A stretch of DNA of 64,000 nt from NCBI GenBank assembly GCA_041530395.1, contig CP136945.1, positions 992,001-1,056,000 of the forward strand, given 5' to 3'. The position numbers were made by a program, and so were the translations under genes. Under the pieces are notes generated by a model. That model saw nothing but the letters and a program-made list of their open reading frames with translations. It was not told the DNA's origin and did no database searches. Shown here piece by piece: positions 1-64,000 of this stretch. Origin of the DNA: Thermosynechococcaceae cyanobacterium Okahandja (GTDB lineage: Bacteria; Cyanobacteriota; Cyanobacteriia; Thermosynechococcales; Thermosynechococcaceae). Position 1 is the stretch's first letter; each line of letters begins with the position of its first letter.

Positions 1-383
1 ACCGTCTCTTTGATGAGCTGCTACCCCTGACCAAAGACACAAGGAACGGTATTACCTTTGTACCGCCCGCAGAAATGGAAGAAACTGGGGATGAAATTCG
101 CCTCAAACTAGAAATTCCTGGGATGGAGGCCAAAGATCTAAACGTTGAAGTTGCTGCAGAAGCTGTCAGTATCAGCGGTGAACGTAAGTCGGAAACGAAG
201 ACCGAAGAAAAAGGCGTAACCCGTACTGAATTCCGCTATGGTAAGTTCTCGCGAGTCATTCCGCTACCGGCTCGTATCCAAAACGATAAGGTTCACGCCG
301 AATATAAAGATGGTGTCCTCACCCTAACACTGCCCAAGGCAGAAGATGAAAAAAGCAAAGTGGTCAAAGTCAACATCGGTTAA
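1..383 (+). CDS. Small heat shock protein Hsp20 (5' end outside window)
   Basis: Small heat shock protein of the alpha-crystallin family, an ATP-independent holdase chaperone that binds unfolding proteins. The frame is open from base 3, before the first internal ATG at 75, so the gene starts upstream of the window and only about 126 C-terminal residues are visible. The alpha-crystallin domain is clear: an EIPGM segment at its start, a central SGERKSE stretch, and near the C-terminus GVLTLTLPK, the family's hallmark G-x-L motif. A short charged tail ends in KVNIG. Family identity is secure; the specific paralogue cannot be told. The sequence downstream is decayed DNA, so this is probably the last gene of its transcript. 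Confidence 0.93.
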   Translation, partial: RLFDELLPLTKDTRNGITFVPPAEMEETGDEIRLKLEIPGMEAKDLNVEVAAEAVSISGERKSETKTEEKGVTRTEFRYGKFSRVIPLPARIQNDKVHAEYKDGVLTLTLPKAEDEKSKVVKVNIG

Positions 384-523
384 TCCATTCCGCCGGAGGA
401 GACTCAATATCCTCTCTAGGTGGAGGGAACAACAGGGGCAACCAAGGCAACATTTCAGTCTCCTGATTATATGAGCCTGCCGGTTGCCCTTTCCTTATCC
501 TTAACTTCTTCGGAGAAATACCC

Positions 524-668
524 ATGAGTACTGCCTTTGAGAAACCACCCGAAAGAAAAATGTGTTCCCGCTGCTTTCAAGGAAGAAAAAAAGCTAGAGG
601 ATGCCATTAAGCGCCTCCTAGATCGCGGTGTGCCTAAGGAAAATATTTCGGTAGTGCTAAACAGGTAA
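524..668 (+). pseudogene. Frameshifted remnant of a small stress-type protein
   Basis: An ATG at 524 follows a good ribosome binding site (GGAG, 8 bases upstream) and opens MSTAFEKPP, but this frame soon stops. The neighbouring frame then reads FKEEKKLEDAIKRLLDRGVP followed by KENISVVLNR and a TAA at 666. The joined sequence resembles the N-terminal alpha/beta segment of general-stress (YflT/DUF1269-like) proteins, in which a helix of the type EDAIxxLxxxGVP precedes a strand starting ISVV. At least one indel near 540-570 separates the frames and the 3' part is missing where the IS1-like remnant begins. The family assignment is a recollection of pattern and is tentative; the broken state is seen directly. 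Confidence 0.45.
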
Positions 669-679
669 GGATGCATTGT

Positions 680-1020
680 AAACGACCACATCTCGTCACA
701 CGGAATGGTTAAACGCCCTTTTTTGGGACCCGCGCCTGCACTTGACGCGGCACGTCCTGATATTTCTGGTTGACATAGCTCTGAAGCCAAGGTTCTGAAA
801 CGTCTGCCCCTCTGGCAGTTCCGGCTAGGGGAATCTTCTTCAGCAGCAATTTATCAATCAAGGTTTTGGTTGCTGGGTCAATGATTTTATTCTGAGGGTC
901 TTGCACAAATTGTCTGCCATACTCACGGCATTTAAAGTTCTGTTTACCGTTATGGATTTTGCCGTTTTTGACGACATGACTTGACAGGCAATCAGGGCAG
1001 GTGGGTTGGCAATCAGACAT
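680..1020 (-). pseudogene. IS1-family transposase remnant (InsA plus start of InsB)
   Basis: Read on the minus strand from ATG at 1020, the product begins with a zinc-ribbon (CPDC then CREYGRQF, with the second knuckle's cysteine altered) and continues through KNGKIHNGKQNFKC, typical of the InsA part of cyanobacterial IS1-family transposases. The frame stops at 709, but the -1 frame continues as KKGRLTIPCDEMWSF, the start of the catalytic InsB part. Homology is lost after about 680, so most of the DDE domain is gone and the element is dead. The frame change falls on an in-phase A_AAA_AAG, the kind of slippery site by which IS1 elements make their fusion transposase. Confidence 0.72.
718..724 (-). 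other. In-phase -1 slippery heptamer A_AAA_AAG in the IS1 remnant
   Basis: On the minus strand the InsA-like frame reads CCA AAA AAG GGC, giving A_AAA_AAG in the correct phase for -1 slippage. The InsB-like frame continues in exactly the -1 phase. IS1-family elements are known to use programmed -1 frameshifting at A-rich slippery sites. Confidence 0.5.
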
Positions 1021-1056
1021 CGGTTTTCTGCTGTTATCCCTTTCATCCTTACATTT

Positions 1057-1215
1057 TTAGGACCACCAAATGGTAAAGTAGGCAGAAGTGATCGATAGCC
1101 TTGAGCCTGTCCGGATTTTCTCCTGTAAAAAACGACCCAGACTGCCGCGCCGATGGTTATCCCGAATTCCAGAAGCAGGTGCCTGAGTATGGCTGCCAGT
1201 GTTGGCGATCGTCAT
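1057..1215 (-). pseudogene. 5' fragment resembling a helicase with PLD-like N-terminal domain
   Basis: From an ATG at 1215 the minus strand reads about 52 residues, including RRGSLGRFLQEKI followed by RTGSRLSITSAYFTIWW. That is the style of the N-terminal phospholipase-D-like segment found in some large bacterial SNF2/DEAD helicases (pattern: a short basic lead, FLxxxIxxGxxLSIxSAYFTI). The frame ends immediately beside the IS1-family remnant, which fits disruption by that element. Only the first strand and helix are present, so identification rests on a short motif and is tentative. Upstream (1216-1425) I see no gene. Confidence 0.35.
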
Positions 1216-1425
1216 CCCACTATCCTTGCTAGAAGCCAGAATCAAGTATTCTATGATGATAACAACTGCTTCTTGGCAAAAACAGCTATTGCTGAGTCAA
1301 ATCGACACATTCAGTACGATGCTCATCGCTCCCTGAACGCCTCAAGGGTTACATTGACAATCCAGCCGTGCTTTTGGGGTGCTGGGATAGCCCAAAACCC
1401 TTAGTGTACCTTGGTTCCCCGCCAA

Positions 1426-1499
<74 letters not shown>

Positions 1500-1551
1500 A
1501 TAACTTATTTAAGATAACATTGCAGGCGGCGCCTCTCAAGACTCCGGCATC

Positions 1552-2958
1552 ATGACTTTTTCTCTCCTTAATACTCTATTGCAGCAACAGCACTCCTGCC
1601 CGTTTCATACCCCGGGGCATCAGCGGGGTCGGGGGATGGCTGCCCCTTTACGGGCGCTTTGGGGTCATGCCCTCGAACAAGATTTAAGCGAGATTCCGGG
1701 GCTAGATAACTTAGCGCAACCTACGGGTATCTTGGCCGACGTTCAAGCCGCCATTGCTACTGCTGCGGGCAGCGATCGCGCCTGGTGCCTTGTGAATGGA
1801 GCCACCGCTGGCGTCTTAGCGGCACTGCTGGCCACCCTCGAACCCAATGACGTGGTTCTTGTGGGGCGCAATGTTCACCGCTCCGTGATTTCCGGTCTGA
1901 TCTTGAGTGGCGCTCAGCCGGTCTATCTGGGGGTCACGGTGGATGCCCTTTGGGGGATTCCCGAGCCGGTGTCCCTAGCAACGGTGACTGAGGCCTTGGC
2001 CGCCTATCCAACAGCAAAAGCCCTCGTGCTTGTTAGCCCTACCTACGAGGGGCTGTGCTCGCCCCTTGCGGAAATAGCCCAACACGTCCATGCACAGGGG
2101 CTAATGCTAATTGTGGATGAAGCTCACGGCAGTCATTTTGGCTTTCATCCCTCTTTTCCTACCCCTGCCCTAGCCGCCGGTGCGGATCTGGTGATCCAGT
2201 CTTGGCATAAGACCCTGGGCACCCTAACCCAAACCGCTGTCCTGCACCTGAAGGGCAACCGCGTTGCACCAGAGCGGGTTCACCAAGCGGTAACCCTTGT
2301 CCAAACCACTAGCCCCAACTACTGGCTCCTGAGTGCCCTAGAGGGAGCCTGCTGGCAACTGGTTCACCAAGGGCAAGCCATTTACGAGCACCTCTTGACA
2401 TGGGTGAGAGAGTTTGACTCCCCCTTGCCACGCCGCCAAGCGAACGAGATCCCCCAAGATCCCCTACGGCTAACCTTGGGCACGTGGCCGCTCGGCCTCA
2501 CCGGAATGGCCGTGGATGCCCAACTGCAACCGGATATTGTGGCTGAACTTGCGGGGGGGCGATCGCTCACCTTTTGTGTTGGCCTAGGAACCACTCGGTC
2601 AATGCTGCATACCCTGAGCGAACGACTGTGGGCTATCCAGCGCCAGCATCAACCAGCGCAACCTTTACCGCCGATGGACATTGCCGCACCCGTTCCTCAC
2701 ACCTGTCCTGCCTTGTCGCCACGTGCCACCTACTTTAGCGAGCAGCAACCAGTCCCCTTGGCCGCAGCCCTTGGCCAAATTAGCGCCGAAACGCTCTGTC
2801 CCTACCCACCGGGAATTCCCATCCTCATTGCTGGCGAACGGATTACCGCCGCCACCCTAACAGAGCTAGAAACCCACCGCGCCATGGGCAGCGACATTAT
2901 CGGCGCAGCGGACCCGCAGCTACAGCAAATCAGGGTTGTTGTTAGCTGCAAGGCCTAG
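1552..2958 (+). CDS. Orn/Lys/Arg decarboxylase-family PLP enzyme
   Basis: A fold-type I pyridoxal-phosphate enzyme of the Orn/Lys/Arg decarboxylase major-domain family, 468 residues. The family entry motif FHTPGHQRG lies near residue 18. The PLP region shows VDEAHGSHFGFHP and then IQSWHKTLG, whose lysine would form the Schiff base. A C-terminal segment with PYPPGIPILIAGE matches the family's C-terminal domain. It is much shorter than the wing-domain decarboxylases of enterobacteria, as usual for the cyanobacterial and Gram-positive (SpeA/YaaO-like) form. Substrate (arginine or lysine) cannot be decided from sequence; polyamine synthesis is the usual role. Its TAG stop shares the bases CTAG with the stop of the convergent DUF3727 gene. 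Confidence 0.9.
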   Translation: MTFSLLNTLLQQQHSCPFHTPGHQRGRGMAAPLRALWGHALEQDLSEIPGLDNLAQPTGILADVQAAIATAAGSDRAWCLVNGATAGVLAALLATLEPNDVVLVGRNVHRSVISGLILSGAQPVYLGVTVDALWGIPEPVSLATVTEALAAYPTAKALVLVSPTYEGLCSPLAEIAQHVHAQGLMLIVDEAHGSHFGFHPSFPTPALAAGADLVIQSWHKTLGTLTQTAVLHLKGNRVAPERVHQAVTLVQTTSPNYWLLSALEGACWQLVHQGQAIYEHLLTWVREFDSPLPRRQANEIPQDPLRLTLGTWPLGLTGMAVDAQLQPDIVAELAGGRSLTFCVGLGTTRSMLHTLSERLWAIQRQHQPAQPLPPMDIAAPVPHTCPALSPRATYFSEQQPVPLAAALGQISAETLCPYPPGIPILIAGERITAATLTELETHRAMGSDIIGAADPQLQQIRVVVSCKA

Positions 2959-3578
2959 TTGTCCCAGTCCTCCGCATCAATAAAATGGCTCACCAAATGC
3001 TCCTCCAAAAGGGGTTGCAAATGCTGAAAATCTTGGGGAGAGAGCAATTCTGGCTCTTTGCCCGGAACTAACCGTGCCACGTACAGGGTAGGACTCAGGG
3101 GAGTATAGACGCTGTATTCCCGCACCCCCCAAAAGAAGCTGCTGCCGAGGGGCTGATATTCCTCAATGGTCACCTCGTCTTCGGCTTCCACCTCGACACT
3201 CAGCACATCCTCGTCATCCAATTCCGGTAGCTCACCGCTGACCGTGAGGGTCAAGGCAGTGCGTTGCAGTGTTAGGTTTTGTTCTTCAAGAATGGCGCGT
3301 GCTGTATCAAAGACTTGGTCAATTTCGGCCTCATCAAGGGGCACCAATGTTTCTTCATCTTCGTCTTCGGCAACGACAGCGAAAATTTCCACCGGATAGT
3401 CCACAGGCCGCAGCAGAGCATAGGTTTCCCCTTGCACCGTCAAGCGAAACTCAATGTAGCAATTGAGAAAACGCCCTTCGTCATCGTAGAGACGGAGTTG
3501 CTCCAACTCTCCCTCGAAGTCGTCCTCTTCCCAAGGTTGCTCATTACTGTTGTACGGATTTTGATAGTTGGATCCCAT
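2955..3578 (-). CDS. DUF3727 domain protein
   Basis: An acidic 207-residue protein of the DUF3727 family, found in cyanobacteria and plastid-bearing organisms. The visible features are a short N-terminal arm rich in Asn and Gln, an N-terminal strand-rich segment (LRLYDDEGRFLNCYIEF, then YALLRPVDYPVEIF), a very acidic central stretch, and a C-terminal half with FFWGVREYSVYTPLSPTLYVA. No catalytic motif or membrane segment is visible, so it is probably soluble. The function of the family is not something I can state. The gene is monocistronic or first in its unit: the sugar-kinase operon ends 165 bases upstream on the same strand. Its stop overlaps the convergent decarboxylase stop. Confidence 0.85.
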   Translation of the reverse strand: MGSNYQNPYNSNEQPWEEDDFEGELEQLRLYDDEGRFLNCYIEFRLTVQGETYALLRPVDYPVEIFAVVAEDEDEETLVPLDEAEIDQVFDTARAILEEQNLTLQRTALTLTVSGELPELDDEDVLSVEVEAEDEVTIEEYQPLGSSFFWGVREYSVYTPLSPTLYVARLVPGKEPELLSPQDFQHLQPLLEEHLVSHFIDAEDWDN

Positions 3579-3742
3579 GCCACTCCTGTCAAAAAAGCTA
3601 AGTTAATGCCTCCCTATGGCAATGGAGCATACCATGCGGGCGGTCGCAGTGGGGTAATGGCTGTGGCAGCCCCTGTTCCCGTCAAACAACTGTGCAGATT
3701 GTCCGTCCCCTGTCCGCTCCTATAGCCAAACAACGGCCAAAC

Positions 3743-4990
3743 CTAGATCAACCCAGCCGCCAAGCGTGCCGTACCATAGGCGGCTTCCGTTTGCGGTGAC
3801 ACTGCGACCGGTACTCCCAAGAGTTGCTGTCGGATCGCCAACCATGCCGGATTCTGGGCACCACCGCCTGCGGTCCACACCCGTTGTAGGGGTGAGGCAC
3901 CAAGGTGTTGTAACTGCTGATAGCCCTGCTGTTCAATGCGGCTGAGGCTTTCGAGTAGCCCCTGTAGAAATAGATGGCGCTCCTGAGGCCGTGGCTCTAA
4001 GCGCGGTTCGAGGTGGGGATCATTGATGGGGAAACGTTCGCCCCGCCGCAGCAGGGGATAGTAATCTAATCCGGTGGGTTGCTGGGGATTAATCAGCCGA
4101 CTGAGGGAGACCAGTTCCTCCGGGGTGAAAAATTTTGCCAGAATGGCCGCACCACAGTTCGAGGCTCCCCCCACCAGCCAGCGATCGCCCAAGCGATGGC
4201 TGTAGATACCTGCGGCCTGATCTTGCACAGGCTGCTCGCTCAGTAGCTTGAGCACAAGGGTTGACCCCAAAGAGGTGACGGCTTCCCCCACCTGTTGGGC
4301 ACCACTGGCTAAAAAGGCGGCAATACTATCGGTCGTTCCGGCACAAATGCGGCAGGTTGCCGGTAAGCCTTTGGCTTGGGCGGCGGCTGTTGGCGCGCCA
4401 ATGGGGGTACCCGGAGCAACTACCCTAGGGAGTAGCGGTTGCAAGGGGGCAAGGGTGGGGTGGCCAAACCAATCCGGGTACGTCTCGGCAGCGGGGTCGT
4501 ACCCCAACTTGAGGGCATTGTGCCAGTCGGAAACCCCCACTTGGCCATGGAGGAGAAAAGCCAGCCAGTCCGCTTGGTGCAGCAGGTAACCCTGATCTGG
4601 GGGGTAGTGCGCCTGTAACCAGAGCAACTTTGCCAGACTACTGGTGGCGCTCAACACGAGGTGATGGGGCGGGACAATGCCCTCTAGTGCCTGTAGGTAG
4701 GGATAGGCGCGATCGTCGTTGTACAGCAGCACCGGCGAGAGAGGTTCCCTCTGAGGATTCACGAGGAGGACGGTGGCAGAGGTGCCATCAATGGCAATCC
4801 GCTGAACCTGTTGCCGCACCTCAAGGGGAATGGCCTCAAGGAGTTGCCATAGGGCAGCAGCCCACGCCTGAGGATGGGTCGGGTCTGCCAGCGGGCAGCG
4901 CGCACGGGCAAGAATATCGCCCCTAGGACCGAGGGCGATCGCCCGCGCACCGGACGTACCAAAATCAATGCCAAGGGCAGTGGTGACCAT
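3743..4990 (-). CDS. FGGY-family carbohydrate kinase (D-ribulose kinase type)
   Basis: An ATP-dependent sugar kinase of the FGGY family, 415 residues, about 80 shorter than xylulokinase. The N-terminal phosphate-binding strand LGIDFGTSGARAIALG and IAIDGTSATVLLV mark the first actin-like ATPase domain. CAGTTDSIAAFLASGA and GGASNCGAAILAKFF mark the second, with the adenine-site glycines in WTAGGGAQNPAW. The short cyanobacterial and plant forms of this family have been characterised as D-ribulose kinases, giving ribulose 5-phosphate; that substrate is inferred by similarity. It follows cimA by 29 bases on the same strand and is the last gene of that operon. Confidence 0.87.
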   Translation of the reverse strand: MVTTALGIDFGTSGARAIALGPRGDILARARCPLADPTHPQAWAAALWQLLEAIPLEVRQQVQRIAIDGTSATVLLVNPQREPLSPVLLYNDDRAYPYLQALEGIVPPHHLVLSATSSLAKLLWLQAHYPPDQGYLLHQADWLAFLLHGQVGVSDWHNALKLGYDPAAETYPDWFGHPTLAPLQPLLPRVVAPGTPIGAPTAAAQAKGLPATCRICAGTTDSIAAFLASGAQQVGEAVTSLGSTLVLKLLSEQPVQDQAAGIYSHRLGDRWLVGGASNCGAAILAKFFTPEELVSLSRLINPQQPTGLDYYPLLRRGERFPINDPHLEPRLEPRPQERHLFLQGLLESLSRIEQQGYQQLQHLGASPLQRVWTAGGGAQNPAWLAIRQQLLGVPVAVSPQTEAAYGTARLAAGLI

Positions 4991-5019
4991 ACTGCGTTCG
5001 AGGGAACTCCCCCCTCAGG

Positions 5020-6648
5020 TCAACTTACGGTACTTGCCGGGGACCACAGGCTTGGGCGTTGACCCAACTGCAAACCGTATTCTAGGGCTTCGGCAACCGC
5101 TTGGTAGGAGGCTTCAATAATGTTGGCGGAAACCCCTACCGTTGTCCAGCGATCGCGCCCATTACTTGACTCCACCAGCACCCGCGTCTTGGCGGCCGTC
5201 CCGGCATGACCATCGAGGATGCGTACCTTATAGTCCGTTAGATGAAACTCCGCAATCTCTGGGTAGAACGAGATCAGGGCCTTGCGCAGCGCCTGATCCA
5301 GTGCCGAGACCGGACCATTCCCTTCCGCCGCCGTGAGCATTTCAGCACCATTGACCTCCACCTTGACCGTTGCCAGCGAGTGGCTGCGCAGTGTCACCTC
5401 CAGTTGGCTAGAGTCGGTGCGGCAGAACACGTCAAACCCCTTGAGGGTAAAGGGGCGTTGCCGCTGGCCAAGAATATCGCGGATGAGCAGTTCAAAACTG
5501 GCTTCTGCCGCCTCAAACTGATACCCTTCACTTTCAAGCTGCTTAAGCTGTTCTAGGATGGTGCGGCTGAGGGGATGATGGCGATCGAGCGGAATGCCTA
5601 GCTCTTGTGCCTTAGCCAAAATATTGCTGACTCCCGCCTGCTCCGAAATCACAACCCGCCGTTGATTGCCCACCAGTTGCGGCTCAATGTGCTCGTAGGT
5701 GCGGGGGTTGCGCTGCACCGCACTCACGTGAATTCCCCCCTTATGGGCAAAGGCCGAGAGGCCAACGTAGGGCGCATGGTCATCCGGTGCGAGGTTCACA
5801 ATCTCACTAATGCGACGACTGACATCCGTGAGCGTGGCAAGCTGCTGCGGCGCAACACAGGCATACCCCAGTTTGAGTTGCAAATTGGGGATGAGGGTAC
5901 ACAAATTGGCATTCCCACAGCGTTCACCGTAGCCATTGATGGTGCCCTGAACCATGCGAGCCCCTGCTTGAACTGCGGCCAAGGCATTGGCCACCGCCGT
6001 GCCGGCATCGTTGTGGGTGTGAATGCCAAGGCACTCGAGGCTGCCAAAATGATCCGTAACCGCCCGGACAATCTGCTGCACCTGATCCGGCAGGCAGCCG
6101 CCATTGGTATCGCACAGCACCAGCCACTCGGCACCCGCTTCTAAGGCCGTCTCAAGGGTTTTTAGGGCATACTCGGGATTGGCCAAATAGCCATCAAACC
6201 AGTGCTCCGCATCGTAGATAATGCGGCGACCATGGGACTTCAGAAAGCGGATGGAGTCCGCAATCATGGCACAGTTTTCTGCCAAGGTGGTTTGTAGCCC
6301 CTCTGTGACGTGTAAATCCCACGACTTGCCAAAGAGGGTCACCCAGCGGGTACCTGCGGCCAGAATCGGCTCAAACATTGGATCCGTCTCGGCGGTGCGG
6401 CCGGGACGACGGGTGGCACAAAACGCCACCAGTTCCGCCTGCTGTAGGGGGGCTTCCTGTAACTGCCAAAAGAACTGCACATCCTTAGGGTTAGCCCCCG
6501 GCCAGCCCCCTTCAATAAACTGAATGCCTAAGCGATCCAGTTGACGGGCAATGCGCAGCTTGTCTTCTAAAGACAGGGATAGGCCTTCCCGCTGCGCCCC
6601 ATCCCGTAGGGTGGTGTCGTAAAGCCAGAGATTGCCTGCTGCGCTCAC
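5020..6648 (-). CDS. cimA: (R)-citramalate synthase
   Basis: Condenses pyruvate with acetyl-CoA to (R)-citramalate, the first step of the threonine-independent isoleucine route. The 542-residue product begins with the DRE-TIM metallolyase signature LYDTTLRDGAQREG, continues with FIEGGWPGANPKD, and has the metal-binding HTHNDAG. The central HKGGIHVSAVQRNPRTYEH is typical of CimA rather than LeuA, and a C-terminal LeuA-type allosteric domain (about residues 400-540) is present, so feedback control by isoleucine is expected. Translation starts at a GTG whose GTGA overlaps the stop of the upstream ComFB gene, indicating translational coupling. The D-ribulose-kinase-like gene follows at a short gap. 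Confidence 0.93.
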   Translation of the reverse strand: MSAAGNLWLYDTTLRDGAQREGLSLSLEDKLRIARQLDRLGIQFIEGGWPGANPKDVQFFWQLQEAPLQQAELVAFCATRRPGRTAETDPMFEPILAAGTRWVTLFGKSWDLHVTEGLQTTLAENCAMIADSIRFLKSHGRRIIYDAEHWFDGYLANPEYALKTLETALEAGAEWLVLCDTNGGCLPDQVQQIVRAVTDHFGSLECLGIHTHNDAGTAVANALAAVQAGARMVQGTINGYGERCGNANLCTLIPNLQLKLGYACVAPQQLATLTDVSRRISEIVNLAPDDHAPYVGLSAFAHKGGIHVSAVQRNPRTYEHIEPQLVGNQRRVVISEQAGVSNILAKAQELGIPLDRHHPLSRTILEQLKQLESEGYQFEAAEASFELLIRDILGQRQRPFTLKGFDVFCRTDSSQLEVTLRSHSLATVKVEVNGAEMLTAAEGNGPVSALDQALRKALISFYPEIAEFHLTDYKVRILDGHAGTAAKTRVLVESSNGRDRWTTVGVSANIIEASYQAVAEALEYGLQLGQRPSLWSPASTVS

Positions 6649-7238
6649 TGTGAGGTCTCTCCTGCCGGACGCTCGTAGTCGGTGGCATAGGTCTGCAATA
6701 GCGAGCTAACTTGGGAAAAGACTTCCTTGCCCGAGGTTTTGCCTAGGGCTGCTCGCTCCGGATGGAACTGGGGCCGCGCCATGCTGTGGTTAATGGCTTC
6801 TTGCACTTGGGCACGGATTAGATCCATGAGTTCCTCTTCGGCTCGCTGCCGTTGGTACTGTGCACCTTCTTCGGTGGTGGCGTAGAGGGGAGGCAAGCGG
6901 TTGAGGGCGTAGGCGGCAATATCGCCCAAGTCAAGGGCGCAGTCCTGCTCCGCTTCAATCACCGCAATGCGGGTAATGGCTTCGGTCAGAACCAATTCTT
7001 CCATCACGTTAATAAATTGCTTGCGGGGAACGGCCACCACCTGACCGGTGAGCAGTGCGCCCATCAAGCGATCTAATGCCATGTACTCTTCTACCGATAG
7101 CTCTGTGGCTTTGTCGCAGATGCGCCCCACTTCCGCTTCTTGGGTTGGAGTTAAATACCCGTTCCGTAAGGCTTGCTCAACAATCTCTTGAATCCCCATA
7201 ATTTTTTCCGCCATAATTGCTAGGTGCCAGCCTCTCAT
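6645..7238 (-). CDS. ComFB-family protein
   Basis: A ComFB (late competence protein) domain protein of up to 197 residues. The domain is visible in MEELVLTEAITRIAVIEAEQ (about residues 82-101) and DLGDIAAYALNRLPPLYATTEEGAQYQ (given here in two parts of one segment: DLGDIAAYALNRLPPLY, then ATTEEGAQYQ). Recent work on cyanobacteria links this family to binding of cyclic di-nucleotides and to motility and competence. Such a role is inference here. Three ATGs are possible starts (7238, 7214, 7199) and none has a strong ribosome binding site. The stop overlaps the GTG start of cimA, so the two are co-translated. The gene diverges from uvrB. Confidence 0.85.
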   Translation of the reverse strand: MRGWHLAIMAEKIMGIQEIVEQALRNGYLTPTQEAEVGRICDKATELSVEEYMALDRLMGALLTGQVVAVPRKQFINVMEELVLTEAITRIAVIEAEQDCALDLGDIAAYALNRLPPLYATTEEGAQYQRQRAEEELMDLIRAQVQEAINHSMARPQFHPERAALGKTSGKEVFSQVSSLLQTYATDYERPAGETSQ

Positions 7239-7351
7239 TGACTAGACTCACCTTCAGTATATTGGCATAATCCCGTGGCATCCTCCCCTGTGAATTGGTG
7301 TTGCTGTAACAAGACGTTGGCACGGATAAAGACCTCATTGAAGATAAACGA

Positions 7352-9376
<2,025 letters not shown>

Positions 9377-9610
9377 CTGGGCTCTGTGTAGGCTGGTGAT
9401 CGGGATGCTAAGGCGTTGCTGATACAGCGCATAGGTATTGGTGAGAATACAGGCCGCGGGTGGTGTTTGCCGCTGGCAGAGGAGTTCGTGATGGCCAAAG
9501 ACAAAGGGAAGTACAGCACTGGAAAGGATAAACAGACCCCCCATCAACCACAGCAAGCGGGGGCGATCGCGCAGGCGCAGAGAATAATCAGTGTGCGCAA
9601 GAATTTGCAT
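9377..9610 (-). pseudogene. Truncated 5' part of a small membrane-protein gene
   Basis: From ATG 9610 the minus strand encodes about 77 credible residues. A charged lead (DYSLRLRDRPR) is followed by a hydrophobic segment LLWLMGGLFILSSAVLPFVF, then a Cys-containing loop (LLCQRQTPPAACILTN) and LSIPITSLHRAQL. This is the style of a cyanobacterial family in which a membrane hairpin with two cysteines precedes a beta-rich domain. The frame then runs into the antisense of uvrB, where no further membrane-protein sequence is seen, so the 3' part is missing. Truncation by a deletion that brought the fragment against uvrB is inferred. The family name is unknown to me. Confidence 0.45.
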
Positions 9611-9710
9611 CGCCGTTGTTCTGTGAAATTTTGTGGAGCGAGCGTAACAAGCTGTAGCAGTCATAGTAGTCTTAAGTCTAGCCGTTCAGAGATATTTAGG
9701 ACGATAACTC

Positions 9711-9941
9711 ATGGTGCAACGCGGTTCTAAAGTCAGAATTCTCCGCCCTGAATCCTACTGGTACAACGAAATTGGCACCGTTGCCTCGGTGGATCAAAGT
9801 GGTTCGATTAAGTATCCGGTGATTGTGCGGTTTGATAAGGTGAACTACACCGGCTTCAGTGGCAGTGCGGGTGGTGTCAATACCAATAACTTTGCCTTGC
9901 ACGAAGTTGAGGAAGTGGCTGCGCCTAAGAAAGGAAAGTAG
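9711..9941 (+). CDS. psaE: Photosystem I subunit IV (PsaE)
   Basis: A 76-residue stromal-side (cytoplasmic) subunit of photosystem I. It stabilises ferredoxin docking and supports cyclic electron flow. The sequence starts [19 protein letters not shown] and continues with [17 protein letters not shown] and [13 protein letters not shown], the conserved SH3-like barrel of PsaE; length is normal. An AGGA site lies about 9 bases before the ATG. It stands alone between the uvrB-side gene fragment and mutM, and high expression is expected for a photosystem gene. This is the clearest marker that the window is cyanobacterial. Confidence 0.98.
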
Positions 9942-9991
9942 TTGGCTCCGTACTCGATTTAGGTATTTAGGTTAGGTATTTAGGTGCCGTT

Positions 9992-10888
9992 GTGCCGGAG
10001 TTACCGGAAGTCGAAACGGTACGGCGTGGGCTAGAGGCATTCACTCGCCATCAACCAATGGTGGGAGGTGAGGTGCTTTTAGCCCGTTCGCTTGCTTACC
10101 CTACTAGCCCCGATGTCTTCTGCCAGCATCTCAGCGATCGCTACCTCGTGGCGTGGCAGCGACGGGGCAAGTATCTACTGGGCAGTTTGGATAATGGGGC
10201 AATCCTTGTGGTGCATTTACGGATGAGCGGCCAACTCCTGTGGCTAACCAGCCCTCAGCCCGTTTGCCCCCATACGCGTATTCGCTGGTTTTTTGGTACG
10301 GGTGCAGAGCTACGCTTTGTGGATCAGCGTACCTTTGGCCGCTGTTGGCTCCTTTCTGCGGCTGAGGTACTCACTACCCACATTCCCGCCCTTGCGGCTC
10401 TTGGCCCTGAGCCACTGAGTGAGGCGTTCACTTCCGAGTATTTACACGCTCAGTTACAGCGTTGTCGTCGTCCCATCAAGGCTGCTCTTCTCGATCAAGG
10501 TATTGTGGCGGGCATGGGAAATATTTACGCCGATGAAAGTTTGTTTTTGGCATCCTTACATCCGCTGACCCCTGCCTATACGCTCAGCCCTGAGCAGGTG
10601 GGGCAGCTTCACCAAACGGTGCGCTACGTTCTAGAAGCGGGCATCGTTGCAGGCGGTACAACGCTACGCAATTTTGTGAGTACCCTAGGGGTTAACGGTC
10701 GTTATGGGGCACAGGCGTGGGTCTATGGCCGTAAGGGGCAGCCCTGTCGCCGCTGTGGCACCCCCATTGAGCGGCTGCGCATTAGTGGGCGATCGAGTCA
10801 CTACTGTCCTCGGTGTCAGCCGCTTCCCGAGCAATGGGTAAGTAAAGGGTCAGAATTTCCCCGGCGTGGCGATCGCGCCGTTGAGTAA
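9992..10888 (+). CDS. mutM: Formamidopyrimidine-DNA glycosylase
   Basis: A bifunctional DNA glycosylase/AP lyase that removes 8-oxoguanine and formamidopyrimidines. The start is a GTG placed directly before PELPEVETV. The proline after the initiator is the catalytic nucleophile, so the start is certain. The product is 298 residues, with the helix-two-turn-helix region (LLDQGIVAGMGNIYADESLF) and the C-terminal zinc finger CRRC...CPRC. The last 107 bases overlap the 3' end of the convergent histidine-kinase gene, after the zinc finger is complete, so the tail (about 20 residues) is probably dispensable. It may be co-transcribed with psaE (50-base gap), though that gap could hold a promoter. Confidence 0.95.
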   Translation: MPELPEVETVRRGLEAFTRHQPMVGGEVLLARSLAYPTSPDVFCQHLSDRYLVAWQRRGKYLLGSLDNGAILVVHLRMSGQLLWLTSPQPVCPHTRIRWFFGTGAELRFVDQRTFGRCWLLSAAEVLTTHIPALAALGPEPLSEAFTSEYLHAQLQRCRRPIKAALLDQGIVAGMGNIYADESLFLASLHPLTPAYTLSPEQVGQLHQTVRYVLEAGIVAGGTTLRNFVSTLGVNGRYGAQAWVYGRKGQPCRRCGTPIERLRISGRSSHYCPRCQPLPEQWVSKGSEFPRRGDRAVE

Positions 10889-12089
10889 CCTTTGCGCCGA
10901 CGGCTTCAATTAAGAGCTTCGCCGCTTGAAAATTCAGACTCAGTTGCCCCGTGGCCGGATGCCAAAGCAGCAGTTGCCCTAGAGAGGCCAAGTCACTGCG
11001 GTGTTTGTACTGGGGCGATCGCAACTCCAGTTTCACCTGATGTCCAGCAGGTTGCACCACCAACTGGAGGGTACTCTCGGCGGCAAGGGTTTGGCTGTAG
11101 TACTCCACCAGGCCGGTGAGGATGTGATCAAGGGACTCGGGATCGCTCAGTACCACGGGCAAGTTGGCGGGGCACTCAATCACTAGGCTGACTTGACGGC
11201 GGGCGGCCTGTTTCTGCCAGCGGGGGAGGTTGCTCTCCAGTAACGTATTCAGGCAGGTGTGCCCCAAGGCCATGGGGGTTTTAACCGCAGGACTAGAGAG
11301 CATCTCAGCGGCTTGGGTGAGCAAATCAAAGCGGGTCATTTGCTCGTGAATTTCCTGACCAATTTTCTGGAGATACTGGTACGTGCGCTGGGGTAAATCT
11401 TGCTGCCGCTGCAGCAGTTGAATAAAGGTATTAATGGTGGTGAGGGGGGTGCGCACTTCGTGGGCAAGGGCTTGGAGAATGCTAATGTCTGCCGCCGCTG
11501 GCGGGTTAGGGGTGGATCGCGCTGGGCTAGGCTGCGGTTCACTGACCTCTAATAGCCACTGGGCAAACTGGCCGACCAGTCGGTAACTCGGGGCAAGAAT
11601 ACCCACCTGCTGCAGCCACTGATCAATCGGCTCAAACGTAGGTAGGGGGTGGTGGTGTCGTAAGTGCCGCCAAAATCCATGGATTTCTTCCGGTGCAAAG
11701 GAAAACCGTAACCCCTGTTCGGGCTGATACACCAGCAGCACACTGACCTCGGCACTCAGGATCAAGCAGAAGGGGGTTAACCACGGATAGGAACTGGGAA
11801 TGACGGTAACTTGGGGCAGCGCCTGACTCTGTTGGCCGGGCAGGTACGGCAGCGATCGCCCCGGCGTGAGCACGTAGGGTTTAAGGGGAGGATGCTCAAG
11901 GATGAGGCTGGGGCACGACAGCAAAAAACCCGCCGTAGGCGCGCAATAGCGCAACAGTTCCTCTAGTGCCTTGACACCAGCGTGCCACTGCCAGAAGCGA
12001 TCCACCACCGGCGGATCGTGCAGGGTATCACGGGTATGGCTAGCAGAACTTGGGCGACGCATGGCAGAACCCCCAACTGCCTTGACCAT
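10782..12089 (-). CDS. Histidine-kinase-like protein with eroded ATPase domain
   Basis: A soluble sensor-kinase-like protein of about 435 residues. The N-terminal half (LLSCPSLILEHPPLKPYVLT and onward) has no membrane segment and looks like a GAF-type sensing region. A good dimerisation/phosphoacceptor (HisKA) domain follows with ALAHEVRTPLTTINTFIQLL, so the phosphorylatable His is present. The ATPase domain is odd: the N-box asparagine is not evident (DHILTGLVEYYSQTL), no DxGxG box is visible, and the last glycine box is degenerate (TGQLSLNFQAAKLLIEAVGA). Autokinase activity is therefore doubtful. ATG 12089 is preferred (AAGGG just upstream); an in-frame extension to 12191 would overlap rimO. 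It is last in the operon and overlaps mutM convergently. Confidence 0.8.
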   Translation of the reverse strand: MVKAVGGSAMRRPSSASHTRDTLHDPPVVDRFWQWHAGVKALEELLRYCAPTAGFLLSCPSLILEHPPLKPYVLTPGRSLPYLPGQQSQALPQVTVIPSSYPWLTPFCLILSAEVSVLLVYQPEQGLRFSFAPEEIHGFWRHLRHHHPLPTFEPIDQWLQQVGILAPSYRLVGQFAQWLLEVSEPQPSPARSTPNPPAAADISILQALAHEVRTPLTTINTFIQLLQRQQDLPQRTYQYLQKIGQEIHEQMTRFDLLTQAAEMLSSPAVKTPMALGHTCLNTLLESNLPRWQKQAARRQVSLVIECPANLPVVLSDPESLDHILTGLVEYYSQTLAAESTLQLVVQPAGHQVKLELRSPQYKHRSDLASLGQLLLWHPATGQLSLNFQAAKLLIEAVGAKVTQRRDRHAGEILTLYLPIAREAADTEDSSDSIAH

Positions 12090-12129
12090 AGCCCTTCGCC
12101 CTACCCTTCGCCTAGGGGTAAAACCGTAC

Positions 12130-13446
12130 CTAACAGGTGATGCTGCCGTACAAGTCGTACACGTCGGCGGCGGTAATCGCCACCGGTACAATCGTGCCTA
12201 GTTCTGCTGCGCCTTTAACATAGACCACCCCATCCACCTCCGGGGCAAACCGCGGCGAGCGACCAATCAATTCTCCGGTTTGGGGGTTTTCCTGTTCAAT
12301 CAGGACGGGCACCACCTTACCCACTTCGGCGGCGTTTTTGCGCTGGGCAATGGGCTGCTGGAGTTGCATGAGGCGATCGCGCCGCGCGGTCTTTACGGCT
12401 TCCGGTAGCTGCTCGGGCAACTCGTAGGCGGCTGTTCCCTCCTCCGCTGAGTAGGTAAATACACCCACATGATCAAACTCATGACGCTGCACAAACTCAC
12501 ACAAGTGTTCAAACTGCGCGTCAGTTTCCCCCGGAAACCCCACAATAAACGTTGTCCGCAGCACCGCCTCCGGCAGTTGGTGTTTGAGTTGGTCAATGAG
12601 GCGATCGTTGACCCCCGCTTGCCACGGTCGATTCATAGCTCGCAGCACATCGGGATGGGAATGCTGTAGGGGCAAATCAAGGTAGGGGAGCACATTGGGG
12701 GTTTCGCGCATGGCACGGATCACCGCCGCAGTTAGGCCGGTGGGATAGGCGTAGTGAAGGCGAATCCAGGGAACCTCAACCTCACCAAGGGCGCGAATAA
12801 GTTCATCAAGCTGGGGTTTGCCGTACAGATCAAGGCCGTAGTTGGTGGTAATTTGGGAGACAACAATCAGTTCCTGCACGCCCTCTGCCGCTAATTGCCG
12901 GGCTTCAGCCACAATCGATTCAATGGAGCGCGATCGCTGGTTGCCCCGCAAGTGGGGAATAATACAAAAGGCACAGCGATAGTCACAGCCTTCGGCAATG
13001 CGCAGGTAAGCAACCGGTTCAGGGGTTGTGCGATAGCGGGGCACGGTCTCATCGGCAATATAGGTGGGTACAGGACTCACCTGCTGCACGCGCTCGCCAG
13101 TTTCTGCCCGCTCAATCACCTCAACAATGTGCTGGTAGTCACCACTGCCCACAACGGCGACGGCTTCGGGAATTTCCGCCAGCAATTCCCCTTGAAAATG
13201 CTGAGCCAAGCAGCCGGTAATCACAATTTTTTTCTGGGCTTCGGCAAGCTCCACGAGGGTGCGAACCGACTCTTGGCGGGCGGCTTGAATAAAGCTACAG
13301 GTGTTAACAATGACGTAGTCGGCTTCGGCTTCATCGGTACCCACCCCGTAGCCCGCGGCGGCCAGTAGCCCAATCATGTGCTCGGTGTCCACACGGTTTT
13401 TATCGCAACCCAGATGGGCGATCGCAATTTTGGGTTTATTGGACAT
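12130..13446 (-). CDS. rimO: Ribosomal protein S12 methylthiotransferase
   Basis: A radical-SAM enzyme that adds a methylthio group to the conserved aspartate of ribosomal protein S12. The 438-residue product has the N-terminal methylthiotransferase (UPF0004) domain with three cysteines ([22 protein letters not shown]). The radical-SAM cluster is CDYRCAFC, and the C-terminal TRAM segment includes [24 protein letters not shown] is diagnostic of RimO rather than MiaB. It starts 14 bases after the Mo-nitro_C gene and is followed by the histidine-kinase-like gene, so the three probably form one operon. Confidence 0.96.
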
Positions 13447-13460
13447 AGGAGGGTAACGGG

Positions 13461-14117
13461 TTAACAGTAGGGGGTAATATCCTCACCACATTCATCCGCC
13501 AGGTAGGTGAGCGATCGAAAACGCAACCCCACTAACTGATCATAAAGGGGATTGAGTTTACACAGGGGCGGAATGTGAACAATTTTACGCCCAAAGAGGG
13601 TAATATCCCGCTCGAAGGGACATTGGGGCGGAATTAACCGACACAGGAAGCGAGCCACCTTCGCATCTTTCACCTCTAGGCCGTCTAGCCAATGGCGGAC
13701 TGGATCAAGAACCCGCTGGGTGTGATCGCCAGACTCGTGTTGGCCGTCAAGGGTATGTTTGAGGGACTCGAGGGCATCAATTTCGAGGCCAAGGGCGCGG
13801 CAAAAGCGCTGTAGTTCGGCATCTTCCTGTTGCGAGTAAATGCCGTTTGCTAGCCCCACCATGACGGCGGTGCGCAAGAAGTTTTCGGCTAGGGCGCGAT
13901 CGCCCCCAAAGGCGGCCACCAATTCAGCGTCTGTGACGGGTGCAAAATGATCAATGTCAATATCCGGTGCAATTTCATCTTGGATAAGACTGGCAATGAG
14001 CTTCTGCTCTTCGGGATCGAAATGGCCATCAGCGCAGGCAACACTCAGCAATCCCTTAATCCAGATCCCGGTTTGCTCAGGCGTTAACCCTGTGGCTGCA
14101 TCTGTTGTCGTTGTCAT
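13461..14117 (-). CDS. TerB-like plus Mo-nitro_C domain protein
   Basis: A 218-residue two-part protein. Residues 1-125 resemble the TerB helical fold ([24 protein letters not shown] and [20 protein letters not shown], each an acidic EF-like turn after a helix; these are separate repeats). Residues 130-218 are the Mo-dependent nitrogenase C-terminal (Mo-nitro_C) family, with [20 protein letters not shown], then conserved cysteines in [14 protein letters not shown] and [10 protein letters not shown]. The family name reflects nitrogenase association, yet the domain is widespread in cyanobacteria, and no nif gene is in this window. The cysteines could bind a metal; function is otherwise unknown. 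It is first in the operon with rimO. Confidence 0.82.
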
Positions 14118-14236
14118 TCTACTTGCCCAGATAACGTTAATCGGGAGGAATGCCCCAAGCCTATTCTACCCAGACCCGTTGCCTGCCACATCACTCTAAT
14201 ACTCTAGGCTAGGCTCTATGAAGCTCACCCCACCTG

Positions 14237-14718
14237 CTAACGCGAGGTTGGAGAGTGCGGCGGATTTTGTTCAAAAAAGGACAGTTTCACAAGATAAGCC
14301 AAGATCGCCCCCACCAAGGCAACAATAAAGCCCCATAGTCGTGAATCCACGACCCGTTGGCGATCGCTCAGGTCAGTCACTTTTTCATCGATGGCTTTGA
14401 GTCCCCCTTAAGCTCGGTGTACACAGCTTGAATTTCCGTTTTTAGCTCAGTGCGTACAGATTGAATCTCTGTTTTTAGCTCAGTGCACGTAGAATTAAGC
14501 TTTTCATCAACAGACTTGATCTCAGTCTTTAATTCAGTACGAACAGCGTTAAGCTTTTCTTCTAGGGTGTTAAATTTCTCTTCTACTGTGTCGAACCTAC
14601 CGTTCGTGGTGGCCATATGGATGTCGAGCTTTTTATCCATTGTCTGAATGTCAGCTCGCATCGACTTGAGCTCAGCCAGTACAAGGCCGAGTTCTGACTA
14701 AGTTACTGCCTCACTCAT
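14237..14718 (-). pseudogene. Coiled-coil protein with C-terminal membrane anchor, disrupted
   Basis: The original gene begins at ATG 14718 as MSEAVT and meets an in-frame TAG at 14698-14700, after which the same frame continues as SELGLVLAELKS. It then gives a heptad-repeat coiled coil of about 80 residues with near-repeats of the type VRTELKTEIKSVDEKLN. At about 14405, in a run of five G, the frame slips. The correct continuation is in another frame: KAIDEKVTDLSDRQRVVDSR, then a membrane segment LWGFIVALVGAILAYLV, ending at a TAG at 14237. One lost G restores the reading frame. A surviving internal ATG (14661) could still make a 94-residue coiled coil without the anchor. The architecture matches the intact gene at 56545-56853. 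Confidence 0.72.
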
Positions 14719-14808
14719 GATGTACGCCCTAGGTAGCGGGACACTCTAAGATTTTACTACTTTACAAATGGCTCACTTGCGGATTTACCGTACTCTTTAG
14801 AGCCGGTC

Positions 14809-15486
14809 TCAACGCCGCAGTAGAATATCTTGACCGTGGGTATCGGTACCACAGGTTTCCAGCAACTGGTGCTCAAGGGCAATTTGGTGAAGAAAGGCGG
14901 TGGTATCTGGGGTGGCTTGCCACGGGTCAGGGTTGCCATAGCAGTAATAGGTTTCAATGCCATCAATGCCACGGGCAATGGCGGCAGGGATGAGTTGCTC
15001 GGCAGGCAGGCGATAGCGAGCCGGATGCGCCAAAATAGCTAGGCCACCGGCTTCATGGAGCGCTGCAATCACTCGTTCGGCGGCGGCTAACTCACCTTGG
15101 GGCGCCGACCCCATGGCGTAAAGGTGCAGGATAGGAGCGTGGGGGTCAAAGCCATAGCCAAGGATGTGGACTTCGGTATCAAGGAGTTGCGCGGTAATTT
15201 CAATGCCCGTGAACACTTGGGGGCGATCGCTCCCGGGGTAGGCCTCAACGTAGGTGCGTGCTTGAAAATAACCTTCAAGGGCGTGATGATCCGTAATGGC
15301 AAACCCCTTCAGACCGTGGATCATTGCCTGCTGCGCCACCTGCTGGGGGGTAAGCTGGCCGTCGGAACAAATGGTGTGGAGATGGAAGTTGTACTGGTAG
15401 GGGCAACTGGTTGCCGTAAGGGTCTGAAAGAGACTGCGGAGGGTCTCGGCCTGCGTCACCATGAGTGCAGCAAGGGTCATAGGCAT
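14809..15486 (-). CDS. PHP-domain metal-dependent phosphoesterase
   Basis: A polymerase-and-histidinol-phosphatase (PHP) family protein of about 225 residues, related to YciV/TrpH-type RNA and nucleotide phosphatases. The metal-binding motifs are in order: NFHLHTICSDG (HxH), GFAITDHH, FTGIEITA, AILAHPARY and CGTDTHG. All expected His/Asp ligands are present, so it should be an active phosphoesterase; the substrate is unknown. Several closely spaced starts exist (15486, 15480, 15462), none with a clear ribosome binding site, so the N-terminus is uncertain. It stands alone between the coiled-coil pseudogene and the YccF-type gene. Confidence 0.87.
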   Translation of the reverse strand: MPMTLAALMVTQAETLRSLFQTLTATSCPYQYNFHLHTICSDGQLTPQQVAQQAMIHGLKGFAITDHHALEGYFQARTYVEAYPGSDRPQVFTGIEITAQLLDTEVHILGYGFDPHAPILHLYAMGSAPQGELAAAERVIAALHEAGGLAILAHPARYRLPAEQLIPAAIARGIDGIETYYCYGNPDPWQATPDTTAFLHQIALEHQLLETCGTDTHGQDILLRR

Positions 15487-15633
15487 TACCAAACATTACG
15501 CCTTTACTTCTCCAATATAAACTTTCTTTAAGGAATCGGGGATAAGCATTCCTAATACGCCCATTCAGCGGGTGGTGGGCAGCGGCAGTTGCTAGGCTAG
15601 GGGTAAATTGTGCAAGCGGGGAGGAATGGCTCT

Positions 15634-16002
15634 ATGAGTCTGCTGGGTAATCTCATCTGGCTCATCTTTGGTGGACTATTTACGGGCATTGGGTACATGA
15701 TTGGTGGCCTTAGCCTGTGCCTGACAATTATTGGGATTCCCTTTGGCCTAAAAGCCATTCAACTGGGCTGGAGTACGCTGCTGCCCTTTGGCAAAGAGAT
15801 TGTGGAGCGCCCCGATGCCAATAGCACCCTGACGATGATCTTTAATATTCTCTGGTTACTGATCATTGGTTGGGGAATTGCCCTGAACCACCTGATCTGG
15901 GGGGCAATTTTAGCAATTACCATTATTGGCCTGCCCTTTGCGCGGCAGCACTTTAAGCTCATGATTTTGGGCTTGCTTCCCTTCGGCAGGGAACTAAAAT
16001 AA
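15634..16002 (+). CDS. YccF-family inner-membrane protein
   Basis: A 122-residue membrane protein of the YccF (DUF307) family. Two copies of a membrane repeat are visible: IWLIFGGLFTGIGYMIGGLS followed by CLTIIGIPFGLKAIQLGW, and LWLLIIGWGIALNHLIWGAI followed by the matching TIIGLPFARQHFKL, with LLPFG ending each. Start ATG 15634 is chosen because GGAGG lies 9 bases upstream; an upstream GTG at 15610 has no such site. Molecular function is unknown. It converges on the YqiJ/NfeD-like gene with only 8 bases between stops. Confidence 0.88.
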   Translation: MSLLGNLIWLIFGGLFTGIGYMIGGLSLCLTIIGIPFGLKAIQLGWSTLLPFGKEIVERPDANSTLTMIFNILWLLIIGWGIALNHLIWGAILAITIIGLPFARQHFKLMILGLLPFGRELK

Positions 16003-16010
16003 GCTTTTGG

Positions 16011-16709
16011 TTAGGGGGTCTCCTCATCTGGGGCGCGATCGCGTTTTTGCTGGCGCAACCACAGCCCTTCATCGAGGCTGTCTTTGGCAATGACAACGTA
16101 CTCACTCCCTTGGCGATCAATAATCAGGATGTCTTGTCTGTACTGGGGAATCACTGTTGCCCAAGGCGGTAACACAGCGGGCACTGTAAGGCGGTTGCGT
16201 GCCGCATCTAACACACTCACTTGGCCAATCCCTGAGCCACTAGGCGGAATTTGGGCAGAGGTGACCTGCCCCTGACAGCCCAAGAGGCGATCGCCACTGG
16301 CATCTTCGCTAAACTGGGCAAAGATGCGCCCCAAGGGACGAGCGCATAAACTACCTAACCCCAGCGCCATTCCAAGCGCTACTACCCCGATGAGCGCCCC
16401 CCACCCCACCCCCGGCCACGTACCACTTACCTGATAGAACAAGACATTCAACAGCCAGCCAAACACCCCCAGCACGCTAAAGTCCAAGGCCAGCAGCAAT
16501 AGCAACGGCACTCTGCCCAAGCCGAGCCAGTGCAACAGCGTAAATAGTGAAATCCCCTCATCCGCCTCAATATCCACATCGAGGGCATCGGCATCGGTGT
16601 CAACCGCTGCGTCCTCGTCGCTAACATCCCCAAAAATGACGGTTAAAAAAAGGAAAATGCCCATCCCCAACACAATCCAGTAGGGCAAATGAACGAGATG
16701 GAACAGCAT
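16011..16709 (-). CDS. YqiJ/NfeD-like OB-fold membrane protein
   Basis: A 232-residue membrane protein with an N-terminal membrane helix (IVLGMGIFLFLTVIFG), a very acidic loop (DAAVDTDADALDVDIEAD) and two further helices (about residues 62-85 and 100-122). A C-terminal soluble OB-fold (about residues 140-210) includes GCQGQVTSAQIPPSGSGIGQ. This matches the YqiJ/NfeD-related group, which often accompanies flotillins in membrane-microdomain organisation; no flotillin gene is nearby. It lies 5 bases after the TIGR03943 gene, implying co-transcription. Function beyond membrane organisation is inference. Confidence 0.72.
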   Translation of the reverse strand: MLFHLVHLPYWIVLGMGIFLFLTVIFGDVSDEDAAVDTDADALDVDIEADEGISLFTLLHWLGLGRVPLLLLLALDFSVLGVFGWLLNVLFYQVSGTWPGVGWGALIGVVALGMALGLGSLCARPLGRIFAQFSEDASGDRLLGCQGQVTSAQIPPSGSGIGQVSVLDAARNRLTVPAVLPPWATVIPQYRQDILIIDRQGSEYVVIAKDSLDEGLWLRQQKRDRAPDEETP

Positions 16710-16714
16710 TTGGA

Positions 16715-17500
16715 TTAGTACATAAAGGGATTATCGGGTTCAGGAATGGGGGTAATGGTGGTGGCCACAAGCACCAGTTGTCGCCGTCCGCCAAGAGTTT
16801 CCGTGGCCATTCGCCCTTCTACCCGAAACCATTGATCTTGGGGGTAAGCTTGACGGGGCTGGGGCAGTTTTACCGGCAGCCCCACCGGATAGGCATCCGC
16901 GGCACAGCAGGTAATGACAAACCGGGTGAGCGTTAAGTAAGTCTCCGGCAGTTGGCTACTGTGAACGGCAAAGCCATCAATGTTAGCGGGTAAGCCCGCG
17001 TAGGCATCGGGTTCAGGATAGACATCGAGGGTGCGAACCCAATCAATGAGGGTGCGATCTTCGGGGCGCTGGTTGAGGCGGAAGGCCGCAGGACTATTGC
17101 GGGTCACGGTCAACCCATCCTCTAGGCCACGGTGGACTGCCGTATCGCTGTTAAAGGGGCGGGGGGTGATGAGCAACCCTATCCCTGCCGCCACAATTAA
17201 GATGGCAATGGTCCAGTTGGGTGGCAAGAGGGCAACGTGCTGCATGGGGGTCACCCGGCCGCGCCACAGTCGCCAGCTTTGCCAACCGCTAATGCCCAGC
17301 AGCAGAAATCCAGCGGCGATCGCTAGGGCAAAGTAGTTGGGGTGAATGAGTAAGCTAAGCCGCCCCCGGAGCCAATAGCTGAGCAACAGAACCCCCCACA
17401 GGAAAAGCGCCAATACCGTCAGCCACTCCTGCACCAGCCAGCGACGGCGGGCAATCAGGCGTTGGGCGCGACTCGAATAGCGACTTGCAGGAGCAAACAT
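16715..17500 (-). CDS. TIGR03943-family putative permease subunit
   Basis: A 261-residue membrane protein. The N-terminal half has helices near residues 24-42 (EWLTVLALFLWGVLLLSYWL), 53-73 (HPNYFALAIAAGFLLLGISG) and 93-111. The C-terminal half is a soluble beta-rich domain with FVITCCAADAYPVGLPV, the family's paired-cysteine signature, then WFRVEGRM. These proteins (TIGR03943/DUF1980, like B. subtilis YcgQ) normally pair with a DUF318 permease in a two-gene unit connected with metal regulation. No such permease is adjacent here; the neighbours are a cytochrome gene upstream and the YqiJ-like gene downstream. Confidence 0.8.
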   Translation of the reverse strand: MFAPASRYSSRAQRLIARRRWLVQEWLTVLALFLWGVLLLSYWLRGRLSLLIHPNYFALAIAAGFLLLGISGWQSWRLWRGRVTPMQHVALLPPNWTIAILIVAAGIGLLITPRPFNSDTAVHRGLEDGLTVTRNSPAAFRLNQRPEDRTLIDWVRTLDVYPEPDAYAGLPANIDGFAVHSSQLPETYLTLTRFVITCCAADAYPVGLPVKLPQPRQAYPQDQWFRVEGRMATETLGGRRQLVLVATTITPIPEPDNPFMY

Positions 17501-17534
17501 GACTCATGGGTGACTTCAGCGGTTGCTCAACATT

Positions 17535-18062
17535 CTAGGGGGAATTTTGCCACTCTGGCGTTAACTCGCGAAAGTTAAATAGGCTGGCCTTGGGATGGCA
17601 CTGGCTACAACTGCCAAAGGTGACCGGTTCTGGAAGCTCTACCCGCGGATGTAGAATCCGAAAGAAGGGCGATCGCCCCACCCGAAAAGGAATCTGTGTC
17701 TCAGACCCTAGCGCCCGGGAGTAGGTGCGCAGATAGTTCCACAGGGGCACCATTTCTGGTCGGGGAATCGTCGGCAGGGTGGCCCCATAGTGATTTGGAT
17801 CTTCAATGAGGACTCGCCATGCTTCAGCGGGCATGGTTTCAGGCGGCAGGGCTAAGTGACAGGTGCCGCAGCGCCGCAGGTAAATTTGCGCCCCCAACTG
17901 GGCATTCAGAGGCAGCACATCCACCGTGCCACTGAAGTCAGGGGCAGCCAGAGAGCCGAAGCCTGTACCCACCAGAGTACACAGCGCCAGTATGGCCAGT
18001 CCTAACCAGCGCCACTGGGGTCGTCGAGGTGTTTGCCCGTGCTTAATCTTGAATATAGTCAA
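17535..18062 (-). CDS. Diheme c-type cytochrome, membrane anchored or exported
   Basis: A 175-residue protein with an N-terminal hydrophobic segment (WLGLAILALCTLVGTGFGSLA), serving as signal peptide or anchor, and two heme-binding CxxCH motifs: CGTCH near residue 66 and CSQCH near residue 152. It should sit on the lumenal or periplasmic side and carry electrons or sense redox state. The family is the cyanobacterial diheme cytochrome C group; I know of no defined partner. The start overlaps the 3' end of the DUF4346 gene by 20 bases, and the TIGR03943 gene follows after 34 bases, so the four genes probably form one operon. Confidence 0.85.
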   Translation of the reverse strand: MTIFKIKHGQTPRRPQWRWLGLAILALCTLVGTGFGSLAAPDFSGTVDVLPLNAQLGAQIYLRRCGTCHLALPPETMPAEAWRVLIEDPNHYGATLPTIPRPEMVPLWNYLRTYSRALGSETQIPFRVGRSPFFRILHPRVELPEPVTFGSCSQCHPKASLFNFRELTPEWQNSP

Positions 18063-18444
18063 TGCCTTGATCCAAACAAAACTGTGCCCGCATTAGCTCG
18101 CGACCTAGGTAAGCCGCATGGTCAAACATGGTCACCAATTGGCGATCTGTTTCAAAAAGCTCAATGCACAACTCTTTGGCGGTACGACCACTGAGAACCA
18201 CATCCGGTTCCCGCAGTACCTTGCCTTTTGTGGGAATCGGCTCCCCTGTCTCTGGATCAACCGCTAAGCCTTTTTCATTGATGGCGTTGGGGTAGTGCTT
18301 CATCCAGATGAGTTCTTGCTCAGGATCAATGTAAATGATGAAGTACCCCGCCGGATCAAGGTGAATAAATCGCTGTGAAAGTTTGTTGTCAAGGGCGTGT
18401 CGTTCCTCTGTACTCAAGACTACTGCGTCCTCTAGATGATCCAA
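18043..18444 (-). CDS. DUF4346 domain protein
   Basis: A 133-residue soluble protein matching the cyanobacterial DUF4346 family: FIHLDPAGYFIIYIDPEQ, then KHYPNAINEKGLAVDPETGE, and the C-terminal helix TAKELCIELFETDRQLVTMF with DHAAYLGREL. In archaea related domains are fused to tetrahydromethanopterin-type proteins; the stand-alone cyanobacterial form has no role I can name. The longest reading starts at a TTG (18444); an internal TTG (18417) downstream of GAGG is an alternative, so the N-terminus is uncertain. It heads the probable operon with the diheme cytochrome. Confidence 0.82.
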   Translation of the reverse strand: MDHLEDAVVLSTEERHALDNKLSQRFIHLDPAGYFIIYIDPEQELIWMKHYPNAINEKGLAVDPETGEPIPTKGKVLREPDVVLSGRTAKELCIELFETDRQLVTMFDHAAYLGRELMRAQFCLDQGIDYIQD

Positions 18445-18561
18445 CCTCTATTTTAGGGGGTGCTGCCTCTGTACGGGACAATAGCTTTGCCGTATCGTAG
18501 GGGCAATCCTTCCCCTTTTCTGTATGAGTGGAGCGGCACGTCCCTCTGCCGATGTTATGCC

Positions 18562-19239
18562 ATGGCCAACAAACCCCACCATTTTATTCTTGAAAATAAA
18601 TATACTCAATTACTGGTGGCTCAAATTTTGCTGTTGGTACTGCCAACCCTCATTGAGAGGCCAAGTGCTGCGGCGGTGACCTACATTGTGTTGGTGTCGT
18701 TGGTGGTGGGTCTCACCTTACGCACGTTTGAAGTTGGCTTGCGAACAACCTTTTTCTTTCTCATAATCACTATTGCGGTGGGTTTTACAGAGGTGGTGCT
18801 GGTGCTAATTGACGCGGACTATCCGCGCATTTCGTTCCTGCTGAATGGTTTCCACCTTTTCATCACCGTCATGGCTACACGGTTTATTTTGCGACGGATT
18901 TTCAACGCTAATGTGATTACCGGAGACTCCATTCGCGGCGGCATTTGTGTTTACTTTTTAGTGGGCTATGCCTTCTTTTTTATCTATCGTATGTTAGTTG
19001 ACTACCATCCCCACAGCTTTTCTCAGTCCGAGCACCTAGGCAGTGACAGTTTGTTTAGCTTGTTGTACTTTAGCTTTACAACGCTCACGAGTGTTGGGTA
19101 TGGGGATATTACGCCAAGGACCGCCTTTGGCATGGCGATCGCCAACCTTGAAGCCATTTTTGGCCAGATGTACTCGGCCATCGTTATGGCGCGCTTGGTG
19201 AGCCAATATCTCAATAGTCGCTCTGCCAACTTGGGCTAA
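18562..19239 (+). CDS. Six-helix ion channel with K+ selectivity filter
   Basis: A 226-residue membrane protein with five hydrophobic helices before the pore and one after it. The pore loop is LYFSFTTLTSVGYGDITP, holding the TSVGYGD potassium selectivity filter. A final helix (NLEAIFGQMYSAIVMARLV) lines the pore. There is no RCK or cyclic-nucleotide domain and no arginine-rich S4 helix, so it is a ligand-domain-free channel whose gating is unknown. ATG 18562 is chosen because the membrane part starts soon after. An in-frame upstream extension to 18460 adds a non-membrane, poorly conserved-looking lead. It diverges from the DUF4346 operon. Confidence 0.87.
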   Translation: MANKPHHFILENKYTQLLVAQILLLVLPTLIERPSAAAVTYIVLVSLVVGLTLRTFEVGLRTTFFFLIITIAVGFTEVVLVLIDADYPRISFLLNGFHLFITVMATRFILRRIFNANVITGDSIRGGICVYFLVGYAFFFIYRMLVDYHPHSFSQSEHLGSDSLFSLLYFSFTTLTSVGYGDITPRTAFGMAIANLEAIFGQMYSAIVMARLVSQYLNSRSANLG

Positions 19240-19293
19240 CCTGCGCCGTTGCCATCGTCCCCAGCCTGAGGGCACGGGGTCTTCCGGAGGATT

Positions 19294-20973
19294 ATGATGA
19301 CCACTGCTGCGATGCCACCCCCCTCCTTTGGCCTTCTCCTTGTGGAGGGGGAGGAGGTGATGCGCCTAGGGTTGGCCGCGGGGATCCGGCAGCAGCTGGG
19401 GGTTGACCCCTTGGTGTTTAGTGATGGCAATGCGGTGGTGCGCCACCTTGAAAGCACCCCCCTTGGGAGAGATCGCCAGCCGTGGGTACTCCTGTGCGAT
19501 GCCCAAACGACCGTCAACGATGCGGTCACCCCGTGGCTATGGCAGTGGCTGAAGCGCTACTACCCCAGCATACGGGTCATTCTAACGGTGCGTCCGGCAG
19601 CACTGGAATTGGTGCAACCAGCGCAACAGGCCGGGGTCGAAGGGATTTATGCCCGCCACAGTGCCCTAAATGAACTGCTCGCAGGCATTGTTGCCATTGC
19701 CCAAGGGGAGGTTATCCATACCTTGACCCCACCGGAGCCACCTTTAACCGTCCTGTTTCCTAACCCGCTGAACCGCTGGCGCTATCAACTCCTGCAACAA
19801 GGGCTAACGGAAATGGATGCGTGGCTGCGGGGGTTGGATCAGCACTTAGGGCAGGCTAGTCTTGCGCCCCTAGAGCGCCTTGTGTGTGAAGGTCGCCACC
19901 GCGAAATTCGTGCCGCCCGCTGGTTGGTTAGCCGCTTTTTACCTCAGCCTAGTGTGCCGCCGGTGGCTCCGCCGCTGCGCCCTGTACCTACCCCGCCGGC
20001 AGTAGAGTTACGCACAACGTTGGTTGAGCGCTGTCTGGAGCGCACCCAGTCAGATCTGCTCAACTTTACGAGCCGTCCCCTTGAGGTGGATGTGCTGACG
20101 GTGCAGCAACGGCGGGAACTGATCTATACGGTGCTCCGACAATGGGATGTCCTACTGCGGACACTGCAAGCCACCCCGCCCAATCCGGAGTTTTTGCACC
20201 AGCGGCGCGATCGCCTCCTGCGGGATCTGTGGGAGCAAAGCCTGCGGGAGTTTTTTAGCCCGTACCGCTACCTTACCCTAGGGAGCGATCGCGACCTCCT
20301 TGACATCCTACTGGCGGAGGGGGATACCGTAGCGGCGGTTTTCCTTGCCCCCCTGCCCTTAGTGCCCGAATTTCTCGCTCACCTGCTGTGGCAGCACCCC
20401 CTGAACCTGAATCAGAATACCTACCGCTATGGCAGCCCAGAGGCACTACCCATTCTTGATGCCCTGCTGGATCATTGGCTGCTGACCCTCAGCAACGCCA
20501 TTGTTTACCCCCTCCTGAACTGCTGCTGCTACAGCGAACCGATCCAGCAGACTTTTTTTAGTCCAACGTACCTTTCTAGCCGCGAGATGGAGCGCTTCCG
20601 TAATGCCCTCTCATGGCACTACCGTTGGCAGCGTTGGATCAAAGAACCGCAAAACATTTTTGAGAGCCGCTTGGTACTGCTGCGCCTGAGCGATCGCGGC
20701 ATTCAAGAATTGACCCTCACCCTACCACGACAACAGGAACTGCTGCAACTCGAGGGGATTCCCTACGCCCTCACCCTCGCTCTAGAAACCCGAGATGCCC
20801 TTGCGCCGCCGGTGCGCGCCGTTGTCAGTTGGGTCGGCAAAGGCGTTGTTTACCTGCTCACCCAAGTTATTGGCCGTGGCCTAGGACTCATTGGCCGCGG
20901 TATTTTGCAGGGCATCGGCCAGTCCGTCAGCAGTGGCTGGAGTGGCTCCGAAACCAAGAAGCCCCCCACTTAA
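19294..20973 (+). CDS. DUF3685 protein with receiver-like N-terminus
   Basis: A 559-residue cyanobacterial protein. Residues 10-140 look like a response-regulator receiver fold: an acidic pair in LLLVEGEEVM, a strand ending in an Asp (WVLLCDAQT), VILTVRP at the fourth strand, then GVEGIYARHSALNELLAGI. The usual Lys of the fifth strand is replaced by Arg. The rest (from about residue 190) is the DUF3685 region, helical and Trp/Arg/Leu rich, ending in a glycine-rich amphipathic tail (LGLIGRGILQGIGQS). No DNA-binding domain is evident. The function is unknown. An ATGATG start follows AGGATT. It is preceded by the ion-channel gene with a 54-base gap. Confidence 0.8.
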   Translation: MMTTAAMPPPSFGLLLVEGEEVMRLGLAAGIRQQLGVDPLVFSDGNAVVRHLESTPLGRDRQPWVLLCDAQTTVNDAVTPWLWQWLKRYYPSIRVILTVRPAALELVQPAQQAGVEGIYARHSALNELLAGIVAIAQGEVIHTLTPPEPPLTVLFPNPLNRWRYQLLQQGLTEMDAWLRGLDQHLGQASLAPLERLVCEGRHREIRAARWLVSRFLPQPSVPPVAPPLRPVPTPPAVELRTTLVERCLERTQSDLLNFTSRPLEVDVLTVQQRRELIYTVLRQWDVLLRTLQATPPNPEFLHQRRDRLLRDLWEQSLREFFSPYRYLTLGSDRDLLDILLAEGDTVAAVFLAPLPLVPEFLAHLLWQHPLNLNQNTYRYGSPEALPILDALLDHWLLTLSNAIVYPLLNCCCYSEPIQQTFFSPTYLSSREMERFRNALSWHYRWQRWIKEPQNIFESRLVLLRLSDRGIQELTLTLPRQQELLQLEGIPYALTLALETRDALAPPVRAVVSWVGKGVVYLLTQVIGRGLGLIGRGILQGIGQSVSSGWSGSETKKPPT

Positions 20974-21327
20974 AGAGATGACCACCAAAACTTAAACGAT
21001 TCCTAACCCTGACATAACCTTGATGCTTGTACAGTAAGACCAGAGTAGCCTCACCATGCCCCATAAATTTTGGTTGGTATGCTAAGCTACCATTGGCGAA
21101 TGACTGCCTCCACCCTTTAGGCCATAAAGGGACGTGTTTAATGAGTTCTGATTAAGTCTGCTCAAGTTGTAGTAAGCAAGTCTCATTGAACTGCTGATCT
21201 ACACTGCGCATCATTCCCGTTGATGTCCGAGTAGCATAGATAATGACCTGAGTTAAGACTGTGCCTTGGTTGGAACCGTGTTACCTTGCCAAGTCAAGTT
21301 CATTGAGGAGTGAAGGGAGTAAACCGT
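20974..21327 (+). promoter_or_regulatory. Long upstream region of the porin gene
   Basis: About 350 bases without a gene separate DUF3685 from the porin. I see no convincing open frame and no clear paired -35/-10 elements. Such a length ahead of an outer-membrane porin suggests a regulated promoter or a long leader, which is inference. A GGGAG ribosome site lies 8-9 bases before the porin ATG at 21328. Confidence 0.3.
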
Positions 21328-23223
21328 ATGTCTCGCATTTATCTGGGCTTGGCCTTAGCCTCGCCGTTAGTGCTGTTGGGATCGCTCACCAGTGCAGCCA
21401 CCGCCGCTGATAGTTCTTTGACGAACATCAGTGTCGCAGAGTTTCAAGTTCCCACGGCTGGGGCACCATCGCTGACCACCTTGCCCCCTGCATCTGAGTT
21501 AATTGCCCAAAATCGGCGCACTGCGGCTCCCATGCCCTCCGTAGCCGACCTTGAATCGGGAGCCGTAGCTGCTCCTGCTACCTTGCAACCCCAAGAGCGG
21601 AGTCTCGGCATCCGGCGCAACTTACCCCAAGTGACTTCGGTCAACCAGCTTTCGGATGTGCGTCCCACCGATTGGGCATATCAAGCCTTGGCCTCCTTGG
21701 TGGAAAAATACGGTTGTATTGCCGGTTACCCCGATGGTACGTTTCGCGGCAACCGTGCGGCGACTCGCTACGAGTTGGCGGCTGCCCTCAATGCCTGCTT
21801 GGACGTGATTAGCGATCGCTTTGCCACCAAAGAAGACTTGGCAACGCTGCAAAAACTGATGCAGGAATTTGCTAACGAACTGGCTCTAGTAAAGGGTCGG
21901 GTCACGAACCTAGAAGGGCGTGTAGCTAACCTTGAAGCTACTCAGTTTGCCACCATGACCAAGCTGAGTGCCACAATTATTTTCAACGTGTCGGATGTCC
22001 TAACCAATGATCGGGCCTATAGCATTGGTGCTGGTTTGCCTCCTGTTCCAGCCACTGTTGACGACAACCCCGTGGTGAACCAACGGACACGGATTAACTT
22101 TGATACCAGTTTCTATGGTAAGGATCGACTGCGGTTGCGTCTTCAATCCTCTAACATTGTGCCCTATTCTGCTAACCGACCCGTCCCCCCAGGACCACCA
22201 AATACTAGTCTGATCAACACCAACATGGGACGGTTGGGGTATGACGGCTCCTCTGCCAATTCCTTCATCCTCCAGAAAGCGTTTTATAGCTTCCCGGTAA
22301 CCCGCCGTGGTTTTATGGTGCTGGACTTTGTCGGGGGTGAGTTTAACGACAACGTGTTTACCTTTAACCCACTGCTGCAATCCAGTGATACAGGGGCGCT
22401 GTCCCGCTTTGGCCGCTTTAACCCCATCTATCGGGCGGGGAATGCTGCTAATGCCGCAGGGGTAACCTTCAGGTACGACGTGTTGCAAAACAAAGAGCGG
22501 GGCACGGGCGTGACGCTGAACGTGGGCTACCTAGCGCCGTTCTCAGATAACCCCGTCCGGAACGCAGCTAACCCCGCAGGATTCAATAATGCGGTCGGCA
22601 ATACGAATGGTTTCTTCAATGGTGCCTACGCGGCGCTGGCGCAGGTAGATGTGCGTCCTGTTAAGAATGTTGCTCTTGGTCTAACCTACGTGCGCTCGTT
22701 TGGTCTTGATCCTTTTGGTGGTACCGGCAGCACAGGTACCTTTTTTTCGGCGGCCAACCCCACCCGCATTGGTTTTGCCAACAGCACGGCAGATACGCTT
22801 GGTTTCCAGTTTACCTATCGTCCACTGAAGAAGTTTAACCTCGCTGGCTGGGTGGGCTATTCCAGCGTGAATGGGGTGCAAAATCGTTTTGACTACCCCA
22901 CCCGTGCGAACAGTGCCGAGGTGTTGAACTGGGCAATTACGGCAGCAGCGCCTGACCTGTGGAATAAAGGGGATGTGTTAGGCTTCATCTTTGGTCAGCC
23001 GCCGCAAGTGATTAGTCTCAGCAATACGGTACCGTCTCCCTTACCGCCAACGCCTGTGAGCCGCACGGCGTTTAATTCCTTCCACTTGGAGGGGTTCTAT
23101 CGCTTTGCGGTGTTGCCGAATATCTCGATTACGCCGGGTATCATTGCAATCATTAACCCCAACAGCAACAGTAACAGCGACCCCATTGTTGTTGGGGCAG
23201 TACGAACCACCTTCAGTTTCTAA
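21328..23223 (+). CDS. SLH-domain outer-membrane porin (iron uptake porin type)
   Basis: A 631-residue outer-membrane protein. Residues 1-26 form a signal peptide ending near SAATAA. A single S-layer homology domain (about residues 105-155, DVRPTDWAYQALASLVEKYG, then CIAGYPDGTFRGNRAATRYE) binds periplasmic wall polymers. A short coiled coil (ALVKGRVTNLEGRVANLEA) follows, and then an OprB-type beta-barrel ending in an aromatic, TTFSF. This architecture defines the cyanobacterial SLH-OprB porins, some of which serve in inorganic ion or iron uptake. The ATG with GGGAG upstream is chosen over an earlier GTG at 21310. A strong terminator follows, so the gene is monocistronic. Confidence 0.93.
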   Translation: MSRIYLGLALASPLVLLGSLTSAATAADSSLTNISVAEFQVPTAGAPSLTTLPPASELIAQNRRTAAPMPSVADLESGAVAAPATLQPQERSLGIRRNLPQVTSVNQLSDVRPTDWAYQALASLVEKYGCIAGYPDGTFRGNRAATRYELAAALNACLDVISDRFATKEDLATLQKLMQEFANELALVKGRVTNLEGRVANLEATQFATMTKLSATIIFNVSDVLTNDRAYSIGAGLPPVPATVDDNPVVNQRTRINFDTSFYGKDRLRLRLQSSNIVPYSANRPVPPGPPNTSLINTNMGRLGYDGSSANSFILQKAFYSFPVTRRGFMVLDFVGGEFNDNVFTFNPLLQSSDTGALSRFGRFNPIYRAGNAANAAGVTFRYDVLQNKERGTGVTLNVGYLAPFSDNPVRNAANPAGFNNAVGNTNGFFNGAYAALAQVDVRPVKNVALGLTYVRSFGLDPFGGTGSTGTFFSAANPTRIGFANSTADTLGFQFTYRPLKKFNLAGWVGYSSVNGVQNRFDYPTRANSAEVLNWAITAAAPDLWNKGDVLGFIFGQPPQVISLSNTVPSPLPPTPVSRTAFNSFHLEGFYRFAVLPNISITPGIIAIINPNSNSNSDPIVVGAVRTTFSF

Positions 23224-23251
23224 GCACTCCTTCGCTCAATGATCATCTGTT

Positions 23252-23281
23252 AAGGGAACTCAGGCTGGGTTCCCTTTTTTT
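23252..23281 (+). terminator. Rho-independent terminator after the porin gene
   Basis: A perfect 8-bp stem, AAGGGAAC pairing with GTTCCCTT, with a 9-base loop, runs into seven T (23275-23281). It ends the porin transcript and sits directly against the leuS region. Confidence 0.9.
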
Positions 23282-23307
23282 GTGGTGGCGGAGCTTTCCC
23301 GTACAAT
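23280..23307 (+). promoter_or_regulatory. Possible leuS promoter
   Basis: TTGTGG (23280-23285) and TACAAT (23302-23307), 16 bases apart, resemble -35 and -10 boxes. Transcription would begin near 23314, downstream of the first in-frame GTGs. This supports the GTG at 23336 as the true leuS start. Inference from spacing only. Confidence 0.45.
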
Positions 23308-23335
23308 AAATAAGCTGGACTCTGGAACACTTGCT

Positions 23336-25903
23336 GTGGACGATCGCTACGACCCCCAAGCTATTGAGGCCAAGTGGCAACAGGAATGGGCAACTCAACA
23401 GTTAGATCGCACGGATATGGATCCGCGTAAGCCCAAGTTCTATGCCCTATCGATGTTTCCCTATCCGTCGGGAAATTTGCACATGGGGCATGTTCGCAAC
23501 TATACGATTACCGATGTCATTGCACGCGCCCGCCGTATGCAGGGCTATCGTGTGCTGCACCCCATGGGTTGGGATGCCTTTGGGTTGCCAGCGGAAAATG
23601 CCGCGATTGAGCGGGGCATTCATCCCCACGTTTGGACGCAGCAAAATATTCGCCAAATGCGCCAAGAGTTGCAACGGCTGGGGCTGTCCTACGACTGGGA
23701 GCGGGAGGTGGCTACCTGTCATCCCGACTACTATCGCTGGACGCAGTGGCTGTTCCTCGAGTTTTTTGAGGCTGGACTGGCCTACCAAAAAGAGGCGGCG
23801 GTGAATTGGGATCCAGTGGATCAGACAGTGCTGGCCAATGAGCAGGTGGATAGTGAGGGGCGATCGTGGCGATCGGGTGCCTTGGTGGAGCGTAAGCTCC
23901 TCAAGCAGTGGTTCCTGAAGATTACGGCCTACGCGGAGCAACTCCTCAACGATTTAGAACAGCTTGACGGTTGGCCGGAGCGGGTAAAGCTCATGCAGGC
24001 CAACTGGATTGGTAAGTCGGTGGGGGCCTACCTCGAGTTTCCGGTTGTAGGTCGCAACGAGAAGATTGCCGTCTTTACGACTCGTCCCGATACGGTCTAT
24101 GGGGTCACCTACGTGGTGCTGGCACCGGAGCACCCCTTAACCCCTAAGGTCACAACCCCTCGGCGGCGCAAAACGGTTGAAGCCTTTATTGCCAGTGTCC
24201 AACAGGAAAGCGAACTGGAACGGACCGCGGGCGATCGCCCCAAGCGGGGGGTAGCCACCGGCGGCAAAGCACTGAACCCCTTTACGGGCAAAGAAATCCC
24301 GATCTGGATTGCGGATTACGTGTTGTACGAGTACGGTACAGGAGCCGTCATGGGGGTGCCCGCCCATGACGAGCGCGACTTTGAGTTTGCCAAAGCCCAT
24401 AAGCTACCGATCAAGCAAGTAATTGCCCCCACCACGGGTGCTGGCCGCCAACGCCTCAAGGCTCCCTATATAGAGGCGGGGGTATTGATTGAGAGCGATC
24501 GCTTCACCGGTATGGATTCAACGGCAGCGAAAGCGGCGATTACCGAGTATGCCGCCGCCCAAGGGTGGGGACGCGAACAGGTACAGTATCGCCTGCGGGA
24601 TTGGTTGATCTCCCGTCAACGCTACTGGGGCGTACCCATTCCCATCATTCACTGTCCCCAGTGTGGTGCCGTTCCCGTGCCCCGCGAACAGTTACCCGTC
24701 CTCTTGCCGGAGGATGTAGAGTTTAGTGGTCGCGGCCCATCCCCCTTAGCCAAACTTGCTACTTGGCGCGATGTCCCTTGTCCCCGCTGCGGTACCCCTG
24801 CCCAACGGGAAACCGACACCATGGATACATTTATTGACTCATCGTGGTACTACTTCCGTTATACCGATGCCCGCAATCAAGCCGCTCCCTTTGATCCGGC
24901 GGCTGTTCAGGAATGGTTACCCGTTGATCAGTACGTCGGTGGCATTGAGCACGCGATTTTACACCTGCTCTACTCCCGCTTTTTCACAAAAGTCTTGCGC
25001 GATCGCCACCTTGTGTCCGTTTCTGAACCTTTCCAACGCCTGCTCACCCAGGGGATGGTGCAAGGGCGCACCTACAAAAACCCCCAAACCGGCAAGTACA
25101 TCATGCCAAACCAAATTGCCGATCTCAATGCCCCCACCGATCCTGAAACAGGGGAACCCCTTGAAATTGTTTACGAAAAAATGTCCAAGTCGAAATATAA
25201 CGGCGTTGCCCCCGGGGACGTGATTCAGCAGTACGGTGCCGATACAGCGCGGATGTTTATTCTCTTTAAAGCCCCTCCCGAAAAAGACCTCGAATGGGAT
25301 GATGCCGATGTCGAAGGCCAATTTCGCTTTCTCAACCGAGTTTGGCGGCTGGTGCAGAATTTCAAAGCCCAAGGGGGACAGCTAGAGCAACCCTTACCCT
25401 CCACCATGACAAAACCCGAAAAAGAACTGCGCCGCGCTATTCATACGGCTATTAAAGAGATTAGCGAGGATCTTGAAGGAGACTACCAACTCAATACCGC
25501 CGTTGCCGAGCTAATGAAACTCAGCAATGCCCTTGGCAGTGCAGATTGTTACACCTCTGGAGTCTATAGCGAAGGCATCCACACCCTGCTTACACTCCTT
25601 GCCCCCTTTGCGCCCCACCTCAGCGAAGAACTCTGGCACCAACTGGGGGGCAGTGGCTCCATCCACCGACAGCCTTGGCCAACGCTGGATGAAAGCGCCC
25701 TTGTCGCCGATGAACTCACCATTGTCATTCAAATGATGGGCAAAACCCGTGGCACCATCCACGTACCGGCTGATGCGACCCAGGAAGAGATCGAAGAAGC
25801 CGCCAAGACCTCAGAGATTGGCCAACGCTACCTGAGCGGCAAAACTATCAAAAAAGTGATTGTTGTTCCGGGCAAATTGGTCAACTTTGTCTTGGCTCCT
25901 TAG
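23336..25903 (+). CDS. leuS: Leucyl-tRNA synthetase
   Basis: Class I synthetase that charges tRNA-Leu. The product has [12 protein letters not shown] (the HIGH motif) near residue 50, an editing (CP1) domain with the threonine-rich [21 protein letters not shown] and [15 protein letters not shown], and the [10 protein letters not shown] catalytic loop. A C-terminal anticodon and tRNA-binding domain ends [14 protein letters not shown]. From GTG 23336 the protein starts [15 protein letters not shown] and is 855 residues, like other LeuRS. Reading from GTG 23282 would add 18 residues, but that codon abuts the terminator T-run and lies upstream of the probable promoter. The stop marks the end of the GC-rich core before the accessory region. 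Confidence 0.96.
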
Positions 25904-26013
25904 GGCAGAGTAAGCTGGCGCAGCCCGACAGGTGGATTCTTAGGTTCTTGCCGCCCTTCTATAGCAAGTCGAGTAAGGTATAATCAACTCTAGCCTAAGC
26001 ATCATCTTCAAGT

Positions 26014-26190
26014 ATGCCAGCAGTCAAACTAAGTATTCATAACTTTCGATCATTTGCTGATGCAGAAGTAGCTCTTTCCTCGTACAACCTTGTACTAGGA
26101 GCTAATAATGCTGGCAAAACAAATTTAATAGATACTATTAGATTATTTTATGATAAGGATATCGACTATAATGAGGAACGTGAGGAATGA
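26014..26190 (+). pseudogene. N-terminal fragment of an OLD-family ATPase/nuclease
   Basis: From ATG 26014 a 58-residue peptide reads MPAVKLSIHNFRSFADAEVA, then LVLGANNAGKTNLIDTIRLF and ends at a TGA after DYNEEREE. The Walker A in GANNAGKTN after a short N-terminal sheet is the start of RecF/OLD-type ATPases, such as the overcoming-lysogenization-defect endonucleases that often act in phage defence. The full protein would have 500 or more residues; the Walker B and TOPRIM parts are absent from the window. A TATAAT lies about 30 bases upstream, so the stub may still be expressed. It marks the left edge of the accessory region. Confidence 0.65.
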
Positions 26191-26529
26191 GTGGGCATCT
26201 CTCTGTCCTCTTAAGTTCGACGGCTTGTATCCTATGATAGCTTAAAAGACTGTACTCCCGTGACCCCAAGAGCTGTGAGTTGAGAATGGAGCAGTCATGG
26301 GGAATGAGTTGCTTAAGAATGGGTTTGACAATCGTTGGAAATAATGCGATGATATATATGATTAATCGTAATATATCTAAAAATCAAAATATCACGTTTC
26401 TGTCCACTTATTTTGTTTTTGATCGATATTCAACACTTTTGTTTATGGAATTCATAAAGAAATCAAGAGAAAATATTTGTAAAAAGGGCATCAATTTTAT
26501 CTGCTCTGTCTAAGTAGAGTTTTAAGCGC
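26191..26529. other. Junction DNA between OLD fragment and polysaccharide genes
   Basis: This 340-base stretch changes from mixed to strongly AT-rich composition at about 26340. A 77-codon open frame (26280-26513) shows no recognisable domain and uses an unlikely composition, so I do not call it a gene. Nothing else is identified. The last 150 bases probably hold the promoter of the ketoisomerase gene. Confidence 0.4.
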
Positions 26530-26943
26530 ATGCTGGAAAAATGCCAAATAATTCAACTTCCGAAAATTACAGATCCAAGAGGAAATCTTACTTTTGTTGA
26601 GGGAGGTCGGCATATTTCATTTCAAATTCAGCGAGTTTTCTATCTTTATGATGTTCCAGGAGGAGCAGATAGAGGTGCCCATGCTCATAAGCAGCTCCAC
26701 CAATTTGTTGTTGCTATGTCTGGTAGTTTTGATGTTGTTTTAGATGATGGGGAACGCAAACAACGTTATCATTTGAACCGCTCATACTTTGGATTGTATA
26801 TCTGCCCAATGATGTGGAGCTACTTAGATAACTTTTCTTCTGGTGCTGTTTGTATGGTTCTTGCTTCTGCACCCTACGACGAGAATGACTACATTCGTGA
26901 TTATGATCAATTCATTGCCCTAGCTGAAACACAGAGAAAGTAA
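26530..26943 (+). CDS. dTDP-6-deoxy-3,4-keto-hexulose isomerase (FdtA/QdtA type)
   Basis: A 137-residue cupin-fold isomerase that converts dTDP-4-keto-6-deoxyglucose to the 3-keto sugar, the step before 3-amino sugars such as dTDP-Fuc3N or dTDP-Qui3N. Diagnostic stretches are [55 protein letters not shown] with the catalytic histidines, and [18 protein letters not shown]. Length is typical. Whether the product is the galacto (FdtA) or gluco (QdtA) isomer cannot be decided. The stop TAATG overlaps the aminotransferase start, so the two are translationally coupled and act in sequence. Composition is AT-rich, unlike the core. Confidence 0.88.
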
Positions 26944-28058
26944 TGTCAACTATCTCTTTCCTTGATCTCGGTGCAGCCTACTATGAACTTAAAACTGAGA
27001 TTGATGGTGCCATTGAACGGGTGCTGTCATCTGGCTGGTACATTCTCGGATCTGAAGTTGAAGCTTTTGAGGCTGAATGGGCTACCTACTGTGGTGCAAA
27101 GTATGCCATTGGCGTTGGCAATGGTCTAGATGCTCTCATATTGGCTCTGAAGGCAATGGGAGTGAGTCAGAACGATGAAGTAATTGTCCCTAGTAATACC
27201 TACATTGCAACATGGCTAGCTGTGAGTCAGTGCGGTGCCATTCCAGTTCCAGTTGAACCAGACCCAAGAACGTACAATATCAACCCCGAAGTCATAAGGA
27301 AAGCAATTACTCCCCGCACTAAAGTCATTCTTCCAGTACATCTTTATGGTCAACCTGCTGATCTTGAGCCTATTCTCAGTATTGCTCGTGATTATAATCT
27401 ATGGGTCTTAGAAGATGCTGCTCAGGCTCATGGAGCCAAGTATCAAGGTCAACGGATTGGTGCACACGGTGATGCCGTGGCTTGGAGTTTTTATCCCAGC
27501 AAGAACCTTGGTGCATTGGGTGATGCTGGAGCCGTCACAACTAACAACCCTGATCTAGCGGACAAAATTCAAATCTTGCGTAATTATGGATCTCGACTCA
27601 AGTATGTTAATGAAGTGAAAGGAGTCAATAGTCGCCTTGACCCTTTACAAGCTGCTGTTCTTCGGGTGAAGCTGAAGCACCTAAATGAATGGAACCAACG
27701 ACGGCGGAAAATTGCTCAACTTTACCTGACAGAGTTACAATCAGCAAGTTTAGTTTTACCTTTCGTTTCTGAAAAGGCAGAGCCAGTGTGGCACCTTTTT
27801 GTCATCCAAGCTTCAAATCGTGACTGGCTGCAACAAAAACTTGAGGAAGCAAACATTCATACCCTAATTCACTACCCTATTCCTCCTCATTGCCAAAATG
27901 CTTATCGTGATTTAAAGTACACCAAAGGTTCATTTCCCGTAGCTGAGAAACTAGCAAATAAAATGCTTAGTTTGCCAATTGGTCCTCATCTTAAACCTGA
28001 TGAAGCACTTCATGTTGCCTATACACTTAAAAAACTAAACGTGAGAGCAAAAGAGTGA
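26943..28058 (+). CDS. DegT/DnrJ/EryC1/StrS sugar aminotransferase (FdtB/QdtB type)
   Basis: A PLP-dependent transaminase of 371 residues that would aminate the 3-keto sugar made by the preceding isomerase, using glutamate. Key parts are [29 protein letters not shown] (the PLP-pyridine contact), and [16 protein letters not shown], whose lysine forms the Schiff base. [20 protein letters not shown] and [13 protein letters not shown] are typical of the FdtB/QdtB branch. The pathway's usual final enzyme, an N-acetyltransferase (FdtC/QdtC), is not found next to it, nor are rmlA and rmlB. Its TGA overlaps the GTG of the next glycosyltransferase. Confidence 0.9.
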
Positions 28059-29062
28059 ATCAAATGGCAAAACAACAATTTAATTTTCCTCTAGCAACTT
28101 TTATAGTGGTGGCATACAATCAAGAAAACTATATTCGTGAAGCAATAGAAGGTGCATTTAGTCAAACCTATACACCGTTAGAAATCATTCTTTCTGATGA
28201 CTGCTCTACAGACAAAACTTTTAAAATCATGCAAGAAATGGCTTTTATGTACCGAGGTTCACATTTACTAAAAGTTAGAAGTACAAAACATAATCAAGGA
28301 ACATTTAATCATGTTCTTGAATGTATTTCAGAGGCACAGGGTGACCTTATCATACTAGCAGCAGGTGATGATATCTCTCATCCACAAAGAACAGCTCTTA
28401 TTGTAGACAAATGGATTCAGACACAATCTATGGCGTTGTATTCTGATTTTGTCGTCATTAATGCCAATTCTGAAAAAATTTTAAATAAAATAAACAATAA
28501 GCCTTTTCATAACGAACTTAGACATTGGTTTGCCCAAGAAAAGAATATTGCATTTATTCATGGCGCAACATCAGCATATGATAAGCAGATGTTTAGTTAT
28601 CTACCTAAATCTGATTCAGCAATTTATTCAGAGGATGTTATTTTTTCTTTTATTATTAACTTAAAAAAACTGAAATTTTCGCACATAAAAAAAGATTTAG
28701 TCAGTTACAGGCAGCACGAAAATGCAATATCAAATAACGCAAGTAAAACTCATGGAATTTCGGATATAAAAGAATTAGAAGTAAAATTATCTAAAATTGC
28801 TACATCAGAACTTGCTATAGTTAATTATATAAATAAACTTTATTCTACAAAAGATGCAAAATATAATTTTCTTAGGGACAAACTATTAAGCACACAAAGG
28901 TACTATACAATGGTTAAATTATGGATTTATATGTCAACATTAGATAGGTTGAAATACTTATTAAAATGTAGGCAACTTAGGGAAATTAAGTTTCTATTCC
29001 CTAGATTATTTGGCTTAAATTTTTTCGCATTTTTAAAGCTACTAATATTAAGGTTGAAGTAA
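28055..29062 (+). CDS. Family 2 glycosyltransferase
   Basis: A GT-A fold glycosyltransferase of 335 residues. The N-terminal domain shows [20 protein letters not shown] and [12 protein letters not shown] (nucleotide-sugar binding), then [12 protein letters not shown] with the DxD-like metal-binding aspartates. RQHENAIS near residue 225 fits the C-terminal end of the catalytic domain. The rest is Lys/Leu-rich and probably membrane-associated. Donor and acceptor sugars are unknown. The longest start is a GTG overlapping the aminotransferase stop; an ATG nine bases later is equally likely. It is very AT-rich and forms part of the continuous plus-strand operon. Confidence 0.85.
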
Positions 29063-30135
29063 TGAATACTTCCGTGTCTATAATTCTGACATGTTACAAT
29101 CTTGAAGCATATATTGCAGAAGCAATTGAGTCGGTCTTTCAACAAACAGAAAAATGCATTCAATTAATCATTATTGACGACTGCTCCACAGATTCTTCAC
29201 CCAATATTATTGAGAGATACTATAAAATAATGGCTGTAAATAAAAGTATTGAAATCAACTATATCAAGAATGAAAAAAATTTAGGTGTTATGCTCTCTAC
29301 TCTGAAGGCTTTGAGCCTGTGCAAGAATGATATAGTCCTTTTTTTAGACGGCGATGATATTTGGCATAATACAAAGGTGGAATCTGTTGTTAAAAAGTTT
29401 GATGATGATTCAACTGTATTCGTTACACATGACGTATCTTATATAGATGCGAATTCAAAGAAAATTCGAATTCAGAGACCCAAATCTGTACAGCAGCTAA
29501 ATAATTTAACGAGCAAAAAATCAGCAAAGGAAATATCTGATATTATTAGAAAAGGTATAGTGTATCACAAAGATTATGTTTGGCTTGGTAGCGCGTTTGG
29601 CATAAATAAAAGTAAAATTTATTTAAGCGAATATATTCAGCTATGTTTAAATTTTCCTAAAATAGAGCTTTGCTATCAAGATTGGCCTTTAGCTGTTTGG
29701 GTGGCATGTATTTCATCCGAAACTCATAAGTTTGGTTACATTCCTGATTGCCTTATGTTATATCGACTACATTCATGTAATTATAGCAGCGATACTACAA
29801 CCTTGGATAAATTAACTAGGAATCTATATAAATCTTATTACACGGCAAGATTAATTAGAAAAATAGTTTTCAAGCTTTCTGATAACAAATCTCATAAAAA
29901 GTCTGCTGACATTTTAGTAAGGTATAGCAACTATAGAATTAAAACACTCAAATTACAACGAATTGAACTAATAAAATATTTATTAAAGAATATTTTATTG
30001 ATAATTTCTTTTCCCAACTCTATTAAGGAAATTACTAGACTAGTACTTTTATTTTTGTTTGGAGCTGATTTTTTAAATACAATAAAAAATATCATTAATA
30101 AATACATTGGAACTTTATTATTTTCTGGTAGATAG
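29062..30135 (+). CDS. Family 2 glycosyltransferase
   Basis: A 357-residue GT-A enzyme with SVSIILTCYNLEAYIAEAIE, LIIIDDCSTDSSPNI and the metal-binding FLDGDDIWHN. YRLHSCNYSSD near residue 235 ends the catalytic domain. The C-terminal third is basic with a hydrophobic patch (YLLKNILLIISFPNSI), suggesting membrane attachment. Specificity is unknown. Its ATG overlaps the previous stop by one base. With the preceding enzyme it is expected to extend the repeat unit on the cytoplasmic face of the inner membrane. Base composition is among the most AT-rich in the window. Confidence 0.85.
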   Translation: MNTSVSIILTCYNLEAYIAEAIESVFQQTEKCIQLIIIDDCSTDSSPNIIERYYKIMAVNKSIEINYIKNEKNLGVMLSTLKALSLCKNDIVLFLDGDDIWHNTKVESVVKKFDDDSTVFVTHDVSYIDANSKKIRIQRPKSVQQLNNLTSKKSAKEISDIIRKGIVYHKDYVWLGSAFGINKSKIYLSEYIQLCLNFPKIELCYQDWPLAVWVACISSETHKFGYIPDCLMLYRLHSCNYSSDTTTLDKLTRNLYKSYYTARLIRKIVFKLSDNKSHKKSADILVRYSNYRIKTLKLQRIELIKYLLKNILLIISFPNSIKEITRLVLLFLFGADFLNTIKNIINKYIGTLLFSGR

Positions 30136-30140
30136 TTAAT

Positions 30141-31268
30141 ATGGTTGACATTACAATTATCACTTTTGACTTACGTTGTGGAGGTCTAGAAAGAGCATTT
30201 CTTGATCTTGCTATACAGTTTATAAAGAAAAAATATAAAGTTGAATTTTTAGTTATGCAGAAATTTGGCTCCTTACTTGATGAAGCTGAAAAAATATGCA
30301 AAATATATTCTTTAGATATTAAGAAAATAAGATATATTAGAAAACCATTAGCCAGCTACTTATCATCTAGAAAGCCTAAGATTGTTTTAGTTGGAATGTG
30401 GCCATTAACAATTTTAGTGCCAATGATTGTAAAGATAAATAACTATTCAAATAGGTTAAAAACACGAGTATTAATTAGTGAACAGGTAATGTTATCAATT
30501 AAGGGCGATGATTGGAGGAAACCTTATTTTATGCATAGTTTTATAATGAGAGCTACAATGTTTTTGGGATATCGCCTATCAGATTATAGAGTTGCGACTT
30601 CATATGGTGTTTTAAGTGATATTGCCAGTCTGTCTTGTTTAAGTAAATCCAAATTTAATGTAATATACAATCCCTTGCGAAAGTTACCTATGCCAACCAA
30701 CAAAGAGCTAGAAATAGTTAATAACCTGTGGAAAAGTCCATTTGGTAATAGGATTTTGTGCGTAGCACGGCTGAAGCGTCAAAAAAATCACAAGCTACTA
30801 CTTGATGCCTTTTATATACTTTTTAATCAAAATTTACCAAACTTGTCTTTGATGATTGTAGGCGAAGGTGAATTGCAAAATGAATTGACTGATTACTGTA
30901 ATAATTTGGGTATTTCTGAGAAAGTAACCTTTGCAGGACTATGCATAAATCCAGCACCTTTTTATTGTACTGCAAATCTTTTTGCACTTTCTTCTGACTT
31001 TGAAGGCTTTGGTAACGTTTTAATTGAAGCTTTATCCATGGGTTTACCTGTTGTATCCACAGACTGTCCGAGCGGTCCAAGAGAAATTTTATCTGATGGA
31101 AAGTATGGTAAGCTAGTACCTGTGGGTAATGCTAACGCATTTGCAACTGCTATCATGGAAACGTTTGCTAATCCTCCTGACGCAGATTTCCTAAAGAAAC
31201 GAGCGAAAGATTTTGACTCCGAAAAAATTGCAGATCAATACTTGTCTATGATGTATCAAAATGAGTAG
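30141..31268 (+). CDS. Family 4 glycosyltransferase
   Basis: A retaining GT-B glycosyltransferase of 375 residues. The acceptor domain begins DITIITFDLRCGGLERAFLD, containing the GGxER turn. The donor domain has LCVARLKRQKNHKLLLDAF, MIVGEGELQNEL and ALSSDFEGFGNVLIEALSMG, followed by LPVVSTDCPSGPREIL, the E-x7-E motif and UDP-sugar-binding region of GT4. The layout resembles N-acetylgalactosaminyltransferases of O-antigen clusters, but the substrate is unproven. It is five bases after the previous gene and overlaps the next start by eight bases. Confidence 0.88.
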   Translation: MVDITIITFDLRCGGLERAFLDLAIQFIKKKYKVEFLVMQKFGSLLDEAEKICKIYSLDIKKIRYIRKPLASYLSSRKPKIVLVGMWPLTILVPMIVKINNYSNRLKTRVLISEQVMLSIKGDDWRKPYFMHSFIMRATMFLGYRLSDYRVATSYGVLSDIASLSCLSKSKFNVIYNPLRKLPMPTNKELEIVNNLWKSPFGNRILCVARLKRQKNHKLLLDAFYILFNQNLPNLSLMIVGEGELQNELTDYCNNLGISEKVTFAGLCINPAPFYCTANLFALSSDFEGFGNVLIEALSMGLPVVSTDCPSGPREILSDGKYGKLVPVGNANAFATAIMETFANPPDADFLKKRAKDFDSEKIADQYLSMMYQNE

Positions 31269-32463
31269 CAAAGTTCTCTATATTACTTATGATGGACTCT
31301 TGGAGCCGTTAGGGCAGTCTCAAGTTTTACGGTATCTTGAGCAACTCAGTAGCTCGTATAAGGTTTATATTCTTAGTTTTGAAAAAAGTTATGATTGGAA
31401 AAATGATAAAGAGCGAAATTATTTACAAGAACACATAAACTCAAAGCAAATTTATTGGATACCATTGAAATATCATAAATCCCCTACTGCTTTAGCTACT
31501 AGTTTTGATATTTTTCAAGGCTTTCTTACTGCTTTTCTTTTGGTTATTTTCAAGCGTATTAAGATCATTCATGCTAGAAGCTATGTACCTTCAACTATTG
31601 CACTAGTTCTGAAAAAAATATTAGGTATAAAATTTATTTTTGATATGCGTGGCTTTTGGGCTGATGAGCGTGTTGATGGTAGCCTTTGGTCAAAAGATAG
31701 CTATTTATATTTAGTGGCAAAATGGTTTGAAAAACAATTTCTTATCAATGCTGATTCAATTATTTCTCTAACGAAAGTGGCAATCCATGAAATTAGAAGC
31801 TATTCTTTTGCCGACAAGATAAAATCAGAATTCTATTGCATTCCAACATGTGTAGATTTGACTACTTTCCATGTAAGCAAAAATAATGCTCCCTGTGCAG
31901 AGATGATTACACTTGGTTATATTGGTTCTGTGAGCAGTTGGTATCTCTTTGAAGAAGTATTAGTCTTTTTTGATGCTTTTAAAAAACAATTATCTCAAAC
32001 TAATTTTATTATCCTGACTCGTAGTGATCATGATTTAGTTAAGAATTATATAAAAAAATTAGATTTGGAGTATCTCCCAATTAAGATTTTAGAAGTTCCT
32101 CACTCTCAAGTACCTAAAATAATTAGGCAAATGAACATCGGCATTTTTTTTAGAAAACCAGCCTACTCGAATCTTGCCTGTTCGCCGACACGCCTTGGTG
32201 AGTTTCTTGCTTGTGGAATTCCCTGTATAGTTAATGATGGAGTTGGTGATATGACAGAAATCATAAGAACTGAAAAAGTAGGGGTAGTCCTTAGGTGCTT
32301 TGATGATCTATCAATACTTAAAGCTATAGATGGTATACTTGACTTATTAAATGATAAAGAATTGAGTAAACGGTGTCGATATACAGCAGAAAAATATTTT
32401 TCACTTAAAGAAGGAGTTGAAAAATATAAAAAAATCTACTCTCAACTTGAAAATAAAGCATGA
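31261..32463 (+). CDS. Family 4 glycosyltransferase
   Basis: A GT-B glycosyltransferase of 400 residues. It starts KVLYITYDGLLEPLGQSQVL, a lead shared by a group of capsule and O-antigen GT4 enzymes. Other marks are FIFDMRGFWADERVDG in the acceptor domain and, in the donor domain, PTRLGEFLACGIPCIVNDGV with the EFxACG turn. The usual E-x7-E is replaced by a weaker version around GIFFRKPAYSNLACSPTRLGE (given approximately), so donor contacts may differ. The ATG overlaps the previous gene and its stop overlaps the next start. Sugar specificity is unknown. Confidence 0.85.
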   Translation: MSSKVLYITYDGLLEPLGQSQVLRYLEQLSSSYKVYILSFEKSYDWKNDKERNYLQEHINSKQIYWIPLKYHKSPTALATSFDIFQGFLTAFLLVIFKRIKIIHARSYVPSTIALVLKKILGIKFIFDMRGFWADERVDGSLWSKDSYLYLVAKWFEKQFLINADSIISLTKVAIHEIRSYSFADKIKSEFYCIPTCVDLTTFHVSKNNAPCAEMITLGYIGSVSSWYLFEEVLVFFDAFKKQLSQTNFIILTRSDHDLVKNYIKKLDLEYLPIKILEVPHSQVPKIIRQMNIGIFFRKPAYSNLACSPTRLGEFLACGIPCIVNDGVGDMTEIIRTEKVGVVLRCFDDLSILKAIDGILDLLNDKELSKRCRYTAEKYFSLKEGVEKYKKIYSQLENKA

Positions 32464-33542
32464 AAATCTTATTTCTCACAAAGTACGATCGTCGCGGAGC
32501 TAGCAGCCGTTACCGATATTTTCAGTATTATCAAGGGCTTGAAAAAGCTGGTTTTACATGTTATACAGCGGCACTATTTAATCAAAATTATGTTACTCAT
32601 CTATATCAAAATAGTTTTGTAAAATACCTAGATGCCTTACAAGCATTTTTTAGGCGCCTATTAATATTAAGGAAATTAAATCAATTTGACATTCTTGTAA
32701 TTGAGAAAGAGATATTTCCTTATCTTCCCATGGTTTTTGAAGGATTCATTAAGAATCTTGATTTTCCTATAATTATTGACTATGATGATGCTCTGTTTCA
32801 TCAATATGATCATCATAGATATAAAATTATCAGAAAGTTACTTGGCTCTAAAATTGCCTCTGTTATGAGGTGCGCAGATTTGGTAACAGTTGGTAATTCT
32901 TATCTGGCTGAATATGCGTTGAAAGCAGGTGCACAATGGGTTGAAATTCTCCCAACTATCATTGATTTGGACAAATATAGGAGCATCAAACAACATACCA
33001 ACACTAACGTAGTGAAAATTGCTTGGATCGGAACTCCAAAAACAGAACATTACCTTCAGGAAGTTGCTCCAGCTTTAGCACACGTAGCAACGAAATATCC
33101 GATTGAGTTGTATGTAATTGGTGGTCGTTCAACCAGAATTCGTGATGTTACTGTTAATATACGCCCTTGGACAGAAGAAACAGAAGTCAGTGAACTTCTA
33201 AAATGTGATATTGGTATTATGCCTTTACCTGATGAACCATGGGAACGTGGTAAATGTGGCCTAAAACTCATTCAGTATATGGCTTGTGGATTGCCTGTTA
33301 TTGCGTCACCAGTAGGTGTCAATAGTGAAATTATTGATCATGGTATTAATGGATTTCTTGCATCAAATGTAACAGATTGGGTTACTGCTTTTGAAGCTTT
33401 ATCTAAAGATGTGGAGTTGCGCTCAAAAATGGGTCAAGCAGGTCGTTGGCAAGTAGAAGAGCACTATTGTCTTCAAGTTACTACTCCCCAATTTATTCAT
33501 TTGCTAGAATTATTAATAGCTAACCAAAATAAGTTATGTTGA
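32460..33542 (+). CDS. Family 4 glycosyltransferase
   Basis: A 360-residue GT-B enzyme. The N-terminus KILFLTKYDRRGASSRYRYF has the basic turn usual for this group. IIIDYDDALFHQYDHH marks the acceptor domain, and KIAWIGTPKTEHYLQEV with IGIMPLPDEPWERGKCGLKL and IQYMACGLPVIASPVGVNSE the donor domain; the ERGKCGLK segment takes the place of the E-x7-E motif. It ends the run of tightly overlapping genes: 140 bases of AT-rich DNA with no gene separate it from the methyltransferase. Function in assembling the polysaccharide repeat unit is inferred from context. Confidence 0.87.
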   Translation: MKILFLTKYDRRGASSRYRYFQYYQGLEKAGFTCYTAALFNQNYVTHLYQNSFVKYLDALQAFFRRLLILRKLNQFDILVIEKEIFPYLPMVFEGFIKNLDFPIIIDYDDALFHQYDHHRYKIIRKLLGSKIASVMRCADLVTVGNSYLAEYALKAGAQWVEILPTIIDLDKYRSIKQHTNTNVVKIAWIGTPKTEHYLQEVAPALAHVATKYPIELYVIGGRSTRIRDVTVNIRPWTEETEVSELLKCDIGIMPLPDEPWERGKCGLKLIQYMACGLPVIASPVGVNSEIIDHGINGFLASNVTDWVTAFEALSKDVELRSKMGQAGRWQVEEHYCLQVTTPQFIHLLELLIANQNKLC

Positions 33543-33682
33543 TGTGGTGTCTATTGTATTTGAGGCTGTCTATATGAAAACTACAGGAGCTTTAGACAAA
33601 ATTATGTTTGATTTAATGGTAAATGAATTTGATATATTTATTCAGTATTAATAATCTTTTGAATTTTTGAGAGGTTACTGCT

Positions 33683-34528
33683 ATTAGTACTGGTGATTTA
33701 GAAGATAATGTTGATCTACAAACAGCACGGGGTTTCGGCGATGAGTGGTCGAGATTCCCCCAAGATAAGCTTGATCCTGAAATACGTGAGAAGGTTTTTT
33801 TAGATTATTTTTCGTTGTTTGATTGGTCTAGATTACCTCCTAATTCTATTGGTGCAGATATTGGTTGTGGCAGTGGCCGCTGGGCGCAAATTGTTGCACC
33901 AAGAGTTGGACATCTTCTGTTGATTGATGTTAGTGCTGAAGCACTTGAAGTTGCGAAAGCAAATCTACACGGCATGCCAAACGTTAGCTTTTATAAGGCA
34001 TCAGTTGGGTCACTTCCTATATGCGATAATTCTTTGGACTTTGCTTACTGTCTAGGGGTTATTCATCATGTACCGGACACTGCTGCGGCAATCAAATCCA
34101 TTGCAGTAAAGTTGAAGAAGGGAGCACCATTTTTAGTTTACCTATATTATCGATTTGATAATCGAGGCTGGGTTTACCACATTCTTTGGAGATTGAGTGA
34201 TCTGGTTCGTCGCCTTGTATCTCGATTGCCTTATGGCTGGCGTTACATTGTTAGTCAATTAATTGCAATATTTGTCTATTGGCCACTATCGAGAATGGCA
34301 GGATTGATGGAACGCTTAGGAAGGTGCCCTAATGACTGGCCACTTGCTTATTATCGCGACAAGCCTTTTTATATGCTAAGAACTGATGCTTTGGATAGGT
34401 TTGGTACGCGGTTGGAAAAGCGTTTTACGCAAGAGGAAATACGTTCTATGATGGCAAGTGCAGGCTTTGTAGATATTAAATTCTCTGATCATGCACCATA
34501 TTGGTGTGCGGTTGGCATAAAGGACTGA
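33683..34528 (+). CDS. Class I SAM-dependent methyltransferase, possible ATT start
   Basis: A methyltransferase of about 282 residues. The SAM-binding motif I is IGADIGCGSGRWAQIVAP, followed by LLIDVSAEALEVAK and FAYCLGVIHHVPDTAAA. The conserved lead TARGFGDEWSRF, then DPEIREKVFLDYFSLF, lies upstream of the first usable TTG (33815), so coding must begin earlier. Between the in-frame stop at 33668 and 33815 there is no ATG, GTG or earlier TTG. An ATT at 33683 sits 8 bases after GAGAGG, a well-placed ribosome site. Either ATT initiates, or the original ATG has mutated and expression is impaired. The family often modifies lipids or sugars in surface-polysaccharide loci. IS sequence starts 24 bases after the stop. 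Confidence 0.78.
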   Translation: MSTGDLEDNVDLQTARGFGDEWSRFPQDKLDPEIREKVFLDYFSLFDWSRLPPNSIGADIGCGSGRWAQIVAPRVGHLLLIDVSAEALEVAKANLHGMPNVSFYKASVGSLPICDNSLDFAYCLGVIHHVPDTAAAIKSIAVKLKKGAPFLVYLYYRFDNRGWVYHILWRLSDLVRRLVSRLPYGWRYIVSQLIAIFVYWPLSRMAGLMERLGRCPNDWPLAYYRDKPFYMLRTDALDRFGTRLEKRFTQEEIRSMMASAGFVDIKFSDHAPYWCAVGIKD

Positions 34529-34551
34529 CTTAGGCAGCTTGGCTCTTCGAC

Positions 34552-34572
34552 TCTTCTGGCTACATGGTGATA
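34552..34572. repeat. Left terminal inverted repeat of the IS relic
   Basis: Reads TCTTCTGGCTACATGGTGAT plus a final A. It is the inverted partner of 35762-35782 with two transition differences. Imperfect pairing indicates either natural IRL/IRR difference or age. Confidence 0.7.
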
Positions 34573-34579
34573 AAGATAG

Positions 34580-34738
34580 CTAATGACAGAAACAGGCGAG
34601 GAGTGGGGCACGGAAGTTATCAAAGTTAGCAAAACCGTAGGCTTGTCGTTTGATGAGTTTCAGTTTATTGTTAATCCCCTCCATGACAGCTCTTCTGGGT
34701 TTAGCGATTATCTTGAAAGTCAAGTAGATTGTGGTACG
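34580..34738 (-). pseudogene. ISL3-family transposase C-terminal fragment
   Basis: The minus strand encodes RAVMEGINNKLKLIKRQAYG, then FANFDNFR and a short end ACFCH. The EGxNNKxKxIKRxxYGFxNFxNFR pattern is the conserved C-terminus of ISL3-family transposases. The upstream part (FKIIAKPR) may still belong to it, but the catalytic DDE body is missing, replaced by IS110-type sequence from 34756. The fragment lies 8 bases inside the left inverted repeat, the expected place for the 3' end of an ISL3 transposase gene. Confidence 0.65.
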
Positions 34739-34755
34739 TGTGGTGGCTGCGGTTG

Positions 34756-35595
<840 letters not shown>

Positions 35596-35761
35596 TCAAG
35601 AGGAGAGCCTAGCTAAATCTCGGTGTTTGACACCTAGGGTAAACGGTCTTCCTCTCTGTCCTTAAGATACAAGGGTGAAAATAGCAGCATACTTAGAGAT
35701 TTTGCTATATCAAGTGTTTGAAAGGCTTACCTTAACTGGGTTACAAGCCATAAGTTGAACC

Positions 35762-35782
35762 TATCGCCATATAGCCAGAAGA
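35762..35782. repeat. Right terminal inverted repeat of the IS relic
   Basis: On the minus strand reads TCTTCTGGCTATATGGCGAT plus a final A, matching 34552-34572 at 19 of 21 positions. It ends six bases before the stop codon of the wzc-like gene. Confidence 0.7.
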
Positions 35783-35788
35783 ACCGTT

Positions 35789-38170
35789 CTAATGCATTCC
35801 CAATGCTTCTGTCTTTATTGGTAGAGGTGGCAAAATTTCTGCCCCAAGTGCCCGAGGTGTAGTCGTCCCATTGACCACAATACCTAGAACTTTATCCTGT
35901 AGGCCAAGATCGTATTCCTTGAGTGCTTTGGCAAAGGCCTCCTGCTTGGTTTTGCCAAGGCGAACCACAAATAACGCCTGATCCACACTCGCCAAGAGTC
36001 GATTGGTTTCAGCAAACGTTCCCATGGGTGCGGTGTCAACAATCACCAGATCAAAGGCCGCTTGAGCCGTGTGCAGAAGCGTATGCCAGTAAGCCGCACT
36101 GAGTAAGGACATGGGTTCCTGTTGCGGTTGCCCTGCCGTTAGTACCCACAGTCTCTCAGCATGGCTCGCTAAAAGACTAGACCATTCGGGCAAGGGTAAT
36201 GCGCCACTCAAGAGTTCAGCCAAACCGGATGTGTTCGCAATACCCAATGTTTGGTGCAGACCCGGCTGTCGTAAATTGGCATCAACGAGTAACACCCGCT
36301 TCCCGACAGCAGCAGCGGCCAGCGCTATATAGGCGGCAATCGTACTACGCCCTTCACCCGCTTGCGCTGAAGTAATGGCAAGGCTACGCTGTAAACCCAG
36401 TTGCTCAAGATGACTGAGGAGAAAGTAAAAACTTTCCTTGAAGGTGGGTGTTGCCCCCGCAAGGTGATGTTGCAGCCCCCAAAGGGTAAGAGGAGCTTCC
36501 AGACGATTAAACGAGTATTGATCAAACTCACTTGCCAGCGGCACCTGACCCACAATCGGCACGCGGGTGTTTTGGCGCACTTGGTCAACCTCTAAGAAGC
36601 GAGCATCCAGCAACTCTAGAACAAGGGCTAACGCAACACCTGTTCCTCCCCCTAAAATAAGAGCCACAGCCAAGGCAAGCAGCAGAGGCATTGTTGTGGT
36701 GTATTGCTCCGTATTATCAATATCCGAGAGCAACCGCCATGTGAAATCCTGCTGGGCAATTTGCAATTGTAGTGATTGGCGGGTTTGTAGTAACAGTTGC
36801 AGGGATTGCTGTGCCGCTGCCATTCGTTGCTCAATTTTGCGATAGGGATTCGCCAGCCGCGTAATGCGTTCTAGCTCTGAGCGCACGGCATCAATTTGCC
36901 GCGACAGTTCGGCATCCATTCGCTCTAAAGACTCCATCTCAACCTTAGCTTCAACATATTTGCCAATCAGGCCTTCGGACACAGTACTTTCATAGCCAAT
37001 TAAGGTTTCAGGATTAGGAACTCGACTTCGCTGGGCAATTTGTGCTGCTTCTCGTTTTAGTTGTGCTAGCAATAAACGCCGCTGCTCTTGCAAACTGCGC
37101 ACAATCGGTGAATTGGATTGTAAACGCCCCATCTCCTCAGCTAGCTGTTCTTGAGTATCAGTAAGCTTTTCAACCAATTTAGTGTAGTTTTGTGATGAAC
37201 TTAAGTTAGAAGCGACTAGAGCTTCAGTAGGCGACATTTGTAATTGCTGACTTAAAGACTCAAATGATTGGCGTGTGAATTCTAACTTGGTATCATTTTC
37301 GCTTTTGGCTTGCAATAGTGTTGACAGTTGTATTCGATAAGTATCGGCATCACTACCACCAGCTCCTCCAACAACTACTCCACCTGAACCAAACCCCCCA
37401 ACAGTATCAGGACGAAGCACTTGATTTTCAGATCGAAATTGATTTAGTTGATCTTCGAGATCATCAATTTGGTTTAGAGTCTTCTGAATTTCTTGGTTAA
37501 CATAGCGTAGATTCTGAAAGACTCGATCCTGCTTTTCTGCTTCATTAAATTGATTCAGTTCGTCCGCAATTAAATCCAGAACATCTCTTACTTTATTTTT
37601 GTTATTTGCTGCAACAGTGATTTGAATAACTTTGGAACTCGAAATATCATTAACTAGACGAGACCTGCTGACTCCATCAATCTGAATACTTTGACGAAAG
37701 GACTCATAGGTGTAATTGCTAGGATCTAGGTCAGGATTTTTCTCTAAAAACTTTTCATAAAGAGGCCTGAGCACTAAATCACTATTTAGAATCTGCACCA
37801 AGGTAGTAGTATCGCCGGCTGATTCTCCTGAGAGGAGTGGTAGGCTTGGCACTGATTGGATAAGGCTACGAATAGAATCTAAACTGGCACCAGTTCTGCC
37901 CCCTAGGGGTTTGATTGCCTCTACCTGTAGATAAATTGTGTGTTGATAACCTCTTAAAAATAGATGGTAGTAGCCTAAATATGCCACTGCAGTGACTATG
38001 CCAGCGATCGCCCCAGCTTTCCAGCGTCGCTTAAGGCCTGCCAGAAATTCACCAATGGTAATTTTATCGGCAGTGATTGGTTGTAGGAGGCTTACTGAGA
38101 TAGGATCAGGATCACTCATCACATCGCCCTCTTGACCCCGACCATTCGTGTAACGACTATCTAGTGACAT
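35789..38170 (-). CDS. Wzc/GumC-like polysaccharide chain-length protein with BY-kinase-type domain
   Basis: An inner-membrane polysaccharide copolymerase of about 793 residues. A first membrane helix (about residues 30-50, GAIAGIVTAVAYLGYYHLFL) precedes a Wzz-type periplasmic region with long coiled coils. The second helix is PLLLALAVALILGGGTGVAL, and the C-terminal cytoplasmic ATPase of the BY-kinase type follows. That domain has Walker A-prime VLLVDANLRQPGLH and Walker B DLVIVDTAP, but Walker A reads SAQAGEGRSTIA with Arg for the usual Lys, and the C-terminal tail (PLPIKTEALGMH) has no tyrosine cluster. Kinase activity is thus doubtful. Start 38170 has GAGG nine bases upstream; 38119 is a fair alternative. 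An IS relic abuts its stop codon. Confidence 0.87.
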   Translation of the reverse strand: MSLDSRYTNGRGQEGDVMSDPDPISVSLLQPITADKITIGEFLAGLKRRWKAGAIAGIVTAVAYLGYYHLFLRGYQHTIYLQVEAIKPLGGRTGASLDSIRSLIQSVPSLPLLSGESAGDTTTLVQILNSDLVLRPLYEKFLEKNPDLDPSNYTYESFRQSIQIDGVSRSRLVNDISSSKVIQITVAANNKNKVRDVLDLIADELNQFNEAEKQDRVFQNLRYVNQEIQKTLNQIDDLEDQLNQFRSENQVLRPDTVGGFGSGGVVVGGAGGSDADTYRIQLSTLLQAKSENDTKLEFTRQSFESLSQQLQMSPTEALVASNLSSSQNYTKLVEKLTDTQEQLAEEMGRLQSNSPIVRSLQEQRRLLLAQLKREAAQIAQRSRVPNPETLIGYESTVSEGLIGKYVEAKVEMESLERMDAELSRQIDAVRSELERITRLANPYRKIEQRMAAAQQSLQLLLQTRQSLQLQIAQQDFTWRLLSDIDNTEQYTTTMPLLLALAVALILGGGTGVALALVLELLDARFLEVDQVRQNTRVPIVGQVPLASEFDQYSFNRLEAPLTLWGLQHHLAGATPTFKESFYFLLSHLEQLGLQRSLAITSAQAGEGRSTIAAYIALAAAAVGKRVLLVDANLRQPGLHQTLGIANTSGLAELLSGALPLPEWSSLLASHAERLWVLTAGQPQQEPMSLLSAAYWHTLLHTAQAAFDLVIVDTAPMGTFAETNRLLASVDQALFVVRLGKTKQEAFAKALKEYDLGLQDKVLGIVVNGTTTPRALGAEILPPLPIKTEALGMH

Positions 38171-38190
38171 TAACCTGAACCTCACTACAG

Positions 38191-39213
38191 CTAAATCTCA
38201 ACTTGATAAAAATCACAATACCATTCCACAAATCGTTGTACCCCTACCTCAACGGGAGTCGTTGGCTCATAGCCCGTATCCTCTTTGAGGGCACGAACAT
38301 CCGCATGGGTATCGGGGACATCACCGGGTTGGAGAGGCAAGAGGTTCAATTGTGCTTTTTTACCAAGATAGGTTTCTAGAAGCTCAATATAGCGCAACAG
38401 TTCAACAGGCGTGTAGGCACCGATATTATAGACTCGCCATGGCGCTAGGCTGGTACCCGGATCTGGCACATTGCCATCCCAGTGGGGATTGGGGGTGGCC
38501 GGTCGATCCAGCACCCGAATAATGCCCTCCACAATGTCATCGATGTAGGTAAAGTCACGACGATGCTTGCCATAGTTAAAGACGGGCAGGGGTTGATTGT
38601 TCAGGATCGCCTGCGTGAACTTAAACAGCGCCATATCGGGTCGTCCCCACGGCCCATAAACGGTGAAAAAGCGCAGTCCTGTGGTTGGAATGCCATAAAG
38701 ATAGCTATAGGTATGCGCCATCAATTCGTTTGCCTTTTTGGTGGCAGCGTATAAACTTAGGGGATGATCCACATTATCATGAACTGAAAATGGCAGTTTC
38801 TTATTGGCACCATAGACGCTGGAACTACTGGCATAGACAAGGTGCTCAACCTGATGGTGTCGGCAGCCTTCAAGAATGTGGGTAAAGCCAACGATATTGC
38901 TATCGATATACGCTAATGGCTGCTCAATGGAGTAGCGCACTCCCGCCTGAGCCGCAAGGTGAATCACACGCTGGGGGGAATAGTCGGCCAAAAGCTGACT
39001 CACACCCGAACGATCTGCCAAGTCAAGTTTTCTAAAAACAAACTGACCTGTTTCCTGAAAGCAAGCTAGCCGATCTAGCCGAGCCTTTTTGAGGTTGACA
39101 TCATAGTAGTCGTTTAAGTTATCAAGGCCAATGACAATATCGCCCCGCTGGAGAAGTTTTAATGCCACCGCATTGCCAATAAAGCCTGCCACACCCGTTA
39201 CTAAAACATTCAT
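38191..39213 (-). CDS. UDP-glucuronate/UDP-sugar 4-epimerase
   Basis: An SDR-family nucleotide-sugar epimerase of 340 residues. It shows the Rossmann motif [40 protein letters not shown] (typical of UDP-glucuronate 4-epimerases), [16 protein letters not shown], the catalytic Ser/Tyr/Lys in [13 protein letters not shown] and [10 protein letters not shown], and [16 protein letters not shown]. It would convert UDP-GlcA (or the HexNAc acid made by the neighbouring dehydrogenase) to its galacto form. ATG 39213 is chosen, with AAGGAG about 9 bases upstream; an earlier in-frame start would run back into the dehydrogenase gene. It follows the dehydrogenase by 16 bases. Confidence 0.9.
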
Positions 39214-39229
39214 TCCAGCGTTCTCCTTA

Positions 39230-40513
39230 CTACAGCCGTCCATCCACATCTTCTTTGGCTAGAATCCACTTCACATCATAGAGAACACCGGGATCCTTCA
39301 GGAATTGCCGAATGCCAGTACTTCCCATGTCGCGAAATTCTTGATGAGCCACCGCAATGATAATGCCATCCCAAGTGTTGGGCTGTAGATGATCAATCAG
39401 TTGAATGCCATACTCTATATCAGCCTGTGCAGCATCAACCCATGGATCATAAACATCAACCTGCAGACCATAGCTCTTAAGTTCAGTAATAATATCGACA
39501 ACACGAGTATTCCGTAGGTCTGGACAGTTTTCTTTGAAGGTTAAGCCCATGACTAAAATACGAGATGCAGAGAGACTAATTCCTTTTTTAGCTAGTAGTT
39601 TCAGAAATTGGGCGGCCACATAAAAGCCCATGTTGTCATTGATGCGGCGACCTGCCAGAATTAACTCAGGATGATAGTTGTGGGCGATCGCCTTATAGGT
39701 TAAATAGTAGGGATCAACACCAATACAGTGCCCCCCCACTAACCCCGGACGAAAGGGTAAAAAATTCCACTTTGTGCTGGCAGCGGCTAAGACTTCTTCT
39801 GTATCAATGCCCAATAGGTTAAAAATCAAGGATAGTTCATTTACAAAAGCAATATTGATGTCTCGCTGAATATTTTCAATTACTTTTGCCGCTTCTGCCA
39901 CCCTAATTGAGCTAGCTTTGTGCGTTCCTGCAGGGATAATAGATGCATATAGCCGATCCACAAAGTCAGCAGTTTCAGGGGTGGAACCTGAAGTCACCTT
40001 TTTAATCGTTGTTAAACGATGGTCTGGATCTCCCGGATTAATGCGCTCGGGACTATAACCAACAAAAAAATCCTGATTAAATCTTAGTCCCGATTCCTGC
40101 TCAAGAATGGGAACGCAGACCTCTTCTGTAACTCCCGGATACACCGTCGATTCATAAATCACCACACAATTGGGGGACAAAACGCGGCCAATACTGGCAG
40201 AAGCCTTCTTAAGGGGTGTCAAATCAGGGATTTTATAGCGGTCAATGGGAGTGGGTACAGCAACGATAAAGATGTTGCAACGTTTCAGAGCATCTAAACT
40301 ATTTGTGTAGCTTAAGAGTACAGATGCTTGTAAATCAGCTTTGGTCACTTCTCCCGTTTGGTCATTGCCTTCAAGTAGCTCGGCAATCCGTTGAGCATTG
40401 ACATCATAACCAGTCGTATGGTAGACCTTGCCGAATTCAACAGCTAATGGCAGGCCAACATAACCTAGCCCAATGACGGCGATTCGTGGGGTTTTCAGGG
40501 AATCGAGAGGCAT
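39230..40513 (-). CDS. Nucleotide-sugar 6-dehydrogenase (WbpO/TviB type)
   Basis: A UDP-glucose/UDP-HexNAc dehydrogenase family enzyme, 427 residues, oxidising C6 to a uronic acid with two NAD+. The N-terminal Rossmann strand is [20 protein letters not shown]. Then come [46 protein letters not shown], and the catalytic cysteine in [15 protein letters not shown]. The [11 protein letters not shown] form and [18 protein letters not shown] resemble the UDP-GlcNAc/GalNAc dehydrogenases (WbpA/WbpO/TviB) rather than UDP-glucose dehydrogenase; the substrate is inferred. With the epimerase it should supply an acidic sugar to the polysaccharide. Confidence 0.9.
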
Positions 40514-40563
40514 AGACTAACCAGCCATGTCATAGAAACGTTCAAGTTTAGCTCCTACCCAGA

Positions 40564-41718
40564 CTAGCACTCACGGAGTAATTTCAGGTACTGGGCATTG
40601 ATTTTTTTGACATCGAACAAATCCGCGGCCATCTGGTAGCTGTTGTAGCCCATGGGGGAGATTAACTCAGGTTTGTCAATGAACTTCTGCATGGCATCAA
40701 TAAGGGCACTAACATCCCGCGGCGGAATTAGGAAACCATTATGGCCGTCCACAACCGTTTCGCGACAGCCCGGCACATCCGTCGTAATAACTGGTCGTCC
40801 CATGGCCATCGCTTCTTGGGTACTGCGGGGCACCCCTTCACGGTAAGAGGGCAGTACAAAAACACTGGTGGTGGGTAGGTAGTCCTTGACATTCGCAAAG
40901 CCAAACCATTTGACAATGCCAGAGTTGATAAATTCGTCTAGCTGCGCTTCGCGTAAGCCTCCGGGGTTGGTATCTAGGCCACCAATCAGCCAAAACTGGA
41001 CTTGAGGATGAATCGCTTTTAAGTGCTTGGCCGCAGCCAAAAACTCAAGGACACCTTTTTCAATGAGTAGTCGCGCAACAAGTGTAAATGTCAGTGGATT
41101 CAGATGCGGCGGACAAAACGGCCACTCTTGCAGGTTAACCCCTGTTCCTTTAATGACAATTGTTTGATCCTGTTTTAGACTGCAAATCTCAGTTATTTCG
41201 TCACAATCATCTTGATTCTGGAAAATAATTTTATCAGCAAAAGGTAATGTCAGTTTATACAGAAAGATTAAAAGTTTTTTTAATGGTTTATGTTCTGATT
41301 GAGCGGTAGGCGTGAATGCGTAGCCCAATCCAGTAAATAAGGCAAACCGTAATTTAATATTAACAAAACGAGATGCCAGCAACCCCCATACAATTGGCTT
41401 CGAACTAATTGCTAATATACAATCAGGTCTAATTTGCTTCATTGTTTTTATTAGTGAAAATAAAGCTTTAATATCATCTAAGGGATTAATACTATTACGG
41501 ACAAGATAGAAGTTATGACATCTTGCACCAAGAGCAGCAAGCTTTGTCTTTTCTAATTCAGAGTAGTCAGGAGCCAAACAGTGAACATCAAAGCCCGCCT
41601 CAGTCAGATCTACAATTAGTTCGCCTCGAAAATTGAGTAACATTTGAGCACTGTTACACAGCAGTAGAATCGAAAGTGTCTTGACCTGTAAGGGATCAGA
41701 AGCGGATTTCGCTGTCAT
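40564..41718 (-). CDS. Family 4 glycosyltransferase (PglA-like)
   Basis: A retaining GT-B enzyme of about 384 residues: KTLSILLLCNSAQMLLNFRG at the acceptor domain, LFTGLGYAFTP, and in the donor domain VARLLIEKGVLEFLAAAKHL, WLIGGLDTNPGGL, and VLPSYREGVPRSTQEAMAMG with the E-x7-E motif. The pattern resembles PglA/WbpT-like N-acetylhexosaminyltransferases that add the second sugar to a lipid-linked sugar; this is inference. ATG 41718 lies one base after the polymerase stop and is preferred over a start 45 bases upstream inside that gene. Confidence 0.87.
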   Translation of the reverse strand: MTAKSASDPLQVKTLSILLLCNSAQMLLNFRGELIVDLTEAGFDVHCLAPDYSELEKTKLAALGARCHNFYLVRNSINPLDDIKALFSLIKTMKQIRPDCILAISSKPIVWGLLASRFVNIKLRFALFTGLGYAFTPTAQSEHKPLKKLLIFLYKLTLPFADKIIFQNQDDCDEITEICSLKQDQTIVIKGTGVNLQEWPFCPPHLNPLTFTLVARLLIEKGVLEFLAAAKHLKAIHPQVQFWLIGGLDTNPGGLREAQLDEFINSGIVKWFGFANVKDYLPTTSVFVLPSYREGVPRSTQEAMAMGRPVITTDVPGCRETVVDGHNGFLIPPRDVSALIDAMQKFIDKPELISPMGYNSYQMAADLFDVKKINAQYLKLLREC

Positions 41719-41719
41719 T

Positions 41720-42781
41720 TTAGATAAAGGGATACATGCGATAGGGTAGCCATTCAGAGGCATGGTTTGAAAATTTCAACCACACCCATAGTACCAAAAA
41801 ACTGTAGCTTATTACTAGAAGGAGCCAACGTAAGAATAGCTCACGTTGTTTAGGAAAGAAAAGGTAAGGTAAATTTCCCAAAACATAAAGTTGAATAGGT
41901 ATCAAGTATAAACCAAGGCGATCAGCAAGAGTAGATAAACCAACTATCAGAAGCAGAAATGATAAAATGACTAGCCAAGATAGAGCCAAATAAGCGTTTG
42001 ACGAGTGACTAAAAAAATTATTACCTCTATGATATTCTAATAAAAAAATAATAGCTGGCAATAAATTCATTAATAATCTGATAGCAGCTCCTGAAGAGGA
42101 TACTAATTCGCCTGTTAAATAAATATCTGCAAATCTTGAAGTTACCTCTACAACAATTCCTGCACTAATTAAAGTAAACAAAGCAAAAATCATCAAAGTG
42201 ATAATATTAATTATTTTCTTTTCTTGAATAGATTCTTGTAGTTTCATAAGAAGTGGAATTAGGATTGCAATTAATAAGCTTTTATGAAAAAGCATGCCTA
42301 ATAATAAATATACAAGAAAAATCAGTTTTTTCTTTTCAGTAAGAGCAAGAATGGCTAGCATTTCAAAACCAATAGCTGCGGCTTGACGCGTATATCCCAT
42401 TGCGACAACTGTTGTCAAATAAGGAAATGCCACAGTCAAACCCAAGTATGGATTCTTTAATTTATTACAAAAGGTAAAAAGACAAGAAACAAAAATAATA
42501 GCTATTGGAAAATTAATAAAATATATATCTTGATTTAAAATATGAGCAATTTTATTGAGCCAATGGTAAGCAAAGTCGTGAGATACAGCATGACTTCCAA
42601 ACCAAGGTGCAAATTCGGAATTCTCAAAAAGAAAAATATAACCATCCCAATCCCCACCAACCTCAAATCTTAGCCCTATGAAAAAAATATATATAATGTA
42701 GAGAAATCCTTGGTACCATCTTGGCACTGCAATGATAGCGGGTGTAAGAGTTAGAAAGAATACAAGGAGATATGGAATCAT
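41720..42781 (-). CDS. EpsG/Wzy-type polysaccharide polymerase
   Basis: A 353-residue polytopic inner-membrane protein of the EpsG family, expected to polymerise lipid-linked repeat units on the periplasmic side. About ten hydrophobic helices are visible. The conserved EpsG lead RFEVGGDWDGYIFLF (residues 37-51) is followed by MGYTRQAAAIGFEMLAILAL and the loop GMLFHKSLLIAILI, both hallmarks of the family. Codon use is AT-rich, as commonly seen for Wzy genes. It heads the minus-strand half of the locus, about 200 bases from tRNA-Arg. No Wzx flippase or initiating sugar-phosphate transferase is found in the locus. Confidence 0.85.
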   Translation of the reverse strand: MIPYLLVFFLTLTPAIIAVPRWYQGFLYIIYIFFIGLRFEVGGDWDGYIFLFENSEFAPWFGSHAVSHDFAYHWLNKIAHILNQDIYFINFPIAIIFVSCLFTFCNKLKNPYLGLTVAFPYLTTVVAMGYTRQAAAIGFEMLAILALTEKKKLIFLVYLLLGMLFHKSLLIAILIPLLMKLQESIQEKKIINIITLMIFALFTLISAGIVVEVTSRFADIYLTGELVSSSGAAIRLLMNLLPAIIFLLEYHRGNNFFSHSSNAYLALSWLVILSFLLLIVGLSTLADRLGLYLIPIQLYVLGNLPYLFFPKQRELFLRWLLLVISYSFLVLWVWLKFSNHASEWLPYRMYPFI

Positions 42782-42979
42782 TTCACTGCGTCAAAATCAC
42801 TCTGTCCTAGCCATGTCTGAAACATTAGCACATTCCAAAGGTGATTTGCCTAGGTTTGTTTTACTGAAAGGTACTCTAGATAAGCACCGATCGCCCCCGT
42901 AAGGACAACAATTTCACCTAGATTAGTCGCCTGATTGCCTAAGATGTTGAGACTTTTATAAACCCTTATAGACTCTGTA

Positions 42980-43053
42980 CGGGCTTGGAGGGACTCGAAC
43001 CCCCGACCTGCTGATCCGTAGTCAGCCGCTCTAATCCACTAAGCTACAAGCCC
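42980..43053 (-). tRNA. tRNA-Arg (anticodon ACG)
   Basis: The minus strand gives acceptor GGGCTTG pairing with CAAGCCC. The anticodon stem GCTGA/TCAGC encloses CTACGGA, anticodon ACG (A34 would be edited to inosine), and the T-arm is TCGGGGGTTCGAGTCCCTCC. Length is 74 bases including discriminator G, and CCA is not encoded. It lies just outside the polysaccharide locus, at the return to core base composition. Confidence 0.97.
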
Positions 43054-43127
43054 TTGTCAGGATTTTTATCCTAGCATGACTGCGCGACAATTCCAACGCC
43101 TCATTCCATAAAACCTCGGCGGTTCCC

Positions 43128-44504
43128 TTAAGAGGCGAGGGAGGCTTTCGTAACCACTGCATCCATGGCCGCCAGCGTATCGGTATTTGTGAGGGCCGTC
43201 AAACGGCTGGGAATGCCCATTAAAGACGCAGCAAATAGCTGACGGTAGAGTTCGCCCATCTGGAGGGCGATCGCCTGCCAGTCAAACTGAGCAATCACCC
43301 GCTCACGACCATTTGCCCCCAAGGTACGTGCCCACTCCGGCTGATCGATTAACTGTTGAATGGCCGCGGCCAACGCTGTTGAATCTTGAGGGGGCACCAG
43401 CAGGCCTGTTTCCTCAGGGATCACAGTAAACTGAAGCCCACCGACCGCAGAGGCAATCACCGGAGTGCCACAGGCCATCGCCTCGATCGCCACCAAGCCA
43501 AAAGGCTCATAGTAGCTCGGCACCACACACATATCCGCCGCACTGTAGTAGGTGATGAGTTCCTCGTGGGGGACTTGGCCGACAAAGGTCACGCGATCGC
43601 CTAGGCCATAGGTTTGCACTAATCCCTCGATGCGACGCCGCTCTGCCCCATCACTGCGCTGAGGGTCACTGCCGCCAACAATCAGAAGATGCCCTTGGGG
43701 TACCTGAGCCATAGCCGCCACCAGCGTTTCGAGACCCTTGCGGCGATCAAAGCGCCCCACGTAGAGGATGAGTGGCTCTTGGTGGTTAATCGGTAAGCGC
43801 GATCGCGCCTCTGGTAGCGGATAAAACAAGGTTAGATCGGTGCCACAGGGAATCAGTCGCGTATGACCAGCGCTTGAGACCAACGATCGCAAGTACGCCT
43901 CCTCCTGGGGACTTGTGGCAATCACACAGTCCGCCTGCTCTAAAATTGTTTTTTCTACCTGCAAGCGCGTTTCATCCCGCTGAGCCTGCTCAGACGCAAC
44001 TTGATACTTGACCGCACCAAGGGAATGATACGTGTGCAGCCACTGAAAGTGAAACTCTTGCCGCAATTGGTGCCCCACCCAACCCGAGAGCCAGTAGTTA
44101 GTGTGCACAAGGGGATAGCCAAACTTGGCATGATACGCCTTAAAAGCCTCGACAAAGGCAGGCAGAGTCTCAAAAAGCTGCTCCCGCGGAATATAGGTCA
44201 CCGGTCCAGCTTCGAGGCGAATGGTTCGGCAGTGGGGACCATGCTCGACAATATCCGCATCCTCGGGACTCACTTTGCGGGTAAACATATCCACATGCCA
44301 GCCAGCCGCAGCTAACGCCTCCCCCAGTTGCCGTACATAGATATTTTGTCCCCCAGCAGACTCATGCCCCACCGCTGCCGCCGGATCCCCGTGGACGGAA
44401 ATGAGGGCAATTGGCTGGCGAGCCGGAATTTGTGGCTGGGGTGCAGCAAACGCTCTTGGTAGTGTATTTTTTGTCTTACGAATAGCGGTTGGGAATGACT
44501 GCAT
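43128..44504 (-). CDS. Family 4 glycosyltransferase, sucrose-phosphate-synthase-like
   Basis: A 458-residue GT-B enzyme. The N-terminus PIALISVHGDPAAAVGHESA followed by GGQNIYVRQLGEAL has the GGQNxYV donor/acceptor loop seen in sucrose-phosphate synthases and MshA-like enzymes. VHTNYWLSGWVG and WLHTYHSLGAVKY are typical of the same group. The donor site has LYVGRFDRRKGLETLVAAMA and PSYYEPFGLVAIEAMACGTP. There is no phosphatase domain. Thermosynechococcus-type SPS enzymes are single-domain like this, so UDP-glucose plus fructose-6-phosphate to sucrose-6-phosphate is plausible but not proven. ATG 44504 has GAAGG at a good distance. GC content is core-like. Confidence 0.82.
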   Translation of the reverse strand: MQSFPTAIRKTKNTLPRAFAAPQPQIPARQPIALISVHGDPAAAVGHESAGGQNIYVRQLGEALAAAGWHVDMFTRKVSPEDADIVEHGPHCRTIRLEAGPVTYIPREQLFETLPAFVEAFKAYHAKFGYPLVHTNYWLSGWVGHQLRQEFHFQWLHTYHSLGAVKYQVASEQAQRDETRLQVEKTILEQADCVIATSPQEEAYLRSLVSSAGHTRLIPCGTDLTLFYPLPEARSRLPINHQEPLILYVGRFDRRKGLETLVAAMAQVPQGHLLIVGGSDPQRSDGAERRRIEGLVQTYGLGDRVTFVGQVPHEELITYYSAADMCVVPSYYEPFGLVAIEAMACGTPVIASAVGGLQFTVIPEETGLLVPPQDSTALAAAIQQLIDQPEWARTLGANGRERVIAQFDWQAIALQMGELYRQLFAASLMGIPSRLTALTNTDTLAAMDAVVTKASLAS

Positions 44505-44923
44505 AAATACACCTTCAAACTGCAAATGAATAACTACTAAAGAAAAATAAAAAACAGCAAGATGACTCTAGGTTGTCACCCATTCTAGAGCACGCTTACG
44601 GTAATCATTATGGAGAAGACCCTTGCCAAGAACAGTATCACAGATTTCCTCCTGCACATTTCAGCGTTGGACAGAACCCATTGAAGTCGAAACGAGAGAA
44701 TGAGCAGTTTCTTAGGATCAAGACATCTAAACAAGGTTGACGACTACAACCCCTACAGGCGAGCCGGTATGGGGCACTCCTGAGGTGGCCGCCACATCCC
44801 CACGGGATGCTACCCCAAGGGTAATCAACCCATCCCCGAGCGCCAAGGGAGAAAATCCCTACCCTTCACTTCGGCAACCCGTACATATGCGCCCCAAGCC
44901 TCTGCGCCGCACCCCAAACGCGG
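44505..44923. other. Intergenic region between the SPS-like gene and metK
   Basis: About 420 bases without a convincing gene. A perfect 6-bp inverted repeat CTCTAG/CTAGAG near 44570-44593 may be an operator or weak terminator. From 44737 to 44928 a 63-codon TTG-started frame (Pro-rich, opening TTTTPTGEPVWGTPE) is open, but so is its antisense, and no spaced ribosome site precedes it. I leave it uncalled. Confidence 0.35.
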
Positions 44924-44944
44924 TATAATTCTGAAATTTATAAT
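44924..44944 (+). promoter_or_regulatory. Two TATAAT boxes upstream of metK
   Basis: Perfect -10 hexamers lie at 44924-44929 and 44939-44944, without clear TTGACA-like -35 elements. Transcription from the second would start around 44950, at the foot of a closing stem in the leader. Confidence 0.5.
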
Positions 44945-45072
44945 CTGTAGCTAAATGCTGCGGGGTCGATCAAGGAACCCAATGGGTGGGGAGGCTCCCT
45001 CTCGTGGGTGCCGTGTGGATCCTCTACCTTTGCTCTACAGGTATTCTTTCATGACACCACAGGAGTGTAATT
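44945..45072 (+). ncRNA. Structured 5' leader of metK (candidate regulatory RNA)
   Basis: CTGTAG (44945-44950) is an exact inverted match to CTACAG (45035-45040) and would close an RNA domain of about 96 bases. Inside are an ACCC-AAT-GGGT hairpin and a GGGAGG-CTC-CCTCTC hairpin, with GC-rich single strands between. The leader ends in AGGAG before the TTG start of metK. metK is a typical target of SAM-sensing RNAs, but I do not see the conserved core of SAM-I, so this is not assigned to a known class. Function is inference. Confidence 0.35.
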
Positions 45073-46323
45073 TTGCGTTACTTATTCAGTTCGGAATCGG
45101 TGACTGAGGGGCATCCTGACAAAATTTGCGATCAAATTGCCGATGCCATTCTCGACGCGCTGCTAACGCAGGACCCCCATAGTCGGGTCGCGGCAGAGGT
45201 TGTGGTGAATACGGGCTTGGTGCTGATTACGGGTGAAATTACCACTAAAGCACAGGTGAACTATGTTCAGATTGCCCGTCAAAAAATTCAGGAGATTGGC
45301 TATACCGATGCTGAAAATGGCTTTGCGGCCAACAGTTGCGCGGTGCTTGTGGCCCTAGATGAGCAGTCAGCCGATATTGCCCGCGGTGTTGATACAGCTC
45401 AAGAAGCACGTGAGCACCTCAGTGATGCGGAACTCGATCGCATTGGCGCGGGCGATCAGGGGATTATGTTCGGCTATGCCTGTAACGAAACCCCTGAGTA
45501 TATGCCCCTGCCGATTAGCTTGGCTCATCGCATGGCACGGCGCTTGGCAGCGGTTCGCAAAACGGGACAGCTTCCTTACCTGCGTCCCGATGGCAAAACT
45601 CAAGTTACCGTGATCTATGAAAACGGCCGTCCCGTTGGCATTGACACCGTTTTGATTTCCACTCAACACGCAGCAACGGTGGCGGATCTGACGGATGAGG
45701 CGGCAATCCAAGCCAAAATTAAAGCGGATCTGTGGGAGGCGGTGGTACTGCCGGTCTTTGCCGATTTAACCATTCAGCCCGATGGCAACACCAAGTTTTT
45801 AGTCAATCCGACGGGTAAGTTTGTGATTGGTGGCCCCCAAGGAGACTCGGGGTTAACGGGTCGCAAGCTGGTGGTGGATACCTACGGCGGCTATGCCCGT
45901 CATGGGGGTGGAGCCTTCTCCGGCAAAGATCCGACAAAGGTAGATCGCAGTGCGGCCTATATGGCACGCTACATTGCTAAGAATATTGTGGCCGCCGGAC
46001 TAGCAGAAAAGTGCGAACTCCAGATTAGCTACGCCATTGGGGTGGCGCGTCCCATGAGCATTTTTGTGGATACCTTTGGCACGGGTAAGATTGCCCCTGA
46101 GCAACTATTGGAGTTAATTAACGCTCACTTTGACCTACGGCCCGCGGCAATTATTCAAACCTTTGGTTTGCGTCACCTACCGGGCGATCGCAACGGTTGT
46201 TTTTATCAAGAGGTTGCCGCCTATGGTCACTTTGGTCGCAACGATCTTGACCTGCCGTGGGAAAAGCTCGATAAAGTCGCTACCCTCCAAGCTGCCGCCG
46301 CACAGCAACTGAGCGCTGTCTAA
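45073..46323 (+). CDS. metK: S-adenosylmethionine synthetase
   Basis: Makes SAM from methionine and ATP; a cytosolic tetramer. The 416-residue product opens [20 protein letters not shown], with the ATP-binding GHPDK. It then has [20 protein letters not shown], the P-loop-like [20 protein letters not shown] and [20 protein letters not shown]. Length is slightly above the E. coli enzyme. The start is a TTG with AGGAG eight bases upstream; no ATG lies near. A probable structured leader and two -10 boxes lie upstream, suggesting control of this central methyl-donor enzyme at the RNA level. Confidence 0.96.
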
Positions 46324-46327
46324 CAAT

Positions 46328-46363
46328 CCAGTGTAGGGGTGTTGGGCACAGCACCTCTACTGG
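46328..46363. terminator. Hairpin between convergent metK and small secreted-protein gene
   Basis: CCAGT pairs with ACTGG and, after a two-base bulge, AGGGGTG pairs with CACCTCT around a short loop. It lies between two convergent stops and overlaps the minus-strand stop codon. There is no T-run, so it is at best a weak bidirectional terminator. Confidence 0.3.
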
Positions 46364-46677
46364 GTGACCCGCTGCAGGCAGGTTTGCGCCGTATTGGTCA
46401 GCATTTGCCGGACTTCGGGGCTAGCATTGCCTTGGACATCTTGGCCAATGGCGTTGAATTGCTCTAGGGATAAGGAGGTCTGCAACTCATTTATGACACA
46501 GGTGCAATAGGCATTGCCATAATTAGCCATTTGCGGCACCTGCTCTTTTAAGGCCGTTGTACATTCAGTGGTAAACCGTGATACCACTTCCGGCGGATAG
46601 GGAGCCGCGATCGCCCCCCCTGCTACACCAAGGGATAGATAACTAACACTCAAAAAACCAATTGTTTGCCGTCGCAT
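46357..46677 (-). CDS. Small secreted protein with four cysteines (unknown family)
   Basis: A 106-residue protein with a clear signal peptide (MRRQTIGFLSVSYLSLGVAG, cleavage likely after AIA near residue 25). The mature part of about 80 residues is helical with four cysteines: one in FTTECTTALK, two in AYCTCVINEL and one in AQTCLQRV. The spacing C...CxC...C suggests two disulfides or a metal site in the periplasm. I do not recognise the family. It resembles the small exported proteins common in cyanobacteria. It converges on metK and has an AT-rich upstream region with CTATACT, a possible -10. Confidence 0.65.
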   Translation of the reverse strand: MRRQTIGFLSVSYLSLGVAGGAIAAPYPPEVVSRFTTECTTALKEQVPQMANYGNAYCTCVINELQTSLSLEQFNAIGQDVQGNASPEVRQMLTNTAQTCLQRVTQ

Positions 46678-46873
46678 AAATCATCCCTCGTGTAACAAAG
46701 TATTAAATTTATTATTGTTAGAGACGCCTATACTCTAGATCAGTTCCTAACAATGTGCCACTTTCCCAGACGGCTGGCAGGTACTGGCACTACCCCCAAA
46801 CGGTGGCGATCGCAATCGGCACTGAACAGGCTAGGATAAAGGATGGCCAATACTATGACCACACCCGTCCCCT

Positions 46874-47119
46874 ATGACCCTACACAACCCTTCCTTGTAC
46901 GAAGAACCCATCTCCCAAAAGAATTTAACGTCCGCCGGGCGCTCTGATCGCTCGATTCTTGAATGGTTGCAGCAAACAGGGCGGTTTATTGCCCGCGATG
47001 GGAATGAAGCCGACCCTGTGGTCGAGAGCAGCTTGGACGATATGGGCGAAATAGAGGAATTTGTTAGCGATAGCGTGAGTGACTACGAGGAAGAGGACGA
47101 TCTGAGCCTAGATGAATAA
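46874..47119 (+). CDS. DUF3134 family small acidic protein
   Basis: An 81-residue acidic protein: MTLHNPSLYEEPISQ, then RSDRSILEWLQQTGRFIARD, then a strongly acidic C-terminus (EEEDDLSLDE). This matches the cyanobacterial DUF3134 family, whose function is unknown. It is probably soluble. It lies 51 bases upstream of mraY on the same strand, so co-transcription is possible. Confidence 0.75.
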   Translation: MTLHNPSLYEEPISQKNLTSAGRSDRSILEWLQQTGRFIARDGNEADPVVESSLDDMGEIEEFVSDSVSDYEEEDDLSLDE

Positions 47120-47170
47120 CGCAGGAAACGCGCCCAGTCTTATATAGAGTAATGCGCTGGTGAAGCAACA

Positions 47171-48283
47171 ATGCCCCCAACAAAACTGGCTGCGGCACCT
47201 CAGATGTTCCTGAGTGGGCGGTGGCTCTTTGGCCTCCTGAGTGCCGGTTTAGTGATCGCTGCCGTCGCCTACGATAGTGGCTGGGCGCGCTGGCAGCAGC
47301 CCCTACAAACGCTGACGTTGCCATTACTGGTGAGCTTTGCCCTGACCGTGGTGATGGGCGCTGGGGTGGTGCCGGTACTGCGGCGATTGAAAACAGGTCA
47401 AGTCATTCGCGAAGATGGGCCGCAGTCCCACCTGAAAAAATCAGGTACCCCGACCATGGGGGGAATTTTTTTTGTGCCGACGGGCTTACTTGTCGGTGTC
47501 CTTTGGGCCTCTGCCGCAGTGGGACGGCTGGCGGAGGCTGTGGTAGCGATCGCGCTCCTTACCCTTTGGTATGCCGCCATTGGCTGGTGGGATGATTGGC
47601 AAGTCTTACGGCGCAAATCGAATAAGGGGATGTCGGCGCGGTTGCGGTTACTCCTTGAAGCCGCTGGTGCTGTTTTATTTTGCGCGTGGCTTGTGGGTAG
47701 CCAACCGGAGGTAACCACCATTATGGCTCCTTGGGGTTGGGTGTGGCCGTTAGGCCTCGGGTTTATTCCCCTCGCGATTTTTGTGCCGATGGCTCAAGGC
47801 AATGCCCTAAACCTCACCGATGGCCTAGATGGCTTAGCGGGGGGCACCGCAGCGATCGCCCTCCTCGCCCTTGCAACCGTGATGGGTACTCAGCCGGAGC
47901 TACAAATTCTCGCCGTAACTATGAGTGGTGCCTGTCTAGGTTTTGTGTGGCACAATCACCATCCCGCCCGGGTGTTTATGGGGGACACCGGTTCCCTAGC
48001 GCTTGGAGCCGTACTTGCCGCCTTAGGGTTGGTCAGCCAACACCTGTGGGAACTGTTCATTATCAGCGGCTTATTTTTTGCGGAATCCCTTTCGGTCATT
48101 AGTCAAGTCCTATACTACAAAGCCACCAAGGGACCCGATGGGGTAGGCAAACGGCTGCTGCGCATGGCACCGTTACACCACCATTTTGAGTTGGGGGGAT
48201 GGTCAGAACTACGGGTGGTGAGTACCTTCTACGCAGTGGTGGCTGTGTTAGGGTTTCTCGGCTGGCTGGTGCAATACGCCTAA
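47171..48283 (+). CDS. mraY: Phospho-N-acetylmuramoyl-pentapeptide transferase
   Basis: An integral inner-membrane enzyme that transfers phospho-MurNAc-pentapeptide from UDP to undecaprenyl phosphate, giving lipid I. The 370-residue product has about ten helices and the family's cytoplasmic motifs: REDGPQSHLKKSGTPTMGGI, DDWQVLRRKSNKGM, NALNLTDGLDGLAGGTAAIA with the catalytic aspartates, VFMGDTGSLALGA, and the LLRMAPLHHHFELGGWSE histidine loop. All active-site residues are visible and length is normal. It is separated by 77 bases from the TamB-like gene downstream. Confidence 0.96.
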   Translation: MPPTKLAAAPQMFLSGRWLFGLLSAGLVIAAVAYDSGWARWQQPLQTLTLPLLVSFALTVVMGAGVVPVLRRLKTGQVIREDGPQSHLKKSGTPTMGGIFFVPTGLLVGVLWASAAVGRLAEAVVAIALLTLWYAAIGWWDDWQVLRRKSNKGMSARLRLLLEAAGAVLFCAWLVGSQPEVTTIMAPWGWVWPLGLGFIPLAIFVPMAQGNALNLTDGLDGLAGGTAAIALLALATVMGTQPELQILAVTMSGACLGFVWHNHHPARVFMGDTGSLALGAVLAALGLVSQHLWELFIISGLFFAESLSVISQVLYYKATKGPDGVGKRLLRMAPLHHHFELGGWSELRVVSTFYAVVAVLGFLGWLVQYA

Positions 48284-48372
48284 ATCCCCTTACTCAAATC
48301 CGAAAGACAACCGCCAATGTCCCGTATTAGGATGAAGGCCAATGGCTGAATTGGCACGGTGTGAGGGAGACG

Positions 48373-51300
48373 ATGATACAGCAAGGCTCTCAGGGGTGGA
48401 ATCGGCGGCAACGCCTTTGGGGGACGGCGATCGCGCTGGTGGGGGTAGGGGCGCTCCTCGGTGGCGTGCGGGCGTGGTGGTTTGTCAACTACGAGCTAGC
48501 CCCTCAAATTAGCCAACAACTGCAAAAGCGCCTCAATCGCCCTGTGCACATTGGCGATGTTGAGCGGGTGGGGCTAAACTTCATCCGCTTTGGTGCCTCG
48601 GAAATTCCCAGTTATCATGATGCCGGAGAGATTGAACCCGACAGCGCCACCTTGGCAGGCATTGACGTGTCCTTTAACCTGTGGCAAATAGTCACCGGCC
48701 AAAAACTCACCATTGGCATTACCCTCCACCAGCCACAACTTACCGTGGTACAAGATCGTAATGGTCAGTGGTGGCGCACCCAATTCACCCTACCGCCGGA
48801 GCAAGATACCCCCTTTGACATTGGCGAACTCTCCCTGCGGCTGCGCAACGGTTCGGTAGTGGTGCAGCCCTTTGCAGGAGAGGCCTACGTCCTTGAGCAC
48901 ATCCACGGTGGCGCAACTTTTACCCCCAACCCTGAGACCCTTGCCCTAGAGGGACAGCTAGAAGGACAGTTCGCTACAGGCGGGCAGTGGCGGATCGAGG
49001 GCAGTTGGGATCAGCCCACCACCACCGGCACCCTCCAGATTCGCGGCAAAAATATTGCCCTTACCTTGGTGAATGATTTTTTACCGGAAACAGTGGCCGT
49101 CGAGCAGGGGCAACTGGACGGCCAGATCACGGTTGCACTCCCCCTCAGAGAAACTCCGGACATCACTGGCCAAGTGTGGTTGCGGGGGGTGGCACTGCGC
49201 AGCCCAGAATTACCGCAGGGACTCAAAAACGTGAATGCCCATCTGCAATTGCAGGGGGATCAAGCACGAGTGCATTACTTGCGAGGAGACTTGGCCAACG
49301 TGCAGTGGCAAGCGAAAGGAACCGTCGGGCTGCGGACGGGCTGGCAGATCGATGGGGAGATGGGCACGCTGGATCTGGCTCCCACCCTTGCGGCGCTCGA
49401 CCTAGAACCTCCGGTGCGCCTGAGCGGTCAAATTCACGTTCCCCAACTACAAATTCGCGGCGACCTGAACAACCCACAACTGCGGGGGGAACTGCGCAGC
49501 CAAACGCCCCTACAAGTGGATCAACTGCGGCTGCAATCGGTAACGATTCCCTTTGCCGCCTCCTTAGAGGGCTTGCAGCTTAGGGATGTCTCGGCAGAAA
49601 TTGAAAGGGGCGGCACCCTAAACGCTGAGTTGTTGCTGCTGCCAACCGGCCAGTTTCAAGGTCGTGCCCAAGTGCGTCAAGTGGCGTTGGATGCCATTAC
49701 GGCCACCTATGGGGTAGAGGCTCCCATTCCCCTAGGTCAAGGCTTTGCCCAAGTGGTGGCTAGCGGTGACTTGGCTGACCCGCAAACATGGCTGGCCAAT
49801 GCTGAGTTTGAACTGCCAACGGCTCAATATCCCCTAAAGGGCACTGCCCAAGTGAGTCAAGCGCAGCTTTTGGTGCCCAATTTTCAGGTGCAATTGCTCC
49901 AAGGAACGCTCCAAGGGCGCGCCCAAGCCAGAGGCGGACGCTGGCAACTACAGGCAACCGCTCAGAATGTTGCCCTGCGCCAGTTTAGCCCACAACTTCA
50001 GGGGCAACTCAACGGCGAGGCGATCGCCCAAGGGCAAGTTGACCAGTTTAGCTTGGGCACCACCACCGCTCAAGCGAACCTAAGGGTCAGCCCAACCCCC
50101 ACGGGCGACCCACTGCTGGCGCGGCTAAGGTGGGATGGCCAGCAGTTACGGCTACAGGAGGCCACCCTAGGAGGGGTGAGTGCCCGCGGCACCATTGATG
50201 TGGATGTCGATGCCCTTGAAGTTGGTCAGGTGCAGCTAGGCATACGGGCAGATAACCTTTCCCTAGGGGCGTTGAGTGGGCTGTTAGCGCCTGCCGTACC
50301 AATTCCGGTGGACGTTGCCGGAACAACCAGCCTGCAAGGCACACTGCGGGGAAGCCTAGATAATCTTCAGTTTCAGGGAACACTCCAAACGCGGCAGTTG
50401 GCAGTTAACGATCTGCGCTTTGCCCCCCTCCTTAGGGGTAGCGTGGCGTTTAGTCCCCAGCAGGGCGCAGCCTTACGACTACAGGGCGGGGGCGATCGCC
50501 TTGAGGTGAGCCTTGGCACAGACTGGCAGCCCCAGTTCTTGGATATTCAGCAGCAGGAAGCGCGGCTGGTGGGTCAACGCCAAGGGGAGAGCTTTGCCGT
50601 TAGCTTGCAACAGTTTCCCCTTGAACGCCTGCGCATTCGCCCACCGGAACTCCCTGCCACTTCAATTCTTGCGGGTACCGCCTCAGGTCAACTGCGCCTG
50701 CAAGGGTGGCAGAGTGGCCAAGGAAGCCTGACGATTGAGCGTCCGGGGCTAGGGGCATGGCGGGGCGATCGCCTTGAGATGCAGTTTGCCCTTACCCCCA
50801 ACCGCCTCAGCCTAGGGCAGGGGGAGTTTCAAAAGGGCGAGAGTCGCTACCAGTTTAGTGCCGATCTGCAACCCCAACGCCTCGCCGCGCAGCTTAATGT
50901 TGCCCAAGGCCATCTCGAGGATCTCACCGGACTGGCCACGGTTTTGGGACTAGGGAGTGCGCCGGTCTATGGCCGTGCCGCGGACTTGGGTGCCCCTTCT
51001 GCCGGTGCCGGGCCAGACGCGCTGCTGCTCACCCAAATTCGGCGCTTAGCAGAAATTGAGATGCTGCAAGCCCAAGCTGCCGTTGTGCGCCGCCCCCAAC
51101 TCATTCCTCCCCTTGCCAAATTGCGCGGCGGCTTCAGTGGCCAAGTAACCCTCAGCCAAACGCCCCAATCGGGTCTGGTGGCAAGTTTTGATTTCACCGG
51201 CCAAGACTGGACCTGGGGCAACTACGCCATTGATCGTGTCCTCAGTCGGGGTCGCTTTGCTCAAGACCAGCTTATGCTCTCCACCCTAGAGGTGGTGGCT

Positions 51301-53070
51301 AGTGGCGGCCAACTCCAACTGAACGGCACCATTGGCGGCAGAACTCAACAGGCGCAACTCACTCTGCAACAGTTCCCGATCAGTACCTTTGCCAGCTTAC
51401 TGCCGCCGGGCATTGATCTGGAAGGAACGATCAATGGCAACGCTGTCCTCACCGGCACATGGCGACAACCCCTACTGGTAGGTGAAGCCTCCCTAGCGGA
51501 TGCTCGCCTGAATCAACGTCCCCTTGAAGCCGCTCGTGCCAGCTTTCGCTATGGTCAAAATCGTTTAGCCCTACAAGCCGCTGCCCGTTTTGACACCCCT
51601 GAACCCCTCACGATTACCGGCTCGGTTCCCCTCCGTTACCCCCTTGATCCGGAGCCGATCGCCGACTCGCAACTTGCCCTTGACATAGCCGTCAAAGATG
51701 AAGGGCTGGCCTTAATTAATGCCTTTACCGATCAGGTGCAGTGGCAGCAGGGGAAAGGCCTCTTGCAGGCACAATTGCGGGGCACATGGCGGCAACCGGT
51801 GATCAACGGTGTGCTAAGTGTCGATGATGCGGTACTGAAAACCCCCACGTTTGCAGCCCCCCTAACCAATGTCAGTGCGCGGGTGCGCTTTGATCGCGAT
51901 CGCTTGCGGGTGGATGGCATCCAAGGACTGTTTAGCCAAGGCCAAATTAGTATGGCGGGGGTACTGCCCCTGCAAAATCCGCTAAGTGCCACCGATCCAG
52001 ATGCCGCAACCCCTCTCACGATTCGCCTCAATCAGCTTCAGGTCAATGCCAACAACATCTACCAAGGAATGGTGAATGGCTCGTTAGTGATTACCGATAC
52101 TCTGCTCAGTCCCGATATTGGCGGTACGGTGCAACTGAGTCGCGGTCGCCTAGATCTGGGGGCGATCGCTGGCTTAGGAAATGGCAACGGCGCAATGGTT
52201 GCCACCAATCCCCTTTTTGATCCACCCGTCTTTGACAACTTCAACATTGAACTGGTGGATAGTCTGCAAGTTACCCGTGCCCCTTTTCTGAACCTAAACG
52301 CTAAAGGGAGCCTTACCCTCAATGGTGGTCTTGACACACTGCAGCCCGAAGGGGAAATCCGCCTCACCAGCGGCCAACTCAACCTGTTTACCACCCTCTT
52401 TTTGCTGCAACAGCGAGCTGATAATTACGTTCGCTTTACCCCCGCCAATGGTCTTGATCCGGAACTCAACCTCACCCTTGCCGCCACCGCCACCGAAGTC
52501 TTTACCCCGGGCACTACGCGACTAGGGGACTTTAGCACCGCCACGGCCACCAGTATTGGTACCCTGAATACCGTGCGCATTACCGCTCGCATCAATGGGC
52601 GTGCCAGCCAGTTTCAAACGAATTTACCGGCGGTGTTAGAACTTTCGAGTAGTCCACCCCGCAGTAATGCTGAACTGTTGACGTTAATGGGGGGAGGAAC
52701 CAGCAGAGAGCAAGATCAAGTGAGTGGCGAAGCCCTAGTGGCCAATATTGCCAGTTCGGCCCTGTTTAATAACCTACAGGCCGCCATTGACCGCGCCACC
52801 GGTAACCGAACCTCCTTTCGCATTTTTCCAGCCGTGGTGCCACCGGATCGCAAGGCGCAATCCTCTAGCCCTGCCCTAGCGGTGGGGGCAGAGGTCGGTT
52901 TTCAGATTAATCGCTTTACGTCTGTGTCCCTGTTGCAATTGTTGACTGCCCCCTCAGACCCGACCCGGTTTAATTTGGGTTTTCAGGTCAACGAGCACAT
53001 CCGCTTGGGGTCGCAAATTAGTACCAACGCGGAGGGTACGGGCTTCCTTGAGTTCCGTCGCCGGTTTTGA
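48373..53070 (+). CDS. TamB-like (DUF490) translocation and assembly protein
   Basis: A 1565-residue inner-membrane-anchored protein of the TamB/Tic236 type, thought to form a beta-groove across the periplasm that moves lipids or helps outer-membrane protein assembly. An N-terminal membrane helix (RLWGTAIALVGVGALLGGVR) is followed by AsmA-like repeats and long runs of amphipathic beta strands. The C-terminal DUF490 domain covers about the last 350 residues: LVITDTLLSPDIGGTVQLSR, LTLNGGLDTLQPEGEIRL, ending in a strand-rich barrel-like tail (GTGFLEFRRRF). ATG 48373 or GTG 48361 may start it; the ribosome site is poorly placed for both. It stands between mraY and convergent ccdA. Confidence 0.9.
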   Translation: MIQQGSQGWNRRQRLWGTAIALVGVGALLGGVRAWWFVNYELAPQISQQLQKRLNRPVHIGDVERVGLNFIRFGASEIPSYHDAGEIEPDSATLAGIDVSFNLWQIVTGQKLTIGITLHQPQLTVVQDRNGQWWRTQFTLPPEQDTPFDIGELSLRLRNGSVVVQPFAGEAYVLEHIHGGATFTPNPETLALEGQLEGQFATGGQWRIEGSWDQPTTTGTLQIRGKNIALTLVNDFLPETVAVEQGQLDGQITVALPLRETPDITGQVWLRGVALRSPELPQGLKNVNAHLQLQGDQARVHYLRGDLANVQWQAKGTVGLRTGWQIDGEMGTLDLAPTLAALDLEPPVRLSGQIHVPQLQIRGDLNNPQLRGELRSQTPLQVDQLRLQSVTIPFAASLEGLQLRDVSAEIERGGTLNAELLLLPTGQFQGRAQVRQVALDAITATYGVEAPIPLGQGFAQVVASGDLADPQTWLANAEFELPTAQYPLKGTAQVSQAQLLVPNFQVQLLQGTLQGRAQARGGRWQLQATAQNVALRQFSPQLQGQLNGEAIAQGQVDQFSLGTTTAQANLRVSPTPTGDPLLARLRWDGQQLRLQEATLGGVSARGTIDVDVDALEVGQVQLGIRADNLSLGALSGLLAPAVPIPVDVAGTTSLQGTLRGSLDNLQFQGTLQTRQLAVNDLRFAPLLRGSVAFSPQQGAALRLQGGGDRLEVSLGTDWQPQFLDIQQQEARLVGQRQGESFAVSLQQFPLERLRIRPPELPATSILAGTASGQLRLQGWQSGQGSLTIERPGLGAWRGDRLEMQFALTPNRLSLGQGEFQKGESRYQFSADLQPQRLAAQLNVAQGHLEDLTGLATVLGLGSAPVYGRAADLGAPSAGAGPDALLLTQIRRLAEIEMLQAQAAVVRRPQLIPPLAKLRGGFSGQVTLSQTPQSGLVASFDFTGQDWTWGNYAIDRVLSRGRFAQDQLMLSTLEVVASGGQLQLNGTIGGRTQQAQLTLQQFPISTFASLLPPGIDLEGTINGNAVLTGTWRQPLLVGEASLADARLNQRPLEAARASFRYGQNRLALQAAARFDTPEPLTITGSVPLRYPLDPEPIADSQLALDIAVKDEGLALINAFTDQVQWQQGKGLLQAQLRGTWRQPVINGVLSVDDAVLKTPTFAAPLTNVSARVRFDRDRLRVDGIQGLFSQGQISMAGVLPLQNPLSATDPDAATPLTIRLNQLQVNANNIYQGMVNGSLVITDTLLSPDIGGTVQLSRGRLDLGAIAGLGNGNGAMVATNPLFDPPVFDNFNIELVDSLQVTRAPFLNLNAKGSLTLNGGLDTLQPEGEIRLTSGQLNLFTTLFLLQQRADNYVRFTPANGLDPELNLTLAATATEVFTPGTTRLGDFSTATATSIGTLNTVRITARINGRASQFQTNLPAVLELSSSPPRSNAELLTLMGGGTSREQDQVSGEALVANIASSALFNNLQAAIDRATGNRTSFRIFPAVVPPDRKAQSSSPALAVGAEVGFQINRFTSVSLLQLLTAPSDPTRFNLGFQVNEHIRLGSQISTNAEGTGFLEFRRRF

Positions 53071-53076
53071 GGCACC

Positions 53077-53799
53077 TCAGAGGCGAATGGCCAAGGAAAT
53101 GATGCCAAAGGCAATTAATAGCACGCCACTGAGGGTCGTCAGCCAACTTGACCACCGCCGCAGGGACAGGAGCGCTTGCAGCGTGCCGCTAAAGGTGCCC
53201 ACCAGAATCAGGGGCACTACATAGCCAAGCGCATAGGCTAACAGCAGCCCGGCACCGACCACGAGCTTTTGGGTACTGGCCACCCAAGCCAACAGGGTTG
53301 CCAAAACGGGGGTACTGCACGGTGCCGCCACTAAACCAAACGTGGCACCCAAGGTATAGGATTGCAAGCTGGCGGGGACGCGGTTGGGTAGCTCTTCTAA
53401 AAAGCGGCTGCGGGGAAAGTTTAAGGGTAGGGCATTTAAGAGGTTTAAGCCCATCAGGATGGCAATGACACTCACCACAAGGGTTAAGCCCCAACCCACT
53501 TGGCCGTAGATGCGCCCCGCGATCGCCGCTGCCATACCGAGTCCGGTGAGGGTGGTCGCCAGACCTAGGGCAAACCAGAGTGCCTGCCGCGCGGCGGAAC
53601 CCTTTTGCTTGGCGGCATAGCCCGCAATATAGCCAACGGTAATGGGCAGCATCGAGAGGGTGCAGGGGGTGAGGCTAGTCAACAAGCCTGCTAAAAATAC
53701 AATCCCCAGACTAACCACCGTTAAGTGATTCAGTTGACCCACAACCCACTGGTTGGCCCACTGCTCAAGCTGGTAGAGGTATAGGCTGAGGTGACTCAT
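53077..53799 (-). CDS. ccdA: Cytochrome c biogenesis protein CcdA
   Basis: A thylakoid or plasma-membrane thiol-reductant carrier of 240 residues that passes electrons from cytoplasmic thioredoxin to the CcsX/ResA-type reductase for heme attachment to c-type cytochromes. About six helices are visible, with the two redox cysteines in SLTPCTLSMLPITVGY and VAAPCSTPVLATLLAW, both flanked by the family's prolines. Length is normal. It follows the M16 peptidase gene by five bases and is last in the probable tyrS operon. Its C-terminus converges with the TamB-like gene at a six-base gap. Confidence 0.92.
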   Translation of the reverse strand: MSHLSLYLYQLEQWANQWVVGQLNHLTVVSLGIVFLAGLLTSLTPCTLSMLPITVGYIAGYAAKQKGSAARQALWFALGLATTLTGLGMAAAIAGRIYGQVGWGLTLVVSVIAILMGLNLLNALPLNFPRSRFLEELPNRVPASLQSYTLGATFGLVAAPCSTPVLATLLAWVASTQKLVVGAGLLLAYALGYVVPLILVGTFSGTLQALLSLRRWSSWLTTLSGVLLIAFGIISLAIRL

Positions 53800-53804
53800 G
53801 GGGG

Positions 53805-56543
53805 TTATGGGGTAAAGGTGACAGGGGGACCGGCAGTAACAATCACTAGGCGATCTGGATCGATAAGGTCGCGCAAGACTTGGTTCACCTCCTCAAGGGT
53901 AACCGCAGCAACGCGATCGCCAAACTGTTGCAGTTCTTCTGGTGGCAACTCCACACTGGCATTGCCGAGCAGGGTGCGTGCCACCACATCCACATTGGCT
54001 AGCTCCACCACATAGCTATTCATTAAACTGCGTTTGGCCGTGGCCAGTTCAGCCGCACTAAACCCATGGGTGCGGGCCTCCCGCAACAGTTGCAGGGTAG
54101 CCTGAATGGCGGGGACGGTGTCTTCCGGTGCGGTTTGCAGTTGAATGAGAAACGGCCCCGCTTGACTACTGGCGGCAAAGAAGCTGTAAATGCCGTAGGT
54201 TAACCCTTGGCGATCGCGAATTTCGGTGCCGAGGCGACTGGCAAGGGTATCGCCCCCCAAGATGTGGTTCATGACGATGGCGGCGTAGAAGCGCGGATCA
54301 CGGCGATCAATACCGGGGGTGCCCATGTAGGTAATGGCTTGGGCTTTACCCAGAATCACGGCATTCTTAAAGACCAACTGGGGTGGCGGACTAACCGGAG
54401 GGAACGTCAGCACTAGGGGGTCTGCCTCGGGCTGCCATGCCCCAAACAGTTCCTTCAATAGCGATCGCACCGCAGTAGGGTCAAAATCCCCCACCAAGGT
54501 AAAAATCGTTTGATCGGGGGCATAGGCGGCACGGTAAAAGGCCATTAATTGCTGCCGTTGAATGGCCTGCACCGAGTCTGGGGTCGCAAAGGGGTGCAGG
54601 GGATGATTTTCGGGGTAGAGGGTTTCCTGGAAGACACGCCGCCCTAAGCGCACAGGTTCATCTGCCTCTAAACCCAAGGCCGTCAGATAGCGTTGCTGAC
54701 TCAGTTGAACGTCATGCTCGGGAAACGTGGCATGTTGCAGGACATCGGCAAGGGTATTCAGCAGGGTGGGCAGTTCGCTGGCGAGGGCATAGCCTTCAAT
54801 ATCCACCCCATCGCGAAAGGCACTGAACTCTAGACTAATGCCGCGATCTTCGAGGGTTTGGGCAAGGGTTAAGGCATCCTTAGTGCGCGTACCGTTGAGG
54901 AGATTGGCCGCTGTTAAGTTGGCCACCCCGGGTTGGGTAAGCAGATCGTAAGCGGTGCCCGCATTGATCCGCCCGGCAAGGGTGACGGTGGGGGTACTGC
55001 GATCGGGCAATAGCAGCACCCGCAGGCCATTTTTGAGGGTGAAGGTTTCCACCGCTGTGGTGGGGGCGATCGCCCCTTGGCGACTGGGCGTTTGGGGTAA
55101 ATAGGCGGCCACCACGTCTGGATCCACCGGATCGCCCACAAGGTTGTGTTCGGTGGTTTGGGTACCGCCGCGCCCTGAAAGTTCTACGTCCGCAAATTCA
55201 CTGGGGATAAATTCGCCGATAACCCAGCGATCGCGCCCGAAGTAAGTTTGCACTACTCGCTGCACATCGGCGGCACTGACCTGCTCAATGGCCGCCAAGA
55301 GGCGATCGCTAAACCGGTAATCCCCGGCAACCGTCTCATCATTCGCCAGCTGACTGGCTTGGGCATCAATATCGCGGTTGCGCAAGACAAAGTTCGCCTT
55401 CAGTTGTTGCTTGGCACGCTGTAGGGCAGTAGCACTGAGGGGGTCTTGCGCCAATTGGTCTAAAATTTGGCCAATTGTTTCTTCAATTGTGGTCAGAGAT
55501 TGCTGTGGCGCGGCGATCGCCCCAATTTCAAACCATCCCCCTTTTTGCAGAGCCGCGCTGTAGGAGTAGGTGGAGCTCGCTTGACCCGTTTCCACCAAGG
55601 CTTGGTAAAGCAACGCACTGCGCCCACCACTGAGGAGCATATCCACTACCTCAAGGGCAGGAATATCTGGATGGGTGAGGTCTGGGATCGGCACCACCAT
55701 CTGCAACAGGGACCCACTACCCGGCTCGCGCAGCGTCAGGCGCTGACCCTGAGCCACCCCAGAAGCCGCAAGGTTCTGAAGGGGTAAGGGGTCTGGCGGT
55801 CGGGGAATGTCGCCGAAGGTGTTTTTTACCCAACGGAGTGCCTGAGCAGGCCGCACATCCCCGGCAATGACCAAGACAGCATTATCGGGTCGATAGTACT
55901 GGCGGTAAAAGTCCTTGACCTCGCCAAGGGTAAACTGCTCCACATCGGTGGCGGTGCCCCCCACCGGTAAGCCGTAGGGATGATTGGCATAAAGTGCCGC
56001 CATCACGGCACGACTGAGGCGATATTCGGGACTATTTTCGTAGCCCTGTAACTCAGAGATCACTACCCGCTTTTCACTCTCAAGGGCCGTGGGCGTAATG
56101 GCCGTATGTTGCAGCCGATCCGCCTCCAAGATCAGCAGTGCCTCAAGCTGATCGGCGCGGACGGTGTGGTGGTAGGCGGTCATATCGTAGCTGGTAAAGG
56201 CATTGGAGACGCTGCCGAGGGCATTAAACAACTGGCCAAATTGCACCGGGCGAGTCCGTGTTCCCTTGAACATGAGGTGCTCTAACTGATGGGCAATGCC
56301 ATTTTGCCCCTGCGGCTCGTGGCGCGACCCCACCCGATACCACACCTGGAGGCTGACCACCGGCGCGGTGGGAATCTCCTTAACCAGAACCGTCAAGCCA
56401 TTCGCAAGAACTGTTTTTGTCACACCGCTACCCAATCCTTGTACTGCTGTGAGGGAGATCATCAGGGTCAAGCCAGCACTCAAAACCATCAAGAAAACAC
56501 GCGCCACTATCTTAAGCCATTGCTGTATTCGGAATCGGGTCAT
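53805..56543 (-). CDS. M16-family zinc metallopeptidase, double domain
   Basis: A 912-residue protease-like protein made of two M16 units. The N-terminus has a hydrophobic signal/anchor (residues 10-34) and places it in the periplasm or lumen. The first unit has the inverted zinc motif in GIAHQLEHLMFKGT (HxxEH) and the third ligand region ALESEKRVVISELQGYENSP, so it should be active. The second unit (from about residue 510, AVETFTLKNGLRVLLLPDRS) lacks an HxxEH at its equivalent place and is the structural half. ATG 56543 is chosen because earlier in-frame codons lie inside the preceding coiled-coil gene. It sits between that gene and ccdA in one operon. Confidence 0.9.
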   Translation of the reverse strand: MTRFRIQQWLKIVARVFLMVLSAGLTLMISLTAVQGLGSGVTKTVLANGLTVLVKEIPTAPVVSLQVWYRVGSRHEPQGQNGIAHQLEHLMFKGTRTRPVQFGQLFNALGSVSNAFTSYDMTAYHHTVRADQLEALLILEADRLQHTAITPTALESEKRVVISELQGYENSPEYRLSRAVMAALYANHPYGLPVGGTATDVEQFTLGEVKDFYRQYYRPDNAVLVIAGDVRPAQALRWVKNTFGDIPRPPDPLPLQNLAASGVAQGQRLTLREPGSGSLLQMVVPIPDLTHPDIPALEVVDMLLSGGRSALLYQALVETGQASSTYSYSAALQKGGWFEIGAIAAPQQSLTTIEETIGQILDQLAQDPLSATALQRAKQQLKANFVLRNRDIDAQASQLANDETVAGDYRFSDRLLAAIEQVSAADVQRVVQTYFGRDRWVIGEFIPSEFADVELSGRGGTQTTEHNLVGDPVDPDVVAAYLPQTPSRQGAIAPTTAVETFTLKNGLRVLLLPDRSTPTVTLAGRINAGTAYDLLTQPGVANLTAANLLNGTRTKDALTLAQTLEDRGISLEFSAFRDGVDIEGYALASELPTLLNTLADVLQHATFPEHDVQLSQQRYLTALGLEADEPVRLGRRVFQETLYPENHPLHPFATPDSVQAIQRQQLMAFYRAAYAPDQTIFTLVGDFDPTAVRSLLKELFGAWQPEADPLVLTFPPVSPPPQLVFKNAVILGKAQAITYMGTPGIDRRDPRFYAAIVMNHILGGDTLASRLGTEIRDRQGLTYGIYSFFAASSQAGPFLIQLQTAPEDTVPAIQATLQLLREARTHGFSAAELATAKRSLMNSYVVELANVDVVARTLLGNASVELPPEELQQFGDRVAAVTLEEVNQVLRDLIDPDRLVIVTAGPPVTFTP

Positions 56544-56544
56544 G

Positions 56545-56853
56545 TTAACTGCCTTGGTGGGCGATCGCTGTGACCAATGCCGTAATGGCCGGTGAAAGAC
56601 TCGAGAGCACCACCACTGAAGCCGCAGCAATAATAATGGTGGTGGCCGTGCGCACCATGGCTTCCGACCCCCGCTGATAGACCTCAAACTTGTACTCTTG
56701 GGCTTTGACTTGATTGCTTAACTCGCTGACATCAGTTTGTAACTTTGCGACATCGGTTTGCACCTTTCCTACATCCGTACGCAAGCCTTCTACGTCTGTG
56801 CGTAGTGCCTGTAATTCACTCAGTACTTTGGCTTGAAACTCCTGCTCACTCAC
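56545..56853 (-). CDS. Small coiled-coil protein with C-terminal membrane helix
   Basis: A 102-residue protein. Residues 3-60 form a heptad coiled coil with near-identical seven-residue steps (LRTDVEG, LRTDVGK, VQTDVAK, LQTDVSE). A C-terminal hydrophobic segment follows (ATTIIIAAASVVVLSSLSPA). It is probably tail-anchored in the membrane with its coil in the cytoplasm. No catalytic role is suggested. The family is a DUF1640-like collection with no assigned function. It lies 50 bases downstream of tyrS, and its stop is one base from the M16 peptidase start. The broken gene at 14237-14718 has the same plan. Confidence 0.72.
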   Translation of the reverse strand: MSEQEFQAKVLSELQALRTDVEGLRTDVGKVQTDVAKLQTDVSELSNQVKAQEYKFEVYQRGSEAMVRTATTIIIAAASVVVLSSLSPAITALVTAIAHQGS

Positions 56854-56903
56854 GGGGGGTGAACTCCCACTAGAACCCTCTCTCCTCTATCCTGACACAG
56901 GAG

Positions 56904-58136
56904 TTAAGGGACAAAGCGCAGGAACTTTTTTTTACCCACTTGCAGCACTTGGTTCACGTAGGTCTCCGGCGCATTTAGGGTAAAGTCAACATCCGTTATT
57001 TTTTCGCTGTTGAGGCGCACGCCGCCGCCTTGGATCTGCCGCCGCGCTTCACTACTGCTCGGGCACAGGCCCGTCTGACTCAGGACGTAGGTGAGCTTGA
57101 CGGGGAACGTAAATTGACTCAGGGCATACTCCGGAATCGAGCCTGCTTGCGTCGTTTGGCCTTGGGTAACAATTGCGGCCAGTTCCGCTTGGGTTTGCAG
57201 GGCTAACTCGCGGCCATGGTACTGACTAACAACCTCGAGGGCAAGCGCCTTCTGGCGATCGCGAGGATTCGTGGGCAATGCCTCAAGGGGCAGATCCGTT
57301 AGCAGTTCGATGTATTGATTCACAAGGGCATCGGGAATTTTCTCCAGTTTCGAGTACATACTGGCGGCAGACTCCCTGAGGGCCACGTAATTGCCCAGCG
57401 ATTTTGACATTTTCTGTACACCATCGGTGCCCACCAAAATTGGCATCAACAGGCCAAACTGAACCGTGGGGAGGCCAAAGTGGCGCTGTAAATCGCGACC
57501 CACGGCAATATTAAACTTTTGATCGGTGCCCCCTAGCTCCACATCTGCGGCCACCGCCACCGAGTCGTAGCCCTGCATCAAGGGATAGAGAAATTCGTGC
57601 AAAAAAATGGGGGTTTCCTTGGCGTAGCGCTCGGCAAACCCCTCCTTGGCCAACATTTGGCTGACGGTCATGGTGCCCAATAGCTCAAGAATTTTGCGCA
57701 GATCCAGCCCCGCGAGCCACTCCGAGTTATAGCGAATTTCTAGCCGTCCGGGGGTCTCAAAATCCAGAATGGGGCGCACCTGATCAAGGTAGGTTTGCAC
57801 ATTGCGGCCTACCTCCTCTGCCGTCAGTTGCGGGCGTACCTCCGACTTGCCGGTAGGGTCGCCAATTTGCGCGGTAAAGTCGCCCATAATCAACACGGCA
57901 CAATGACCCGCATCCTGAAACTGCCGTAATTTGCGCAAGACAATACTGTGGCCTAAGTGAATATCGCTACCGGTGGGGTCAATGCCCAGCTTAATCCGCA
58001 GGGGGCGATCGGTGTGGCGCAGCGCCGCCCAAAGGTTTTCATGGCGTTGATCCGAATTCGGGACATGGGGAAAGGTTTCAACAACGCCCCGCTGGAGGCG
58101 GGCAAGGGTGCCCTCAAGGTCTGCGCTCATGTTCAT
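56904..58136 (-). CDS. tyrS: Tyrosyl-tRNA synthetase
   Basis: Class I synthetase charging tRNA-Tyr. The 410-residue product has the HIGH-type motif in [18 protein letters not shown], the tyrosine pocket ([20 protein letters not shown]), [15 protein letters not shown] as the KMSKS loop, and a C-terminal S4 RNA-binding domain ([17 protein letters not shown]). The KMSKS-bearing long form belongs to the TyrZ-type branch. Three closely spaced starts (GTG 58154, ATG 58136, ATG 58130) are possible; an AGAGAA stretch precedes the two ATGs. It is probably first in an operon with the coiled-coil, M16 peptidase and ccdA genes, and diverges from the PBP gene. Confidence 0.95.
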
Positions 58137-58237
58137 CAATTCTCTGTTGGTCACGTTTGTTGGAACATTTCTGGCCTAGGATGGCTATGATAACAATCAA
58201 TGGCGATCGCCGGGCACAATGACTGCCGTATTCCTCG

Positions 58238-60217
58238 ATGCCCCCTGCCAGCCCCTCAGTTAGGAGTGAGGACATTACCGCCGTGTCAACCACTACCCTT
58301 GGCCAGCAGCGCCCCCAAACGCGCCCCCAAGACGAAAACTTCTGGCGCGGCGTTCTCCGCATTGCCAATCGCACCTTTTTAGTCGGCATGACCCTTGGTT
58401 CAGCAGCTTTGGGAGGCGGTCTCCTTGGCTTGGCCGTCAGTTTTCGTAACCTTCCTGATGTGCGATCGCTGCGGGGCTACATTCCCAGCGAAACCACCCA
58501 TATCTACGATGCCAAAGGCACCCTCCTTGTGAGCTTACACGATGAAGAAAATCGTGAAGTCGTGCCCCTGCATCAAATTTCGCCCAACCTAAAGCTGGCG
58601 GTGATGGCGATCGAGGATAGTAGCTTTTATCAACATCGGGGCATTAACCCGATTGGTATTTCTCGCGCCTTGGTGGTGAACCTCACCTCTGGCCGCACCG
58701 CCCAAGGGGGGTCAACCCTGACGATGCAATTGGTGAAAAACCTGTTTCTGTCGCCGGATCGGTCTTTCAGCCGCAAAGTGGCCGAAGCGGTCTTAGCCAT
58801 GCGTCTCGAGCAAATTTTCACCAAAGACCAAATTTTGGAGATGTACCTCAACCAAGTGTATTGGGGACACAACACCTACGGCGTGCAAACGGCGGCTCAA
58901 AGCTATTTCAAAAAATCAGCGGCAGACTTAACCCTTGGCGAAGCCGCACTGATGGCTGGGATTATTCAAGCGCCTGAAGCGTTTAGCCCCTTTGTGGATC
59001 TTGAGACCGCTAAGGAGCGTCAGCGACTCGTGCTCGATCGCATGGTTGAGTTGGCGTGGATCACGCCCCAAGAGGCCGCGGCAGCAGCCCAAGAACCGCT
59101 TGAACTAGGGGAAATTACCTCATTTCAGCGCAGTCGCAGTCCATGGATTACCGATGCAGTACTCCAAGAGCTAACCCAGCAATTTGGCCGTGAAGCGGTC
59201 ATTCGCGGTGGGATGCGCGTGCAAAGTAGCCTAGATATGAACCTGCAACAAATGGCTGAGGCGGCAGTCCAACGGGGGTTTGCCAGCCTACGGGCCAGTG
59301 GTATCCGCGCCGATCAGCTGGCCTTGGCTGCTGTGGATCCGCGTACCCATTACGTCAAAGCCTTAGTGGGCGGTGTGGACTACAATCGCAGTCAGTTTAA
59401 CCGCGCCACCCAAGCCATGCGTCAACCGGGATCGGCGTTCAAGCCCTTTGTCTTTTACGCCGCCTATGCCAGTGGCAACTACACCCCTGATTCGTCGATT
59501 AATGACTCCCCCGTCAGCTATCGCGACGGCATGGGACGCTATGTGCCCCAAAACTACGATCGCACCTTTATGGGGCCAATGTCGATGCGGATGGCGCTTG
59601 CCACCTCCCGCAACATTCCGGCGATTGTTTTGGGTCAGCAGGTGGGCATTGACCGCGTCATTGAAATCTGCCGTACCCTTGGCATTACTAGCCCGATGCT
59701 GCCGGTGGTCTCCTTGCCCTTAGGCGCGGTGGACTTGACCCCCCTCGAAATGGCAGCCGCCTACGCCACGTTTGCCAACAATGGCTGGCAGTCCCCCACC
59801 ACAACAATTATTCAGGTCACGGATAACAGCGGCCATTTGCTCTTGGATCACACCCCCCACCCTAAACTGGTTTTAGATCCGTGGGCAGCGGCAGCAACCA
59901 ATAGTACACTGCAAAGCGTGATCACCAGCGGTACCGGCACCGGCGCGAATATTGGCCGCCCGGCAGCGGGTAAAACTGGCACCACCTCCTCAGAGCGGGA
60001 TATTTGGTTTGTGGGCTATGTGCCCCAACTGTCGGCGGCGGTTTGGGCTGGGAATGACAACTATGCGCCCCTAGGACAGGGTGCTACTGGTGGCGGCTTT
60101 ATGGCTCCCATCTGGCGCGACTTTATGAGCCAAGCCCTCAAAGATGTGCCCGTGGAGAACTTCACGCCCATGTCGAAGTTTCAGCGACCGAAGCCGCAGC
60201 CGCGCAGCAGTAACTAG
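58238..60217 (+). CDS. Class A penicillin-binding protein (PBP1A type)
   Basis: A bifunctional peptidoglycan synthase of up to 659 residues. An N-terminal membrane helix (about residues 46-68) leads to a GT51 glycosyltransferase domain with [20 protein letters not shown] (catalytic Glu), [20 protein letters not shown] and [20 protein letters not shown]. The transpeptidase domain has the serine nucleophile in [14 protein letters not shown] (SxxK), an SRN-like ATSRNIPA and the [10 protein letters not shown] box. All catalytic motifs are intact. The proline-rich tail is short. A GTG at 58268 is an alternative start. Its TAG stop shares CTAG with the stop of convergent hemC. Confidence 0.94.
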
Positions 60218-61182
60218 CGCTCAGGACGAACCGTCGCAAAAATTTCCGCCAGAATTTCGGCGGCTCCCTGTTCCCGCAGGGTGAGGGCAAGGGTAGTACC
60301 GAGGTCTTCGGCGCTTTTTGGATCACCGGTGACGCTATCTTTGACCAGTTTCTGGCCATCGAGGCTGGCCACCAGTCCGGTGAGGGTAAGTTGCCCCTGC
60401 TCAATCACCGTATGGACACCGATGGGCACTTGGCAGCCCCCTTCTAGTTGTCGCAGGAAGGCACGCTCGGCAAGGCAGCGGGCGGCAGTGTCTGGATCTT
60501 CAAGGGTTTTAATCAGGGTCAGGATCTCGGGGTCATTGCTGCGGCACTCAATGCCAAGGGCACCTTGACCCACCGCATAAAGGGAGATACTGGCGGGCAG
60601 CACCTGACTAATGCGATCGCCAAATCCCAGCCGTCGTAAGCCCGCCACTGCTAAAATCAGGGCATCGTACTCGCCCGCATCTAATTTGGCCAGTCGGGTA
60701 TTGAGGTTGCCGCGCACATCCTTAAACGCCAGATGGGGATAGTGGTGGCGCAGTTGAGCCAGCCGCCGCAGGGAAGAGGTACCAATGACGGTGCCTGCGG
60801 GCAAAGTATCGAGGGTGTGGCCTGCCCATTTTGCCCCCAGCACAAGGGCATCAGCGGGGTCTTCCCGCCGGGTAATGGCCCCCAGCATTAACCCTTCAGG
60901 TAGGTTCGTGGGTAAATCCTTCAGGGAGTGCACAGCCAAGTCGGTGTCGCCCCGCAGCATTGACAGTTCTAGTTCTTTCGTGAACAGCCCCTTATCGCCA
61001 ATTTTGGCCAAGGCAACGTCAAGAATGTTATCCCCTTGGGTGGTCATGGTCACCACTTCAAAGGGGCGATCGCCATGGCGGGCTTGCAGTTGTGCCTGTA
61101 CCCATTCCGTTTGCACGAGGGCCAGTTGACTTTTGCGGGAGCCAATGCGGACAGGCCGCTGGGTGGGGGTGGTAGCAGTCAT
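60214..61182 (-). CDS. hemC: Porphobilinogen deaminase
   Basis: Polymerises four porphobilinogen units into hydroxymethylbilane for heme and chlorophyll synthesis. The 322-residue product shows [20 protein letters not shown], the catalytic region [59 protein letters not shown], and the dipyrromethane cofactor cysteine in [13 protein letters not shown]. All key residues are present. It is monocistronic and convergent with the PBP gene, sharing the stop bases CTAG. The 180 bases upstream, toward the amidase gene, show no other gene. Confidence 0.96.
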
Positions 61183-61362
61183 AGGGTCAATTCAAGGTTC
61201 GGTGAAGGAAATGGGTATTCAGCACCAAGCCATTATAGGTCGCGCGGATCCCCGCAAGCAAGGCAAATAAAGGGGCGATCCTGCGGCCAAAAGTGTACTA
61301 CACAAAACAACTTGCCTGTTGAATCCATGGCATCCTCAATTCAATGAGGGTGTGAGTGAGCA

Positions 61363-62226
61363 GTGAAAACGCAACGGTTGTGGTTTGGATTCATCCTTGC
61401 CTGTACAGTCATCAGTCTCATCGTCAGCCGTCACTGGTATGCCGAGCACCAACGGGCACGCGCTGAGGCGGCAGCCCATCAACAACTGGTTGTTGAGCTA
61501 GAGCGAGCCTTGCCGCCCCTCAATACGGCTGTACCGATTCCGCTTAACTGCACAGCGGCAACACCTGTTGTTTCCTTAGGCGATGTCCAACGGCTGAGTC
61601 GCCACCGTCCCCGCGAAACTTGGGCGTTGGCTCATCCCTCCAATTATGGCGATCGCGTGGCTGTTGATATTCACGGTCGTACCGTTGATTATCCACTTTT
61701 AGTGGTGCTCCACGAAACCGTCTATAGTGCCGCCAGTGCCATTGACTACTTTCAGACCTATCACAAGCACGATGAAGATCAGGCCAGCTACCATGCCATT
61801 ATTACCCGCAGGGGTGACATTATTTACACCGTCCCTGCCCATAAACGCGCCTATGGAGCGGGGAATTCCGCTTTTAAGGGCGAACAGGTGCAAACCAATC
61901 CGCGGATTGCGCCATCGGTGAATAATTTCGCCTACCACATCTCCCTTGAGACCCCCTTAGATGGCCAACATGAGGGGATGAGCCACAGCGGCTATACGGA
62001 CGCCCAGTATCGCTCTCTGGCATGGCTGGTGAGCCGCACCCAGGTGCCGTGGCAGCGCATTACCACCCACGCCGCGGTTGATTTAGGTGGTGAGCGCGCC
62101 GATCCTCGCAGCTTTGACTGGGCAAGGTTTGAGCAGTACTGGCAGCCCTTTCACCATGTTCAACAGAGCTACTGTGCCCTCTTGGCTAATCGTCAGCCAC
62201 CCTCTGCGCCATCCGAGGCCAGTTAA
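61363..62226 (+). CDS. N-acetylmuramoyl-L-alanine amidase (Amidase_2/PGRP type)
   Basis: A 287-residue exported peptidoglycan hydrolase. A signal anchor (WFGFILACTVISLIVS) precedes a linker and an Amidase_2 domain (about residues 90-250). That domain has LLVVLHETVYSAASAIDYFQ, ASYHAIITRRGDIIYTVPAH, AYHISLETPLDGQ and ITTHAAVDLGGERADPRSFD. The zinc-ligand histidines (LHET, TTHAAVD) and the downstream acidic residue are in place. It would cut the bond between MurNAc and the stem peptide in the periplasm. The start is a GTG; SD-like GTGAG is weak. It is followed 51 bases later by the exchanger gene. Confidence 0.88.
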   Translation: MKTQRLWFGFILACTVISLIVSRHWYAEHQRARAEAAAHQQLVVELERALPPLNTAVPIPLNCTAATPVVSLGDVQRLSRHRPRETWALAHPSNYGDRVAVDIHGRTVDYPLLVVLHETVYSAASAIDYFQTYHKHDEDQASYHAIITRRGDIIYTVPAHKRAYGAGNSAFKGEQVQTNPRIAPSVNNFAYHISLETPLDGQHEGMSHSGYTDAQYRSLAWLVSRTQVPWQRITTHAAVDLGGERADPRSFDWARFEQYWQPFHHVQQSYCALLANRQPPSAPSEAS

Positions 62227-62277
62227 CTTTCCTCAGCCGCAGGCTAGGATAGAGGGGTTTTTGTCAGGGATGCTCCC

Positions 62278-63351
62278 ATGGGCCTGAAACGTATTGTCTC
62301 AATTAGTTTCTTGGTGTTTATTCCCCTCTCCGTTGCTGCCGAAAAATTAGAATGGGGGGCACTCACCGTCTTTATTTTGGCGGCACTGGCCATTGTGCCC
62401 TTGGCTATTTGGCTGAGTACTGCCACTGAAGAGGTTGCCCTTGCCACTGGCCCCACCATTGGCGGGCTATTAAATGCCCTGTTTGGCAATGCCACCGAGT
62501 TAATTATTGCCATTGTTGCTCTGCGGGCGGGCTTAGTGGATATTGTCAAAGCCAGTATTACCGGCACCCTCATTGCCAATTTACTCTTGGTCATGGGGCT
62601 GTCGATGTTTTTGGGAGGCATTCGCTACAAGGAGCAATCCTTTGCGCCGGTGGTGGCGCGGGTCAATGCCTCCTCGATGACCGTGGCGATCGCCGCCATT
62701 TTGCTGCCTGCAATGGTCATCTACACTTCTACTAATGTGCCCCCAGCAGCCATTTCTAAAATGTCCGTTGTGGCCGCCGTGATTTTAATTCTGGTCTATG
62801 GTTTAACGCTCCTGTTTTCGCTTAAAACCCACAGTTACCTCTACGAAGTTAGCCAAGTGGAACTCGCGGATGACGAGGGGCATCACGAAAAGCCCAACCT
62901 GACCCTGTGGATTACGGTGCTGATTATTGCCACGCTGGGGGTGGCCTTTGAGTCAGAAATTTTTGTGGGGGCTGTGGAGTCGGCAACCGAAGGCTTGGGA
63001 CTCACACCTCTGTTTACAGGGGTTATTTTGCTGCCCTTGGTGGGGGGGGCTGCCGAGTACGTCACGGCGGTGGGGGTTGCCCTCAAAGACAATATGGATT
63101 TATCGGTATCCATTGCCCTTGGGTCATCGCTGCTGGTGGCGCTGCTGGTGGCACCGGTGTTGGTGGTAATTGGTCAGGTCATTGGTCAGCCGATGGACTT
63201 GAACTTTAGCCTGTTTGAGGTGGTCACCGTGATTATCTCGGTGGTGATTGCCAATGTGATTAGCCTTGATGGCCGCTCCAACTGGCTGGAGGGGGCGCTG
63301 CTGCTGGCCACCTATGGCATTCTTGGCACGGCCTTCTTTTTCCATACTTAG
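62278..63351 (+). CDS. Calcium/proton exchanger (CAX)
   Basis: An antiporter of the CaCA superfamily, 357 residues and about eleven helices. The two inverted alpha-repeats that bind the cation are visible: GNATELIIAIVALRAGLVDI near residue 72 and GGAAEYVTAVGVALKDNMDL near residue 255. The family's acidic residues (ATEL and AAEY contexts) are present. The central loop is short and acidic (ELADDEGHHEK). It should export Ca2+ (or Mn2+) from the cytoplasm in exchange for protons. Homologues in cyanobacteria have been linked to salt and alkaline tolerance. Its stop overlaps that of the transglutaminase-like gene. Confidence 0.92.
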   Translation: MGLKRIVSISFLVFIPLSVAAEKLEWGALTVFILAALAIVPLAIWLSTATEEVALATGPTIGGLLNALFGNATELIIAIVALRAGLVDIVKASITGTLIANLLLVMGLSMFLGGIRYKEQSFAPVVARVNASSMTVAIAAILLPAMVIYTSTNVPPAAISKMSVVAAVILILVYGLTLLFSLKTHSYLYEVSQVELADDEGHHEKPNLTLWITVLIIATLGVAFESEIFVGAVESATEGLGLTPLFTGVILLPLVGGAAEYVTAVGVALKDNMDLSVSIALGSSLLVALLVAPVLVVIGQVIGQPMDLNFSLFEVVTVIISVVIANVISLDGRSNWLEGALLLATYGILGTAFFFHT

Positions 63352-64000
63352 GCAAGGGGGGAGAGGGGCTGAATCTGAAGTTGGTAGGTCATCGTGGAGG
63401 TAACCCCTTGACCCCGCACCATTCCATGAATGGGTGCCGCATCGCTAGGATCCGCTGCCGCCACAAGGGCAACATGGCGATCGCTCACCGCTAGGCCATG
63501 GGTCGGGTCATAGCCGCGCCAGCCTGCCCCCGGCAGATACACCTCTACCCACGCATGGAGATGGCGCTCTGGATTGTCCGGGTCGCCCTCTTGGTAGCCA
63601 CTGACAAAACGCGCCGCCAGCCCTACCGCGCGGCAGGCATGGATAAACAAAACGGCGGTATCCCGACAGGATCCCTGTTGCTGCTGCCACGTCACACAGG
63701 GCGGCCATGGTGCCCCGGTCTCGCGAATCTGATGCTGGCAGGTGCGGTAAATTTTCTCGTTAAGTGCACTTAAAAAGGGCAGAAGCTGCCCCTCTACCGT
63801 TGCAAGAATTTGCCATGCCAACTGATAGGCCACCGGATCCACCGCCGCTGCCAGATAGGGCTGTAACTCATTGGCTAACCGTTGAGGATAGTTAAAGGGT
63901 AAGGTGGTGGCCCACGGCTCCAGCAGATAGTTAAAGGGATTCTTGCAGTAGGTGGTCACCTCAGAGGTGACTTGAATCATCAAAGTTGTGGTGGGTTCCT
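63348..64000 (-). CDS. Transglutaminase-like domain protein (5' end outside window)
   Basis: The C-terminal 217 or so residues of a transglutaminase/cysteine-protease-fold protein. The catalytic triad context is visible: QQQGSCRDTAVLFIHACRAV (Cys), HLHAWVEVYLPGAGWRGYDP (His and Asp). The frame stays open through the end of the window (reading EPTTTLMIQVTSEVT backwards from 64000), and this family normally has an N-terminal Bact_transglu_N beta domain of about 80-100 residues, so the start lies beyond 64000. These enzymes are often linked to amide-bond cleavage or circularly encoded with DUF403/DUF404 proteins; no such neighbour is visible. It converges on the exchanger gene with overlapping stops. 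Confidence 0.87.
   Translation of the reverse strand, partial: EPTTTLMIQVTSEVTTYCKNPFNYLLEPWATTLPFNYPQRLANELQPYLAAAVDPVAYQLAWQILATVEGQLLPFLSALNEKIYRTCQHQIRETGAPWPPCVTWQQQQGSCRDTAVLFIHACRAVGLAARFVSGYQEGDPDNPERHLHAWVEVYLPGAGWRGYDPTHGLAVSDRHVALVAAADPSDAAPIHGMVRGQGVTSTMTYQLQIQPLSPLA

What the first reader, a model, noticed from the sequence alone, without database searches (positions are those of the whole stretch)
33668..33830. Methyltransferase with no standard start codon: ATT initiation or start-codon loss
Conserved-looking coding sequence extends 44 codons upstream of the first TTG. The only well-placed initiator is ATT at 33683, 8 bases after GAGAGG. ATT starts are very rare in bacteria (infC is the classic case) and limit expression. 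Alternatively this is a fresh ATG-to-ATT lesion.
Basis: partly seen in the sequence, partly recalled or inferred. Interest (0 to 1): 0.55.

Follow-up and report, generated by a model that had tools for sequence, protein, structure and literature searches.

The report
Methyltransferase gene starting at ATT
A sugar-cluster methyltransferase gene in a cyanobacterium looks intact except that the place where its relatives start with ATG carries the very rare start codon ATT, so it is either made in small amounts or has just lost its start; an unusual but not unheard-of case.

Summary
The methyltransferase frame is open from 33671 to its stop at 34528, directly after a TGA (33668-33670), with no ATG, GTG, TTG or CTG before TTG 33815. 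Homologues do not begin at 33815: 8 of 66 invariant columns lie upstream of it and the model places two helices there. Homologues' ATGs lie 2 to 13 residues before a conserved N-x-D; ATT 33683 lies 8 before it, the same ungapped distance as an ATG in 2 of 7. ATT is the only one-base neighbour of ATG between the stop and N-x-D and has the Shine-Dalgarno core GAGGT 7 bases upstream, stronger than at the seven preceding island genes. Of 67 positions shared by six relatives it lost 1. I conclude that the initiation site is at 33683 and now reads ATT. Low-level AUU initiation is my leading reading (0.5), a fresh start loss the next (0.3); no second strain is held to separate them. Where 4 of 7 relatives have an asparagine-synthase gene, transposase remnants lie, and a sister species has a broken copy: signs of dispensability. 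AUU starts are known; interest is modest.

The parts
33671..33675 (+). Shine-Dalgarno core GAGGT, 7-base spacer to ATT 33683
   Evidence: Sequence; duplex with the 16S tail -7.0 kcal/mol; background rate 3-4%
33683..33685 (+). ATT, inferred initiation codon or mutated former start
   Evidence: Only one-base neighbour of ATG between TGA 33668-33670 and the conserved N-x-D; same ungapped distance to N-x-D as an ATG in L017 and L010
33683..34528 (+). SAM-dependent methyltransferase gene, 281 codons plus stop
   Evidence: Pfam Methyltransf_11 E 9e-18; 44-60% identity to six full-length homologues
33707..33814 (+). conserved N-terminal part that a TTG 33815 start would remove (N-x-D, FG..W, F..YF; two predicted helices)
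   Evidence: 8 of 66 invariant columns; helices 12-23 and 32-43
33668..33670 (+). in-frame TGA that closes the frame upstream
33815..33817 (+). TTG, first standard start codon in frame; unlikely start
   Evidence: Ribosome-binding energy only -0.5 kcal/mol; inside the conserved region
26530..33542 (+). A+T-rich sugar/glycosyltransferase cluster upstream (FdtA, DegT-type aminotransferase, five glycosyltransferases)
   Evidence: Pfam; GC 0.30-0.41 in its 2-kb blocks
34580..35532 (-). transposase remnants (ISL3-type fragment, IS110-type frame lacking its N-terminal part) where 4 of 7 relatives carry an asparagine-synthase gene

Best explanation
This is a complete class-I SAM-dependent methyltransferase gene, the last gene of a probably acquired sugar/glycosyltransferase cluster. 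Its ancestral initiation site is at 33683 and the codon there is now ATT. The ribosome is placed by GAGGT 7 bases upstream and initiator tRNA starts at AUU at a low rate, giving a 281-residue protein that begins with Met. Shown: the open frame, the absence of a standard start, the conserved upstream part, the agreement of the site with homologues' starts, the lack of visible decay. Inferred: that the ancestral codon was a standard start (probably ATG), that AUU is used, and that the rate is low.
For: No ATG/GTG/TTG/CTG in frame between TGA 33668 and TTG 33815 and one single near-cognate before N-x-D, ATT. Homologues' ATGs stand 2-13 residues before N-x-D, two of seven homologues having one at exactly 8, as ATT. 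8 of 66 invariant columns and two predicted helices lie upstream of TTG 33815. Ribosome-binding energy -7.0, stronger than at the 7 upstream island genes (-0.9 to -4.7) and than at 30 of 36 window starts picked by hand. The window copy keeps 66 of 67 positions that six relatives share; the ATG-started sister copy G003 keeps 66 of 77. Precedents: ATA/ATT starts reported in Nostoc 7120 proteogenomics (PMC8557916, passages); AUU/AUA starts with extended SD at about 10% of AUG in S. aureus in poor medium (PMC13009471, section 10).
Against: No expression data. infC, the classic AUU gene, gives no precedent in this genus: in 11 of 11 genomes the likely start is an invariant GTG with its own ribosome-binding site (-3.9); in this genome and G003 an ATT does lie six codons upstream in frame, where 8 genomes have ACG and one ATG, but with no ribosome-binding site (+1.1 and -1.2) and in a stretch with 5-base indels. 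AUG-to-AUU switches are very rare (1 of 61,358 ancestral AUG starts; PMC5622118 passages). A comment paper disputes some non-standard starts proposed for Synechocystis by proteogenomics (PMC13339759 passages). The SD strength is reached by 3-4% of background sites and the SD is partly paired in a 70-base fold. The seven homologues found have ATG. Transposase remnants instead of the asparagine-synthase neighbour, and a broken copy in a sister species, fit a dying gene as well.
Confidence: 0.5

Rival explanations
1. Fresh start-codon loss: the ancestral start at 33683 mutated to ATT and almost no protein is made; a pseudogene too young to show other damage.
For: Transposase remnants lie where 4 of 7 relatives have an asparagine-synthase gene; G006 of the same genus has a copy broken by stops after 133 codons and 8 of 10 other genomes of the genus have none at 1e-20; AUG-to-AUU switches are hardly ever kept.
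Against: The window copy lost the fewest shared positions of the seven full-length copies, though two others are close with 2 of 68; the ribosome-binding site is kept; so recent an event must have been caught at the right moment.
Confidence: 0.3
2. Sequencing or assembly error at 33683, or a polymorphism of this one isolate.
For: Only one assembly of this species is held; one base would explain everything.
Against: Single-contig assembly rated 100% complete; the rest of the frame is open and full length.
Confidence: 0.1
3. Translation enters from upstream: TGA read-through from ATG 33623, or a frameshift out of a short upstream frame such as that at 33574.
For: In-frame ATG 33623 with 15 codons before the TGA, and a frame at 33574 with a moderate ribosome-binding site (-5.7).
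Against: The alignment shows no shared extension; the only slippery heptamer in 33600-33760 is at 33730, behind stops of both other frames; the spacer 33543-33670 has no DNA match at E 0.01 in the 10 other genomes of the genus.
Confidence: 0.05
4. Translation starts at TTG 33815 and gives a 237-residue protein.
For: First standard start codon.
Against: Removes 8 of 66 invariant columns and two predicted helices; ribosome-binding energy only -0.5.
Confidence: 0.05

Closest known systems
AUU-initiated genes of bacteria (infC and pcnB of E. coli, recalled and seen as reference titles; cvfC1 of S. aureus, PMC13009471 section 10)
   Same: ATT at the place of the start codon with a Shine-Dalgarno sequence at normal distance
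   Different: Those have experimental evidence and, for cvfC1, conservation among species; here the homologues found have ATG and there is no expression evidence
ATT/ATA starts reported in Nostoc sp. PCC 7120 (PMC8557916, passages)
   Same: Cyanobacterial genes re-annotated with ATT/ATA starts
   Different: Supported by peptides there; its supplementary tables were not read
sigR of Streptomyces with a GTC start repressed by IF3 (PMC5472188, only the title and the start of the abstract in the listing)
   Same: A non-standard start in a gene that is not a translation factor
   Different: Another codon, with demonstrated regulation
Methyltransf_11 class-I methyltransferases of polysaccharide clusters, here a family often beside glycosyltransferase and asparagine-synthase-like genes
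   Same: SAM-binding motif, full length, glycosyltransferase neighbour
   Different: No asparagine-synthase neighbour; transposase remnants instead

Membership tests
AUU-initiated gene | No standard start codon compatible with the conserved N-terminus | tested here: met
AUU-initiated gene | Ribosome-binding site at proper distance from ATT | tested here: met
   GAGGT, 7 bases, -7.0 kcal/mol; background 3-4%
AUU-initiated gene | Protein actually made from AUU (the feature that decides) | not testable with these tools
   needs proteomics, ribosome profiling or a reporter
AUU-initiated gene | ATT conserved in relatives (supporting, not defining) | tested here: not met
   Seven homologues have ATG; no strain of the same species is held
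Class-I SAM-dependent methyltransferase (Methyltransf_11) | Profile match over the curated cut-off | tested here: met
   65.2 bits against 21.2
Class-I SAM-dependent methyltransferase (Methyltransf_11) | Glycine-rich SAM motif and fold | tested here: met
   D59 and G61-G65 region invariant; model mean pLDDT 85.2; the listed PDB matches include many methyltransferases, best E 1.0e-11, but TM to the query only 0.44-0.55 in the 50 listed
Pseudogene | Frame disabled or shared positions lost | tested here: inconclusive
   Open to the end, 66 of 67 shared positions kept; only the start codon is abnormal

The most novel reading that the evidence does not exclude
The ATT is not damage but a kept low-output switch: AUU initiation, sensitive to the IF3 level, throttles methylation of the surface sugar made by this island, a regulatory use of AUU in an accessory metabolic gene of a cyanobacterium.
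Probability: 0.1. Interest if true: 0.5.

Novelty: new member of a known kind. Interest (0 to 1): 0.27.

Why it matters
A gene finder limited to standard starts would cut this protein 44 residues short or call it broken. If AUU is used, it adds an accessory metabolic gene to the short list of bacterial AUU starts and shows how a strong ribosome-binding site can carry a gene through loss of its start codon; if not, it is a first step of gene death caught in the act.

Tried and rejected
Start at TTG 33815: rejected on conserved residues, predicted helices and weak ribosome-binding site. Read-through or frameshift from upstream: no shared extension in the alignment and no usable slippery heptamer. 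Spacer 33543-33670 as a scar of a mobile element: no DNA match at E 0.01 elsewhere in the 11 genomes of the genus, own included; two promoter-like sites on the other strand, as many as in shuffles, and no terminator-like site; the repeat pairs there are weak. infC as an in-genus AUU precedent: not borne out. dN/dS against G003: dS saturated, no ratio. Viral contigs: no relative. Class sample: 388 genomes at 1e-40 gave the same five hits, own included. Paper searches for start-codon loss and for Thermosynechococcus start codons gave nothing used. Rows dropped: L012-L015 (weak matches, 24-30%) entered no alignment; G006 (broken) was in the alignment but not in A1, A2 or the counts.

Full report
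What is there. In the methyltransferase frame the sequence reads TGA (33668-33670) GAG GTT ACT GCT ATT AGT ACT GGT GAT TTA GAA GAT AAT GTT GAT and stays open to the stop ending at 34528. The first ATG, GTG or TTG is TTG 33815. ATT 33683 is the only codon one base from ATG between the stop and the conserved N-x-D (AAT 33707); further near-cognates (AAG 33767, ATA 33782, AAG 33791) lie behind it. An ATG lies in frame at 33623, but the TGA separates it from the gene.

The protein. The frame matches Methyltransf_11 (E 9e-18, 65.2 bits, cut-off 21.2). NCBIfam gives 19 families, none at its cut-off, so the substrate is open. Upstream are FdtA, a DegT-type aminotransferase and five glycosyltransferase genes, in 2-kb blocks of GC 0.30-0.41; the blocks from 34 to 44 kb have 0.43-0.48 and the rest of the window 0.51-0.60. 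I infer an acquired surface-sugar cluster. The genome is one contig of 2.8 Mb, 100% complete. From size and gene content I take it for a Thermosynechococcus-like cyanobacterium; that is recall, not a tool result.

Homologues. The scan of genome contigs gave seven loci: three near full length at 51-55% identity (L009, L010, L011) and four weak at 24-30%. Of 58 genomes (own and relatives) five match at 1e-20: own, G003 (61%), G035 (49%), G029 (45%) and a broken G006 (45%, frame of 133 codons, two stops). A class sample of 388 genomes at 1e-40 gave the same five. Viral contigs gave none.

Where homologues begin. Residues from ATG to the conserved Asn of N-x-D, counted (and for L010 and L011): G003 13 (9 for its second ATG), G035 12 (8), Omnitrophica L010 11 (8), G029 6, Bacteriovoracaceae L009 5, Polynucleobacter L011 4, G006 2. 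ATT 33683 is at 8: within the range, and at the exact distance of an ATG in two of seven. Which of two ATGs is used in three of them is not proved. In A2 (window protein and six full-length homologues, identity 44-60%) 66 columns are invariant, 8 of them upstream of TTG 33815: N9, D11, F18, G19, W22, F39, Y42, F43. The AlphaFold model (mean pLDDT 85.2, pTM 0.84) has helices 12-23 and 32-43 there, block means 72-84; residues 1-6 are below 50. A TTG start would remove both helices. The profile matches 55 distinct PDB sequences at 1e-3, the named ones being mostly methyltransferases; the fold search gives best E 1.0e-11 but TM to the query of only 0.44-0.55 in the 50 rows listed, so part of the model may be unlike the solved ones.

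Ribosome-binding site. GAGGT ends 7 bases before ATT. The duplex with the 16S tail is -7.0 kcal/mol; the seven upstream island genes have -0.9 to -4.7; of 36 start sites that I picked by hand from the window's frames, 6 are stronger; TTG 33815 has -0.5. Background in the island: 276 of 7,018 positions and 9 of 266 ATT triplets reach -7.0, and a five-base core at 5-9 bases stands before 1.8% of positions. Local folding is average (122 of 202 forty-base windows are more stable); in a 70-base fold three of the five SD bases are paired and two of the three ATT bases are in a loop.

Decay. Of positions shared by the six other full-length rows each copy lost: window 1 of 67 (L to I), G035 2 of 68, Bacteriovoracaceae 2 of 68, G029 3 of 69, Polynucleobacter 6 of 72, Omnitrophica 8 of 74, G003 11 of 77. 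The measure depends on kinship among rows; it says only that no decay is visible. Against G003, the 36 codons from N-x-D to TTG 33815 differ at 14, 7 and 21 first, second and third positions, as coding sequence does; dS is saturated.

Surroundings that fit loss of use. The next gene downstream is asparagine-synthase-like in L010, L011, L016 (G003) and L017 (G035), 4 of 7 homologue loci. In G006 that gene lies upstream and is itself in pieces with a stop; L009 has a glycosyltransferase downstream and L018 a convergent polysaccharide-synthesis gene of the dehydratase/epimerase type. In the window there is an ISL3-type fragment and an IS110-type frame without its N-terminal part instead. Asparagine-synthase genes do occur elsewhere in this genome, at about 2.55 and 2.57 Mb. 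Eight of ten other genomes of the genus have no methyltransferase match at 1e-20.

infC. As a possible in-genus precedent I read infC in 11 of 11 genomes. An invariant GTG with CAGGTA(C/G)CA in front (-3.9 in all 11) is the likely start. Six codons upstream this genome and G003 have ATT, eight have ACG and G006 has ATG, without a clear ribosome-binding site (-1.5 to +2.9), next to 5-base indels. So infC gives no support for AUU use here.

Precedent in print. In passages, Nostoc 7120 proteogenomics reports eight revised genes with ATA or ATT starts (PMC8557916); a comment paper disputes some non-standard starts proposed for Synechocystis (PMC13339759). In S. aureus, AUU or AUA starts with extended SD give about 10% of AUG in poor medium (PMC13009471, section 10). 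Of 61,358 ancestral AUG starts one became AUU, and GUG or UUG genes have a strong SD more often than AUG genes (PMC5622118 passages). A Streptomyces sigR GTC start repressed by IF3 was seen only as a title and abstract start (PMC5472188).

Verdict. The gene's initiation site is at 33683 and reads ATT. Low-rate AUU initiation is the leading explanation, start-codon loss the main rival; one more strain, or one peptide, would decide.

Noticed in passing
L010, L011, L016, L017 around the methyltransferase: The methyltransferase is followed by an asparagine-synthase-like gene in these four loci and preceded by a glycosyltransferase gene in three of them (L010, L011, L017): a possible functional pair in surface-sugar clusters.
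   Followed up: partly
L019 (G006) 1-3522: Same-genus copy of the methyltransferase and its asparagine-synthase neighbour both carry stops, next to a glycosyltransferase that looks by eye like window 32460-33542.
   Followed up: partly
34756-35532 (-): IS110-type transposase frame that matches its profiles only from about position 55 on; no second near-identical copy was found in the genome.
   Followed up: partly
34580-34813 (-): ISL3-type transposase C-terminal fragment; an 89% identical fragment (34552-34654) lies at G000:2557119-2557222, in a second sugar cluster with two asparagine-synthase genes.
   Followed up: partly
35672-35786: 70-78% matches to parts of this stretch occur at four other places of the genome, perhaps a small repeated element.
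   Followed up: no
33574-33651: Short frame with a moderate ribosome-binding site (-5.7) between the glycosyltransferase and the methyltransferase.
   Followed up: no
L016 (G003): The ATG-started sister copy has lost 11 of 77 positions shared by the six others, including the second His of the LHH stretch; it may be diverging or decaying.
   Followed up: no
L022-L032 (infC, 11 genomes): Six codons before the invariant GTG of infC stands ATT in 2, ACG in 8 and ATG in 1 genome, without a clear ribosome-binding site.
   Followed up: partly
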